Positions 1 to 64,000 of a DNA stretch of 64,000 nt are shown here, one piece after another. The notes beneath the pieces were generated by a model. The model worked only from the letters and a program-made list of their open reading frames with translations, searched no databases and was not told the DNA's origin. Origin of the DNA: Fragilaria crotonensis (taxonomy: Eukaryota > Bacillariophyta > Fragilariophyceae > Fragilariales > Fragilariaceae); the NCBI GenBank assembly GCA_022925895.1, contig JAKSYS010000147.1:1-64000 (forward strand). The letters are read 5' to 3'. A program made the translations under genes and the position numbers. Positions within the stretch are counted from its first letter, which is position 1, and the number at the start of each line of letters is the position of its first letter.

Positions 1-484
1 GGTCACATCAAACATCTAAAACAAGAGCATTGTGAGTTGTGAGATGTCCTCTACTACTCATATGGACGACACTACTAGTACCAGGTACGTTATTACGCCG
101 ACTCCCGAATACATTACGACGGGTTCCTTAAGTACAGTACATATACTTGCCTACCTGGTACTCCTAGTTCTTGTACGACGACCAGTTGTCCAAAATGACT
201 CTTGGTCTCATTGCTGATTATAGTTATGTTGCATGTTGTATGTACCCTGGTACTATAGTACCACAGACATTCGTGTTTGAAGTGATGGTACATTGTCCCG
301 CCATATCACAGTGTGTCACGTTGTCCAGTTCACGTGCATCCTTTTAGTTGGACTGAGCGTTTTGTTCATCGAATTCTCCATTCTCCTTCACAGTGCAGCA
401 GAGCGGAGCCAAAGGAAGTCACCAATTGTCCTCACTACTGTACACTGACGGCTGGCAACATCAGCTCATGATATATAAAGATAG
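1..484. other. Left-edge spacer, no gene seen
   Basis: I see no supportable coding region here. The stretch holds many short words built on GTAC and its relatives (for example ccaggtacg and gtacagtacat around 80-145), a texture that recurs in most spacers of this window. Short open frames on both strands have no recognisable composition. Confidence 0.5.
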
Positions 485-2026
485 CATAGTTTCCACGATG
501 CTCCGCCAAACACATTGTGGCCTGACGAGGCTCCCAAAGTGAAGGAAACCCGATCAAAATGTGTCATTTCATTCGTCTGTTTGATGCTATGTGGAATTAT
601 TGTTGTGATTGTAGTTATCCTCGGACGGAAACCAGGGAAGTTCCAGTTGATCGCTCCCAACCAAAGGCGATACCCCGCTGAAGACGACCTCTTTGAATCT
701 TGCAATTTGGACGATCTACTTTTCAAATGTACTGCAGGCACCCAAAGCCTCAGCAAGTCTGTACCAACTTGCCTCGCGGAAACATTCTTCAAGTACCAGA
801 CCAGTTGGGTCCATGATATTGATCCAGACTTTGATGCAACAAACATGGACGCGTGCGAAACAGCAAACAAGGCCCTCATGGTTGTTGCACTGTACGCTCA
901 ACGACGCGTGGTTAGTGAAATCGACTTGAAGAACATTTATGGGTTGGCATCGTATTTCTTCCTACTCAATGGAAGAATTGGCCGATAAGTTTCTCATGGT
1001 TGTCGGAGAAACCTGTGAGGGAATGGTCAGGTGTGGAAGTTAATGATTTAGGAGAAGTCGTGGCGATCAATTTGCGGCAGCTTGATATTTATGGGATCCT
1101 TCCAACGTTACCCGCGCTCGGAACTTTGAAATCGCTCGACCTCTCCTTGAATATGATTCAGGGTAATCTTCCTATGAACCTGGGAATGCTGGAGTTCTAC
1201 ATTTGGAAAATAACATGTTCAATGGAACGCTTCCGGAAATCTGGACGAATTCGACGCACTTGAGGAGAATACGGTGGGTTCAACCTTCTGACTGGTACCT
1301 TGCCAACGTCATTTGGCACGATGACAAGTTAGAGGAGCTTAGCATTCCTGCGAACGAAATCAGTGGGACCATTCCGTCGGAAATTGGGGATGCTATTCAT
1401 TACAGAATTGGATGTTCGACACAATGTTTTCGAAGGTCTTATTCCCAGCGAAATCGGTGGCATCGAGAGACTAAAATATCTCGATCTCGGGGCGAACTCT
1501 TTTGCAGAAGGCACTTTTCCTGAGGAGATCCTAAATTTGACCAATGTTGTCAATCTAGGTTTGTCTGCGTGTTCCTGGTGGGAACTCTTTCATCGGCGCT
1601 TGGTAATCTGGTGAATCTTTCTTATGTGGAATTCGACATGAACAAGTTACATGGTTGGCTACCATCGGAACTAGGGTTGCTTTCGAACGTGATACATATG
1701 GATTTCTCATTAAATCAACTGAGTGGGACGCTACCATCCGAGCTCGGGCGTCTGTTAAATGCAGAAATGCTTGATTTTAGCGGCAATCTGCTGAATGGGA
1801 CGCTGCCGACAGACTTTGGTAACCTTGTAAACTTGACGCCTTCCTCTTCTCGGGAAACGGATTCGTCGGTTACATTCCTGATGAGATCTGTGGGCTGTGG
1901 GAGAGGGGGAGGATGCAAGTTCTTGGAGATGTTTTTGATGCCACGAGCTGCGATCGTGACACTTTTGGCGAGGCTATTTGCCCGTATCTAGAGTGCTGTC
2001 CAAGATGTCCAGGATTCGTTCCATAG
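485..2026 (+). pseudogene. Decayed LRR transmembrane protein
   Basis: Reading across all three + frames gives a diatom-type leucine-rich-repeat protein. First comes a transmembrane helix (CVISFVCLMLCGIIVVIVV, about 555-615). Then a short LRR cap follows (NWPISFSWLSEKPVREWSG, about 976-1035), and then repeats of the form LxxLxLxxNxxxGxLPxxLG (GTLPTSFGTM, GTIPSEIG, GWLPSELG, GTLPSELG). It ends in a Cys-rich tail (CPYLECCPRCPGFVP, stop at 2024-2026). The frame changes at least six times in 1.5 kb without credible introns, and no ATG lies in the frame of the first segment after the stop at 482. In diatoms this family is large and its ligands are unknown. Because neighbouring genes show only a few slips each, I call this a true pseudogene. 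A badly sequenced but functional gene is the alternative. Confidence 0.7.
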
Positions 2027-2897
2027 ATATTCCTACCACAATGCTGAAGTACACAGTGAAAGCTTATACTCTCTTATGCAGAGACTCTCCTACTAGTAGG
2101 AGAGAGAGCGGACAGACGTGAAGGATTGCACATCGAAATTCGGACCACCAAATAGTTAGTAGTACTTCTCGCGCCAACCGTAGGAAGACTAAGGTTGACA
2201 ATGTATCAATCTATGCATATATGTATGTCATACGATGTTGAATGGTTCCAGGTACCAGGTACTGTATGACATACAAGGTACAAGTACTCGGATTATTAAC
2301 TACTGTAGTAATCCAGTACTGGTAGTAAGATGCATCTGATAGTGTGGCACCTGGTCTGATCTCTGAACGGTAGACATAGTGCGGCTATGACCGGAATGAC
2401 CGCTGTGACCTATGACCAATGATCGCGGCCATTAACATATACGGATGATTGTTAGGAATGACGTCATCAGTTTTGGCATTGAAGACCGGCAAATAGGCAC
2501 CAAATGACCTCATTCCTGTCGGTAGAAACCCGGAGGTCCTTCTGACGAGCCTTCACTTCATGTAAAAAGTAAATGGTATTATGAATCGCTCTAGTATTGT
2601 AGGACATTTATAACCAAAACGCATCAATATGACATACGACGTATGACGAATGACGATAGACTTATCGTTTCCATATATGACTCTTGACATTGTCGATAAT
2701 GATGGATTTGAGTATCACAGGTTCAGTGTTCTACTGTGACTTTTTTTGGAGTTCACGATTATCACTACGTTGCTGACGACAACCCTTAAACGGCACTCAA
2801 ATTAATGTTTCATGTGAGATTGAGTGTAGTCTGTAGTCCTCGTTTGAGTTGATTTCATTACTCTCGCATCTCGAACGGTCCCAAATTTGAAGCCAGA
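2027..2897. other. Spacer with TGAC and GTAC words
   Basis: No gene is seen. The stretch contains clustered TGAC words (around 2380-2520 and 2625-2700), a perfect CRE-like palindrome TGACGTCA at 2459-2466, and the string accaggtactgtatgacat near 2254, which has close relatives in spacers at 13.0 and 46.8 kb. Confidence 0.4.
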
Positions 2898-4119
2898 ATG
2901 GACACTGTGAAGAATAATCTGGGCTTTGTAGTCGTCCCAAGGAAGGAAACCACTAGTAGATTACTTGCGTTCCAAGACTCTTTTCGAGGATTCTTAGACG
3001 GGTCAGAGTTTATGGCAACCAATTGTCCTCCAGCCCAGGATTCGTTTGATTTCCTGTCGTCAGTTGTTGAAGCCAAAGATGAAGCCCAGAAAATGGAGGC
3101 GGCCATGTGCAACGCCAGAAAAATGGCAAGAGAATGCAGTTTGCAAACTATTGGATCCTACCAGCCATACGACGTTGCAGATCCAAATACTTGGAACAGA
3201 AAACAGAAAAAGAAGAAAAGGCGAGAATCTGCTGGACTCCTGAGCGCTCCTGTAAGCAACAGGCCCACAAGAAAAATTCCACACCGCAAGTTCGGAGATG
3301 GTCGCCGCATCAACAGGTCAAAAGAACAGGCGTGCTTCTGCACCCACCTCGTCGTTGTATGCGTGTGATCAAGAGCCTAAAGCTGACAGCACTGAAGAAG
3401 ATGGCCGGAAAATCAAGGATGGCAGAAGAAGTGGACGCAAATCTTTGCATAGATCTTATTCCCCCTCACGTAATGCGAGCGGAAAAAGGGAAAAGCGTTC
3501 GCGTCGGGTGCCCAAGGCCACCACGATATCGGACAACGAGGTGCATGATGCCCCCCAAGACTGCCAATCCGAAGGAAATGATGTTGCCATTAATCTTGAT
3601 TGTGCCTCATTGACCGCGAGTTCGTCATGGACGAACGAAGACACCATAAACCTCAGATTTGATGACCTTCACTTGACGCATGAAGATCGATCCCCAGAAA
3701 CCAGGAAGCGTAGCGAACTGGAAGTTTATCGGTCTGATCAATCAATTTCTGTTTGTAGCAAGACATCGAAGGAGAACGAATGCCATTCAAGCCAGCCTTC
3801 CTCTGCGGAAAGTTCTGCGATGCTGCAGCTGGAGTTGAAAGAGAAAATGCTGCAGGAGCGACTAGTCGAAACCGCACGTAGGCTGTCAGCGCTGAACAAG
3901 AAGAAGAGATTTCTCCATCATGACTCTAATACAGCTCCCACCTCCATAACCGATCTCTGTCGCCGTATGACCTCATCGGAGCCGGCGGACGTGAATTTGA
4001 AAGCTGAGAGACGACGTCAGAGTTACAGCACGCAGTCCCCGGTAGCTGCATCAAGTGCAGATGCCTCAAATGGCAGAACAAGTTTGTGGGGAGTGAGGCG
4101 ACAAAGCTGCGATGTTTAG
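2898..4119 (+). CDS. Unknown basic, low-complexity protein, two frames
   Basis: I do not recognise this protein. The first part (ATG at 2898, frame open to 3368) has an ordered-looking start and a Lys/Arg-rich stretch (RKQKKKKRRESAG). The second part is in another frame, open from 3256 to the stop at 4119, and is Ser/Arg/Glu-rich. Its only likely structured element is a coiled coil (LELKEKMLQERLVETARRL, about 3830-3890). The two parts overlap and probably form one protein. Either a one-base slip lies near 3290-3330, or a very short intron starts at the GTAAG at 3252; ending it after the AG at 3296-3297 (46 nt) would restore the frame, but that acceptor has no pyrimidine tract. Basic clusters suggest a nuclear protein, by inference only. 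A CRE-like site lies about 430 bp upstream. Confidence 0.5.
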
Positions 4120-4288
4120 TTCGGTGGGAACGATTGTAGTTGTCGATTTCGAATCGAGTAGACTACCCAATTTGTGGATTATGTACTAGATAATTCATGC
4201 CAGAAGAATTTCAAAATGTTTACATCTATTTTGGAGTGTGCCATGATGTATAGACGGGGACGGTCTTGATATTGTCGATTGTAACTAC

Positions 4289-4304
4289 CTATTCTTCCTC
4301 GTCA

Positions 4305-4337
<33 letters not shown>

Positions 4338-6006
4338 CCCTCTTCTTCGATCTCACTATCCTCCTCATCCTCATCCTCTTCATCGTCGTCTTGGTTGTTC
4401 TCGCCATTTTCGTCAATGGATTTACAATTAACATGCCACGTCCGTGTATCGTCATCGCTGGCCTTCGCCCATCGCGGCTTTGTATACGGAGGGTTTATAT
4501 GTCTGGAATGTACTGCAAACTGTACAAACGAAATTTCGCGTGCTCCTTTTTTCCGAAGGTCTTCGTTGATCATGTTACAAAGAGATCTTCCCATCGGTTT
4601 CACGAGAGCCTTTCCAAACTGATGCCACTCATCACCGATACCCTTTTCCCAGCGAGTAGATGGGTATTCGTGGGTAAATCCTTCAAGAAGCTCGTCTGAA
4701 AAGTTGTCGAAGAGGACCTCTTCTCCCGTCTTGATGAACCGGTAAAGATTTAAGGATTCCCACGTTTCGCGGTCTTGCGGGTCGCCTTCTTTGCTTGGAC
4801 GCCAACCTAGAATCATTGTGAAGGGGCATTCACGCGGTGCACCAGACCACATATTCCAATCCGAATTAAAGAATCCGTAGCTATCGGCCAATTCAGAATG
4901 ACCAAACCGGTCAGAGATCCATCCACGCGATGCCGCCCAGGTTATGACCAACAGGTACAGAAGACAGAGAGCCATGATGTTTGAAATGGCTTCTAAAATG
5001 CTTAAGGAGGGTAGTGCATGCTTGCCGTCCTTGACCTTGTCGTCGTGATCCTTGTCAAGCTTTTGTCAAGGAGCCTATCCCATATATGCGTAGGGATCCA
5101 GATCACTTGAATGAAACATCAATCTGTATCCAGTGCGGGATATTTATGATCTGGCCAATGCCAAAATGAAGCAAGAAAAGTGGGATGGCTCCCAAGTGCG
5201 AATATTGTTGATTGAAAACGAAACAGATCAAGGGACATACAAGCTCCACCAAGAACCCCGAAAAGGTCATGAATTGATTGAGTAGAGGTGTGGTGCGAAT
5301 GACATCTGAAACAAAGCTCTTGAATACACCACCACCATTTGATGCATAGTGGACAAGAGGAAGTTGGGCCACATCAATCCGAGACACCGCCTTCGATTAG
5401 TTCGGTCACGGTAAACGAGTCAAATGTTCGGTTGAAAAAGCAACCCAAATACATCATGACGATTTGCAATGTTAAACAAAGACACGCGATGCTGCTGACT
5501 TGATTGTTCATGTATTCAGTTTGAACGGCAGGTTTCTGCCTCCTTGCCAAATAGGCGTCTACACTCCACACTTGCGAGCACGGGAGCAAGCACATGCAGA
5601 GAAGTAGCTGTGTCAGCAAACAATCACTTCCGTCAACCAAAGTAGCAGCTTTCGATTGGAGAGCAGCATTCATTACCAGCATGACGGGAAGCACCCAGCG
5701 AGCCTTGAATCCAACGAGGAGGAAGACGGCAAGGATCGCGAAAGCCGTGAAGAATGCAATTTCTCCCTCGACGGAACGTCTGGTGAAGAAAAAGGGGAAT
5801 ACCCAAGGAAGCTTGTAGTCCATATCAGTTGTGACCGTGTGCGTTTCGTAGGACTGCCCAGGCGGAGATGAAGTGTACCATGCGAGATCGTATTTGCCGT
5901 TGCTTGTCCGAGAGTAGACATCAAACAATTGCTGGAATCCAAGTAGGATGCGAAAAAGAGCCAGGCTGCGAAGATCCAATACATGAGGCTGTGGACGCCA
6001 TTTCAT
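4289..6006 (-). CDS. HTTM-domain membrane protein with acidic tail
   Basis: This resembles the HTTM domain (the N-terminal membrane domain of vitamin-K-dependent gamma-carboxylase). It opens with LDLRSLALFRILLGFQQLFD and has several hydrophobic helices, for example AFFTAFAILAVFLLVGFKA and SIACLCLTLQIVMMYLGCFF. Next comes a segment matching the family's xxYALxxD...LTFxxLxxELVxPL region (HYASNGG to FSGFLVELVCPLICF), and then LLHFGIGQIINIPHW. The last part (LPSLSILEAISNIMALC...) runs into a soluble C-terminus ending in about 30 Asp/Glu residues. The frame slips by one near 5380. Between about 5105 and 5052 the frame is closed and an intron is likely (possible donor gtgatct next to 5103). In other organisms HTTM proteins are multi-pass membrane proteins; the substrate here is unknown. 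A full carboxylase domain is not visible. Confidence 0.72.
4290..4400. repeat. Purine/pyrimidine triplet microsatellite, coding
   Basis: A (TCC/TCG)n tract on the + strand encodes the Asp/Glu tail of the HTTM protein on the - strand. It is a likely site of length variation. Confidence 0.7.
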
Positions 6007-6971
6007 GATGAATGATAGCTATCGCAGAGCTGTTGAAGTTTGGTTCAAGTAATGCTCCCTCGGTGTTATCTTGGTTTTACATAGCAGACACAATTTGGAT
6101 CGGCGACCAGTAATCCGTGAGGGGTGCAATAAGTGTGCACACGCTCCCTGTCGAATCTTGGACCATGTGCTTCATGTACTCGGAGTCCCGCATTAAGTAA
6201 GGCTAATACAAATCTCCGTTTAAAGTTTAAAGATTAAAAAACGCGGCCCGGTTCGTTCTTGTACCAGGGTACCCAAAAGGGGCGTCTGACTGTCTGAGGG
6301 ATAATCGAGAATAGGCGGCGTCTTGCATTGGGATCCGCGACCTCACTCGTTCAAACGACGTGAAATGTGCCTACAGTACCTGTACGGAATATGTATGTAC
6401 CCTAACCGCCACTTGTATCAGTTATCGGCATCAGATTACATCATTACATGCACCCACTTGGCTTGGACACCGACCGTGGCGATACATGTGGTGGTCTACT
6501 TGAGGGAGTACTACTAGCTAGCGACGAGGCGTAGGCTCATTTATGCATATTATAAATGATGAGAATGCCAAATTACTCTATACTAGCTAGAGTAGGAAAT
6601 TGTGAAACTCGCAACACCCACTGGTGGCATGCAATCATATGCATAACTTCAGCGCCATTTGTCACGTGCCCCTCATGCCGTGTTGAACATAGAACACAGC
6701 CTGTTGTATACTATGGGAACGATACATCCCGAACCAAACTTCGGGGCTGCATGAGAGAATTGACTGCTGATCTACGATCCGAGCAAATGTAGTGCTGGAT
6801 GGAGCGGCGAATGCAGGATTGGGTCAGATCTCGGACAGCGGCAATCAGTAAACTTCTGAAATCACCGAAGAAGCGAAATTTCCAGAGGAATTCAATGGGC
6901 AAGCAACTATAAGACCTGAGGTGCGGGGAATAGCAGAATACATGAATGAAAAAGGTGTGCAAGCTGAGCAA
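6007..6971. other. Spacer, no gene seen
   Basis: Intergenic DNA lies between the start of the HTTM gene and the end of the BTB gene. Short open frames on both strands show no conserved-looking composition. The HTTM promoter should lie in its left part. Confidence 0.4.
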
Positions 6972-8084
6972 TCATGTCGGACGATCACCCTGGTCGCCAT
7001 GAATGCGAAATCGCAGTGCGTGCAAATCAATTTGGTCACCAGCTGGTCCCACTCTGTCTCTCAATTCAGCAACCCTGACAGCTGCTTGGCGACGACGAAC
7101 CATGCGCCCATGGGCAGCGCCATGTCGACGTATCTCAGCCATTTCTACTCTGGCTTCATTGAGTTGTTGTCGAAAGTTGCGGACGCGGCCCAACCCAGCG
7201 AGAATACTTTGGCGCCTGGCAACACGTTCGGGCGTGTCACCATCGGAGCCGGCATTGCCAGAGATGCCACCGTGTGTTGGGTCCTTGTTGAGGGCCGCCA
7301 ACTTGAAACTCTGAGCTAGAAAGTCAAGAAATAGTGGGTTTGATCTCAAGCTGTCGTCATCGTTCCTTTCTGCCACACCATGAGGAAGTTGGGCTTTGAC
7401 TGCCTTCCACAAATCAACGTCAAATTCCTTGGACCAGAAAGCCGCCATGCGAGTCAAGGCGTCTGTCGTCAGGAGCTCAGGGCACGCCGTAACCACAATC
7501 TGAAGCTCCTCCCTCATGGCCGCTCGCGTTCGGGGAAGATCATAGGTATCCGCAAGTTCCGTCCATCCGAGAATGTCCGAAAGAGTTTCCTTTCTTTGGT
7601 CCAAAGAGAGATGGTCTGATTCGTGATAACCATGCTTGAAAAGTTGCAATGAGGAGCAAAGTTGTTGATCGCTCTCGTGTAGCAGTTTCGTCATTCCAAA
7701 TTCGTGAAACCAAGGCAAGATTGCCTTGGCATTTTCCTTGTTAATACTGACCAAGTCAGCTGTCGACACCGATCGCGGCTCTAAAAAGGGATAAAAGAGC
7801 TTCCATTCCTCAGGATCCTTGTCCGGGAATTCAATCTTCTTTTTTCGAGATTCTTGCATGCCAGAAGAAAGCATTGTATCAAAGTAATCGGAAGCATAGC
7901 AGAGGATGAAACTGTGGTGTTTGAATGACTTCCCCCCGACCACAACTTCCACATCTGGTTCACCAAGACAACGTCGGTGGAGCGGAGGAGGAAATTCTGA
8001 ATCCACGGGAGCTCTTGTGGCCGGTGTGGCATCACGTCTGCGCTTTCGCAATCGCAAATTAACAACTGATGAAGGGGCAATCAT
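6972..8084 (-). CDS. BTB/POZ-domain protein
   Basis: A 370-residue frame from a clear ATG at 8084. After a basic N-terminus (LRLRKRRRD) comes a BTB/POZ domain at about residues 42-145: PDVEVVVGGKSFKHHSFIL, then CYASDYFDTMLSSGMQES, then IEFPDKDPEEWKLFYPFLEP. Next is a BACK-like helical stretch (ILGWTELADTYDLPRTRAAM, about 195-225). BTB proteins dimerise and often act as substrate adaptors of cullin-3 ubiquitin ligases; the partner here cannot be read. The last 50 residues are unusually Arg-rich. A different - frame over 6845-7039 (LICTHCDFAF...) looks at least as protein-like, so the true C-terminus may lie further left after one frame slip. Confidence 0.8.
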   Translation of the reverse strand: MIAPSSVVNLRLRKRRRDATPATRAPVDSEFPPPLHRRCLGEPDVEVVVGGKSFKHHSFILCYASDYFDTMLSSGMQESRKKKIEFPDKDPEEWKLFYPFLEPRSVSTADLVSINKENAKAILPWFHEFGMTKLLHESDQQLCSSLQLFKHGYHESDHLSLDQRKETLSDILGWTELADTYDLPRTRAAMREELQIVVTACPELLTTDALTRMAAFWSKEFDVDLWKAVKAQLPHGVAERNDDDSLRSNPLFLDFLAQSFKLAALNKDPTHGGISGNAGSDGDTPERVARRQSILAGLGRVRNFRQQLNEARVEMAEIRRHGAAHGRMVRRRQAAVRVAELRDRVGPAGDQIDLHALRFRIHGDQGDRPT

Positions 8085-8878
8085 TAATAGAATTGTTGCA
8101 ACAGAATAATGTCAACGAACTAGATCTAATTGATGGGCGAAACTACGAACGGAATGATGAAATGTTGATGTCCTCGCCTGTCGCCGCCGTGAACAATTCT
8201 GATGCGAATAAAAGCGAACGAACTGATGTGTGTGAAATACGAAATCCTTGACATGATGTATGACGACTGGGCGAGTGATTACTGTGATCTGCTGCGTGGG
8301 GTTTGGGAGAGTGACGTACAGTACAGCATCTATGTGCGTTATTGGGATCGTACTTGAGTCGTCATCGGAGTTCGTATTGCTGTTCTGGACTACTACAATA
8401 CTCGAAGTACAGCACCATGACGTATCATATACTGTATACATTATACTACGTAGTATATATCATACGAGTGTGTAACGTTCGTATGTACTACATACTTCAA
8501 AACAGTGTAGCTATTCATATAGTCAGCACTTGAGTACAGTACTTGTACTGTACTACCAGGTACAAGGTACAAGTGCCAGTACCAGCACTTATTCCTTACC
8601 ATGCTGGAATACTATAGCACCCCTGTTGGAGAAGGACACGGGCATAGTGCCCAGAGGATACTACAGACTACAGACTACAGTCTACAGTACCACACAGTAG
8701 TACTCTAGCACTTACAACTTACAACCGTACTTGTACCAGTTATGTCTTGACACGGATCCGACGATTGACCAGACCTGGCGGCACAATGAGGTTGGCTTTT
8801 GCTTCCTGCTCAGATCTCTGAATCTGCACAACGCTGTGCACACATCGCAGCCATTCTAGCCTAGCAACTATCGACAGA
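8085..8878. other. Spacer rich in GTAC words
   Basis: No gene is seen. The stretch 8400-8740 is packed with direct and inverted GTAC words (gtacagtacttgtactgtac, accaggtacaaggtac) and the triplicated string actacagactacagtctaca. It separates the divergent BTB and tautomerase-like genes, so both promoters should lie here. Confidence 0.45.
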
Positions 8879-9202
8879 ATGCCATTCGTCCACATCACTT
8901 GGCTCCCAAAGACGTGTCGCAACGCAGCTGTTCGCAAGGAAGTTGCTGATGCTGTTATCAAGGTGAGAAACTGGACTGTCAAGAATTCATCACATACTGC
9001 GCGGAACCTTCTCCCAACACCTCTTGCATTTGTTGTCTAGGCCATGGTCTCGGTCCAAGGTGCTGACATTAGTCCTGAAAACTTGGTTGTTCGCTTCTCC
9101 GAAGCTGTGGATGGATTTCCGCTTCCGAAAGGTCACTCCGAGAGCCCAGAACTTCAAGCTCCGCAAAAGCCTGGTGCAGAAGCATTTCTCAAGGACAAGT
9201 AG
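8879..9202 (+). CDS. Small tautomerase-superfamily (4-OT-like) protein, two exons
   Basis: This two-exon gene encodes 81 residues. Exon 1 is 8879-8962 (28 codons, MPFVHITWLPKTCRNAAVRK...). The intron at 8963-9040 (78 nt) starts GTGAGA and ends in a pyrimidine-rich tract with TCTAG. Exon 2 is 9041-9202, in phase 0, and reads AMVSVQGADISPENLVVRFS then EAVDGFPLPKGH, with stop TAG. After removal of Met the protein would begin with Pro, the catalytic base of the 4-oxalocrotonate tautomerase/MIF superfamily. The beta-alpha-beta length, the R19 region and the PENLVVRFSE strand fit that fold. The C-terminus extends about 20 residues beyond a minimal 4-OT. The substrate is unknown. The frame is intact over the splice, which argues against chance. 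Confidence 0.68.
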
Positions 9203-9737
9203 AACTTGAGAACTTTGAACTGCGAACAGGTGGTCCATCAGTTGTTGGCCGTTCAATCCATTCCCAGGATTTTCAACTGTCAGAGAAGTACTCGGAGTAT
9301 TTTGCAATACTGGTCCAGTTGTCGACATTTTCCTACTCGTTGATCGAGCATTTGATTTACCGGATTAAATTTGTTCAAGTCTGGACGTTAATCATTTCAC
9401 CAGTCCAGGTTTGCAGATACAGAGTCCCTAGTAGAGTAGCTGACACCTGACTCACAATGGTCAACATACATGCATAGTACGTTGCCCATTACCGTGCTAA
9501 ATGGACATCGCCAGAAAGTGTGGCTTCGTGATTTGGTGGTTGTATCATCAGGTTTACATTTCTTCATCCTCCTACACGAGGCTATTGGATGGTAAGAGTT
9601 CCCACCAGCGCAATAGCATAGCAGCCTCGTGCCGTACCAACTTGGTTCAGAGGTATTGTCGCACCATCCCGAAAGCGAGGAATTGAAAGGACATGACACC
9701 TATCAACAACAACGACGAACAACCTATCCTCTTCCGA
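9203..9737. other. Spacer between convergent genes
   Basis: I see no supportable gene between the tautomerase-like gene (+) and the NYN protein gene (-). A 41-codon + frame near 9470-9590 (MHSTLPITVLNGHRQKVW...) has plausible composition but nothing to confirm it. Confidence 0.35.
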
Positions 9738-11854
9738 TCATTTAACTCGAACTTGAAACTCGTAATTGCCATCCGTGTCCACTGCCGCTGTCCGGTCAAA
9801 AATGTCATCATGTGTATTGATAAATCTGGCCAGGCTACCGTACAGGCCTTTCAACTCGGATAATGCTGTCGAGCTTCCAATACCACCCTGTTGTCGAGCC
9901 GCGTAGGATATGTTGGCGTTGAGATAACGTCCAATGTCTCGAGAACTCGCAGTGCCACCGCTTGCTTGAATGTATTCCTTAACAAGGGTGATAGCGTATT
10001 CCGTTACAGGAGAAGCCGGGATATCGCACACCGATCGCTTGTGATCCGTGGCAGCAACTGATGAGGAAAGTTGTCGCTGTCGTTCGTCATCATTCGCGAG
10101 GCGTTCAACAAGACCAGCCTTGACGCCAGAAGTAGCCAAATTGCGTTCTCGACAAAACTCTTTTAGTCGAACCACCGTGTAAGTGGAATAGTCCTTCTTT
10201 GGTGGGACATTTTGAATAGGTGTTTCGACTTCATGAGTTAACCCATTTCTTACTCCAGCATGGAAGTGTGCTACCGATGCCGGTCGCAGCTTACTGAGCT
10301 CCATGATTGAGAATTCGTAAGCACGTTCCGGGTAATCCAGCTGATCCAGCGAGTACGTATCGAAAAACTCTTTCTCCAGATCTGTCAATCGCGCTTGACG
10401 AGCCTCCGCCAAGAGGGCCTCTTCTGCGTTGCCCATAAGGCTGATCCAAAAGGTCTTGTCCAACTTTGAATCGACCTTTTGAATGGCAAAGACGCTGCCC
10501 TCGCGCACGATCTGGTGCAGTCCTCGGAATTGTCTCTTGAGCTCAGTCTGTATGTCAGACTGTCCGATCGGGAACTGTTTGAGATATCGCCCCACGTCTC
10601 GAGACGATACCATGGGAAGATTTGACTTGGCGATGAAATCATAAATCACTTTTACGACCGTAAACCGAGAGATATCCGGTGCATTCGAAATCGATTGGAT
10701 ATCGACGCCTTCCTTGACAGTAATAAGTCGATCCAAATAGTCTTCGAACCAAATAACGTCATAGTCGATAAGATTCGGTGTCTGATACAGTGCACGGTTA
10801 CAATCGGGTCGTTTTGAAACAATGCCGACTTTGCGAGCCTTTTGTCTTGTTCGAATGAGCGCAGGCATGAAGTCCTTGTCGCCACTGACAAGAATGGCAA
10901 CATCATAGGCATTCAGGACAGTTGCATAATGTAGCATTTCAACTGCAAGCTGAATATCAATACATTTTCTCCTGACCCGACTGTTTCCATCATGTAAACG
11001 TCATAGTTCGCTGCCTTCATATCTTCAAACATTTGAATGCGATCCGACTTCAAATTTGTATTTTTCTTGACCGACGTGAAGACTGTTGCGCGCGATATTT
11101 CCATGGGGCGAACGGTATCTCCCCATCCGGTACTTCGTTCCTGTTCTTGCAGTGCTTCACATACTATTCGAGGAAGTTCTCCCCAATTGAAGCTATAGTT
11201 TTGTTGCCAACCTCTGCCATATTTGGCCACAATGGGGCACAAATGTGCGGGACGTTCGAAAATGGAGTAATAAAGCCATGTTCCATCAATAAAAAGCATG
11301 ACTCGCAAGGGGGCGACTGGTAATGCCCCATCCATTGGTGGCAACGGATCCATGGCCTTCTCAGTCAGTTCCATGAGTGTGACATCCTTGGAACTTGTCG
11401 GGGTGGTGGAGGGCGCTGCCGTCCGTGAATTTATTGCCCGCATAAGCATATCAATCTGTTTCTGCTGCTCTTCGATGCGCCGTTGTGTCTCATCCATGAT
11501 ATTTTGTTGGGTTGTTATTGCCGCTTCTTGATCGTCGCTTAGGAACTGTGGCAGAGGCGGTAGCGGATCCTCTTCGTCACCGGCACTGACGGCGAACTTT
11601 CCAAATTCCATTTCATCGGAATCACCTATTTTGAAATCGTCCATGTCATCGTCTTCGTCATCATCGTCCGACCGTTCTCGGAGCGCCGTCGAGGGCTGCC
11701 ATGAGCGTCCCGCTGATCGCCGACTTTGTGGCACGAAACAAACGTACGAACTTCGTTTTCTGTGAAAATGCGATGACGATATGAAGGAATTCACTTCGAA
11801 CAGACTTTGCGTCCATATTAGATGAAGAGCGAGGAATTGTATTCGGTATCCCAT
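9738..11854 (-). CDS. NYN nuclease-like / LOTUS / SAP / LOTUS protein, probably plastid-targeted
   Basis: I chose the ATG at 11854 (MGYRIQFLALHLIW...). The N-terminus is hydrophobic and followed by NSFISSSHF, like a signal peptide plus a plastid transit peptide whose processing site precedes F. An acidic linker comes next. The NYN (PIN-like) domain starts at RVMLFIDGTWLYYSIF and ends with DVAILVSGDKDFMPAL and IVSKRPDCN; the Asp residues of FIDG and SGDKDF are the expected metal ligands. Then come a LOTUS/OST-HTH domain (VVKVIYDFIAKSNLPMVSSR...), a SAP motif (YTVVRLKEFCRERNLATSG...) and a second LOTUS domain (ITLVKEYIQASGGTASSRDI...). NYN-LOTUS proteins such as MARF1 bind and cut RNA. One frame slip splits the NYN domain, at a four-base A run (10965-10968 on this strand's complement). 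It is probably a sequence error. Confidence 0.8.
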
Positions 11855-13323
11855 GATGAGCACACAATGTTGTCCTGTACATGCACTCTGCAGTGCTGTA
11901 CCTGCTTGTTGTCAGGACAAACGATTGCAGCTCTCGGCAACAGAGTCGTCGCGGCTCGACTCAGTACTAGTACGTGAGATCTGGTCGATGGTTGATGGAT
12001 CGGATGTCGGAGGGTGCGACACGGACGACTGGCGCCTTTGATGGGCAGCGTTGACGTCTGGCAGACCTCCGCGCGAAGCTTAGGTTATGAGTTAGTTTGA
12101 GTTAACAGAATCATGTAGCCATACACTATGACAGTATGCTGCACACCGTGTATTGTGTATCAATGCACGATGCATTCGTCCTTCATTTGAATTCCTCCAT
12201 GTAGTCTACTATTGATACGTCTGCTCAACTTTGAATGGATCAGCAGTCGCAGCACGCCAGCACCATGTTGTTGAAAGTCTTGGTCCCACGTGTAGAACAA
12301 GCATTGTTATGGTCCAACAGTGACAGTCATGACAGCAGGTCTGGCAGACTACCGTAGTATTCGTTGGCATCCTCAAGCGTAGCATGGACAATAACGAGGC
12401 TGAAGGCTGGGTTAGTAGACTCCTTGCTTATGATTGCTTTCATCTGTTTGAAAGACAGAAATATAATTGGCCTGTTTCCTTTCAAATGCTTAGGGTATTG
12501 TAGTGAGTATTGTAGTGATGGCTGTTCTTTGATTCAAGGACCCAATGGTCGCTGTGAGAGTAATTGGGGGTTGGTAGTTCCTCTAGGCCATAAGCCATTG
12601 CGCCACCATGACAAAACAAAAGATGCATTTGTACCTGCCTTCTGGCTCAGACATTTAATATAAGATAGTTTTGAAGTGCTAGGTTGGGGTCACGTAATGA
12701 CTAGATAGTAGTACTAACTAAGTAGCGCCTTCTTTTTTCTTGTTGGGATCATCTGGACCAGAATCCAGGGTTGGTCTGACATGCGAGCTGTAATGGTGCT
12801 GAGCCTCCATTGTAGTTTTGACCAGTGCCCGATCCCGACAAGATGGTGTCCATCGAAAAGTGTGAGTACCAGTACTTGTGCGAGTGAGGAGTGCGGACTG
12901 GAGCACACAGGAGTGGTCCTGTTCACTCACCCCCCCCCCTACATCGCCGGCGTATTCCAGTATGCCAGTACGTTGCTTTCTATTCCCATATTATAAAACC
13001 ATACTGGTACCAGGTACATCCGGCTACTGTATGTCATACATACAGGCAGATGATATTCATACCACTGGCAAATGGCAGCATACAGCATACGTATCGATAC
13101 CTGTACCTGTAGTACACGACTGCACGACAGAGTCATGACATCCACCCATGGATCTTCGGGAGTTCGTCTGTGATTGATTGTCACGAATTCTTGGAAAGGT
13201 CAGAAGGCTCATCAGGTCGTCTCCTGATTCATGCGAAATACTCAGCACTCTGTACATTGCATTCAAAAAGCTCAGTTCCTACTGAAGGCATAACACTACG
13301 AGAAAGAGTACAGGATCAGGACA
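11855..13323. other. Long spacer, possible unresolved small exons
   Basis: No gene can be supported. Some pieces look coding-like without being placeable: a + frame from ATG 12385 (MDNNEAEGWVSRLLAYDC..., 39 codons), a + stretch ending near 12659 (GHKPLRHHDKTKDAFVPAF), and a - frame ending at 12718 (AQHHYSSHVRPTLDSGPDD). The part at 12960-13120 has GTAC words and the tactgtatgtcatac string shared with other spacers. A run of nine C lies near 12931-12940. Confidence 0.35.
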
Positions 13324-15266
13324 ATGAGATTATTGGCGCAACGATCAATGTTACAGATGGGTGCCGTTTTGTTCTTGGCATTCATATCAGGGAAGGTGGT
13401 CGAAGTTGACGGGTTTGTCGTCCTCCCTCATCAATCTGCAGGACAGAGTATTTTTCGCCACGCGTCAACATCACTGTCAACCTCAACATCAACCTCAACT
13501 CTACGTTCCGAGAAAGGAGTCTACGAAATCAATCGAGCCATGGATGATCTTGCAGAGCAATGTGGGATGTCAAAAGGCCTGTCGTGGCCTTGGCTTCGCA
13601 AGTAGAAGATATCTACAAGCAAGCGAAACAGAAGGATATAATATCGTTCAATGTCATGCTCAAGGCATGGGGAAAAGCTTGCCAATCCATGGAAAGACAG
13701 AAGCATGCACACAACAATGGACACAAGGTAACAATCCACAGTGCTCCAAGCATGGCGATCTATACTCCTCGAGACGCAGCGGAACACTTGACGAAGCATC
13801 TTTTGACGGCGGAAGAAGCATGCCAAGGAGACGGAGAAAACTGCGTGGTGGTTCCAGATGAAACATCGTACAACATTGCGATCGGTGAGTTCATCTTGCA
13901 AACGTCAACGTGGAAACGCATGTCTGCATAACATGTGAGACCCGCAACTACTAACTCACGAGTCGTCGCCTCTACCACAGATGCCTGGGCCAAAAGTGCC
14001 GTTGCCGATTCCACTCAAGTCGCCGAACGGCTGTTGAGTAAAATGATTCACAATCCTCGATTGGAACCCTCCTCCATCACCTACAATGCCGTCCTTGATA
14101 GTCATGCACATTCGTCCGACCCAGATTCACTGACTCGTATGAACAAGATTTGGAATCACATGCAAAAGCTTGCCGATGCTGGATCCACTACTATTCGACC
14201 CAATTTGAGAACTGTCAATATGATTTTGACAGCCTGCGTTCGCAAGGCAGAAATGAGTAAGGAGCAGGAAGAAAAAATGGCTTGCGCCAGGCATGCTCAG
14301 ACGATTCTGGATGACATCAAGGCGAGAGCCAAGGATGGGAGTACGGATTTGACCCCCGATGTCATGACTTATTCCATAGTCATGGATGCGTTTGCTCGAG
14401 TCGGATCGTCCGAGGCCGCTCATCACGCCGAGGAGCTCATGCTGGAGCTCCAACAAGCCTATCGAGACTCGGGGGACGTGCGACAGCAACCCAATTTTCG
14501 TACCTACACCACCCTCATTGGAGCGTGGTCGAGGTCGCCGGACCCGAATGCTGCTCGACGGGCCGAAGAGCTATTGGAAGAAATGGAGCAATTGTACGCG
14601 AAACGAATGGAGGAAGGCAGACCTCTGCGGCATGGGGAAGAATACACCAAACCCAATGCAAGGACATTCACTGCAGTCATTCATGCCTTGTCGCGATCTC
14701 ACGATTCGGACAAGTCGAAGCGTGTCTTGAAGATCCTCATGAAGATGAGAGAGCAAGCCAAGTCTGACCCGAACTGCGCACCTATGCTGAACACCTACAA
14801 TCAAGGTATGTTGACGTTTCTTGCACTTTATTGACTTTGAGGAGTGAATATAACATGTGGAGTGCTGGCTAATGCATTCTACTCCTTGCTGCTTCCAGCC
14901 ATCGATGCGTGTGCGAAAACAAGGGGTACTGGCAAAGAGCAGGTCGAAGCGCTCAAGATTGCATTTGCCATCCTCAAGACGGTAGAACTGGACAAGAACG
15001 TGACACCCAACGAAGACACGTACAACAACATTATCAAAGCAGTAGCCTACCTGCTACCAGATGGATCCGAGCGAACTAAAATCGCTTTGGCTGCCTTTGA
15101 AAAGGCCAAGACCAATGGAAAGGTGAGTGTTGATGTGGTTCGCACTCTGCGAAAAGCGCTGGACAACGAGACAATGCGTGAAACACTTCGGCCGCTAGAA
15201 ACTTCCACTGGATTCATTGACTACACCAAGATACCTACGGCATGGTCAAAGAACATTTTCAAGTAA
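13324..15266 (+). CDS. PPR protein, organelle-targeted
   Basis: A pentatricopeptide-repeat protein with three coding segments. It starts at ATG 13324 with a hydrophobic N-terminus (GAVLFLAFISGKVVEVDGFV) that fits a signal peptide with an F-type plastid processing site. A one-base slip near 13550 joins AMDDLAEQ to MWDVKRPVVALASQVEDIYK. Introns are 13885-13980 (GTGAGT...CCACAG, 96 nt) and 14806-14898 (GTATGT...TTCCAG, 93 nt). Both splice inside PPR motifs and restore SYNIAI-DAWAKS and NTYNQ-AIDACAKT. About eight PPR units are readable, with the typical TYxxxIxAWxR signature (RTYTTLIGAWSRS, MTYSIVMDAFARV, RTFTAVIHALSRS). Such helical arrays bind single-stranded organellar RNA in stability, editing or translation. 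The RNA target cannot be predicted here. Confidence 0.87.
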
Positions 15267-15461
15267 TCTCTATGATATGTCCATAACCTACTAGACCTAA
15301 ATAGTTGCCTTGTCCATTGCTTTGGTGACGTGATGCTGTTCATCATTTCGTTGGCATAACAGCGGCTAGGAGCAAGCAAACGTTCAAATGAGAAAGATTC
15401 ATCAATGAAGACAATCGATGAGGCAAAACGTGAACGTTTTCGTGAACAGCGTTTCTTTACT

Positions 15462-15996
15462 TTAAGCCGCAGCCTTATTCAACACAACACCCTCGAACTT
15501 GTCTTGGAACCACTTGATAGCATCATCCTTGGTGACTTTGTGTGATTTTCCGACACGTCCCTGGCGAACCTTTCTCTTGGCAACACGCGCACCAGCTCTT
15601 GTCAAGCAGACGAAGAAATCCATACCGTAAATACCAGTGGTAGGATCGTACTTGATACCCAAATCAATGTGCTCGTTGATTCCGAATCCAAAGTTTCCAG
15701 TGTCAGAAAAGTTTCCCTGAAGAAGCTCATATTCCTTCACCTTCAATCCACGTTCAAGAATCTCTAGAGCCTTCTCACCACGGACAGTGACATGGACGGC
15801 GATCTTCTCATTACGTCTGATTCCGAACGTACGGGTGTGTAACGAGCCTTGAGTAGACTGGTTGTTGACCGGTCAATTGTTCCAACACACGCGCAGCACG
15901 GGTCAAACGATCACCAGATTCTCCGACGCAGCAGTTGAGAACAAGCTTCTCAACTTTGATGTCCTTCATAACGTTAGCCTTGCCTTCGTCTGCCAT
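15462..15996 (-). CDS. RPL11: 60S ribosomal protein L11 (uL5)
   Basis: The N-terminus [20 protein letters not shown] then [20 protein letters not shown], and the C-terminus [20 protein letters not shown] then [20 protein letters not shown] and [13 protein letters not shown], are diagnostic of eukaryotic RPL11. This is a 5S-rRNA-binding protein of the large subunit's central protuberance. The middle ([20 protein letters not shown]) lies in a third frame. Two one-base deletions within about ten codons (near 15849 and 15833-15835, both in short homopolymers) explain this. An essential gene is very unlikely to be broken this way, so I read these as sequence errors. No intron is needed, and the length is normal after allowing for the two bases. 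Confidence 0.95.
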
Positions 15997-16403
15997 GGTG
16001 GATGAGTATTGTTCCTTGAATCAACAGATGATAACAAGTAGGGTTGGACTACGGTATACCTGGGGTGTTGGGTGATGCCAAAGGTGGTGCTGAAATCTAT
16101 ACTGATTCTACACGAATCCACGAGTTTACCACTTACTTGTGATTTCCTTGGTGTCTTGGACTCTTGACGAAGTTCGTCGCACGTCATGCGCGCTTTGATT
16201 GCTTGGATTCCACTCGCTATGATATCTCGGAATTCGGAATGAATTCCACATTCCAAGCCAGTTTACGGTTTACGACCGTTATTTGATGCGTGATGGTGTG
16301 GATGGTTCTCATGGTACAGTACATGTGCCCGGTGCAGCAGGTATTCTTTGGTACCCGTGACGTCTAAACAGTACTCCAGTACTCGTACATGCGTATTCTA
16401 TTA
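15997..16403. other. RPL11 upstream region
   Basis: No gene is seen. The RPL11 promoter should lie here. GTAC words occur at 16311-16390, up to the transposon target site. TTA at 16401-16403 is the left target-site copy of the Harbinger element. Confidence 0.5.
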
Positions 16404-16675
16404 GGCCGTTCCTTACAGTACAACAAAACAAAAACAAAACTGGTCGGACTTCAGTTCTGTTGTTGTTTTGTCGGATCTGTGATTTTACGTCCCCCACAGT
16501 TGACGACAGAAACAAAAAAATCATTGTATTCCGTAATGAAGAATTGTGAATGATAGAGATCTTTTGTTCAAGTGTTCGCGACCAGTCAAAAACGTACGAG
16601 ATTCCTACGCATAGTAGACGTACACATTTGTGCGCGTACATTGTTCTCACAATCTGTTCTCAAGAAGTTCTCAAA

Positions 16676-18272
16676 ATGACCAGCAAACAGCAAGCATTCG
16701 TTGGCGGTGCCTTTGTGCACAAAGAGCTGCAAGGCTTTGCAGCCTTTGTTGCATACCAGCAGTGCCATCACAGTGGTGGTTCGGTTACAAAGTCCATGTT
16801 GGAGGCAAGTATCGCAGAACAATACTTTGGCAACACGAGCAACAGTGATTCAATCGGACTTGCTGAACAGCTGGTTGGAGGAATTGGGATCTTCGGCGGT
16901 CTTTACCATCAGAGTGGAACATCCTTCGATTATTTGACTCCTCTTCGTCATGATCGTCGTATTACTAACCCCCCACCACTACTATTGAATACCACTTCCG
17001 CCAGGAGCACATTGGTAATGAAACCGTCCCTCCATTGCCTTGGGGGACACATCACGATTCCAGTCGGTGGCACCAATGGCATTTCACTTCCGCTACTCCT
17101 GCAGAGTAAACTGCATACTACTGCTTCAAACCCTGATGATCACATAAAGCCCCGAACTCTGTTCACGAGAGCACAAGAAGTAGTCAAGAATGGTAAGAAA
17201 GCATTGGCCTGTGTGATGGCACCCGACAGTCCGTACAAGGATTACATCAAAACAGGAAATCTACCATCGGGCATGACCCACGACGATTACCTACAATTCG
17301 TTCGAGAGAATGTACTTTGTTATGAATCCTTCAAAGCAATGTGACAACATTTCTGCAAATGCTAGTAGTAGAAATACTACTAGTAGTACTACTGATGCCG
17401 ACATTGCTGCTCCTCCTATTGTTGATACCGCAATGCTTTCCACAACTGCGGGCGTAAGTGCAAATTTGAACAATCATGATCACAACGAGGCACTGAAGGT
17501 ACTAGAAGCCGCTAAAGCGTTCACATTTCCGGGATACATTGTCTTCACCTTGATGGGTCCGATTGTTGAAGACTTCGACATGCTGTGCCATCGATCCGAT
17601 CTCCTAATGACGTCCACTCCAGTTTTCAACAGCACCGCAGAAAAGAAGCTAGCTGGACGAAGGAGAGCCAGACAAGAACTACAGGACGCCAATCGCAAGC
17701 GCCATCGTTTGTCAGAAGACAATGGTGATGATGATGGTGACGACAACTCTTCCAGACTTACACGGACCACCATCAGTTCAATGCCTGATGACAGTCAACG
17801 AACATCATCAGTTGCATCTCTTGGCGAACGCCTTCAGGCTGCCGGAATCGCCCAGTCAAGGCTTGCACACAAGGGAAAGACAAAGTCAAAGCTCAATGAT
17901 CAGATAGGCAATGCACCTCAAGAAGGTGACTGGGAACAAACAATGATTCAGGAGCAGAAGTTCCTGATTAGTGCTGCAGCTGTTGACGATCCCAACAGAC
18001 CATTGTATATCATTGAGCTTCGAAAGCTCAATCAAGAATTGGGTAATGCCATTGATGACCTTGCATTTGCCGAAGAACAGATCATTGATGGCGAGGTGGC
18101 GGACGCTTCAAATGTAGACAATGTGGACTTGTTAATCGATGCCACCATTACCAGTGTTCTTGATAAGCAACCGCAGCATCTGACGACTGACACACGAGTG
18201 TCACCGATGCCACCATATCGAGCACCTGATGGAGATGATGGTGAGGATGACATAGAATCTTTATTGTTGTAG
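16676..18272 (+). CDS. Accessory (second) ORF of the Harbinger element
   Basis: I prefer the ATG at 16676 (MTSKQQAFVGGAFVHKELQG). The protein occupies the place of the Myb/SANT-like ORF1 that PIF/Harbinger elements normally carry to help transposase entry and DNA binding. I cannot see a clear trihelix/Myb domain. What is visible: a Gly-rich N-terminal region, EDFDMLCHRSDLLMT, a Lys/Arg patch (GRRRARQELQDANRKRHRLS) that could be a nuclear localisation signal, a helix-rich part (LYIIELRKLNQELGNAIDDL), and an acidic C-terminus. Frames change once around 17310-17344, so it reads as two overlapping frames of one protein. The alternative is two small proteins or an undetected intron. Confidence 0.6.
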
Positions 18273-18378
18273 TAGCTCGCCTAGCCTCTATTACTACATA
18301 CGAGGACTGACGACGTTGTCGATTAGCTACACACGTTTAATACTGATACTAGCTATTGTTGTTGCCAAAACGCCGTGG

Positions 18379-20049
18379 CTACTTTACCTCATTTCTTGCC
18401 ACCGCAATGGAAAAGTGCTCAACCAACCGACTACGGAAGTCGTCAAGAGCAAGCTTCCGAACAACGATGATGTTGTTATTGGATGCCGGTATGATTGGCA
18501 TTGTAGTATTCATTGCTGGGGCCCGATGTTCATGTCGTTCCTGCTGGTTGCTGCCGCTGGGGAGTTCACCAATCCCGAAGTTTCGCTCTGACACAGGATT
18601 CCGAAGACGAACAATTGCATCTGGAATGTCATCATCCTCATCTTCGTCCTCCAACTCGATGTCATTATCACCATCATCGTTGTCGTATTCATTTTCCCAT
18701 ACACTACGGACACCATCTTCCCATTGTGTATGCAATCCATCAATATGAAGCAGCTTGTTGTGCAAGGCACAACAAGTAAAGAATACTTTGTCAGGACCGT
18801 CGGTGCCATGAATGCGTATTCCGGTCTTCAGAATACGCCAACGTCCCTTTAGAATGCCAAAAGTGCATTCGACATCTTTTCTCAGGGCTTCAAGCCAACC
18901 GGAAAAACGAATCTCCTTTCGACTAGTGGTTGTCTTGATGGGGGGAACAGTTGTTGGGCGAGCAAGATATCCGTTGTCAACTAGTAACCACCCGCCACAA
19001 TACCGCTGCATAACAATGTCACCAGAGTCATTGTATTCATAGAGATCAAATTCAAGGTCATCTAGTATCTTACCTTCATGCAATCCTTGCATGAAAGGAT
19101 CGAAGATGGCTAAGGTCTTATCATTCCATCGGGCAGGGTGCCCAGTAGTCGTTGCCAAAATTTGACGACGGTGGTTCACTGTGATATTGTAGGCCCTTGC
19201 CGTGTGTGTTGACTTGAAACCGAGATGCGATTGTCTATGCTTGTTTGGAATGCGTTCAAGGATGACATGGGTGGCGTCAGTAGACCCAACCGCACCTGGA
19301 AATCCTGCATCAGAGTATTCGGCCATGTGCTGCTCAGCTTCATCAGCACACGACGGAGTCAAAACATATCTCTGGAACAATGTGGTGCTGCCGAACTCAA
19401 GGAATTTGTGAAGGAACCTTCGCACGCTCTCTTGACTTGTGCATGTATTCTCGGACAGATCATCCAGAGTCCACGCTCGCCCCAAGTAGCGGAGTACTGC
19501 AAGAAGAAGGAGCGGAATCGGCGTCGCTGGTACTCCATAACAGTTGGTGGAGCCCTGCTTCCAAGTTTGGAAATCTTCTGTTTCTTCGAGCTCTGCAGCT
19601 AGCTCAACAAAGTAGGAATGGGGCACTCGGAATCGTCTGCGAAACTTGCGGAGAAAGCGATCATCATCAAGAGGTGGGTTCTTGATGTAGTAGTTATACC
19701 ACTGCGACATGTACGGAGTGAGTCGACAAGTGGTACCATCGACTGGGTTGGTCCATATCATTGCTCCAGAGCCATACTTTCGTCTCAGTATTGGCTTGTG
19801 TCTTCTGCGTCTATTGATGATGCGCCGCCTGTTGATGGGGACGGAAGCCGGTTTCATGTTCTTGGTTGATGGTATAACACAAGTGGTCATAATTGCCTCG
19901 ACCATACGGTCAACAAAATCAACAGCGCTCTTGTTCGTGGCATCGTCATCACTGGTGGTGCTATTGTCGTCGCTTTCCTCCTGACCCTGCCCTGTATTTG
20001 ACAACAACATGTCATCAAAACTAGTATAAGTGGTGAAAGGAGAAGTCAT
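18379..20049 (-). CDS. PIF/Harbinger DDE transposase
   Basis: An uninterrupted 556-residue frame. It contains the DDE_Tnp_4 fold of PIF/Harbinger nucleases. An N-terminal helical domain (FLRKFRRRFRVPHSYFVELA and YLGRAWTLDDLSENT) is followed by the catalytic residues: first Asp in AVGSTDATHVILERI, second Asp in WLLVDNGYLARP, Glu in RKDVECTFGILKGRWRIL. The C-terminus is Asp/Glu-rich. It would cut at the TIRs and integrate at TWA targets. All three catalytic residues are present and no frame slip is seen, so this gene may be active. It converges on the accessory ORF with 106 bp between stops. Confidence 0.93.
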   Translation of the reverse strand: MTSPFTTYTSFDDMLLSNTGQGQEESDDNSTTSDDDATNKSAVDFVDRMVEAIMTTCVIPSTKNMKPASVPINRRRIINRRRRHKPILRRKYGSGAMIWTNPVDGTTCRLTPYMSQWYNYYIKNPPLDDDRFLRKFRRRFRVPHSYFVELAAELEETEDFQTWKQGSTNCYGVPATPIPLLLLAVLRYLGRAWTLDDLSENTCTSQESVRRFLHKFLEFGSTTLFQRYVLTPSCADEAEQHMAEYSDAGFPGAVGSTDATHVILERIPNKHRQSHLGFKSTHTARAYNITVNHRRQILATTTGHPARWNDKTLAIFDPFMQGLHEGKILDDLEFDLYEYNDSGDIVMQRYCGGWLLVDNGYLARPTTVPPIKTTTSRKEIRFSGWLEALRKDVECTFGILKGRWRILKTGIRIHGTDGPDKVFFTCCALHNKLLHIDGLHTQWEDGVRSVWENEYDNDDGDNDIELEDEDEDDDIPDAIVRLRNPVSERNFGIGELPSGSNQQERHEHRAPAMNTTMPIIPASNNNIIVVRKLALDDFRSRLVEHFSIAVARNEVK

Positions 20050-20762
20050 GATGTGAGAAGCAGCAATTCAAGGTGATAAAATAACGAGATACCTCCACTT
20101 TTTGTGGAGTCTCAAGAAAAAGAATTTCTCAAGCAGAACAACTAGAAGTTCGTTCTACAAAAAGAACTTGACGATCAAAAAGATACAAGATACTGCCAAA
20201 GGCAATCTTCCGATGAATGGTTGGGGCTTGATTGCATTGAGGGAATCTGGCATCCGCAACGTTATTGTTTCTGTTTTGTTGTCATGAAATCACGACAGAA
20301 CGGAAAACCAGATCTGTCGGAGATAGGTTATTTTTTTGGGCTCCACAGAACTAAATAAATAAATGTCGGAGTTTTGTTGACTATAAGGGACGACCGTTTA
20401 ACAAAACAGAAACAAAAGTGGAGTTTTGTTTCTGTTTTGTCGTACTATAAGGATCGGCCTTATTCTATTTGCAGATTGTACTGGTTACTGGTACGACCTA
20501 CTCACGCGAATGCTTGAGGTTCGAAATTATGCTCATGAAACGTGTCGTCGTCACTCTGCACTGGAGTATCATATGGGCAACCATATATGTGCAACTTCGC
20601 ACTATGCGCACATCCAGTCGTCCGGACGTTGCTGACGCAGGACCCGACACCCGATTCTTGTGGGAATCATAATTCCCTCACTTTTTCATCGTCGTGTACA
20701 CCACCGTCTTCATTTCTTGGCGAAACCTAATCATGGCATAGATTTGCCTCTCAATCGAAAGA

Positions 20763-22080
20763 ATGATTCATGTGTGGAGGAATCTCTTCGTTGTTCTTCT
20801 CGCATGCAACAGGGCTTTTGCTGTTGCATTGGTCCCTTCGTCGCAATTCTCCATTTTCCTGACACCAACCTTCAGTGAGTTAACACCCGAGGCTCTGGTT
20901 GAGTTACAACAGCACATGGAAGATGTTTTAATGCAGACAAGTCAAATAATTCTTCGTGAGTCTTTGCAGCCCAGACATATCAATGTCATTATTCAGGGAG
21001 CTGCTCAAATGGTCTACAGCACACATACATCCTTCGAATTGAAAACCACGAATGTCACGTTTGCTGCATTGGGTACATTTGATCAAGCGTCGGCCATGAC
21101 GGATCAGAAATTTATGGACTCGCTTGTGAAGCAAGCTTTTGATAGAGCGACCTTTAAGGATATCTTCCTTTCGTTGTTGCAAGAATCACCAAGTGAACCT
21201 TTATCGCAAGTGGTGGAATTGTCCTTGCAGAAGCAAGGGACCGCGACAACCGGGGATGGTATCAGTATGAATACAGTGGCTCCTTCTCGAACGGAATCAA
21301 GTGAAGGACTCACTCCCGTTGACGTAAGTCTCATTGTGGTGAGCTCACTCATCCTTGTGGTCATTGTGTTGGTCCTGCTTCACGGACGAAGTAGACGGCC
21401 GAAAACATCGACAGGGCAACCGCCCAAACGCAGTCAGGCATCCCCTGTTTCGCCTTCGCGCAAGTTCGCTACCGCCACTAGTTTTGATGAAAGCTTTTCC
21501 GCCTCATTCCCAATTCCTAAAGCTGAGACAATCGCACGATTTAATCCTAACCATGTGGTGACTGAACTTTCGCATCACGAAGCATTCTCCTCCCAACACA
21601 TTCGAGAAGTCCATGTCAAATGCAACGACAGTCCTCATGTCTAACCGATCGCCCTCTCCCGAAGATGCAACCGTTGCCATGACTACGCCATCTCCTTCTG
21701 CGCTCGAGATGTCATTCGATTCGTCCGATTCGGAAGGTGGATTTTCGCCATCTGGAGACTTATCGCGAGCACTTGACTCCATGTCGGAGCGATTTTCTTC
21801 CAAATGGTTTGAAGGCTCGCAAACGTCATTCAGTGTCGATAGTCATGATATATTTGGAGTGGATGTCTCGAACAAGGCTGACGAGGATCAATGTTTCACC
21901 AGCACCAACACTTTTTCATATAGGGGACAATCAATGGAAGAATGGGTACAATCTATTAGAGTTGTTGTCAAACCCGGTTCGACCACGTCCATCGCAAGTC
22001 TCAAGTCGGCGCCTCAATCATTGATGCATTTCGAAACTCATAGCACCGGGGAAGAATCAGAGGGAGGGTTTACTATTTGA
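20763..22080 (+). CDS. Type I single-pass membrane protein, diatom-specific type
   Basis: ATG at 20763 starts a signal peptide (LFVVLLACNRAFAVALVPSS). An ectodomain of about 150 residues follows (LTPEALVELQQHMEDVLMQT to LSLQKQGTA) with the alternating strand/helix look of a SEA-like fold; this is inference, with no known motif. A transmembrane helix (VDVSLIVVSSLILVVIVLVL) and a basic stop-transfer (HGRSRRPK) come next. The cytoplasmic tail is Ser-rich with clustered acidic Ser patches (FDSSDSEGGFSPSG). The tail continues in a second frame from about 21613 to the stop at 22080, so one base slips near 21600-21640. The function is unknown; topology suggests a surface or endomembrane receptor-like protein. 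Confidence 0.65.
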
Positions 22081-22195
22081 GGATGAAAGCCACGAACTCG
22101 CCAACAGACACCTGTTATGATAGACCAAGGATTTAGTGCCGCACATCACGAGATTCACTCATGGTCATGTAACAAAAAACTATAGTGGATGGTAC

Positions 22196-24426
22196 TTAGT
22201 CGTCCATAGCTTCACACAGGTCGCCATCGCTTTCTTGGACAGCTTGCAGGTGCCCTTTGGGTACAGGATCGGCTTTCGCATCTTTTGATATCCACATGAC
22301 AGCAGCAGCGATGGCTCGCAATGATTGACGCTTTTCGCGGATGATGCGGAGAGAGCTCGTTAAAGACCTGTTGGATAGACGGAAGTCGTTGTCGACGTCA
22401 AACCAGGGGTTTTCCAACGCTTCAGCAGCGGTCAATCGCTGTGCGGGATCGGTAACCAGCAGACTCTTGATCAGGGATGTAGCCTCCTCCGATACCTCCG
22501 TCCAATCTTCTTCAAAGAATTCATACTCTCCGGAACGAATTTTTCTGAAAAGATCTTGTTGCTTGTCTTCCATGAACGGCGGATAGCCAACCAACAGTAC
22601 ATAAGTGATTACCCCTACTGACCACATATCTGCTTTCGTGTCATGAGGAATGTTCTTGAGAATTTCCGGGGCAACATACGTCGGAGTACCACACCGAGTT
22701 GTGAGGGATTGCGGAGTATGAACACGACGGGAGAAACCAAAATCTGCGATCTTGATGCTAGCATCGTCGTCCTTGCTCTGCAGTGAAGAAAACGTGAGCC
22801 TATGAGTGGGAGAAAACAATAATCTCCAATAGTGTCGTCACAACTCACTGTAAGTAGAAGATTCTGCGGCTTGAGGTCTCTATGCGCCACACCTTGGGCG
22901 TGAAGGAACTTAACAGCCTTCAAAGGATTCGCACCAAATCTCGCGCATCTTTTTCCGTGTAATGGTTTCTCTCCACAATTCGGTCAAAGACGTCACCTCC
23001 TCATGTATTCCATCACCATGTAGAAGTAATCCTTTTCCTCGAAAAATCCAAGAGTTGCACAACATGGCGGTTGGCCAGTGATTGCAAAATAGCGACTTCG
23101 TTCATGACTGCCTCGTCGTCGCTTGGTTTCAAACCCTCTCGATTAATAATCTTGACCGCAAAGACTTGCTGTGTCTCTTTGTGAACACACTCCCACACAG
23201 TGGCAAACGAACCCGTTCGCACTTTCTTCGTCAGGTCGTAAACATCGCGGAAGGCGGGATGGAGTGTCGTCTTCTTGATCGCTGCAGCGTCCTCCTTATC
23301 CCAAGTTTTCTGTTGCTGTGAAAAGGTGACATTGTCAGGATTCCAGAAAGTGGCTGTCGTCGCCCAGTGAACTGCTCGCACGGCAGACTTGAGCTTTCGC
23401 CTGGCGTTGAATTTACGTAGCTCGGCCAAGGCTTTGTCCAAAGAACGAGAACTCAAGGCATCGTCTTCGGCTTGTATCCAATTGCAGTCCAGCGCTTGTT
23501 CGGCAGTCCAGCGGTGCTCGGGGTTGACACACATGAGGGAAGAGATGAGCACCTTGGCATCAATCGATACGTGCTCCCAGTACGATTCATGAAAGATATA
23601 ATCAGCAGCGCGGATCTTGCGAAAGAGACCACGGTGGTGTTCGTCCTGGTAAGGAGGATAGCCTCCAATTAGCAAGAATAATAAGACACCAACGGACCAC
23701 ATATCAATTGGTTCGCGGTAACTCGAGCCAACCAGGATTTCAGGAGCCACGAATGCAGGTGTACCGCAGCGAGTTCGTAACCCCTCAAGAGGAATCTTCC
23801 TGGAAAATCCGAAATCGGCGACAAGGATGTTTGAGTCAACCTCTTCATATTTGAGAAGCAGGTTCTCGGGCTTTAAATCACGGTGAACATATCCTCGCTT
23901 GTGCATATCACGCATCGTTTCCAGCAAGCGCCTGGCCAATTTCCGGGCATCCTCTTCGGAGTAGGTAGTCCGGCGGGCTAAGCGATCAAAGACATCACCA
24001 CCCTTCGCAAAGACTTGCACAATGTGGAATTCATCTGGTTGAACGAAAAAGTCAATTAATGATACAATTCCTTGTACATCACTCAAGTCCTTCAGGACGT
24101 CCACCTCTCGAAACACCCCATCGTCATCAGACTTCTTCTTCAGTTTGCTTCAAGGGAAGGAATTGCGTGAGAACATAGTATGCATTATGCATACAACTTA
24201 TCGGCAGGATACGAGGTCGAGAGTTCCGAGTAGCGATACGAGATACGTACCGACGATCGATAACTTTCACTGCGAATTCCTCTCCAGATTCTTTGTGTCG
24301 CGTCACATAGACAGTTCCGTATGAACCAGAACGCAGTCGCTTGTCGATGGTGTAAAAATCATTGAATTGCAATGCTTCACTTAAATCCCCTTGCAACGTT
24401 ACTCCAGGAATGAAGTTATACGCCAT
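22196..24426 (-). CDS. Tandem protein kinase with two CAMK-like domains
   Basis: One polypeptide with two Ser/Thr kinase domains. I take the ATG at 24426 (MAYNFIPGVTLQ). Domain 1 has the P-loop SGSYGTVYVTRHKESGEEFA, AVKVID, YVHRDLKPENLLL, VADFGFSR and APEILVG. Domain 2 has RTGSFATVWECVHKETQQVF, AVKIIN, VAHRDLKPQNLLL, IADFGFSR and APEILKN. Introns are 24148-24250 (103 nt, interrupting DRR-KLKKKSDDDG) and 22778-22848 (71 nt, between QNLLLT and SKDDDA). The frame slips about three times in the N-lobe of domain 2, for example at the A run 23042-23046; each looks like a lost homopolymer base. There are no EF hands. Both domains keep Lys, HRD and DFG. It ends 116 bp from the stop of the convergent membrane-protein gene. 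Confidence 0.85.
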
Positions 24427-24618
24427 GGCTAAGTCTGGCTCCGACTTGTGAGTGTGTGAGCGAGAATGGATTGGCAGACGGCAGCAGTGGGTAGTGCCAG
24501 GATTCAAACACGGACCGATTAAGCTGTGTAGGGAGTTTTATTGTGTGTGCATTGCAAGAATCAAGCGATCAACAGACAAGGACTGCATGCAAGGTGCTCC
24601 GAGCAGACCAGCTTTTCT

Positions 24619-24893
24619 CCGAACGAATGTTACCGTATACTGTATACTGTGCCCTAATGGCGAGCCGATATGGACGGCGATATGTATGAACAACGATACG
24701 GACCGTATATCGATGAATGTACGTGGTCGTTGTACAGTGATACACATATGAACGAATAACATGTTAGTATGTAGAGATCCGACAGGAATCGGATCTCACT
24801 CTTTTGTTGTTAACATCTTGTTATGTAAGTTTAGCCTACTCGTGACCATGAGCACGGTAGTAATCCAAGAGATTACGCAGTAGTCTTTTCACG
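24619..24893 (+). repeat. Left LTR of the CoDi element
   Basis: Direct repeat partner of 30854-31128. The shared sequence begins at ccgaacgaatg and ends at cttttcacg. It contains the alternating string gtatactgtatactg. The exact LTR borders may be a few bases inside. Confidence 0.9.
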
Positions 24894-25133
24894 GTTTATC
24901 AGACCCAGTGGCTTGTAAACGACGACAGAGGAGTCAAAGAGAAAGATCCCATTGTCATATGACGTCGTTCACGACACGGCGACGACGTGGGATCGTCCGA
25001 TATTGACAATTGTCAAATCGAGACAGAGAAGAAACAAGGGGAAGGGCTGATCACCCAACCGTACGAAGCGCGTTGTCGTGACGCCCAAGATGACTTACTC
25101 ACATTCGCATCACTTATATACATATAGACCAAA

Positions 25134-26609
25134 ATGGATATCGAATTACTTGGCGAAGTCGTTGGTGACGATGCACCACCACCACCCGTGACAGTGATGG
25201 ATACAATCCTCGGGTGGATCGGATTTGACCAAGAAGCCACACGAACTCGTATCAGGGAAGAGGGTTTCGATACATTCAGCGACCTAGCAACAATGAAGGA
25301 AAAAGACATTCGTGACCTCGCTGAGTCCTACGGGAGACGCACGATTGCCGACGGGAGAGCCATCTTCGGGCTTCGTCGCATCCGTTACATGATCGGACTG
25401 ATCCATTGGGTTCAGGATTTCGGTCGAACCGGTGAGGAACCTTCTCTGGATGGCATTGACAATGCCTTACAGTTTAGGGCCGCATTGGATGAAGCATCTC
25501 AACGTGCCGACGTCCGCAAGATAGAGAAAGATCAGTCGGACACAGTGAGCAAGGCTGCCGACCCCGGAAAATTCAAGGACGAGCGCAAGTGGCCTGAGTG
25601 GGAGCCGGCCTTCGCTAACTATCTGTCTACTATTCCGGGCGTGAACGGCATCCCACTATCATACGTGATTAGGGAGGTGGAGGAACCCGACCGCACAGTG
25701 GACTATCCAAGTTTCAACGAACGAGCGATTGCATGTGCACCATTAGCTGGACCCAACTTCCAAGCCGATGCTAGGAAGGTCCACCAATTGCTTAAAAGCT
25801 TTCTCCAAACTGAGACCGCAGAACAATGGATCAAGTCCATTGCTCGCAGACAGAGTGGCCGTGAAGATATGATTGCTCTTCGCAATCATTATAGCGGTGA
25901 GGGGACCACCACCCGACGCATCGCTCAAGCCGAAGGTTACCGCGACACGCTCTACTATAAGCATGAGAAGTCGCTCTCCTTTTCATCCTTCTTGGACAAG
26001 ATCCAGAAGATGTTCAACATGTTCCAAGAGGAAGGTGAGGCCGTAACTGAGCAAGCCAAGGTGAGGATGCTACTTAAAAAGATCCAGCACCCCCAGCTTC
26101 AGACTACGGTCAGCGCATTGCGTATCCGGGCTCAATTGGACTCGGTTACATTCACCGAATGCGCTAATCACCTCGCAGCGATGGTATCTGAATTGCCTGA
26201 CAACCATCTCTCCAGGAAGGTTTCGGCAACGGACTCCAAGACCAAGGCCAAACGCATCCGTGGCGGCGGTGCGAGCGGCGGATCCGCTTCCAAACGCAAG
26301 GGCATCCACATGCCGGACGGGAGCGTGTGGACTGGATATTACTCGGATTGGGACAAGATGTCCGATGCCGATAAGGAAACAGTCATGGCGACCAGGAAAA
26401 CAAATAAAGCCAAGGGTACCACGCCAACCAAAAGAAAGATGGCGGATGTCAAAACGCAGCTGGCGGATCTCAAAAGGTCTGTTGCTGCTCTAAAATTGAC
26501 AAAAGCAACGAGGGACGACGATACCTCTACTACGGACGACTCAAGTGTCCCCGACAATGCTGGCGACGCCTTTGGCGGCCGCAGCAGCAAGAAGTCTAAA
26601 AAGGAATGA
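25134..26609 (+). other. gag-like part of the CoDi element
   Basis: Fossil-type annotation: the capsid-like part of the copia element, a single frame of about 491 codons with a helical core and a Lys-rich C-terminal third containing a short coiled coil (MADVKTQLADLKRSVAALKL). I see no zinc-knuckle motif. Confidence 0.8.
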
Positions 26610-26639
26610 CGATGCGCGTCCGTTTCCGCAGTTAATAGT

Positions 26640-29600
26640 TTGCTTACGGCAACTACTACTACCCAATCTAAAAAGATTGTTACTTTCGAAAGATCAACTG
26701 TGGTTTCGGCAAACATTACAACAAATAGACGTACATCAGCTTTACGCAACAACAAGAAGAAGGCGCTGCATAATGACGGCTCTCATGTCACTCACGGTCG
26801 CATGGAGCTTGACTCGCACGCCGACACCATTGTGTTAGGCAGTAACGCCATCGTAATGCATTACACAAGCCGCGAATGTGATGTATCACCGTATGCCGAT
26901 ACTTACAAACCAATTGCTGATGTCCCAATCGTTACTGGCGCCACTGCTGTCACCAGCCAGGAGAATGGTTTAACCTACATCCTGATTTTTAATGAGGCCA
27001 TATGGATGGGCGATGTCTTGGACCACTCACTCATCAACCCAAACCAGTTACGTGCGTACGGCATTCACGTTCAAGATAACCCCTACGCGACTACAGCAAT
27101 GCACATTGCAGCCGAACAAGATGAATTCGAGCAACCAATGACGGCTGATGGGACCGTAATCTACTTCGACTCACGGACTCCTACCAATCACGAACTGGCC
27201 AGCTGCCCTCACATCATTTTAACCTCTGCTGCCGAATGGAATCCCCGTGATGTCCAATTCCCTTCCAGTGTTCACCACGGTGAGGCGGGGAAGTACGGCA
27301 TCAGTCGCATCAATGCAACTGCAAAAGATGTGGATTTCGATATGGCAACGTGCAATTTTGACGAGCGTTCGATCTCATGTCTCTTGACTGATCGATTGCT
27401 TGCCACGGTGACCACTGATGGAACTGAAACGCTTGTCCCTGACGTTCCCATACCTAAGACCTTTGCCACGACAAAGCGACATTCGGTTGTAACGGCGCAG
27501 GAACTGAGTGAAAGATGGTTTATCGGGCTCGCACAGGCCCACGAAACCATCAGGGTGACGACACAAAACGTTAAGAGGTCGGCGGTACTTCCGTTAAGTC
27601 GGAGATATCGAGCGGACCGCGTCTTCGAAAAGCCATTGCTTCGAGGCGAGTATTACACTGATACGATGGACGGTCGGTGCAAGTCGCTCAACGGTAATCG
27701 CTATGCCCAAGTCTTTGCCAACAAGGACTTCTTCGCGACAGCTTTCCCGCTTCACAATAAATCAGAGGCAGGGGATGCATTGCGCCAATTCATTAACGAA
27801 TATGGAAGACCAGAAAAACTCACGTTTGATGGCTCCCAAGAACAATGTGGTCGCAAGACGGAGTTTATGGCAAACGTGAGAAAATATGCGATCAGTCATC
27901 ACATCACAGAACCGTATCGCCCGAACCACAACTTCGCGGAAGGCGTCATCCGAGAGATCAGAAAGAAGTGGTTTCGAGTCATGATTCGGAAAAATGTACC
28001 CCAGCGACTGTGGGACTATGGTCTACAGTGGGTGTGTGACATCCAAAATCGCACATCCAACAGTTCGCGGGGACTAGAAGGCAGATGCCCACTTGAACGC
28101 ATTACAGGCGAAACGGTCGACATATCAGAATACCTTGACTTTGGGTTCTATGATTGGATCTGGTACCGCGAAAATGCCGGATTGGGTGAGACCAAACTCG
28201 GAAGATGGCTCGGAGTATCACATCGTGTTGGGACTCTGATGTCTTTCTGGGTCTTGACAAGCACAGGCAAAGTACTGTCACGAACGACAGTGCAAAGAGT
28301 AACAAACCTCGAATCGAAAATTGAGGAGAATAAAACTCGCATGGATAGTTTCACGACGACGATCACAGATCGTATCGGAGGCAATGACCTCGTGGTACAA
28401 GATGAAGAACTGGGTCATCATGTTGTGGCAGTCGATGATTGGGACGACCCTGCTTACGACGCAGAATTTGTCCAGGAATACGGTCGTACGATAAACGACC
28501 CGGCGATCAGGGAGGCGGATCAGAGTTTCACCCCCGACGCCTTCGATGACACGTACTTGAACATGGAACTTGCGCTGCCTCGCGATGGCGGTGAAGTCCA
28601 GCTTGCTCGCGTCGTCAAGCGCTTGCGGGATAAGGATGGGTTGCCAATCGGTACCGCTCACGATAACCCCATATTGGACTCCAGGGAATACGAAGTGGAG
28701 TTCCAAGACGGATACAAAGCGTCCCTGGCAGCGAATGCGATCGCCGAAAACCTCTTCGCCCAAATTGACGACGAGGGCAACCGCCACGTATTATTTCAAG
28801 AAATAATCGACTATCGGACTACCGGTAAGCAAGTCTTGCAACAGGATGCCTTCGTGACTACCCGAATGGGGACTCGCAGACGACGTGAGACTACGATTGG
28901 CTGGGAAATACTCGTGCAATGGAAAGACTTGAGTACCACGTGGATAAGTCTCAAGGATATGAAAGAGGCATACCCTATACAGACGGCTGAGTACGCCGTC
29001 CAAGCTAGGATTGCCGAGGAACCTGCATTTGCATGGTGGGTCTCCCACACCCTGAAAAAGAGGAATCGGGTGATTGCGAAGGTTAAATCCAAGTACTGGA
29101 TCAGGACGCATAAGTTTGGTATAAAAATACCGAAAACGGTCGAGGAAGCACGGCGGTTCGACGCCGAGAACGGCAATACTCTCTGGTGGGATGCCATCAT
29201 GAAAGAAATGAAGAACGTGCGCCCCGCATTCGAAGTTTGGGAGGACTCGGCGGACAAGATATCACCGGGATACCAACAGATAAAATGCCATCTAATATTC
29301 GATGTGAAGATGGGAGAGAATTTCAGGAGGAAGGCAAGATTTGTGGCTGGCGGACACACCACAGAAGTACCAGACTCGATCATCACATATTCGTCAGTGG
29401 TTTCGAGGACTCGGTCAGGATTGCCTTGACAATTGCCGGTTTGAACGGGTTGCAGGTGATGGCCTGCGATATTCAAAACGCCTATTTGACGGCTGACTGC
29501 CGAGAGAAGATCTGGACAGTCGCTGGCCCGGAATTCGGATCAGAAGCCGGAACAATATTCCTGGTGAAGAAGGCACTATACGGGTTGAAGTCTGCGGGCG

Positions 29601-30790
29601 CTGCGTTCAGGTCACTACTCGCTGACACCTTGCATGATATTGGGTACAAACCCACGAAGGCGGACCCTGATGTATGGCTTCGACCGGCGGTTAAAGCGAA
29701 TGGGTTTGAATACTATGAACTTGCCCTGTGCTACGTGGATGACATATTGTGCATCTCGGACGATCCAAAAGCAACGTTGCTTGATCTGACTACGGTTTTC
29801 AAGTTAAAGGACGACAAGATTGAACCCCCCGAAATTTACTTGGGAGCACAGCTTGATAAAATGGTCATTGGCGGTGCGGAATGCTGGACCATGTCGGCCG
29901 AGAAATACGTCATGGCATCGGTGAAGAACGTCGAGGAGGCGCTCGCAAAACGAGGGCTCCGATTGCCTTCCAAGTGCTACACTCCACTGCCATCGGATTA
30001 CCGACCCGAATTGGAAACGAGCCCGGAGCTAAAAAGCGACGGCATCCAATTGTACCAAGAGTTGATCGGGGTCCTACGATGGGCAGTTGAGCTCGGAAGA
30101 GTTGACGTACTGCTTGAAGTCGCATTGATGTCAACCTATATGGCAATGCCGCGGGAAGGACACCTTCAACAATTATATCGCATGTTTGGATATTTCAAGC
30201 TTTATCCCAAGAGGAAGATTGCCTTCGATTTCCAACATCCGAAGATCGACGAACGTATGTTCAAGGAATATGACTGGTGCGATTTTTATCGGGATGCATC
30301 TGAAGCTATCCCGACAGATATGCCAAAGCCGCGTGGTAACCCAATGTCAACACACTGTTTTGTGGATGCCAGTCATGGCAGCGATTGGGCTACGAGGCGG
30401 TCGCAAACAGGGATACTTTTGTTTTGCAACAAAGCACCAATAATATGGCACAGTAAGCGCCAGAACACGGTCGAAGCGAGCACATTCGGAAGCGAGTTCC
30501 AAGCTATGAAGAATGCAGTCGAACTGACCGAGGCACTTCGATACAAGTTGCGAATGTTCGGAATACCGCTCGATACAGCCACCAATGTCTTCTGCGACAA
30601 CGAGGCGGTTTACAAGAACACCACCTTACCGGAATCGACATTGAAGAAAAAGCATCACTCAATCGCCTACCATAGGTGTCGGGAAGCAGTAGCAGCTGGA
30701 ACAATTCGGGTTGCGAAGGAAGGAACAAAAACAAACCTAAGCGACCTATTCACAAGCTGCTACCGCAGGCAAGACGGAGGAGCTACTTGA
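26640..30790 (+). other. pol part of the CoDi element
   Basis: Fossil-type annotation: the polyprotein region with, in order, aspartic protease (DSHADT), integrase core, reverse transcriptase (YVDD active site) and RNase H (FVDASHGSDWATR region). It appears interrupted about once. Order and motifs assign it to the CoDi branch of Ty1/copia. Confidence 0.88.
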
Positions 30791-30853
30791 CAGGTTTACG
30801 TATTAACGGTAACGGTCGAAACAATGCCCTGTTAAGTGCTACGTTTCGAGGGA

Positions 30854-31128
30854 CCGAACGAATGTTACCGTATACTGTATACTGTGCCCTAATGGCGAGC
30901 CGATATGGACGGCGATATGTATGAACAACGATACGGACCGTATATCGATGAATGTACGTGGTCGTTGTACAGTGATACACATATGAACGAATAACATGTT
31001 AGTATGTAGAGATCCGACAGGAATCGGATCTCACTCTTTTGTTGTTAACATCTTGTTATGTAAGTTTAGCCTACTCGTGACCATGAGCACGGTAGTAATC
31101 CAAGAGATTACGCAGTAGTCTTTTCACG
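30854..31128 (+). repeat. Right LTR of the CoDi element
   Basis: Matches the left LTR over its whole length with no difference found by eye. A purine-rich tract (cgaggga) lies just upstream. Confidence 0.9.
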
Positions 31129-34100
31129 TTATTACTGTTGTAGAGTTCCTTTTTTTCTACATAAAGGCCCGTTGTTACTCGACCGCTAAAAAACGTTGGT
31201 AGTGCATGTATGCATACTTCCTACGGTGATACAGTACTCCAGTACGACAGTACCATACGGAGAGCATGCTGATTGGTACGTCATGACGTCATTTCACTGC
31301 ATTCTAATCGGATCCACTCGATGCCCTGTTCAAATCAATGTAAAAAGAGATAATAAAAGAGCATATCAGCTTATCTTATCGCGGGGGGCGTAAAAGTAAA
31401 ATTTTATACCCTAAAAAAATATATAATGCGCAATTCTTATTGTAAATGTCGTATACGCCTGATGTCACCATGTCACCATGACATAAATGCGCTGTATCAT
31501 CAACACCTTCATCAATCAAACAATCCTTTCACTGGTCAAACAATCATCATTCACAATGGATGATAATGGGAGTGATAATGATGGTATGCATGAGCTTGAT
31601 TGGGATGATGACTCTGATATGATGGATGCAGCTGTGTTGATAGTGGTGAACAACAACATAGCAACAGTGTTGTGGAGGAGTTTCTGGTGGAGTTGACATG
31701 GTGGTTGTACATTCCTTGTGATTATGAATCACTCCAAATAATATTGTGATGATAAACAATGGTGGTTGTGCATTCCTTGTGATTATGAATCACTCTGAAT
31801 AATGTTATGACGATTAACAATCTGGTATAATGATATAGTGTGAAAATTCATGTGGAAACTGTTTATTATGAGCAATGATACAGTACTATACCCCAAGGGG
31901 TTTAAAAAGTTATACCATTTGACCCCCCTCGTAAGAATTGCATTTTGGATTTTTTTCAAACACGATTGACTTATAGCTACCCATGATACTAAGACATGCT
32001 CTAAGCCGTTCAATTCGGGGAAAAACCCGGAAAAAGGTAGGATGTGATGAGTGCCTCCGCCTGTGGGGGTGATCTTGACTGGTGCAGTAGACATTAGGAA
32101 TTTACCTTCTTGATTGATACAACCGGAGCTATCAATTAGGTGAATGAGGCGGTGCTGGATTTGATCTTTGTTGGAACAAACATTATCTACCGGGAACAAG
32201 GATTTCTAACTGAGGAAACCAAGCTGGTGAATAATTGTGAGCACTATAGTAACTTTAGAAAAATGTAAATCAGAGGTACTGAATCATGTAGACCCTTCTT
32301 GGTAGATTGAATATGGAATACGGATATCAACGCAGTAGTTTTGGTATTGACGCTCACTGGCTGAAGTGTGAATGATAGGACGATGCCAGTGAAAGATTCC
32401 CGATCAGTACATAGGTGATCAATTGGGAATTGGTCACCTTGCATTGTGAAGAAGCCTGGGGAAGCAACAGCCTTCCCAGAGTGATTGCATAGTACATGGT
32501 GATGTCAAAAACCATTCCCGCATACATGTATTGTGAGTTGACGATCAAGAATCCGATCAAAGGTCACTTGTGTGCGGGTTGAATTAAAAGAAACAGCCAA
32601 TCACAGTTGATACGGATGCTTGTCAACACCGTTAGACAGCGTCCAGTAACAATATGACAGTGAGCGGTAGCGAATCTGACACCACCACTTTTCTGCTAAC
32701 AGGCAGAGTGGCTGAGGCTGCACCCTACCACATTTACGATGACCTTTCATGCTGATTTATCCTTCAAGTCCTTAGCTAGCTACTGTAGTCTACTCGCTCA
32801 TTCTTGTGCTGATCATGGACGATGCTTCACAGGAGTCAGAGATCATGTTGGCAAAGCAACATCATGAAATGCTGCTAAAGAAGAAGAAGGACAATGCGTT
32901 TTTTAATGACTGGACACTTCTTGGTGTTATGCTTGACAGCATTGTGATTTTTGGGAGCATCAACTCCATTGATTCAAAGCCTGTAGATGCGTGGAACATG
33001 AAGTACCTCCGGGCACTTTGCTCAGCAATTTACTAGAATCTCAGGACACAAGAATGCAGGATTTGACCAAATGGTGCACTTGTTTCGCGAGCATTGACAT
33101 TGCTAACAAGTTGCAGAACAATGGTACTAGAGTGATTCACCAGAATTGTCAGGAGGCGGAATGCAATTCGTGCGCAGACGATTCCAAAATGCCAGCTGTG
33201 TCATCTCTAGTGAAACGGTCGACGGCGAGAGCTGGTGGCTGCTGCTGCTTTATTAGCAGCAAAGAACGAGACAAACGTGAAGAGATCGGGGAAGAACTTG
33301 ATGGTGGCAATAAAATCGTACGTAGTAGCAAGCCAAGAGACCAAAAGTGGGCAAGAGTGCTGTACTCATCTGCTGCAGTAATTATAGATGGAAGTCGACA
33401 AAGTCAATATGGTTCCAGTCTGTCAATTCGGGAATTTGACACGAGGAAGAAGTTTAGGAACAAGAAGCACCAATGACAAGCTTTTGCTTGCGTACGTTCC
33501 TCGATAACTTGTCAATTGAGAACCTTGCAGTGGTCAGTTATATTGGATTTAACAATGAACATCTCCATGACTTCCGAATCCCCGACCAATATGCCATCAA
33601 ATTTGATATTCTACCATCTGATGATTTGTGCAAGCATGGTCTTGGATTATGTCGTGCTGTACTGGTTTAATGTTCTTAGAGAAAGAATCAATCCTCAGGT
33701 ACGGACCAACTCACAATTGTGTTTCTGCCCCTATCGCATTGTGTTTCTCGCAACATTCCTCTGCTACTTTCTTTAATTTGAACAGGAAACCACGCGACTT
33801 CCACCAGTTTGGGGGAACGCAACCATATGTGTCTTACTATCATCTGGGGCGGGTTGTTCGAAAATCAACACTTATCATTTTTAGCTGTGCCACAGTTGCG
33901 TGGCGATGTATTTCGCTTGAGCATGGGAAACGAGATCAACAAGAAGGAACGGCAAGACGACGAGAATTCTGATTCTTCATTCACCTCCTAGTAAGCAAGT
34001 AAGAACTTAGGAATTAGCTAGCTACACCATAGCTAGTAACTAATACTTACAAATATTGTACCTAGTAGTTACTAGTACTAGCCAGATGTTTATTGCACCT

Positions 34101-34224
34101 CTCCATTCTGCTTCCCTGGCCATCAAAGTGTCTTTTTCGAAAAATGAAATGTCAAAATGTTCTATGAGCTTCTTTTGGAAGTATGGTAATGAAAGGTATA
34201 TACTAGCCACTTGTAGTACAGTTG
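31129..34224. other. AT-rich repeat graveyard, no supported gene
   Basis: The composition shifts to AT-rich and reading frames are short and scattered. Coding-like pieces (for example MDDNGSDNDGMHELDWDDDS at 31556, and a + series 32815-33980 with DQKWARVLYSSAAVIIDG) resemble transposase fragments, but I cannot assign them. Strings of the type GGGGT...TATACC recur at about 31383-31413 and 31890-31930 and resemble the palindrome at 38457, suggesting ends of a further repeat family. TGACGTCA occurs at 31284-31291. Confidence 0.4.
31699..31820. repeat. 61-bp tandem duplication
   Basis: Two copies of a 61-bp unit beginning tggtggttgtacattccttg, starting at 31699 and 31760, with a few differences. 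It lies in AT-rich repeat-like DNA. Confidence 0.8.
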
Positions 34225-35147
34225 TCACACATTCTCTTTCATACTGTCGCTCTTGTCTTGTAAACTGGTGGTTGCGGTAGCTTGGTACATGAGAATTACT
34301 GCATTGTTGACATGTGCTGTTAAATTTATTTCATTAGTTGCATTGTACCTTTGAAGTCCAATGGGAGATAACACTTGTTGCATTGGTACTGGCAAATGAT
34401 CCTGCACATTACTTGCATAATGTAATCCAAAATTTCTCTCCCGTATAAGACGCAACACTTCCAGAAGCCAGCCAGTTGTGTACTGCACAGCACAATCACC
34501 CCCTTGTTATTGTCCACCTAAACGAATATCAGTCTACGTTCGAGGATTCCATAGGTACATTCAATGTCCTTTCAGACAAACGCAAGTCAATTTGAAAATT
34601 GAATCTCGCTGCATGGGGTTTCTTGTCGTCATCGGTGGCACTGTTGTTGCTTGGCAAGTTTAAGTATCCATTGTCTAATTCATTCCCAGGCTCCTTGGTA
34701 TGGAACTTAAACAACGATGCCGTTGGCAGACTTCTCATTCAAATTGAAGATGTTCTCTTTGAGTACTCTGCCATTTGCCAAAGCAAGCAACAGCACAAAT
34801 TTCAAGCAATACAACTTGTCTTGCCATTCCATTGCGCCAGATGGCCCATTAATGTTGCAAGAATCTGTTGCCTGTTATTGACAGTGATGTTGAAAGCCCT
34901 TGATGTATGGAAGCTCTTGAAACTGAGTTGACTCAGTCGGAGTTGGTATTTAATCTTCTCGAATATGACATGAATTGCATTGGAGCCGACACAGCCCGGA
35001 AGTCCAGCATTTACGATGCCGTTGGCAGACTTCTCATTCAGCCAAATTGAAGATACTATTCTCTGTGAGCACTCTGCCATTGGCCAAGCAAGAACAGCAC
35101 AAATTTCAAGCAATACAACTTGTCTTGTGATTCCATCATTGCGCCAG
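34225..35147 (-). pseudogene. Relic of a PIF/Harbinger transposase (C-terminal half)
   Basis: Scattered - frames match the intact transposase at 18.4-20.0 kb from its first catalytic region onward: AGLPGCVGSNAIHVIFEKI, then FNITVNNRQQILATLMGHLA, then NELDNGYLNLPS. The first catalytic Asp position reads Asn (GSNAIH against GSTDATH), and stops and slips are frequent, so it is dead. A segment of about 137 bp is present twice (34714-34850 and 35013-35147). Confidence 0.8.
34714..35147. repeat. Internal direct repeat in the Harbinger relic
   Basis: Copy 1 at 34714-34850 and copy 2 at 35013-35147 share acgatgccgttggcagactt, then gcacaaatttcaagcaatac and aacttgtcttg, with small indels. The segment between the copies (about 34875-35012) recurs a third time at 38515-38640. 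Confidence 0.8.
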
Positions 35148-35188
35148 CAGACCTCATGTCATAAATCTGCCTTCTCGGCGTCACCAGC

Positions 35189-36724
35189 ATGCCAACAACT
35201 CCTCTGCAATCTCCCCCCACTTCGACGTTCTCCTCGACATGATAACAGCAGGAGGAATCACGAACGCAGTCAAGCAGATATAAGGAAAGATGTTAGAAGG
35301 AAGAGTGCAAAAGGGACAAAGACAACAACGAAGCAACAAGGACGTGAGAATGTGACCACGACGCCGCCTGCAGCATCTACATCTGAAGAAATTGACGACG
35401 ATGACGAGGAGGATGATGACTCATCATCAAAATTGTCAGGCGGGGATGGCAACAAGGATCATGGTGAAAGTTCTTCTGCAAGGAGTAGCTAGGACGAGTC
35501 CAGCAATGATTAGGAAGAATAGTAGAAAGATGCTGCCGAAGACGAGTGACACAACTAAGACGCAGAAGAAGGGAGCTCGCCCAAAAACATCAGCTGCGGT
35601 TTAAGGTGGACGGATGCCAAATTACTCAGAGGATGGAGCAGTAGCACATGCCCATGTCACGGTTGATCCTATCCAAGGAGTTGGACAGATGTTGCAACAA
35701 AAGGAATTGGTGGAATCTGGACAAGACATTCAACCTCGTATCAAGGATTCAGTCAAACAGAGGTGGAAAAGAAGATCTCGAAAAGCATGCAGCTTTGGAA
35801 TAAGTACTACAAACAATTGAAAGGCTTGAACAAAAAGCGGGTGGAATGAAGAGAAATACATCGAGGAAGCGGGCAACTTATACAAGGATGAAACAGGTGA
35901 GCTTTTCCGCTCTGCTAAGTGCGTTCCAGTGCTCCACAAGCTGCCAAAGTTTGATCCAATAGTTGCTGGTAGTGCAACGCTAATGCCATGTGACCACGCT
36001 GATTCTTTGAGAGACGAGAACGAAGAGGTGCATGAGGGTTTTGCAATTGTCAGCAGAGCGGCGAGGAAGAGGAAAGTAAACAATAATGTGCCTCCGCAAG
36101 GTAGTAGCATGGAAAGACCGGTGGGTATGAAGAAGGCCAAATTAATCAAGAAGATAGAGGATGCATGATCACTGTCACCATTGATTGTTGGTGCATCCTC
36201 CTTGTCGCCATTTGATTCCATTAACAACAGCAGCAGGAGCATTCTAACAGAAACGTCAAATGCAACAAAGGATCTTGTTGTTGCATTCCTTTACAAATGC
36301 ATCACTAAAGAGTGAAGAGTTGCGGATGGGGACACGACAAATGGATGAAAATGGTGTCAATGTACATTTCTTGAGGAAAGCACAACATGGAATTTCAGAT
36401 GATGCAAAAGATTCAAGACGACGAAGCTAGAATTCTTGCAGAGCAGCACGAGACTTAGATCTCAGGCGTTGTGCTTGGCGGGTTTCGAGAACACCGCCCG
36501 CCGCAAGTGAAGTTCAACATCCTCTTGAAGCAAGCAGCACGGCATTCATGGAGATAAGCAAGGATGAAAACAGAGCTGCTGTTGGAGAAAGTGCTGGTGG
36601 ATCAACAATCCCAAATGAGGTTCAATTTGCAACAACACAGCATGATGAGAAGCTAAACAACAAGACGACCACAGCAGTTCATTATACTGAAGCTTCACCA
36701 CCGCAGAGTTTGATTACTAGGTAG
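35189..36724 (+). pseudogene. Myb/NAM-like ORF1 of a second PIF element
   Basis: Reading across + frames gives a DNA-binding accessory protein of plant-type PIF elements. It starts MPTTPLQSPPTSTF, followed by a basic and then acidic low-complexity stretch (EEIDDDDEEDDDSSSKLS). Next comes a trihelix-like region (VESGQDIQPRIKDSVKQRWK, MQLWNKYYKQLKGLNK, WNEEKYIEEAGNLYKDETGE) and the C-terminal motif SMERPVGMKKAKLIKKIEDA. Several frame changes occur. It is convergent with the transposase relic at 36.8-38.3 kb, the usual two-gene layout of the superfamily. Confidence 0.65.
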
Positions 36725-36839
36725 TAGTAGTATTACCAAAGAAAGATAGTACGATACGAGAGACTCTCCAATACTTGTTGTTTGTTCCTCCTCATCCATT
36801 TAATGCTACTAGAAGTGCAAGATGGAGCCTTGCGTGTTC

Positions 36840-38308
36840 CTATCTATCATTGACCTCTCGCCAATGATTTGTTGATCCACCCAGTATATTCTGGACAACA
36901 TTTGCGTCCCCAACACTAGCAAGCCCTATTTGTCGATCGCCTCTTGCAGGCATACCAGCCTCGCTGTTTTCGTTTTCAATGGTTTCCTCATCCATTGTCA
37001 AACTGTTTGCAGGATTGTACCCCCCAACATAGACATCACGGTCCATGACTCTGTCGGACACGCACATATCGTGCATAATCAAACACGCGGAGACTATATT
37101 GCTAATGTTCTTCAACGAGTGTCCAAGAAATGGCCTTGCCATAACCTGAAAGCAACTTTGGAGAACGCCAAAGGGGCGTTCAATGTCTTTCCTTGCGGCC
37201 TCCTGGCTTGCAGTGTACCGCTTTTCCCGCTCTGTCAACGGTAGTTGAATGCCTTTTACGAATCGCGAGTACGGGGGATAGATCCCATCGACAACAGCAA
37301 ATAGACAGTTAAACTCATTTCCTGTAACTTCAAATGGAACAAGCCTGCTGCTTTGCTCCAATCAGTGAATGTTCCGTCAACCAGTAACTCCAACAACGGT
37401 GACAAATTTAGAATGTTTAGATCATTCAGCGACCCAGCGTAGCCAAATGATGCATGCCAGAACCATAGATGATAATCCGCCAATGCTTCAAGCAGCACGG
37501 TCGGCCCGCAAGTCTGCTTTCCACTCTTGAACGATTCCTGCCATCCCTTTTGACAGTTCTTCCAAGCTGTAGCTATGCATGCAATCCAAGGAACCAAACA
37601 TTCCGTTCACGCCATGATGTCTTTTGTGCAATTCAATAATCCTCTTCAGGTCAAGGGCATCAGGCAGGCGGAATATTCCTTGTCATATATCAACTTCATG
37701 AAAACAGCGAAAATCTTGCAGCAGGTTGCAGCAAGTCCCTTGGACATTTGGAAGTAATCAATAAGGTATGCTGTTGGACTCCGTATGCAAACGGTTTCAG
37801 TGGCAAGAGAAGTTTTGCTTCGTACGATGCCCCTGTTAGCCAGCAGTTGCATCCTTGAGCTAGCGTAGAAACGGGGCACTTCTCCTTCGGTACTTGCTTG
37901 CCAGCATGATATCTTCAAAGATTCTCTGCTGCACGACGTCGAGACAAGCAAAACATCATAACAAACGTTCGACCCTTGATGATGGGCGTTGACAAATCGC
38001 CTGGGGTGCCAAAGTAGTCCCTTTGACGCAAAGAAGCGCCTCTTCGTGTCGAAACACAGATTTTGCTTGCCTTGGTAAATGCCTGTGCTCCGGAGGAAAA
38101 ATAATTCGTTCAACAGCCTCGTGATGACGCAAACAATGCTGCTGTTTGTGATAGAGAGCAGGGTGCAGCTGATGAAGAAGCACAACATTATTGTCAATAA
38201 TCGATTGCGTGACAGCGCATAAGTCATCCATGTCGTCATCAATGCATTATCATTGTCATTCCTACTGTCAGCATCCATCATTAACAAGGTACTTGGATTA
38301 CAAGACAA
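36840..38308 (-). pseudogene. Plant-type PIF transposase, frame-broken
   Basis: This belongs to a different lineage from the 18-20 kb transposase. Recognisable on the - strand: the first catalytic region around 37600, then KNCQKGWQESFKSGKQTCGP and EALADYHLWFWHASFGYAGS, then LNDLNILNLSPLLELLVDGT. The second Asp is in FAVVDGIYPPYSRFVKG, and the Glu region is ARKDIERPFGVLQSCFQVMA. This is the plant PIF (Plant_tran) signature set. Frames change at least three times, mostly in the N-terminal third. The core motifs are well kept, so decay is recent, or part of it is sequence error. Confidence 0.82.
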
Positions 38309-38456
38309 GGACTCGATGCTGTTGGAATCAAATCTCTGTATGATACAACGAAGAGATCATACATAAGCGGTGACACAAACTTTAATTCTGCATCCCATAG
38401 AGAATGTTAAATGAGGTATACGATAGAGAATGCCTAGTTTTGCATTTTGTTGTCCT

Positions 38457-38493
38457 GGTATAAATTTGACCCCGGGGGTCAAAGTTTTATACC
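38457..38493. repeat. 37-bp near-perfect palindrome at the PIF right edge
   Basis: The arms GGTATAAATTTGACCCC and GGGGGTCAAAGTTTTATACC are complementary apart from a 2-nt gap. It lies 149 bp outside the PIF transposase start and may be, or contain, the element's terminal repeat. No matching left end was placed with confidence. Confidence 0.6.
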
Positions 38494-38514
38494 CCGACGC
38501 TAGAATGCTCTTAT

Positions 38515-39110
38515 CATTGCCAGTGATGTTGAAAGCCCTTGATGTATGGAAGCTCTTCGGAGTTAGTATTCAATCATCTTGATTATGACATGAGTTGCAT
38601 TGGAGCCGACACAGCCAGAAATTCCAGCAATTATGTTGTGCAGCTTCCTCACTAGCTAGCTACTACTAATTGGAGCAACCACATACTTGTTGAATAGTTT
38701 GGTGCTACCGAACAACAGAAATGCATGTAAGAAAACACGGACGACTTCCCTTCCTCGCTGATTCCTGTCTTTTCAGACAAGTCATCAAGGAATCCTCCTC
38801 CTCCTCGTCGTTCCAGCAAGAAAATGCAGAACACAAAGAATTAAGAGCGCAAGTGGAGCTGCTGGTTGTCCGATATCATCGACAGCACCTTCGCTTCACC
38901 TTCTTCTGAATAACGCACACATCCTCTTGAACCGCAGCCATTGCCACTAGTTCCTGGAAAGAATTTGTATGGCATTCGGAAGCGACAACAAAAGATACGG
39001 TTGAATCTGTCATTGTCCAAAAGTGGACAATTGACATACTTAATGTACCTGGCTGGTTGTTGCAACAAAAACAATTGATTGAGAGGAGAATTCAGTGATG
39101 GCAAGATTGC
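38515..39110 (-). pseudogene. Relic of a PIF/Harbinger transposase (N-terminal half)
   Basis: The - frames show YIKYVNCPLLDNDRFNRIFC and CCRFRMPYKFFPG, matching the intact transposase's YYIKNPPLDDDRFLRKFRRR and RVPHSYF. Towards 38520-38640 they show the GSNATHVI catalytic-region relic. It overlaps in content with the relic at 34.2-35.1 kb over the GSNATH segment, so the two are either separate copies or the product of a duplication around the PIF insertion. Confidence 0.72.
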
Positions 39111-40519
39111 AGAATGTTACATAGTCTTGTTACTTAGCATTTCCATGAAAAGTGCGGTAGCAAGAGGAATCTCCTGCCAGCCAGTGATGGGGTTAGTAAC
39201 ATAATGACATGTTTTTCCTTTCATTTTTTGTAGTTGCTGTGCTCTTCAATTTGTAGTTTCATCATGTTCTTCTTGCTTGTCAGCAGGACCGCCTTCCTGT
39301 AGTAACAGCAAGGAATTTGCAAAGAGAACCCAGCCCCTTGACGACACCTGCCTTCCACTTCTTCATCGGAATGCTTCTGGAGTTCGCGCACTCGTTGAAT
39401 GTCAAATTTGCCATTAACAATGCAGCTCGACAACGTTTGGGGGGACGATGGTTGATGGTACCATTTATACTTGCGACGGGGCAACTGTTGTTCTGGTTCT
39501 TGATTTCAGAGCAACTGACAATAATTGTGAGATGAGTGTGCTTTTGATTTGATAAGTGACAATTGTGAAGATACGTTTCGATTTGATGAGATTGACGATT
39601 CTGAAAATGCAATGCGTTGATGCGGAAAGGTATTTTTGGTGATCCATTTGACTCGTCAAGCAATCTCACTCGAGGATATTTTCAAAAACGTTGGAGCTCA
39701 ACTTTGAACTTTGAGAAGCATTTTTCCGCCTTTTTTATTAACAAGATAAGGAAAAGGCTCATAGTACTTCAAAAATGCCTCGTGCTTCTCCTATGCATAT
39801 GTCATACATGTCACTTGTAGCTATAGTTGACATTTGACATGGTGCGAACCTTTACAGTACAGTACCATGTACTCGGAGTACAGCAGTACTGTAGTCAAGT
39901 GCCCGACTTGAGTACCCTCCACTAGTACCGTAGTAGTAGGCCCGTGGCACGAAGGCATGCGAGTATGCATAAACAGTGTACACGTGAAAATCGTGTGAGA
40001 TCTGACCTTAGACCTTAGACTACCGGTAGCTATTTCTGGTGATGACGTAAACCAGTGAACATATATATAGTTATATACATGGCATATAGAGACGCAATTC
40101 AAATGGCGACGGTTAAGATCTTTCCCACCGATTCTTGGCTGTTTTGGCCGAGTTCGTTTTGACAAAAACGTGACTTACTACCACGATCGCGTGCAAGATT
40201 CTTTCGGATTGCATCATCCCATCGCCAGTTACCGTTTCTTTTGGCCGAAGACACTGTTTGGCGCCAAGTCAAAACTTGACTTTCACGCTTCACTTGATGG
40301 ATTGTAACGTCCTCTTCACTCTGCCATTGTCAGTAATCTCGTCCTTTCCTGTTGTCGTTATCAAACAACCCAACAACCCAGTATATGACATCGGTAATCA
40401 CTCTATTGATTTTTGTGGCCTTGTTGATCTGATTTGATAGACGCGTTTAATTTGGTACTGAGTACCGTGATAGCGACTTCAGATTGAAGCTTGCTGGATA
40501 GAAGCCTTAGAAATTGACC
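39111..40519. other. Spacer and repeat debris
   Basis: 39.1-39.8 kb is AT-rich with broken frames and may extend the transposase relic. 39.85-40.0 kb returns to GTAC-rich spacer texture (gtacagtaccatgtact). 40.0-40.5 kb should hold the promoter of the F-box/kinase gene; no motif stands out. Confidence 0.35.
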
Positions 40520-43500
40520 ATGAACCATGGGAACTCGTCACCATCTGAGTTCGAGTTCGATTCGTATGCTACTGCCTGGGATTCGAGCTCAGGTCCATCT
40601 CGCAAAGTCCGACGTCAATACGGAAAAAGCAACAGCCAAAGAAGAAAGCTCGCAATGCTCTTCGTAACGAAAGGACGTTAAAGCGAACGGAATCAGACCC
40701 TGTATGCTTGGAGGAGCGGTCTCTCACCCGACTTTAGAAGGATCATCGTCGTCATCCTTGTCAACGGAACTCAGATTAGCATTGCCCTCGAAATCAGGCC
40801 TTCACGTTCGATCAAAATCGGTCACCGGCACTTCGTCTTCAACAACACGGCACCAGATGCGGAGGAACAATTCCTTGTCTATCGTTAACAGATCATCTGG
40901 CCTCCGCCATTCTTCATCTTCAAGCTTGAATTCAGATTTTGAACATGAGTACGAGAACTTTGACCCCAACATTATTACACAAGAGCTTCTTGGCGGATCC
41001 GAATATGACTCCCCTTCAGTGAAGCCGTGTAAATTACGACCACCTCTCAGTACAATGGCCGAGCATCCGAAGGCTCGACCTCGTAAGATACGCGCCTTGA
41101 GTGATCTCGGTGATCTCCAACGATCGTTCTCGGATTTAGCAAGAGAAGCCGGTGCTGCCACTGGTTGGGACGACGCTACGCCCAAAAGTTCTACATCCAT
41201 GGCTTTTGACTTTGTCGACTTCGAAACATCGTCCCCGCATGGCAGTATCGCCACGATGAGCTCACGGAAACGAAGTGTTAGCGACTCGACCGGGGTTGAT
41301 GAGTTCCTTAGTGATTTAAGTTCGCAAGGCGGCGGCGGGATCCGAGGTTCCAAATCCAGGTCAAGGATTTATTCTCCTGAATTTGCGCCCATGCTGGAAA
41401 ATGTCAGGTCACTGAACGATGCGCAATCCCAAGACATCATGCAAAGACAGCAACCTGCTATCGATAGCGACGATGGTGGGGAGAATGATTCAGATGACGG
41501 AATGGTCTCTGTTGAAAAGTCCTTCGACTGCGATGATTTCATGAACGACGAGGACATTCCCAGTGGTGTCGCAAGACCTCCGCAGAGATTTCGCCGTTCC
41601 TCGTCAGACAATTTTGAAGAATTCGTCTTTGGTGCTGCAAGTGCTCTTGGAGACAAAGTATTATCTGACGAAGGCATCTTGCAGTCGATGCCGTCAGTCG
41701 AGGACCTAAAATTTATCATTAAGAACCTGAGAAAGGCAAAGAAAGGCGCTGGTACCACATTTGGCATGATCACAACTTGGACCGTGTCATTACCACGGCA
41801 GTGGACATCAGACCGTCGAGCCAAAGTGTTGCATTGGTCAACGCAAGAGCTTGGATTCTCCATGCGGACCGGGGGGCCCTGCGTCGTATTTCTCAACGTA
41901 GCTGCGTCGAAAGCACCAACTCTTCTGTCGCTCTTGGAATCCGCGTTGACTTGTTATCGAAACCAACATCCCGGTTTTGTCAATTCCAAGCCACTCGGTG
42001 GGCAGCCCATTATCTTTCAACGAGCGTCGCCACCGCCTTCACTGCCTCAAACTCTGCAGCCACGTGGCTTCCGCGAGCCTTCCGGAGTTGATTCTCGCGA
42101 CGATGAGCTCGTTCATGCACTTAACAGCCTTCGACTTTCCTCTGCTGATCAATCTCAGGTAGAAGGCGCAAGTAGATTGGTCCGCATGGTCACGGTCGAC
42201 CCGAACAATGACTTTCACGCAGCCGCTCCACCTCGTCATTCTGGGGAGTATTTTATGGGCAGCACAGACCTTGTCAGTCATATACATGTCACAAGTCCGC
42301 GAATTGCTCGGGGGCGGCTTTCTTCCAACGCCCGCCCTTCGACTTCTAGACGCCCAAGATTGCTGGTGGAAACAGACCTCCGATCGAATACTGTAACGTC
42401 ACCCTTTGTTAGACGCTCAAAAGCAACACTTTTCCAACATCCTGTCGAGGGCTTGGAGACTCCTCACATGACGAGAAGAGCCTGCTGGGAAAGACCGAAG
42501 AGCGGTAGGGATTGGGGAGCGTCTGCCCGCTGCTGCAGTGGCATTCTTCGTGAGCTGACTGGGCGGTTTGAATGTGCACTTGCGGGGGAAAGTGGGCAAC
42601 TGGACGACGGTTCACCATTAGTGCACGAAGCAAAGCTCGTCCCTGTTTCCTTGGGCATTAACCGTAGCATGGAAGAAGTCGACGAAGAAACGGATCTGGA
42701 ATCGTCAGCGAGCAAGAGTGAAATACAGGATGCATTTGACGATTATGACTTCAATCTTATGGCGCCAGCCCAGGAAGGAGTCGCCGAAGTAGCATCGGGG
42801 CTGATGCTTTTGCAGATCTAAATCTTAACGAAACAGACGGACTGAATGACGAGGAGAGAGTAATGCGTCGTCGACTTGAGTCGATGGCGAAGCACAAGAG
42901 GGTTTCGCTGTGTGCAAGCGGACTTCTTGCCCGCAAGTCGACTTGTTCTTCTCGAAGCTCCTACTTCTCAAATCTCCCGAGGTTTTCAGTGGTGAGATCT
43001 ACTCTAACTCTGACGGACAGCAACCGGTTCTCGTTTCTTCCGCTACAAGTGACATCAGATATGACGAACGTTGATTCTATTTTCAACGAAAATGTGCTTT
43101 CGGATCCCAAAGTCCTGGTGACCATCTTTTCCTTTCTGAACGAGCACGAGTTGCTCTGCCGGACATCTCCTGTTTGCACGCAATGGGCTGACGCGAGTAC
43201 AGAAGCGCACGCGAATTTAATGCTAATGAGTGTCGGGTGCGCTGAGCCAGAGGATTGTGATGATGACCTTGACGACGATGCAGAGGAGTCTCTCAAAGCA
43301 GGATCTGTCATGACATCAATGGAACAGCCGTGGAAATACTTAGTCAACCAATACCCACACGCGTGCTTCCTGGCTGGTGGAGCATTCAAGAACGTTTACA
43401 AGGTTTTCAACGCATCCACTCAATCATACGAGGCCCTGTCGGTGATGTAAGTGCCAGATGAATCTGTCGCCTTTGAAATCTTTTGCTATTGCTTACTCGT

Positions 43501-44870
43501 TTTCTGCTCTAGGGACATCGAGATGATTGAAAGCACCGGAAACAAACACGTTGTCGGAGCCGAACTCGCAGTTTCTGCGATGCTTTCGTCACTAGTTCGC
43601 CGAAATATATGTCCGAATTTCGTTGTCACACGAAGAGTCTTCACATGTCCTTACGAACCGCCGAAGACATTTTGGGGATCAGAAGATGACAGGAAACCTA
43701 GAGGTGGACAATACAGTCCGCGGCGATGTCAAGGTCGAAAGCCACGCGAACCCAGCGCGAAACATCGTTCGAGGTATCAATACATAAGAATGGAACTGTG
43801 TGCTGAAGGCGATGCCGAAGAATACTTAAAGCGGCAACCCGATGAATCTATCTCCCCCGAGGTGGCCAGAAATTTGATCTTTCAAGTCGCGTTTGCGATG
43901 CATGCAGCAGCAGATCGTTTTTCCCTGAAGCATTACGACTTGAAATTGCTTAACATTTTTCTCCAAAAGGTATCAGGAATTGACGCCGAGCTGACAACGC
44001 TTAGGTACGGTTTGGGATCACACATCTTCGCACTTGAGATGCCAACTGCCTCTGCAATTATTGCAAAGGTCGCTGATTATGGCACAGCGAATGTTCAAGC
44101 TGAATCCAATGGACAGCCTGCAACGATTGGGCAGTTCACTACTCTCGAAAACACACCGCCAGAGTTTATGATTCTTGGTGATGCAGCGACGCAAGGTCAT
44201 GGTCATGATGCATTCGGTCTGGGCCTCTGCATGCTTCACCTTTTTACAGGGCACGCTCCGTACGAAGAGATACTTGCTGATGTAACGTGTCCATCTGGTT
44301 TGAAGGCCATACTCCAAGGTATCTGGGAAGATGATCTCTCCGAAGGTTACAGTGTGATCCGATCGGTTATTTTGGCGGACGTTTACAAAGATGAAGGAGG
44401 CGCTGTTATAGAGGGCGAGCCTGATGGTACGCTGTATGACACGTTTTACCGCTACCTTGTGTTGTTTGGTATCCCTGATAAGAAGTACAAGGAGAAGGCG
44501 CACGACCGAGTATGGAAGGCGATCGCATTTTCCTTGGAAGGGGAGGCAAAGGGCGTATGTACGGGAAACGCTCGCAGGCACAAGGGAGCAGATTTTGAGC
44601 AGTTTGAGGAGGATCAAAAGAAATACTCTTTGAGACATGGGACGAATTCTTTCATTTCTCGCGCTCGTGAAGGGCTCGAGAAAGTCTCTGGCGGGTTGGA
44701 ACTCCTCTTCACTCGTAGACTTCGATCCTGAGAGGCGGGCCACGGCTTGCGATGTTCTCAATTCCCAGTTTATGATTCCACTTCGAGAGGACCCTGCCAA
44801 GATGCGCACCATCACTGACAGCAACCCATCGAATCATGCCATCTCTTTCATGGCATATGCTACTAAATAG
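40520..44870 (+). CDS. F-box / protein-kinase fusion protein with long disordered N-terminus
   Basis: One gene read over several frame slips. ATG 40520 (MNHGNSSPSEFEFDSYATAW). About 760 Ser/Arg/Asp-rich residues follow, with one ordered island (EDLKFIIKNLRKAKKGAGTT to VVFLNVAASKAP). An F-box follows (LSDPKVLVTIFSFLNEHELL then CRTSPVCTQWADAS, about 43110-43200). Then comes a kinase domain: GGAFKNVYKVFNASTQSYEA, the intron 43447-43512 (66 nt, GTAAGT...CTCTAG, rejoining VM-DIEMIE), HYDLKLLNIFL with the catalytic-loop Asp, VADYGTANV in place of DFG, and PPEF. The C-lobe ends LVDFDPERRATACDVLNSQF, with stop at 44870. Slips include the A run 40624-40628 and the G run 42797-42800. The F-box should bind Skp1. 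The kinase keeps the HxD loop and the metal-binding Asp, so activity is plausible. Confidence 0.8.
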
Positions 44871-44950
44871 ATTACGAAGAGCCTCACTTGCTCTATTCAA
44901 TCATGTTAGGCTAAATCTTAAGGCATGATTAGAATGAACACGCAAGCAGC

Positions 44951-45150
44951 CAATGAGGTTTTTTACAAGTGTCCTGGACAGTTGTGCAATGTCTCGTGCA
45001 AGTAAGCATCATAGTCCGGACAAAACACTTTCTTTCTCTCCGGGCGCAGCCTATGAGCTTTTCGACAAGCATCCTGGACAGTTATGCAATGTCTCGTGCA
45101 AGTAAGCATCGCAGTCCGGACAAAACACATTCTTACACTCCGGGCATTGA
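44951..45150. repeat. 100-bp tandem duplication of the p44 gene 3' end
   Basis: The last 100 bp of the TFIIH p44 gene (45051-45150, including its stop) are repeated with exact 100-bp spacing at 44951-45050, with about 12-15 differences. The copy lies downstream of the stop and still encodes a recognisable Zn-finger end (VFCPDYDAYLHETLHNCPGH). Confidence 0.88.
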
Positions 45151-46490
45151 AATCGAAGGATTTCATCTCCAACAGTATCCGATAAAGGGGTCTTCGCCTT
45201 TTTGTCATTGTTTGAGCTGATGTCGGCTATGATAATGGTTCCGATCATTTTCAAGCATGCGAAGCAACATCGATCGAAGTCCTCTGACTCAGCCACAAGG
45301 GAGTCGTTCATGGTAAAGACTTGAATGTTTCCACTCGCGAGATGGTTCAACGATTGGGTCCTACCGAGTTCTGCCTCTATAGGAACTTCCGCGAAGGGAG
45401 GCACGGGGAATAAGTGGTGGAAGGAACGTGCCAAGTGTGGCGCCAACACAAGTTTAAGTCCGCACACGACACAATCTGTCGGCAATTCCGATTGTTTCGC
45501 TTGACATTGAGGACATACAAAGGCAGTGCGGGCCAAAATTTTGGTATCGCGGGTGGCGTGAACCAAGGTGGGAACGTCACCGGAGGCCCTCGTAGGAAAG
45601 CCCATTCGAACCATCTCACAGCCACCGGCGCCGCCGGATCCAAAGGAACTCGGAATGGCCGGCGGTGGAGTACATTGACCGCCAAGAAGCCAATCTCGAA
45701 AGTGACCCTTATCCAAGCAAACTCCCATGACACCACTCGTTTCTTCGGCCAATTTGCGGCAGACGTGAAGCTCGGCTGATAGAGCGAAAGAAGAAACTCG
45801 AACGTTGGCCGCTTGCAGGCGAGGGAGAGTTTCTGTCAAAATATTGCCAGGATCGCAAGTGGATAGTGCACCGAAGAGCACCACAATTTCTCTGGATCCG
45901 TGACGAGGTTGGTGGCCAAGAGAGCGACCTGCCACTTCGAGACCATTCTGAAGAGAGAATTCTCCACCCTTACTTGGGTGTTCCGATGCCGCTAGGACTC
46001 CAAACGACTCCAGAGCCACCTTGTGGGCCTTCGAATTGGACGAGAGTTGCGATAGGATCTCTGCCTCTCCATCTCTCAAGATCACGAATCCCAAGTGAGA
46101 GAGGGGATTCTGGTCGAAGTATTCGTGAACGAACTCTTGCAACAAATTGAGCGTAACTTCCAATCTCGAGCCTGGTGGAATGACAGGATCTTTCGTTCTC
46201 ATCCAACGACTCGCATCAATGACTATGTACATGTAACGAATCATATCGCGCACAACTCGCTTCCGTTTCTGGGAATAGTCTGTCTGTTCCAGACGTTTGC
46301 GACGACGTCGAATGGCTTGCGCAGCAGATTCTGACGCCGTGGAGATGATGTTTCCCTCTTCATCTTCTTGAACGGCAGTGTCCCATGTCGCTTCTCCGGA
46401 CTCTTCCCAACGATGCTGGGCTGGTCCGCCTTCTGTCGAAGCCACAGCGACGGCAGAGATGCTCATTGGCATTTGTGATTGCAGGGACAT
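45051..46490 (-). CDS. TFIIH subunit p44 (Ssl1/GTF2H2)
   Basis: An intact 479-residue frame, the usual length for p44. The N-terminus contains the family motif ATWDTAVQEDEEGNI. A von Willebrand A-like Ssl1 domain follows (RDMIRYMYIVIDASRWMRTK, then LSHLGFVILRDGEAEILSQL, then SREIVVLFGALSTCDPGNI). The C4 zinc cluster is FVCPQCQAKQSELPTDCVVC. The C-terminal RING-like finger runs from FDRCCFACLKMIG to FQCPECKNVFCPDCDAYLHE and HNCPGCL. p44 stimulates the XPD helicase within the general transcription and repair factor TFIIH. No frame slip is present. It converges with the F-box/kinase gene. Confidence 0.95.
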   Translation of the reverse strand: MSLQSQMPMSISAVAVASTEGGPAQHRWEESGEATWDTAVQEDEEGNIISTASESAAQAIRRRRKRLEQTDYSQKRKRVVRDMIRYMYIVIDASRWMRTKDPVIPPGSRLEVTLNLLQEFVHEYFDQNPLSHLGFVILRDGEAEILSQLSSNSKAHKVALESFGVLAASEHPSKGGEFSLQNGLEVAGRSLGHQPRHGSREIVVLFGALSTCDPGNILTETLPRLQAANVRVSSFALSAELHVCRKLAEETSGVMGVCLDKGHFRDWLLGGQCTPPPAIPSSFGSGGAGGCEMVRMGFPTRASGDVPTLVHATRDTKILARTAFVCPQCQAKQSELPTDCVVCGLKLVLAPHLARSFHHLFPVPPFAEVPIEAELGRTQSLNHLASGNIQVFTMNDSLVAESEDFDRCCFACLKMIGTIIIADISSNNDKKAKTPLSDTVGDEILRFQCPECKNVFCPDCDAYLHETLHNCPGCLSKSS

Positions 46491-47191
46491 GTTGGCGACA
46501 AGGCTGTATCAATGATGTTGTGTACTTCCTTAACACATCCATCGGCGGATCCGAAGGTACTGATGTCTGTTTCATTTCATCGAGCAAGTCAAATCATGAC
46601 ATCGGAGTCCACGGCACTCGGGTTGGGCTACTATAATGTTGTAGTCGAATAGATGGTACTGTAGTATGATACAGTACTGTGTACTGTCCCAATTGTTTGT
46701 ATGATAATCTGTATCCCCCTGGTACAATGTACCTGGTACCTGGTACTGTAGAGTAGCTGTAGAGCGATAGTGCGCCAAGCTAGTGAGCATACTTGGTCTA
46801 CCGGTAGTACAGTATGTCATATGTGACATATGTGGGTTCCGCCGACATCGCACGTAAGGAACGTCGAATGGACACGAATGATTACAAGTACTTGTACCTG
46901 GTAGAATGTACAGTACTTGTAAAGGTATTCTACTCGAGTACAAGTACAAGTACTGGGAGCGGAGACCGGAGGCCGGAGGCCCAGTACGATAACCACACCA
47001 TTTCCGTAGTCTGCTTTACAACAGTATTCTGTAAACTGTACGCATTTTCGTACCAGTAGCACGTACTGCAGACCACATACGATCAGTACTCCAGTACTCA
47101 TTAGTACAGTACACGGTGCACGATACTTCAGTACTCGAATTTGGAAGAGAAGCATAAAGTTTGAAGTGTGACGCCAAAAAAAAAGATCTCC
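46491..47191. other. Divergent promoter spacer, GTAC-rich
   Basis: This spacer separates the divergent p44 and SGT1 genes. No gene is seen. It has the densest GTAC texture in the window: ggtacctggtactgtag near 46734, gtcatatgtgacatatg near 46816, a run of gtacaagtacaagtact near 46938, and several agtactccagtactc words at 47085-47140. Confidence 0.5.
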
Positions 47192-48466
47192 ATGGATTCA
47201 GCAGATGAGATCTTGTCAACCGAGGCCTCTCTGGCTATCGGGGACTCTTACTTCATCGATGAAGACTACGAGAGTGCTGTCAATGCATACGCTGTTGCGC
47301 TTTCCACGTACCATGGCAACGAAGGAGGCGAACGAGGGAGTGTCACACAGTTTCGAGTCCTGTCCCACAAGGCCGCCGCGCTTTTACGACTGGATCGCTA
47401 CGACGAAGCAGTGCATGATGGCAAACTCGCGTTGGCTGGATTTGTACCAGGATTGAGAGAAGGGGAAACGGAAGCATGCTATCACCGAGTGGGAGTCGCG
47501 CTCTTTCGACTCGAACGATACGACGAGGCACTAGCAATGTTGGAACAGGCCTCACAACTTGCATCTTTGAACCACAAGCGAGATACCAAAACCAAGCACG
47601 ACGAATATATTCAACGTTGCAAGGACGCCAAGCTGCATCAAGATGTGCATATGGTTGAGCCTGAAGATTCAGACATGGTCATTGTTGAAGAAATTGAACA
47701 GAAAGCACCGGCCCAATCGTTCAGTTCACCTACAGTCGCTACTATTACAACTTCTAAAATCCAGAAACCATCCATGCCCAAATATCAATACTACCAGAAC
47801 GACAAAGTCATGACAATTGCAATTCTTGAACCCAACATGCGGAATGAGGATCTTCAAGTCACTTTTGGAACGAAACGGTTGACTGTCATTGTCAAAAAGC
47901 AGGGTTTCGACTTTACAGTCATTTGTGGAAAGCTCTTTGACAAGGTTGACACTCAAAAATGCAAAGTGGTCATCAAGAATGATAAATTACTCATAAAACT
48001 TCAGAAAGCCGACCCTCATGACTGGCACGAACTGTTTAGCAAACGATTGAACGACGACGATGATGATGACGACGACGACGATGACACCAGGAAGAAGAAG
48101 AAACCAACGACTGCGATCGCCCCGGACGAAGTTCCAATCGTTCAACCGGGCAAAAAGACTGTCCCTCGACCGTATTCATCTCATCGTGACTGGGATGCCA
48201 TTGAACGGAATCTGAAGGAACAAGAGAAGCAAGAAAAGCCGCAGGGAGAGGAGGCCATGAATGCTCTCTTTCAACAGATTTATGCCAAGGCCGATCCTGA
48301 CACGCAGCGCGCCATGATTAAATCCTATCAGACATCAGGAGGAACAGTCTTGTCCACTAATTGGGGAGAGGTTAAGGAAAAGGATTACGAGAAGGAACGA
48401 GAAGCACCGAAAGGGATGGAATGGAAGACCTGGGAGGGTGAAAAACTGGACAAGAAGAAACCGTAG
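47192..48466 (+). CDS. SGT1: SGT1 co-chaperone (TPR-CS-SGS)
   Basis: I choose ATG 47192 (MDSADEILSTEASLAIGDSY); the eight upstream codons start from GTG. There are three TPR units (residues about 10-125), a linker with acidic residues, a CS domain (PKYQYYQNDKVMTIAILEPN, then LTVIVKKQGFDFTVICGKLF, then KNDKLLIKLQKAD), an Asp run (11 D, a coding microsatellite), and a C-terminal SGS domain (MNALFQQIYAKADPDTQRAM, then MIKSYQTSGGTVLSTNW). SGT1 bridges HSP90 and SCF or immune-receptor clients and acts in kinetochore assembly. The frame is intact. It is convergent with the phosphatase gene, 118 bp between stops. Confidence 0.95.
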   Translation: MDSADEILSTEASLAIGDSYFIDEDYESAVNAYAVALSTYHGNEGGERGSVTQFRVLSHKAAALLRLDRYDEAVHDGKLALAGFVPGLREGETEACYHRVGVALFRLERYDEALAMLEQASQLASLNHKRDTKTKHDEYIQRCKDAKLHQDVHMVEPEDSDMVIVEEIEQKAPAQSFSSPTVATITTSKIQKPSMPKYQYYQNDKVMTIAILEPNMRNEDLQVTFGTKRLTVIVKKQGFDFTVICGKLFDKVDTQKCKVVIKNDKLLIKLQKADPHDWHELFSKRLNDDDDDDDDDDDTRKKKKPTTAIAPDEVPIVQPGKKTVPRPYSSHRDWDAIERNLKEQEKQEKPQGEEAMNALFQQIYAKADPDTQRAMIKSYQTSGGTVLSTNWGEVKEKDYEKEREAPKGMEWKTWEGEKLDKKKP

Positions 48467-48584
48467 GGTAGTGATTATCGTTTCCCTACTAGAGATGGCC
48501 CTATGGTTTGTTGCGTGCTTCCCTGCATCTCGGCTCAAATTGGGATGTCCTAATGACGCATGTAATATGAAATGTAACCGTTGT

Positions 48585-50050
48585 TTACGAACATTTGACT
48601 ACAATGCAGCTGGCGTCATCCACCTTCCCACCCAACCCATTGCTGTAATCAGGATCTCTATTGCGCATTGCAAGCTTGGCATAGGGAGTGTCGGCATTCG
48701 AGTCGAGTGACACTCGACGCGATTGTTCCACAATTTTTCGTGTTATCGTCGCCGCCCGAAATTTCCCATTGCTCAAACACAAGTCACAAATCTCAGTATC
48801 CTTCAAATTATCAAAAATTCCATCGGATCCCATGATGATAAAGTCACCCTTCTGTACTTTGATGGTTAACCTTGTTCCATCCTTGGGTCGATCAGGTGAG
48901 TCTTCAGACAGTTGATAGGGACAATCAAAGTAGTGCACAATTTCCTTGGTCTTGGCCACGATCTTGCCGTCCCGAACGACTACACATAGCGAGTCACCCA
49001 AATTCAAGACTGTCAAATCGCCGTCTTCACTTAGGGACCCTACCACCGCAGTGCTTGCACCGGTTGCAGCTTTGTCGGCATATTGGGCAGCCTCGGTGAG
49101 TATCTTGGTCATTTGTGGAAATGACAGAACTTCATCTTTCTTCACAAGAGCTTTCATTTCATTTGCCAACGTGAGGGAATAGAGGGGCACACCGTCAAGC
49201 TTTTCCGCACCCGACACTCCATCAAAAACTCCAAAGTTCCGTCCCTTGATAAATACCGCATCCTCACCACCCCATCTCACCTTGGCGGGATGGGGCAATA
49301 CATATGCGGCCACATCCACTTCAGGACTGACGGTGACGTGTCAATCGTCGTAGGTGTTGTGACGGGAGAAGGTTTGACCACGGCGGCATCCGCAACAACC
49401 GCTTTCGTCGTCGCAGGTGCAACGGTTCCGTTCGCGTCGTCGTCTTGGTTTGATCGAGTAAGTACTGATTTGATGACACCCAATCCGAAACGACGTTTCT
49501 TGGTCTCGACAGAAGGGGTATCTACTGGTGTACCATTTTCTGAATCTTCTTCCTCCTTCTTCCTTTTGTTGAAGAAACCAAACGGACCTCCACCTGAAGC
49601 TTCTTTTACGGTTTTTTGAGACGTGTCCTCTTGTGCCACTGCACTCGTTGCAGTGACAGTAGTTGTAGATTTCTGCGTCGTTGCCGAGACAGCGCCGGCT
49701 TGGTACTCTCGTTGCTTTGCCTGTGCCACTTTGCTTTGATTGGGATTGAGCGAGACAAGAGGGAAGGTAGGCGTCGGTGGCACCCACAGAGATTCGCCGG
49801 TTGCTCCATTGAAGTAATAAACGAGCCCAGTGTTTTCTTCGTCCAAATACGCAGCCCAATCACCCTCTTGTGCCAACGGTTCTACGAACAAACGCGACGT
49901 TGATGACGAATCCGTGTTTCGTGTTGTTGTTGTTGTTGTTGAGAAAGAGTGGAACAAACGGCCACTGCTCCCAACAAAGGCGTAACCTCCTCCGACCAGA
50001 TGGAGCATCAATGTCGTGGCGACGACGGACGTTGACGCAAAACACTTCAT
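48585..50050 (-). CDS. WW-domain / PTC7-type PP2C phosphatase, probably plastid-targeted
   Basis: ATG 50050 begins a signal peptide (STSVVATTLMLHLVGGGYAF) with an AF-VG site typical of diatom plastid targeting, then a Ser/Thr-rich transit segment. A WW-like domain follows (GDWAAYLDEENTGLVYYFNG then TGESLWVPP). After a low-complexity linker comes a PTC7-like PP2C/SpoIIE phosphatase domain (GGEDAVFIKGRNFGVFDGVS; ASTAVVGSLSEDGDLTVLNL, GDS; GDFIIMGSDGIFDNL; KVDDASCIVVK). The metal-binding Asp residues (GED, FDGV, SDGIFD, DDAS) are all present. The frame slips once between linker and phosphatase near 49300. Its likely role is dephosphorylating Ser/Thr proteins in the plastid; the substrate is unknown. 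Confidence 0.85.
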
Positions 50051-50395
50051 TATTGTATTCTTGACTCAATGTTACACCAGTAGTAGCGAGACAGTGGACT
50101 CCGCAACTCCTGCTGCTCGAGACAACCCAATCGGCACTATGGATACAATAACAAAAGTTGATAGCGATTAGAGTCGGTGCAGTGGTGTGCTACACTTATT
50201 AGCATACTATATATATGTATACTATGTACAATTATATATGCAATTTGCAATCACTGTACCAGTCCATTTCACCATTTTCTCCCTGGTCCTATCTGAACAC
50301 TTGTCTGCTCTGACGCGATGACGTTTGCCGCACCTCTTAAAATCCGGGTACTTGTATCATACCTAATTGCGATCACGATTTTATCATGATTAGCC

Positions 50396-50650
50396 TCGGC
50401 ACTCGGTAGGGTAAGAAGGTTGTCCTTCATTTTACCCATAGAGAGGGTAAAAGGTATGTACGAAAGGTGAAGGTAAAGGTAACGATAGCCCTTGAAGGGT
50501 ATATCCTGAAGGGTAAAGGTAAAACATTTCCTTGAAGGGTAACGGTAAAGGTAATGATTTTCCTTCATGGGTAATTTCCTGAAGGGTAAAGGTAATGCAT
50601 TGGATTACCCATTAATCGTACCCTTTACCTGTTACCCTTCATAAGGTAGG
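50396..50650. repeat. Degenerate GGTAA / GAAGGGTA minisatellite
   Basis: Irregular repeats of aagggtaaaggtaa and close variants, with the complementary form (accctttacctgttaccctt) at the right end, so that the two ends can pair. It is unlike its surroundings. Confidence 0.75.
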
Positions 50651-51350
50651 TCCAGATATCGATCACGGTCAAGATAAATGATGCGTAGGATATCTATACT
50701 TTGGTATGATACTCAAGCAGCATGTAGCGTGAGCATCTGATACCTGATTCTTCTGTGATTCGCTTATCTCTGGTGCGGTATTCTAATGTAAAGCACATCT
50801 GCTTGGTTTTAATTGTATGTAGAAGCCACAAGTTAGACAAGAAATGCATTTTTATAGAGAATTACCGTACATTGCTGGAGTACTTGCACTTGCGGATCTG
50901 AACTGTGTTCAACGTTCAACGTAGGTGATTGCGTGACATTCTTATCATCTCCACAGTTCATGGAAGTATGACATCTTTTGATCGGCCGCCGCTTCTGATA
51001 TAGAAGCATGATGCTATATCAGCCAGAGTCGGCAAATCGAAGCAGCCAAATGCAATGAGCGCCTGCCATTCTTTCACGAGCCGCATGACATGTTCTTCAA
51101 GGGTTTCTTGCATTTTGTGTCCATTCGCTCATGGCGGCAAGATTTGTTCTACGACATGTGATCATGTGATGAAAACTCAGCCAATGTGATGACGACTGAA
51201 AGACGTGATACTACTTTTGGTATGCTGTGTACAAAATTCAATGCCTGTTTTATTGCACTCATATTCATGTCATGAAAGAATAGATAAATTGCTATCCAAT
51301 TTGTGTGTTTTGTAATTACTACTACGGAGTACACCTGTAAGACCCAGCAG

Positions 51351-52052
51351 CACCCTTATGATACCAAAATATCAAGGTATACAAAAACAAAAACAGATTT
51401 GTTTTTGTTTTCCAAAATCACCAAATTTACTAGCAGAAGCCAACTGGCAACAATGAAATGTTATTATTAGGATGACCCTCATGTCCCAAAGGTTCACAAA
51501 ACCATTGAGTGTTTGTAAATTGCAACAGAAACAAAATTGGATCACTAGGATTCTATATTCCTTTGGATACTATCACTAGGTATGGTATTCTATGTGTGGG
51601 GACCACTTGTAGGAGTATCAGACACCAACATCTGATACATGTGCTGCCATTGTACAGTATATCCAGAAAATGCACCCATTCACAGTGACAAATCATCATT
51701 GTCAAAAAGAGATCACAAGAATGTCAAGTCCTTTCCATGTCACTACATTCCCAATGGTATTGATGGGAGCAGCATTGCTTTTGCTGCAGGATGTGGTATG
51801 GAAGCAAGGCAGATGATTGATGATGAATTGTGTTGTGCTTTGTTCAGTACTGGTAGTGTGAGTGTCAAGTGTGATGAATGCCACAAAAGATAACAAGGGA
51901 ATGAAAATGCATCCATGACTGACTCGTTTGAATAGTTTGCTCACTTTTCTGTTCGATACTCGGAGTACCTGGCACCGTTTTAGTAGGGGTGCAGCCGCAA
52001 AAAATCTAACAAATCTGCTTTTGTTTTTGTAAACATAATTCTCATGAGGGTG
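51351..52052. mobile_element. MITE-like element, no ORF
   Basis: Ends in inverted orientation: CACCCTTATGA at the left and CACCCTCATGA from the right. Then, about 30 bp in, there is a shared ACAAAAACAAAA(A/G)CAGATTTGTT block. The same A/C-rich block resembles the subterminal repeats of the Harbinger element at 16.4 kb. The size is about 0.7 kb. I could not find a clear target duplication, so borders are approximate. Confidence 0.5.
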
Positions 52053-52379
52053 ACCCTAAGCATGATCATACTTTAACATTTCACAAACAAGATGCTCAGT
52101 CAGTTTTCCGCAAAGTTTCTTTTTGCTTTAAGCATCGGCTTAAGACAAATCGAGTCCAAAAGATCTGTACATGGGATAAATTGAAAACTTTAAAAAGTTG
52201 ACGACCATAAAGAGTGATCGCTCAAGGCATCAGAACCTAAGACTTCACAACTATTTTGAAACACATCAATCATGATGGCTGGGATTGCATACCGCATACC
52301 AGTAATTGTGACTCAGTCAGATGCGTGCGCTTGAAGAGCTGTAGCTCGTCCAATTTAATGTAATCGATAAATTAAGCGT

Positions 52380-54189
52380 TTATAGCTCATCGTGCTCGGC
52401 GCGTACTTCCTGCCTACGCCATGCCATAGGTAACATGTCGTTGGGTATCGTTGCTTCTTTGCGAAACACCCCATCCAGATGCATGTCAGTGGAATATTCT
52501 GCATCACGAAACCGGAGCATCTCACGCATAACCTTTTTGCGGACAAGGACGCTCTTCCCTGCATCCATCTTCACCGTGTAGAACGTTTTGCCGGCAGCAG
52601 TTGATGTTCTCGCCGTTACCTTGCAGGGCACACCATCCTCCGCAATAGTCCAAAGATTCCACATCGAGCCTTCCAGTTGTCTCTCTTCGTAGGCGTTGGC
52701 ATTCACACTTGGATGACACACCACCTCAATATTGTCTGGGTATGGACTTTTGCGTTGCTCTCGCACTGTTCGAATGTCAGCCTCTGCATAAAGCTCATTC
52801 CACTCAGCCGCCGACATATATTCTGCATACTCAGATGGCCTTTCAGCATTTTGCCATTCTTCAACATGATCCTCCCAAGCAGTCACCCATTCATCGCCGT
52901 AATCAATGAAGAGCTCCTCACCTTCTTCGATATCTCTCAAGGCAACGTAGTCCCAACCCAAATGAGGTTGATACGTCTTGCTCATGTCTTTGACGCTTGT
53001 ACTCAACCAAGAGTCATCGTGCGACAGCTGTCCGTCGGGTGCCCACAGAATCTTGACGTTGGCGCGTTCGCGGGAGTGATTCAGAAGGTTTACACCGGCG
53101 CCATTAGGACACAAGATCAAGTCAGTCTTTGGATGACCCCAACAGTAGTTCAGGAGCAGCTGATGTGCCACTACCTCGGGTGGGTCCAATGTAGACCCAT
53201 CACCGTGGTTGCTGAGATCATACATTTCAAGGCCTTTCTTATCAACAATATGCATCAGAGGAGAACCAGTAATTATGTGACCCTTTTGAAAGCTCCAAGC
53301 TGCAAACCCTCCCCGCCCCGCTCCTTCGATTGTGGACTGACCTGGAACTATGCTTTCGAAACAACGCGCGTCCGGCATTTCGTGCAGATTGTCACGAACG
53401 TGATTCAGCTGCAGCACCGACCTGATTCCTTCGTTAACCGCCATATCAATCTGATGAACGTGTCGGGGGAAGAGCGTTAAGGATAGCACTCTGAGGGGAT
53501 AACATGATGTCGTATAGATCGTGTTGGGCCTCCTCTGACAACGACAACGTCTCGTGCAACAGCTCTTTGATTTTCTTCACTAAATCGGCCGCGTCGCGAT
53601 AGTGATTTGCGAACGGTATATTGACAAAGATATGGTTTCGCGATGTGAACCACCCATCGCCATAATGTTTAAAGAGTTCGGCACCTGCCGGCACATCTTC
53701 AATGGCGTAACTACTACTGTTGTTCCAATACGCTGTCATGGATCCAGCGGAGGGGTATTTGTCCCGATGGGGGAGTGTCGTGTCGTAGATGGGAAAGTTC
53801 CGATCGAGGTTCAAGAGTCCCAAATGACAATTGACTAAACAATCGATGCCGGGTGCGAATGCCTCAAGGTGCTCATTGTCACCTTCACGATGCATCCCCA
53901 TCATGGTAAGGCCATCCCAGACGTAGTCCTGCAACATCCAGTAGATGTTAGGATGATGCACTCTTAGATCAATGATCGGGACAATAACATCCGGGACGCC
54001 TATCTTAGCACCTCTGGCAATCGACTTAGTTGTGAAAACACCCAGTCCCGCTCCTTCTATTGTCGACGGCGCAAGGTAGATAGAGCATCGTGAATGAGAT
54101 GCTGTTTGAACTTCTGGTTCTGCCATGGCACGTGCATTGCAAGGAATGAGAACAAGAAGGAAGACCAGTTTGATAGGTCGCAGCAACAT
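52380..54189 (-). CDS. Double SET-domain protein with signal peptide
   Basis: I prefer the ATG at 54189 (MLLRPIKLVFLLVLIPCNARA), which gives a clean signal peptide; an in-frame ATG lies upstream at 54273. Two SET-like domains follow. The first has APSTIEGAGLGVFTTKSIAR, PGIDCLVNCHLG and PAGAELFKHYGDGWF. The second has GQSTIEGAGRGGFAAWSF, NGAGVNLLNHSRERANVKIL and EEGEELFIDYGDEWVTAWED. The NHS-x(n)-DYGDEW set matches SET substrate and cofactor motifs in domain 2. Domain 1 has CLVNCH and KHYGDGW instead and may be inactive. A frame slip in a run of five C (53465-53469) separates the two halves; without it one polypeptide results. If it is secreted or in an endomembrane compartment, histones are unlikely substrates. 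Confidence 0.72.
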
Positions 54190-54485
54190 GGCGATGGTAT
54201 TCGTCGTGATTGAGATCCGATTATAGCGTTCTAGCTCCTCCACCGGTGTACTTGTACCAGAATCTGCATCCATACCTCAACAACGTGAGCAAAAAACCAA
54301 GGCACAAGCAGCGTTGAAGTTCGGGGCCACATGTCACATGAGTTCGCCATTCGATATTTATATGTACAGTACATTTCGTACATTGTACTGTACCCTCGTA
54401 TATGGTCGGAGTTGCACTGTGCACTGTGTTCCTATACTGGATTTCTCTGTAATATGCATAGTAGTCGAGAGCAGAGTTAACATTA
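54190..54485. other. Upstream region of the SET gene
   Basis: The promoter region of the double-SET gene. GTAC words occur near 54363-54392 (tgtacagtacatttcgtac). Confidence 0.4.
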
Positions 54486-55430
54486 GGGAGATCCGGGTAG
54501 AGTCGTGATTCCACTAAGTTTCCCTTGTCATAAGGGAACCTTAGTGGAAGGGAAATTCCGGAATTAGAGATCCGGGTTGACGTGCGACAAGTGAAATTTC
54601 TACCAAATTCCTGGACAGGGTTCCTCCTGAACGTCAAACAAGATTCCGCTGTGAGTTGATTTTCATCGAAAGCCTGTTGGTGGGTTGTTTTCAGCTAATT
54701 TGGATTGCTGAGCACTGTCGTTTCTATCGCTAGATTTTCCGTATCGATATTAGTCTATAGTCTAAACATAAGTCAGTGGTTTAGGGATACATTATCTGTA
54801 TCGCAATCGCCGTTGTGATCGGAGAGCGACGACATCGTTTTGCTCTGAGCGCTAAGCCAACGCTCGAAATTTCAGAATAAACTTCAGCACAAGGATTCCT
54901 CAGTAATAATGCGAAAGATTCCGCACAAGGTCCGGTTGTCAAGTAGTGTTGGTGCTCGAATCTCAGCGGATTCGAATTTTGAGCATTGTCGTTTGTACCG
55001 TTAAATCCGCAATGTCCACATTAGTCTAGGAGCGATGACAAGTCAGAAGTGAAGGTGATTCTTGCACGGTTTTGCAATCGACGTCATGGCGGGAGAGGAT
55101 GTCGTCGTTTTCCGGTTGGTGCCGACTAATTCGAACGCTTTTGTTTGACAGCTTTGTCTTCAAATTACGACGTCCTGCTTTGGCTTACATAAATGTAGTG
55201 CAACGTGGAACTTGGAAAGCAACAATTTGACACGTGTAACGGAGTCTTGATAGCAGAAAACGCAGTGGAATGAAGCAGCGTCAAACTTCCACTAAAGCCC
55301 CGAGGATCGACCTTTATCAGAAATTGCGAAACAAGATTCCCTAATTCAGATCCGTTATTGTGACTCATAACCGGTTCTGAGCTGAAATAGCAGAAAGGTT
55401 AGTGGAAACACGACTCCACCCGGATCTCCC
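54486..55430. mobile_element. Non-autonomous TIR element (945 bp)
   Basis: Ends: GGGAGATCCGGGTAGAGTCG at the left and, inverted from the right, GGGAGATCCGGGTGGAGTCG. The match continues through TG(A/T)TTCCACTAA for about 35 bp. It is flanked by TA on both sides. A hairpin follows the left TIR (TTCCACTAAG and CTTAGTGGAA arms, 54509-54549). The interior has two diverged direct repeats of about 190 bp (about 54705-54890 and 54965-55150) sharing gagcactgtcgttt, attagtcta and aagtcag. There is no ORF of note. A TA duplication would fit Tc1/mariner or another superfamily; the assignment stays open. Confidence 0.8.
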
Positions 55431-55724
55431 TATTGTTATGCTGTACGGAGTATTCCACAATACATTTGACATGTACACACAGAAATGCACATGATGACCA
55501 TTTCTGGTATGGTGGCCTTTGTCATGTACGTCGTACTTGTACTTTTGTATGACACATAGGATTGCGACTGAAAATTGGCTACTTTCTCATTAGTTTAAAA
55601 CCGTCATTTCCCAGGTCGTGCATCAGATTTCCCGTAAGACAAATTTGTGGTATGACATAATTTGAGATGTCGCGCTGCCGTTATCGAACGGTCGAAATTT
55701 GAGTCTCGAGTCTCGCCTCGCAAC
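55431..55724. other. Spacer between two transposons
   Basis: Short unassigned DNA. Its right end carries the left copy of the hAT target duplication, CTCGCAAC at 55717-55724, and the string gagtctcgagtctcgcctcg, which belonged to the 5' region of the SAP-like gene before insertion. Confidence 0.5.
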
Positions 55725-58553
55725 CAGGCCGTGTTATTTGGGTTTTTACCCCCAAAACCCCCAATTAGCTTAATTGGGGGTAAATTTGGGGTTTATTTGG
55801 GGGTTTGTTTGGGGGTACCGATTACAGTGCGTTTCAAGGCTGTATTTCACGCCCAAAATGCGACGAGGAACACTAAATACACTGGCTGAGCGACGAGATG
55901 CTCGATGATCATCCATTACACTAGGCATTAGCTAACTAGCATTCTTGTTAATTGGGAAGCATCCTGTGTGCAATTCCAAGCAATTCAAAGTATTGTTTGC
56001 TGTGTAGAATTCCTCGAGGAGAAATCGGTGAGACTAGCACGGTAGTCGTCCTTTTCCCAATTGATCAAGGAGAAATCAGACTCCACAGTCGCAGTACCTG
56101 GGAAAACAGATGCAAGGCCACCAAAGAATCTCTTGAGCAGTGCAAATTGGTTGTCATCAAATGGGGCCCACGCTTCAACAAATGAGCTCGAGTGCTTCTC
56201 CGTCTGAACTAGGGCCTTGATACGTGCATTTTGACTAAGGAGTCCCTTCATATCATTGAAAAGTTCCTCCAATGCATCAACCTCCGCATTATCAAGGTGT
56301 GGAGCAGGCGCTGGCGTTGCTGCTGGATGAGAATGGAGAAATCACGATTTGTCACATCAACGAGCTGCAATGGCGTTACCGGTGGGAGGAGGAAGTCGGA
56401 AGAGTCATTTGCAGCGTCACGTTCGGCTTGAATAGATTCGATACCGTTGATCAGATCAACAAACATGTGTGCAACGCTTTTCAAGACCTGTACGTAACCC
56501 AACAGATTACCTCCTTCGCCCGGCAAGGACAGGACGTGAAGTCGCTCCATGACAAAGCAACCGCAATTCTCAATGAACGAGTGAGCTGCATCGAGCTGCA
56601 TCGCATACTTTCCCTTGGATACATGGCCGCTTCGAAAAAAGGTCTGCTCCTTCTTGTTGACGAAGAGGTTCCATTGCAACACTTCCTTCAGTAGGTCGCT
56701 GATCTTGAGCAACAACGGTTGGTGGTTCAACAATGATCGGAACCACATGCTCCTCCTCGTCGTCGTTCATGTGCAACTCCGCAATCGCATCCGGCGTCAA
56801 CGGTCCCAAAATCCGGCCATCAGCAAGCTGACATAAATCAACAATCAGCCCGGCAAGGATCTGACGCTGTGCTGAAACCTGCAACTGCTTGCCTTGAAGC
56901 GATACAATTGCGACATCAACAATTTTCATCACACGATTCAGACAACATGTGACAATCCACCATTGATCTGTCGGCATCCAGGTCACATTCCGCGTTGCCA
57001 AATGAGTTGTGATTTGCAATCGATTGGCTACGAACCATTTCACGACCTTGCTCATGGACATCCATCGCGTGCTTACAAATCGTGGACACTTTGATCCCAT
57101 CTCACTAATGAGATTGAACTGCCTCCGAAGGTGGCCTGTAAGAGAGGTCACCGTGCCAACATACGAGTCATCGCATAGAGAGTTGTACAGCCTTTGTAAA
57201 ACGAGATCAAGCTGATGCAATGCACACCAAACTCGATAGAAACCTGGAAGTGCAACGTTTGCAATACGAGAGGCAACTCCACGATATTGACCAGTCATAC
57301 TCGAGGCGCCGTCGGTTGTAACTGAAACGATTTGGCTCCTCCACTCAGGGGAAAGGTTATCAAGGGCAGTGGAGACAAGTTCAAACATGTGCTCTCCAGT
57401 GTGACGTTCCCGCATTGGAATGGCAAGCAAATGAAGGTTCAAGAGCACGCCATGATTTGAAACAACCCGAAGCCTGACGTCAAGGTATGATGTATCGCTC
57501 TTGTTTCCTCCGTCCAATGCGATAGAGAACGCCCAAGAATCTTTCAAGATTGCAGATATGGTCTGCAGATTTGCTGCGCAGGCAATTCGAACATAGCTGC
57601 TCACCTTTTGCGGGCTCATTGATCCAAGTGTAGCAAGTCGTAGAGTTTCCTTCATGTCTTGCATTGCTTACCTTAGATACCTGGCGGAAGGAAAGTCCGC
57701 TGGAAACCATTTTGATGCATGAGTAGAACTGAAGCTTGGATCTTACAGTTGCAAGATACCGTTCAAGGCCAGCATTTTCCTCCTCCTCGTGAGGATTGTC
57801 ATCCAGAGCTTCATCATCGTCTTGAAGCTTGAATACCGAGAGGAACCGTTCCTTCGTCGATATGTCTTCGTCATCATCTGGATCAAATAACAAATTGCCA
57901 ATTATTCCCTCCACTATAGCCTTGTCAAGCCATATTTTGAGTTGTTCATCGTTGGTTGGCGGCGGTAGAAAGAAGCGTCCTTTTGGCGAATCCTCCTTTC
58001 TGGCACCAGCAGTGCTGGGATCAAAGTATGAGGTTTTCTGCGAAACCGACAGGGACAAGTACTCCTTGGATCGCTCTTGATGCTGCTCAAGCATGTGCCT
58101 CTTCATGTGATCTTGTCGCCACGGCTTCGTATACATCTTGATTTTGGATGTTGGAGCTCGTTTCACATTTACTTCCTCACGCACTTCCTTTCCAAAGGCT
58201 CGACAGAACCTACACTCAACAGACGCAACATCTCCTGTTGCAGCATCTCTAGCAGACACGTGAAGGCCATAGGCCTTCAACCACTTCTCATTGAAGTGGG
58301 TTGGCTTGCAATGCTTCTTTTTCTTCTTGTTGAGCTGAGCAGACATCTTCTTCTTTGTGCTACTTGTTTTGCAAAGCAATAGTCATTGCAATTGCAATCT
58401 GCCAGATCGACAATCAACGACGCTTCCCGCCAAAATCTATGAGTTATACTATGTCCTACGTATTCTACGTGGCCTTAGTTGGGGGTGAATTTGAGGTTTC
58501 TTTGGGGGAAAATACCCCCAAATAAGGAAAACACCCCCAAATAACACGGCCTG
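55725..58553. mobile_element. hAT DNA transposon with intact ends
   Basis: A 2.83-kb element. Perfect terminal inverted repeats CAGGCCGTGTTATTTGGG, and a perfect 8-bp target duplication CTCGCAAC (55717-55724 and 58554-58561), which is diagnostic of hAT. Subterminal DNA at both ends carries repeated TTTGGGGG/CCCCCAA words. At the left these include the near-palindrome CCCCCAATTAG and CTTAATTGGGGG, likely transposase-binding or structural elements. The transposase lies on the - strand with several frame changes. Perfect ends imply recent insertion, about 95 bp upstream of the next gene's ATG. Confidence 0.95.
55985..58379 (-). pseudogene. hAT transposase, frame-split
   Basis: From the N-terminus: a Lys-rich start, and a BED-like zinc finger with the C-x2-C motif (SVECRFCRAFGK) and H-x4-H (WRQDHMKRHMLEQH). 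Then an acidic linker and the catalytic core follow, with the first Asp in SIALDGGNKSDTSYLDVRL and the second in VTTDGASSMTGQYRGVASR. The C-terminal dimerisation segment is FGGLASVFPGTATVESDFSL then INWEKDDYRASLTDFSL, which contains the third acidic residue region. The frame changes about three times (around 57660, 56600-56750 and 56260). These may be sequence slips like those in host genes rather than decay, since the ends are perfect. Confidence 0.85.
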
Positions 58554-58656
58554 CTCGCAACTCGCGACACGCGACTCCTGTACCTTAACGCCTTTCGCAC
58601 TGGACACATCCTTTAGCAGCCATAATTCTTCTTCTCGCTGCACTCTTTGTGTTCGA

Positions 58657-60000
58657 ATGGCGACACAACAACAGCCATCCGAAACAAACGACAATGCCCC
58701 TCCCCGTGCCCTAAAAGGAAGGGAATTGGAAGATTTTGAATGGTTACAATCTGTCACTCTGGACAGTATCGTCCTTGATGAGGACATGACGCAAGTGGTA
58801 TCCATCAATGGGTTCGACTTGCAGAGATTGAGCCAGAAGTGTCTCCGCCGTCTCTGTGTCAAATTCAAAATCGCGAACTACAAGAACCGAAATAAAGAAA
58901 GAGTCTTGCAACTAATTCTTGACCGGAGATTGAGGATGTTGAGAATCGAGAAAGCCATGGCACAGCAACGCAACACGGGAGTGGCTCCTTCAGGTGAAGC
59001 TTCATCCGTTGACAACGAAAATGCACCTCAACATAGTATTCAGCAAGATACCCCGGAGCAAGGAACGGCATCAGTACATGAATTATCCGTTAATAATGAT
59101 GCATCCGCAAGGTCTTCCTCCACCAACAACAGAAGCGGAGGAGCAGCGTCGGGGAAAGGAGCGCATTCAGTCCAAGCTTCGTCCATTGACAACAATTCAA
59201 CTTCAACTTTTTCCTTTGCAAACATGAATCGATTACCTTTCGCAGGTTATGCCCCTTACACAGCAGCTCTTGCAACGAGGACAAGTGGTTGCAGCGACGG
59301 GGTTGGAGGAAGTACTATTCAGCAAGGTCCACCGAACCAAACAATGCCATCAGTTCACGCTGTATCCGTTGATAACAATCCAACAGCAATCGCTACGAAC
59401 GCGAATAGCAACAGCGGAGGAGGAAGGTCGGAGCAAACGGTTCATACTGCAAATGTAAGTGGATTACCTGCAGAAAGGTACGCCCCTTATACAGCAGCAC
59501 TCGCAGCGATGACAAGCGGTCGCAATGACAGGGGAGGTGGAAGGACTTTGCAGCAAGGTGCCCAAGAGCAAACGACGCCTTCAGTTCATGCAACGTCGGA
59601 GCGAATGGCAGGTTCACTTCAAGCTTCATCGGTTGGAGACAATGTAACTTCGCCCTTTTCCTTCGGGAATATGAGTCGATTACCAGTAGCACGGTACGCG
59701 CCTTACACAGAAGCAACGAGGACAGTAACGAGAGAAATACCGGGGATCGAAAACGAGGGAAAATCCGCTTTGGCGGGAAGGGAGAAGATAAAAAGGGAGA
59801 TGGAGCTTCTTGCTTTGATGGAGGAATATGACACTAGTCTGAAACGCAAGCGAGAGGAACTTGATGAATTGATCCAACAGACTCACGAGGCCAGAGTAAT
59901 GATTGATATTCTGAAAAATAAAAGGGGCGAAGCTCTTGAGGCGCTCCAATCAGCTTCAAGTTCGAGTACTTTTCTCGGCGCATCTAACTGGACCACGTAA
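58657..60000 (+). CDS. SAP-like domain protein with internal repeats and C-terminal coiled coil
   Basis: An intact 447-residue frame from ATG 58657. The N-terminal part has a helix-extension-helix stretch (LQRLSQKCLRRLCVKFKIAN then NKERVLQLILDRRLRMLRIE, residues about 51-95) that resembles a SAP DNA/RNA-binding motif. The middle is Ser/Asn/Gly-rich and contains three repeats of about 80 residues with the core RYAPYTAALA-TSG, followed by QQG-x-TxPSVHA. The C-terminus is a coiled coil (EKIKREMELLALMEEYDTSL then KRKREELDELIQQ). I do not recognise the family. The hAT element sits immediately upstream, with its target duplication about 95 bp before the ATG, so the native promoter has been displaced. 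Confidence 0.75.
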   Translation: MATQQQPSETNDNAPPRALKGRELEDFEWLQSVTLDSIVLDEDMTQVVSINGFDLQRLSQKCLRRLCVKFKIANYKNRNKERVLQLILDRRLRMLRIEKAMAQQRNTGVAPSGEASSVDNENAPQHSIQQDTPEQGTASVHELSVNNDASARSSSTNNRSGGAASGKGAHSVQASSIDNNSTSTFSFANMNRLPFAGYAPYTAALATRTSGCSDGVGGSTIQQGPPNQTMPSVHAVSVDNNPTAIATNANSNSGGGRSEQTVHTANVSGLPAERYAPYTAALAAMTSGRNDRGGGRTLQQGAQEQTTPSVHATSERMAGSLQASSVGDNVTSPFSFGNMSRLPVARYAPYTEATRTVTREIPGIENEGKSALAGREKIKREMELLALMEEYDTSLKRKREELDELIQQTHEARVMIDILKNKRGEALEALQSASSSSTFLGASNWTT

Positions 60001-60674
60001 CGCCATTCCTCTGCATGACGCAATGTCTCGCCGGCCACCAAGCTAAAAGTTCTGCGACCTCATACTTGCAGTTGTAGGCGCATGGGCTTGTACCCTGTGA
60101 CCTTCTAGGAGCTTCACTGGCCAAGCAGGGTGCTGTCTCTTAATTCATTGGTGACGCTTCAGTTGAAACAAACAGAAAGCGGTGTCGTAAGTATCTAAGG
60201 TGTAATGCGCTCGACAAACCACTCACTACTGAACTCTTGCAAGTGTGCCGACTACTTTCGAAATGTCATAGTAACGACGTTATTTCCAACAGATGGCAGA
60301 TCTTCATACCCAATTGTCATTATCCATAGTGATCTACAACTACGATCGTGATGGTGTGCAGTCCTTGTCATCAGTCTCCGGTGGACTTACACTGCTGCCG
60401 ACTGCCGAGTCCCGGGTCCGGGGTCCTAGTAGAGTCCTACGGTAGAGTCCTAGTAGTACGTGTTAGCATCTACACCCAGTACCGTAGTACCAGTCTACTG
60501 TACTCAAGACTCGTGATTCGTGACTCGTGGGAGGTGACACAGTGCGCAACTCGCACCAGCAGTTGATCCATCGGCGCGTTGGTTTTGTGGACAACGATCA
60601 TCACGTTAAGCGTTATCGAACCATTCTGCATTCATCTGACTTGAGTCTGCATCAGCAATTGTTATTCGTCGATC
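60001..60674. other. Spacer upstream of the Aquarius gene
   Basis: No gene is seen. GTAC- and CTAGTA-type words cluster at 60425-60510. The promoter of the Aquarius gene should lie in the right part. Confidence 0.45.
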
Positions 60675-63600
60675 ATGTCATCCGATTCTCGACGCCGCAA
60701 GGTCTCGAAGGAAGACGGTCCGAAACCGAAAAAACAAAACCATACAACGTAGCATCGCTCAGCTGTACGAAGAAATGGTCGAACATGACGGCGACAACGC
60801 CGATTACCAGACCTTGCACGACGTTGTTTGGCCATTTCTACAGCGATGCAAGGATCATGAAAGCGATGAATGGAAGAAAGCATGTGTCTTGTTTGCCCTC
60901 CTCGTGACAAACCAGGAAGGAAAGCCTTCGGTATCGAAATTTGGAGACGAGACCCCCTCTTGGAACTGGTCGTCAGTACACTTCTGTTGAATGACAACAC
61001 TGAAAGGGCAGATACAATCCACCTTTGTATCCTTCTTCTCACGTCAGAAGGTACACGAAACGTAATTCGGCAGTATCTTGGAGTGGAGCTGTTACACTTC
61101 GTCCCCACTCGACGACTCGAATTGGAACTCAAAGATCGGCAGCCTTGCGTCGTAGCTTCTCGCTGGCAGGTGAAAAGCCAAAACGAATGTGGGTTGTTCA
61201 ATGGATCTCAGGATTGTTAGATCACTTAGAAGGAAAGTCCAAGCATGGAGATGCGTTTCGTAATGATCACCTTCCAAAGGAAGCATCAATGTATCTGCAT
61301 CGATCGTTGGAATTGTTAATCGACTTTCTCTCGGCGTTCGACACCCGCCAATTTTTCATCATATTCCTCGATGCAATTCATTTTCCTGTACGATGCAAAT
61401 TAGCGATCAAGGAAGTTCCTAGGACGACCCATCGACTGGTTCAGCATCTCTTGGCCCGAGCTTTCAGTCTCCTTAACTTTCCAGTTCAAAGTGACAAGAC
61501 TCCACTATCGAAGGAGCAGACGGTCTCCATCTACCATGCCCGTGCTAGCATTGTTCAAAAATTGAGTCACAGATACTATGCGGAAGATCTTCCGGAGGTT
61601 GTACATGCCGGTGTCGGACTGCTGTGCAACGGCAAGTATCTTCCGCAGGCCTTCGGTGGATTGGATGATCACAAGCTATTGGACCTCCTTCATCGCCTTC
61701 GTTTGGTTGATAAAGATATCTTTGTTGGAGGTCGAGAGTATATGATGGCCATCTTGTTGCATCATCTGTCTTTGCCCCCTTACCCTCTCGATGAATTAAA
61801 ATCCTTTCCCTTGTATCCAACAGAAACCATCCTCTTTGAGCACAATGTCATTCCACCTGGAACATTTCTTCGCAAGTCACAAGTCTTATCCATCCCGAAG
61901 CTCAACACCCAGTTCTTGTCCTACCAAGATTATCTTTTGCGCAACTTTGAGTTGGTACGATTAGAGTCGGCCTATGACATTCGATCCGATCTGGTAGACG
62001 TGATCAAACGAGTGCAACCTGTTGTGCGAACGACCATGCACGACACGTCAAGTGAGCTACAACTTAAGACAGACTTTTCGGGGTGGGCACGAATGGCCCT
62101 CGAACTGGAGGAGCAGGTTCGTATTATGCGTGTCACGCCGCCAAAGCTAGGGGAAGGGGTACCGGCAAGTGTTGTCGCTGAGATAACTGTCGACATGGTG
62201 CATTGCGGTGATTCGATCCGCAGAGAGTGGGACTCTCTTGGAGAATTCGACAATTTATTCTTGGTTGCGATTGATGCCACGGCAATGACGGGGGCTCCAG
62301 CTCCTTTGGTTGAGGACCAAGCTGGTGACAGCGAGCGTCGTGTCGCCGACGACGATGATCCGACATTCCCCGCACGATTTGGAGTAACGGCAATTCGTGG
62401 TTGCATGGTCTTGAACATTCGAGATGCAGATGGAAAAATTGTTAACGATCCTTTACTTCAGGATGCGAAGCAATCTATCAAAGGAACGAAAAGGATCTTC
62501 CGGGTTGAACTCGATCCAGCACAATACACGTACGACGCGCGATCTAAAGCTGGAACGAAAGTTTACGAAACGTTGAACCTCTTGGTTCGTCGAGAAGGCC
62601 GAGCAAACAACTTCCGAGCGGTTTTAGAAACAATCCGTGGTCTCATGGAAGGATCTGGTTCGATTGGACGAGTGCTCCCTCCATGGTTGCAACCTGTTCT
62701 TCTTGGGTATGGCGATCCTGAATCCGCTTACTACAAATCCCCTACCATAAGGGCCTACTCCTTGAAAACTCCGGGAGTGCCCGAGCCAGAGGCCCCACTC
62801 GACTTTTGTGATACCTTTCTGGACGCGAAGCACCTTTCCGATTCGTTTCCTGATTCCAAGGTTGATTTTACCGATGATTGCGCGGAATCACAGCGGTCGA
62901 ATCTGAAGCTTGAGTTCAAGGGTAGTGACATCCACGCGTCTCGTTATGATTTTCATAAGGGTGTGAACGGAAATTCTGTTCGCTTCACGCCTGTTCAGGT
63001 TGAAGCGATCAAAGCTGGTCTTTCACTTGGTTTGACATTGGTTGTCGGACCGCCAGGCACAGGGAAGTCTGATGTTGCTGTACAGATCATTGCGAATCTT
63101 TTCCACACATTCCCGAGCCAAAGGACAATCATTATCACCCATTCAAACGCTGCCCTAAATGATCTCTTCCAGAAGATTATGGCTCGAGGCGATATCGATG
63201 AGCGATACATGATTCGCCTGGGTGCCGGTGAACGTGATCTCGACGTTGATTCTACTCACGACTTTTCTCGCGTTGGTCGAGTTTCGCATTCGTTGGCAAG
63301 AAGAGATCAACTTCTGGAGCGAGTACAGCAGCTCTCTGAATCGTTGGGAATCAGTGGAAAGGCCGAGAGAGGTGCTGATGGTTCTCCATCGTACACCTGC
63401 GAAAGTGCAGGTTACTTTCAAATACATTATGTCCAGAAGTATATTGACCAATTCCACCAAAGTGTGAAGGACGCAAACGAAAAGGATGTGGGCAATTTTT
63501 TCCATTCAGTGTCTTCTTTGGTCTTAAGAGTGATGAAATTGAAAACATGACAATGGCCAATGCAGAGGTCAGACTCGACGACATCACAAGGGTGTTCGCC

Positions 63601-64000
63601 GAGTTGGACGAATACCGCCCGCTTGAGATCCTGCGATCACAACGCCAGCGTACGGATTATTTCCTTATGAAGCAGGCCAAGATTGTCGCGATGACTTGCA
63701 CTCATGCCGCGATCGCCAGGTCGCGACTCGTCGAAATGAACTTTCAATACGACAATCTGGTTATGGAAGAAGCTGCACAAATGACTGAAGTAGAGTCCTT
63801 TATCCCACTATTGTTGCAACGTGGTGAAACAGATTCATCGGTCGCTGTTTGTTCAAGACTCAAACGTGTCACGATGATCGGCGACCACAATCAGTTGCCT
63901 CCTGTCGTCAAGAACCTTGCTTTTGCCCGATATAGCAACTTGGATCAGAGTTTGTTCGCTCGCTTGATTGGCTTCGGAGTCCCCCATGTTCAGCTTAATC
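60675..64000 (+). CDS. AQR: Aquarius (intron-binding spliceosomal SF1 helicase), 3' truncated by the window
   Basis: ATG 60675 (MSSDSRRRKVSKEDGPKPKK). The helical N-terminal domain follows (LHDVVWPFLQRC; MYLHRSLELLIDFLSAFDTR then FHIIFLDAIHFPVRC region). Then comes an extended beta region (YLLRNFELVRLESAYDIRSD), and the SF1 helicase core with Walker A VVGPPGTGKSDV and motif Ia IIITHSNAALNDLF. After a slip come MTCTHAAIARSRL, the DEAA-like box NLVMEEAAQMTEVESFIPLL, and MIGDHNQLPPVVKN. Aquarius binds introns upstream of the branch point in the spliceosome. Slips (near 60740, 60940, 61130 and at the T run 63496-63501) mostly fit single lost homopolymer bases. The window ends inside the helicase core. 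Confidence 0.92.

Follow-up and report, generated by a model that had tools for sequence, protein, structure and literature searches.

The window analysed here, a stretch of 64,000 nucleotides of Fragilaria crotonensis DNA, lies within contig 56 of a 62.1 Mb genome assembly comprising 881 contigs. On its forward strand is a two-exon gene, read from the sequence, whose start codon (ATG at 40520) and stop codon (a TAG ending at 44870) match the limits given for it in the original prediction. The encoded protein begins with a serine-rich N-terminus, followed by an F-box, an acidic linker and the start of the N-lobe of a protein kinase, with the remainder of the kinase encoded beyond the intron (Table 1). 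The phase-consistent 66-nt intron that had been predicted has GT..AG ends and keeps the frame, and the relatives described below are continuous over the junction, carrying the same motif across it. The predicted HYD-x-LN catalytic loop and DYG are likewise present, the former as HYDLKLLN; the P-loop exists as a glycine-rich loop, though an atypical one, reading LAGGAFKNV in the window.

Table 1. Features of the F-box/kinase gene, with positions in the window
Feature	Position	Strand	Basis or remark
Whole F-box/kinase gene, ATG to TAG	40520..44870	+	Frame broken outside the core in the window haplotype
Conserved N-terminal folded domain, W/RR/F/W/LGF pattern	41682..41975	+	Conservation; good model in relative P0185
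Short conserved motif containing GRDWG	42483..42536	+	Conservation
Conserved motif R..S.AK..R.S, possible phosphorylation or docking site	42869..42916	+	Conservation
F-box	43091..43237	+	Pfam; family profile against Skp2, FBXL17 and FBXL5; model of relative P0004
Acidic linker, F-box to kinase	43241..43288	+	Sequence reading
Glycine-rich loop FLAGGAFKNVYKV	43367..43405	+	Alignment of relatives
Lysine codon at third-glycine position (WNK-like place)	43388..43390	+	Lysine in 111/111 aligned relatives
Serine codon at usual beta3 lysine position	43439..43441	+	Ser 109, Ala 2 of 111
GT..AG intron, 66 nt	43447..43512	+	Frame kept
Second exon, rest of kinase domain	43513..44870	+	Gene model; Pfam; model of relative
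Alpha-C helix segment with invariant Glu	43556..43585	+	Alignment of relatives
Catalytic loop KHYDLKLLN	43928..43954	+	Alignment of relatives
VADYGTAN (DFG equivalent)	44069..44092	+	Alignment of relatives
Last kinase C-lobe segment, shifted to another frame in the window haplotype	44718..44774	+	Gene model; haplotype comparison

Outside the F-box/kinase core, the window copy of the gene is not one open frame. A second copy, on contig C330, is 99.2% identical and colinear across 9.9 kb (window 39091-48997) and, from the sequence, is taken as the other haplotype; a genome search with the F-box/kinase part detected no copies beyond these two at E <= 1e-3, a count that is a lower bound. Within the gene, eight indels of 1-2 bases and two substitutions separate the haplotypes. 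Bases are missing in the window relative to C330 at 40.64, 40.73, 42.77, 44.54, 44.56 and 44.71 kb, and in C330 relative to the window at 41.50 and 43.42 kb; each haplotype is open where the other is broken, and the composite reading of the two has 1430 residues. Since C330 is open at the breaks of the window copy and broken elsewhere, assembly indels are a likelier cause of the frame breaks than decay. The eight indels, six of them bases absent from the window, might also be taken as signs of pseudogene decay in the window copy, or of two genes falsely joined there, but this is very improbable: C330 is open at each of the six, its own breaks lying at two other positions, the gene as a whole shows two substitutions, the relative P0001 shares 92% identity with the kinase exon, and transcriptome ORFs preserve the order of F-box and kinase. 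Over the whole colinear region, 29 gap openings stand against 26 mismatches, and such an indel-rich comparison of haplotypes advises caution with other broken-frame findings in the same genome.

Relatives of the protein are numerous, with 357 matches at E <= 1e-3 by single-sequence search and 409 by profile search, the best 120 of each being listed. Long members have about 1.2-1.6 thousand residues (42 of the 189 proteins fetched have 1170-1578), and part of the shorter relatives, P0001 for example, correspond to the post-intron portion only. Among the 48 members in the best 120 that reach 520 residues, a Pkinase match at E <= 1e-3 is found in 47 and an F-box-like match in 26, the latter being absent at this threshold from the other 22. 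In seven out of seven longer members there is an F-box at the corresponding place, above the Pfam cut-off in two and under it in five. All eight of the organism-named rows among the matches listed come from diatoms, namely Amphora coffeaeformis, Cylindrotheca closterium, Nitzschia inconspicua, Nitzschia sp. Nitz4, Fistulifera solaris, Mayamaea pseudoterrestris, Seminavis robusta and a Corethron (taxid 218684, C. pennatum). Corethron has a class to itself, which probably makes the family an old one among diatoms. Five entries of MMETSP, a set of marine eukaryote transcriptomes (P0040, P0124, P0139, P0144 and P0148), contain both the aligned F-box segment and the kinase within a single ORF labelled as complete, which makes two separate genes unlikely. 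As far as the anatomy alone is concerned, an F-box and a kinase in one polypeptide, conserved as a diatom protein family, can be regarded as nearly certain; the relatives, the transcriptome ORFs and the structural models all bear out this part of the original prediction.

In Pfam profile searches, the window F-box stands above background (F-box-like, E 7.9e-5, 22.8 bits, slightly below the cut-off of 24.3 bits) and the kinase above its cut-off (Pkinase, E 6.1e-10, 39.4 bits; cut-off 31.7). The F-box of the family profile matches Skp2 (E 2.3e-5) as well as FBXL17 and FBXL5, and the model of relative P0004 has a three-helix F-box fold. The family resembles the SCF F-box receptors (FBXW, FBXL, FBXO) in a three-helix F-box that matches Skp2, FBXL17 and FBXO22, but differs from them in the kinase that follows and in lacking the usual Leu-Pro at the start of the F-box, which is a contact with Skp1. 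Pfam detected no WD40, LRR or Kelch reader in the family proteins scanned; these three are listed among the frequent partner domains of the F-box in PMC4327156.

Compared with other eukaryotic protein kinases, the family kinase is nearest to CDK2 by fold and to PKR and ULK by sequence, but forms a long separate branch among the kinases sampled and has its lysine relocated. In all, 288 residues align within residues 81-540 of the model, so it carries extra segments. The ePK fold, the catalytic Asp and Asn, the DFG Asp and the alpha-C Glu are all present, and the catalytic residues apart from the beta3 lysine show little or no variation. None of 111 aligned relatives has the beta3 lysine, and in every one the third-glycine position of the glycine loop is occupied by a lysine; in the model of a relative this residue, K97, begins beta2. 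These 111 are the proteins, among the 189 fetched, whose last HYD string is preceded by 215 residues or more, so that HYD is there by construction; pattern matching placed the glycine-loop lysine in 109 of them, and the two failures were resolved by alignment. Across the first 120 matches, lysine occupies 50 of the 59 filled cells of that column, the shortfall reflecting misalignment of fragments that start at the intron. Among the best 120 relatives, the HRD Arg is replaced by Tyr (HYD) in all 120, because of which control by activation-loop phosphorylation may differ, and the middle position of DFG is Tyr in 105 and Phe in 15.

The absence of the beta3 lysine from all 111 relatives and the Tyr in place of the HRD Arg in all 120 are features that a pseudokinase scaffold could share. 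Such a role is nevertheless unlikely, given the near-invariance of the remaining catalytic residues and a lysine fixed where WNK has it, as described in PMC1821047. The same article, dating from 2007, states that WNK is the only functional ePK family without a beta3 lysine (PMC1821047); with this precedent, the missing lysine does not exclude activity. To judge from the conserved residues, the family kinase is probably active, and its glycine-loop lysine would hold ATP against the alpha-C Glu.

The likeness to WNK lies in the lysine, which sits at the third-glycine position of the glycine loop and is missing from beta3. The family differs in having DYG or DFG rather than the DLG seen in the genome's own WNK, HYD rather than HRD, and an F-box in front. 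A separate, ordinary WNK is encoded in the same genome, on two contigs, C194 (L017) and C462 (L018). In two kinase trees the grouping of the family with WNK gave AU p values of 0.461 and 0.439, which neither reject nor favour it, and in a ranking against the family profile, which likewise lends kinship no support, WNK came 5th of 14 kinases. The trees and the ranking used 14-15 non-family kinases, for which 13 of the 29 loci L021-L049 had been retained and 16 dropped for stops in a reading that left minus-strand loci unturned; the first tree includes L023, a spurious antisense reading, which was left out of the second tree and of the profile ranking. The control residue count covered 25 loci (24 of L021-L050, after removal of the six having stops, plus L019), of which L023 (misread), L024 and L050 lack one or both positions, leaving 22 kinases, with L041 and L042 identical in the part shown. 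If the family is not derived from WNK, it represents a second kinase lineage in which the catalytic lysine has moved.

The N-terminus had been described as about 760 disordered Ser-rich residues. The composite of the two haplotypes has 848 residues, 15.3% of them Ser, ahead of the MTNVDS found just before the F-box, and not all are disordered: about 100 residues are conserved and, in the model of relative P0185, mostly exceed a pLDDT of 90, while 678 of the 978 residues of P0185 are at pLDDT below 50. No convincing Pfam or PDB match was found for this domain of about 100 residues. Its conservation and that of the motifs beyond it suggest partner binding.

In the SCF systems known so far, the kinase and the F-box protein are normally separate. 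Here the F-box is followed by a catalytic module, an order suggestive of an SCF receptor with a kinase as its reader. The F-box would bind Skp1 and so dock the protein on a cullin-1 ligase, and the place of the WD40, LRR or Kelch reader would be taken by the kinase together with the conserved N-terminal domain and motifs; the kinase would then bind targets, phosphorylate them and pass them, or itself, to ubiquitination. The same genome has five Skp1 matches and eight cullin matches. The original proposal, that phosphorylation of a target is coupled to its SCF ubiquitination in one molecule, is plausible, and SCF coupling of the protein is somewhat favoured here; the conjunction of the anatomy, an active kinase and SCF use is about evenly balanced.

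The main alternative is that the F-box drives ubiquitination of the protein itself, with SCF limiting the abundance of the kinase, whose targets are not degraded. F-box proteins are often auto-ubiquitinated, and the single polypeptide, the long, mostly unstructured Ser-rich N-terminus and the lack of a classical reader repeat by Pfam in the proteins scanned would all suit such self-turnover, although the conserved N-terminal domain and motifs suggest partner binding. The data do not separate it from substrate coupling, and we consider it a substantial possibility, if the less probable one. Another possibility is that the F-box fold has no part in SCF and packs against the kinase to stabilise or activate it, in the manner of cyclins and other N-terminal helices. 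The pTM of 0.90 over F-box and kinase in the model of a relative may indicate a fixed arrangement, the best VIA fold matches are cyclin- or p25-bound CDKs, and the Leu-Pro is absent; however, Skp2 and further F-boxes whose structures were determined with Skp1 are among the matches of the F-box profile, and a ranking of kinases by fold tells nothing of function. This role appears improbable. Beyond the favoured reading as an SCF receptor with a kinase reader, a more far-reaching and rather doubtful one is that diatoms reinvented the WNK lysine move independently, in a kinase that is also an SCF substrate receptor, so that a single chain would write phosphodegrons and recruit the ligase, perhaps, in pure speculation, with a WNK-like sensing of ions in the vacated lysine pocket.

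That no standard family has this order, as the original prediction held, agrees with Pfam and with open-licence PMC papers; in the latter, which were the scope of the literature search, no description of an F-box/kinase family of this kind was found. What is new is the combination of F-box and kinase together with the fixed, relocated lysine, both parts being already known; the relocated lysine, the folded N-terminal domain and the frame breaks are additions to what had been predicted. If substrate coupling is true, the writing and the reading of a degradation mark become one step, in a system simple to test.

Two other kinase-domain matches lie within the window, on the same contig, at 22400-24140 on the reverse strand. 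Downstream of the F-box/kinase gene, an open frame for the TFIIH subunit Ssl1/p44 occupies 45051-46508 on the reverse strand (Ssl1, E 1.9e-53; C1_4, E 6.1e-14). Between 44946 and 45145 are two tandem 100-nt copies, 88% identical; the second extends into the 3' coding end of the TFIIH gene, so the first seems to be a duplicate of that end. Just past the TFIIH gene, the other haplotype has an SGT1-like gene (L013), colinear with about 47.1-48.5 kb (+) of the window, with TPR, CS (E 5.6e-7) and SGS (E 5.3e-31) domains. SGT1 is a co-chaperone of Skp1/SCF, and the nearness of such a gene to an F-box gene is curious and probably due to chance.
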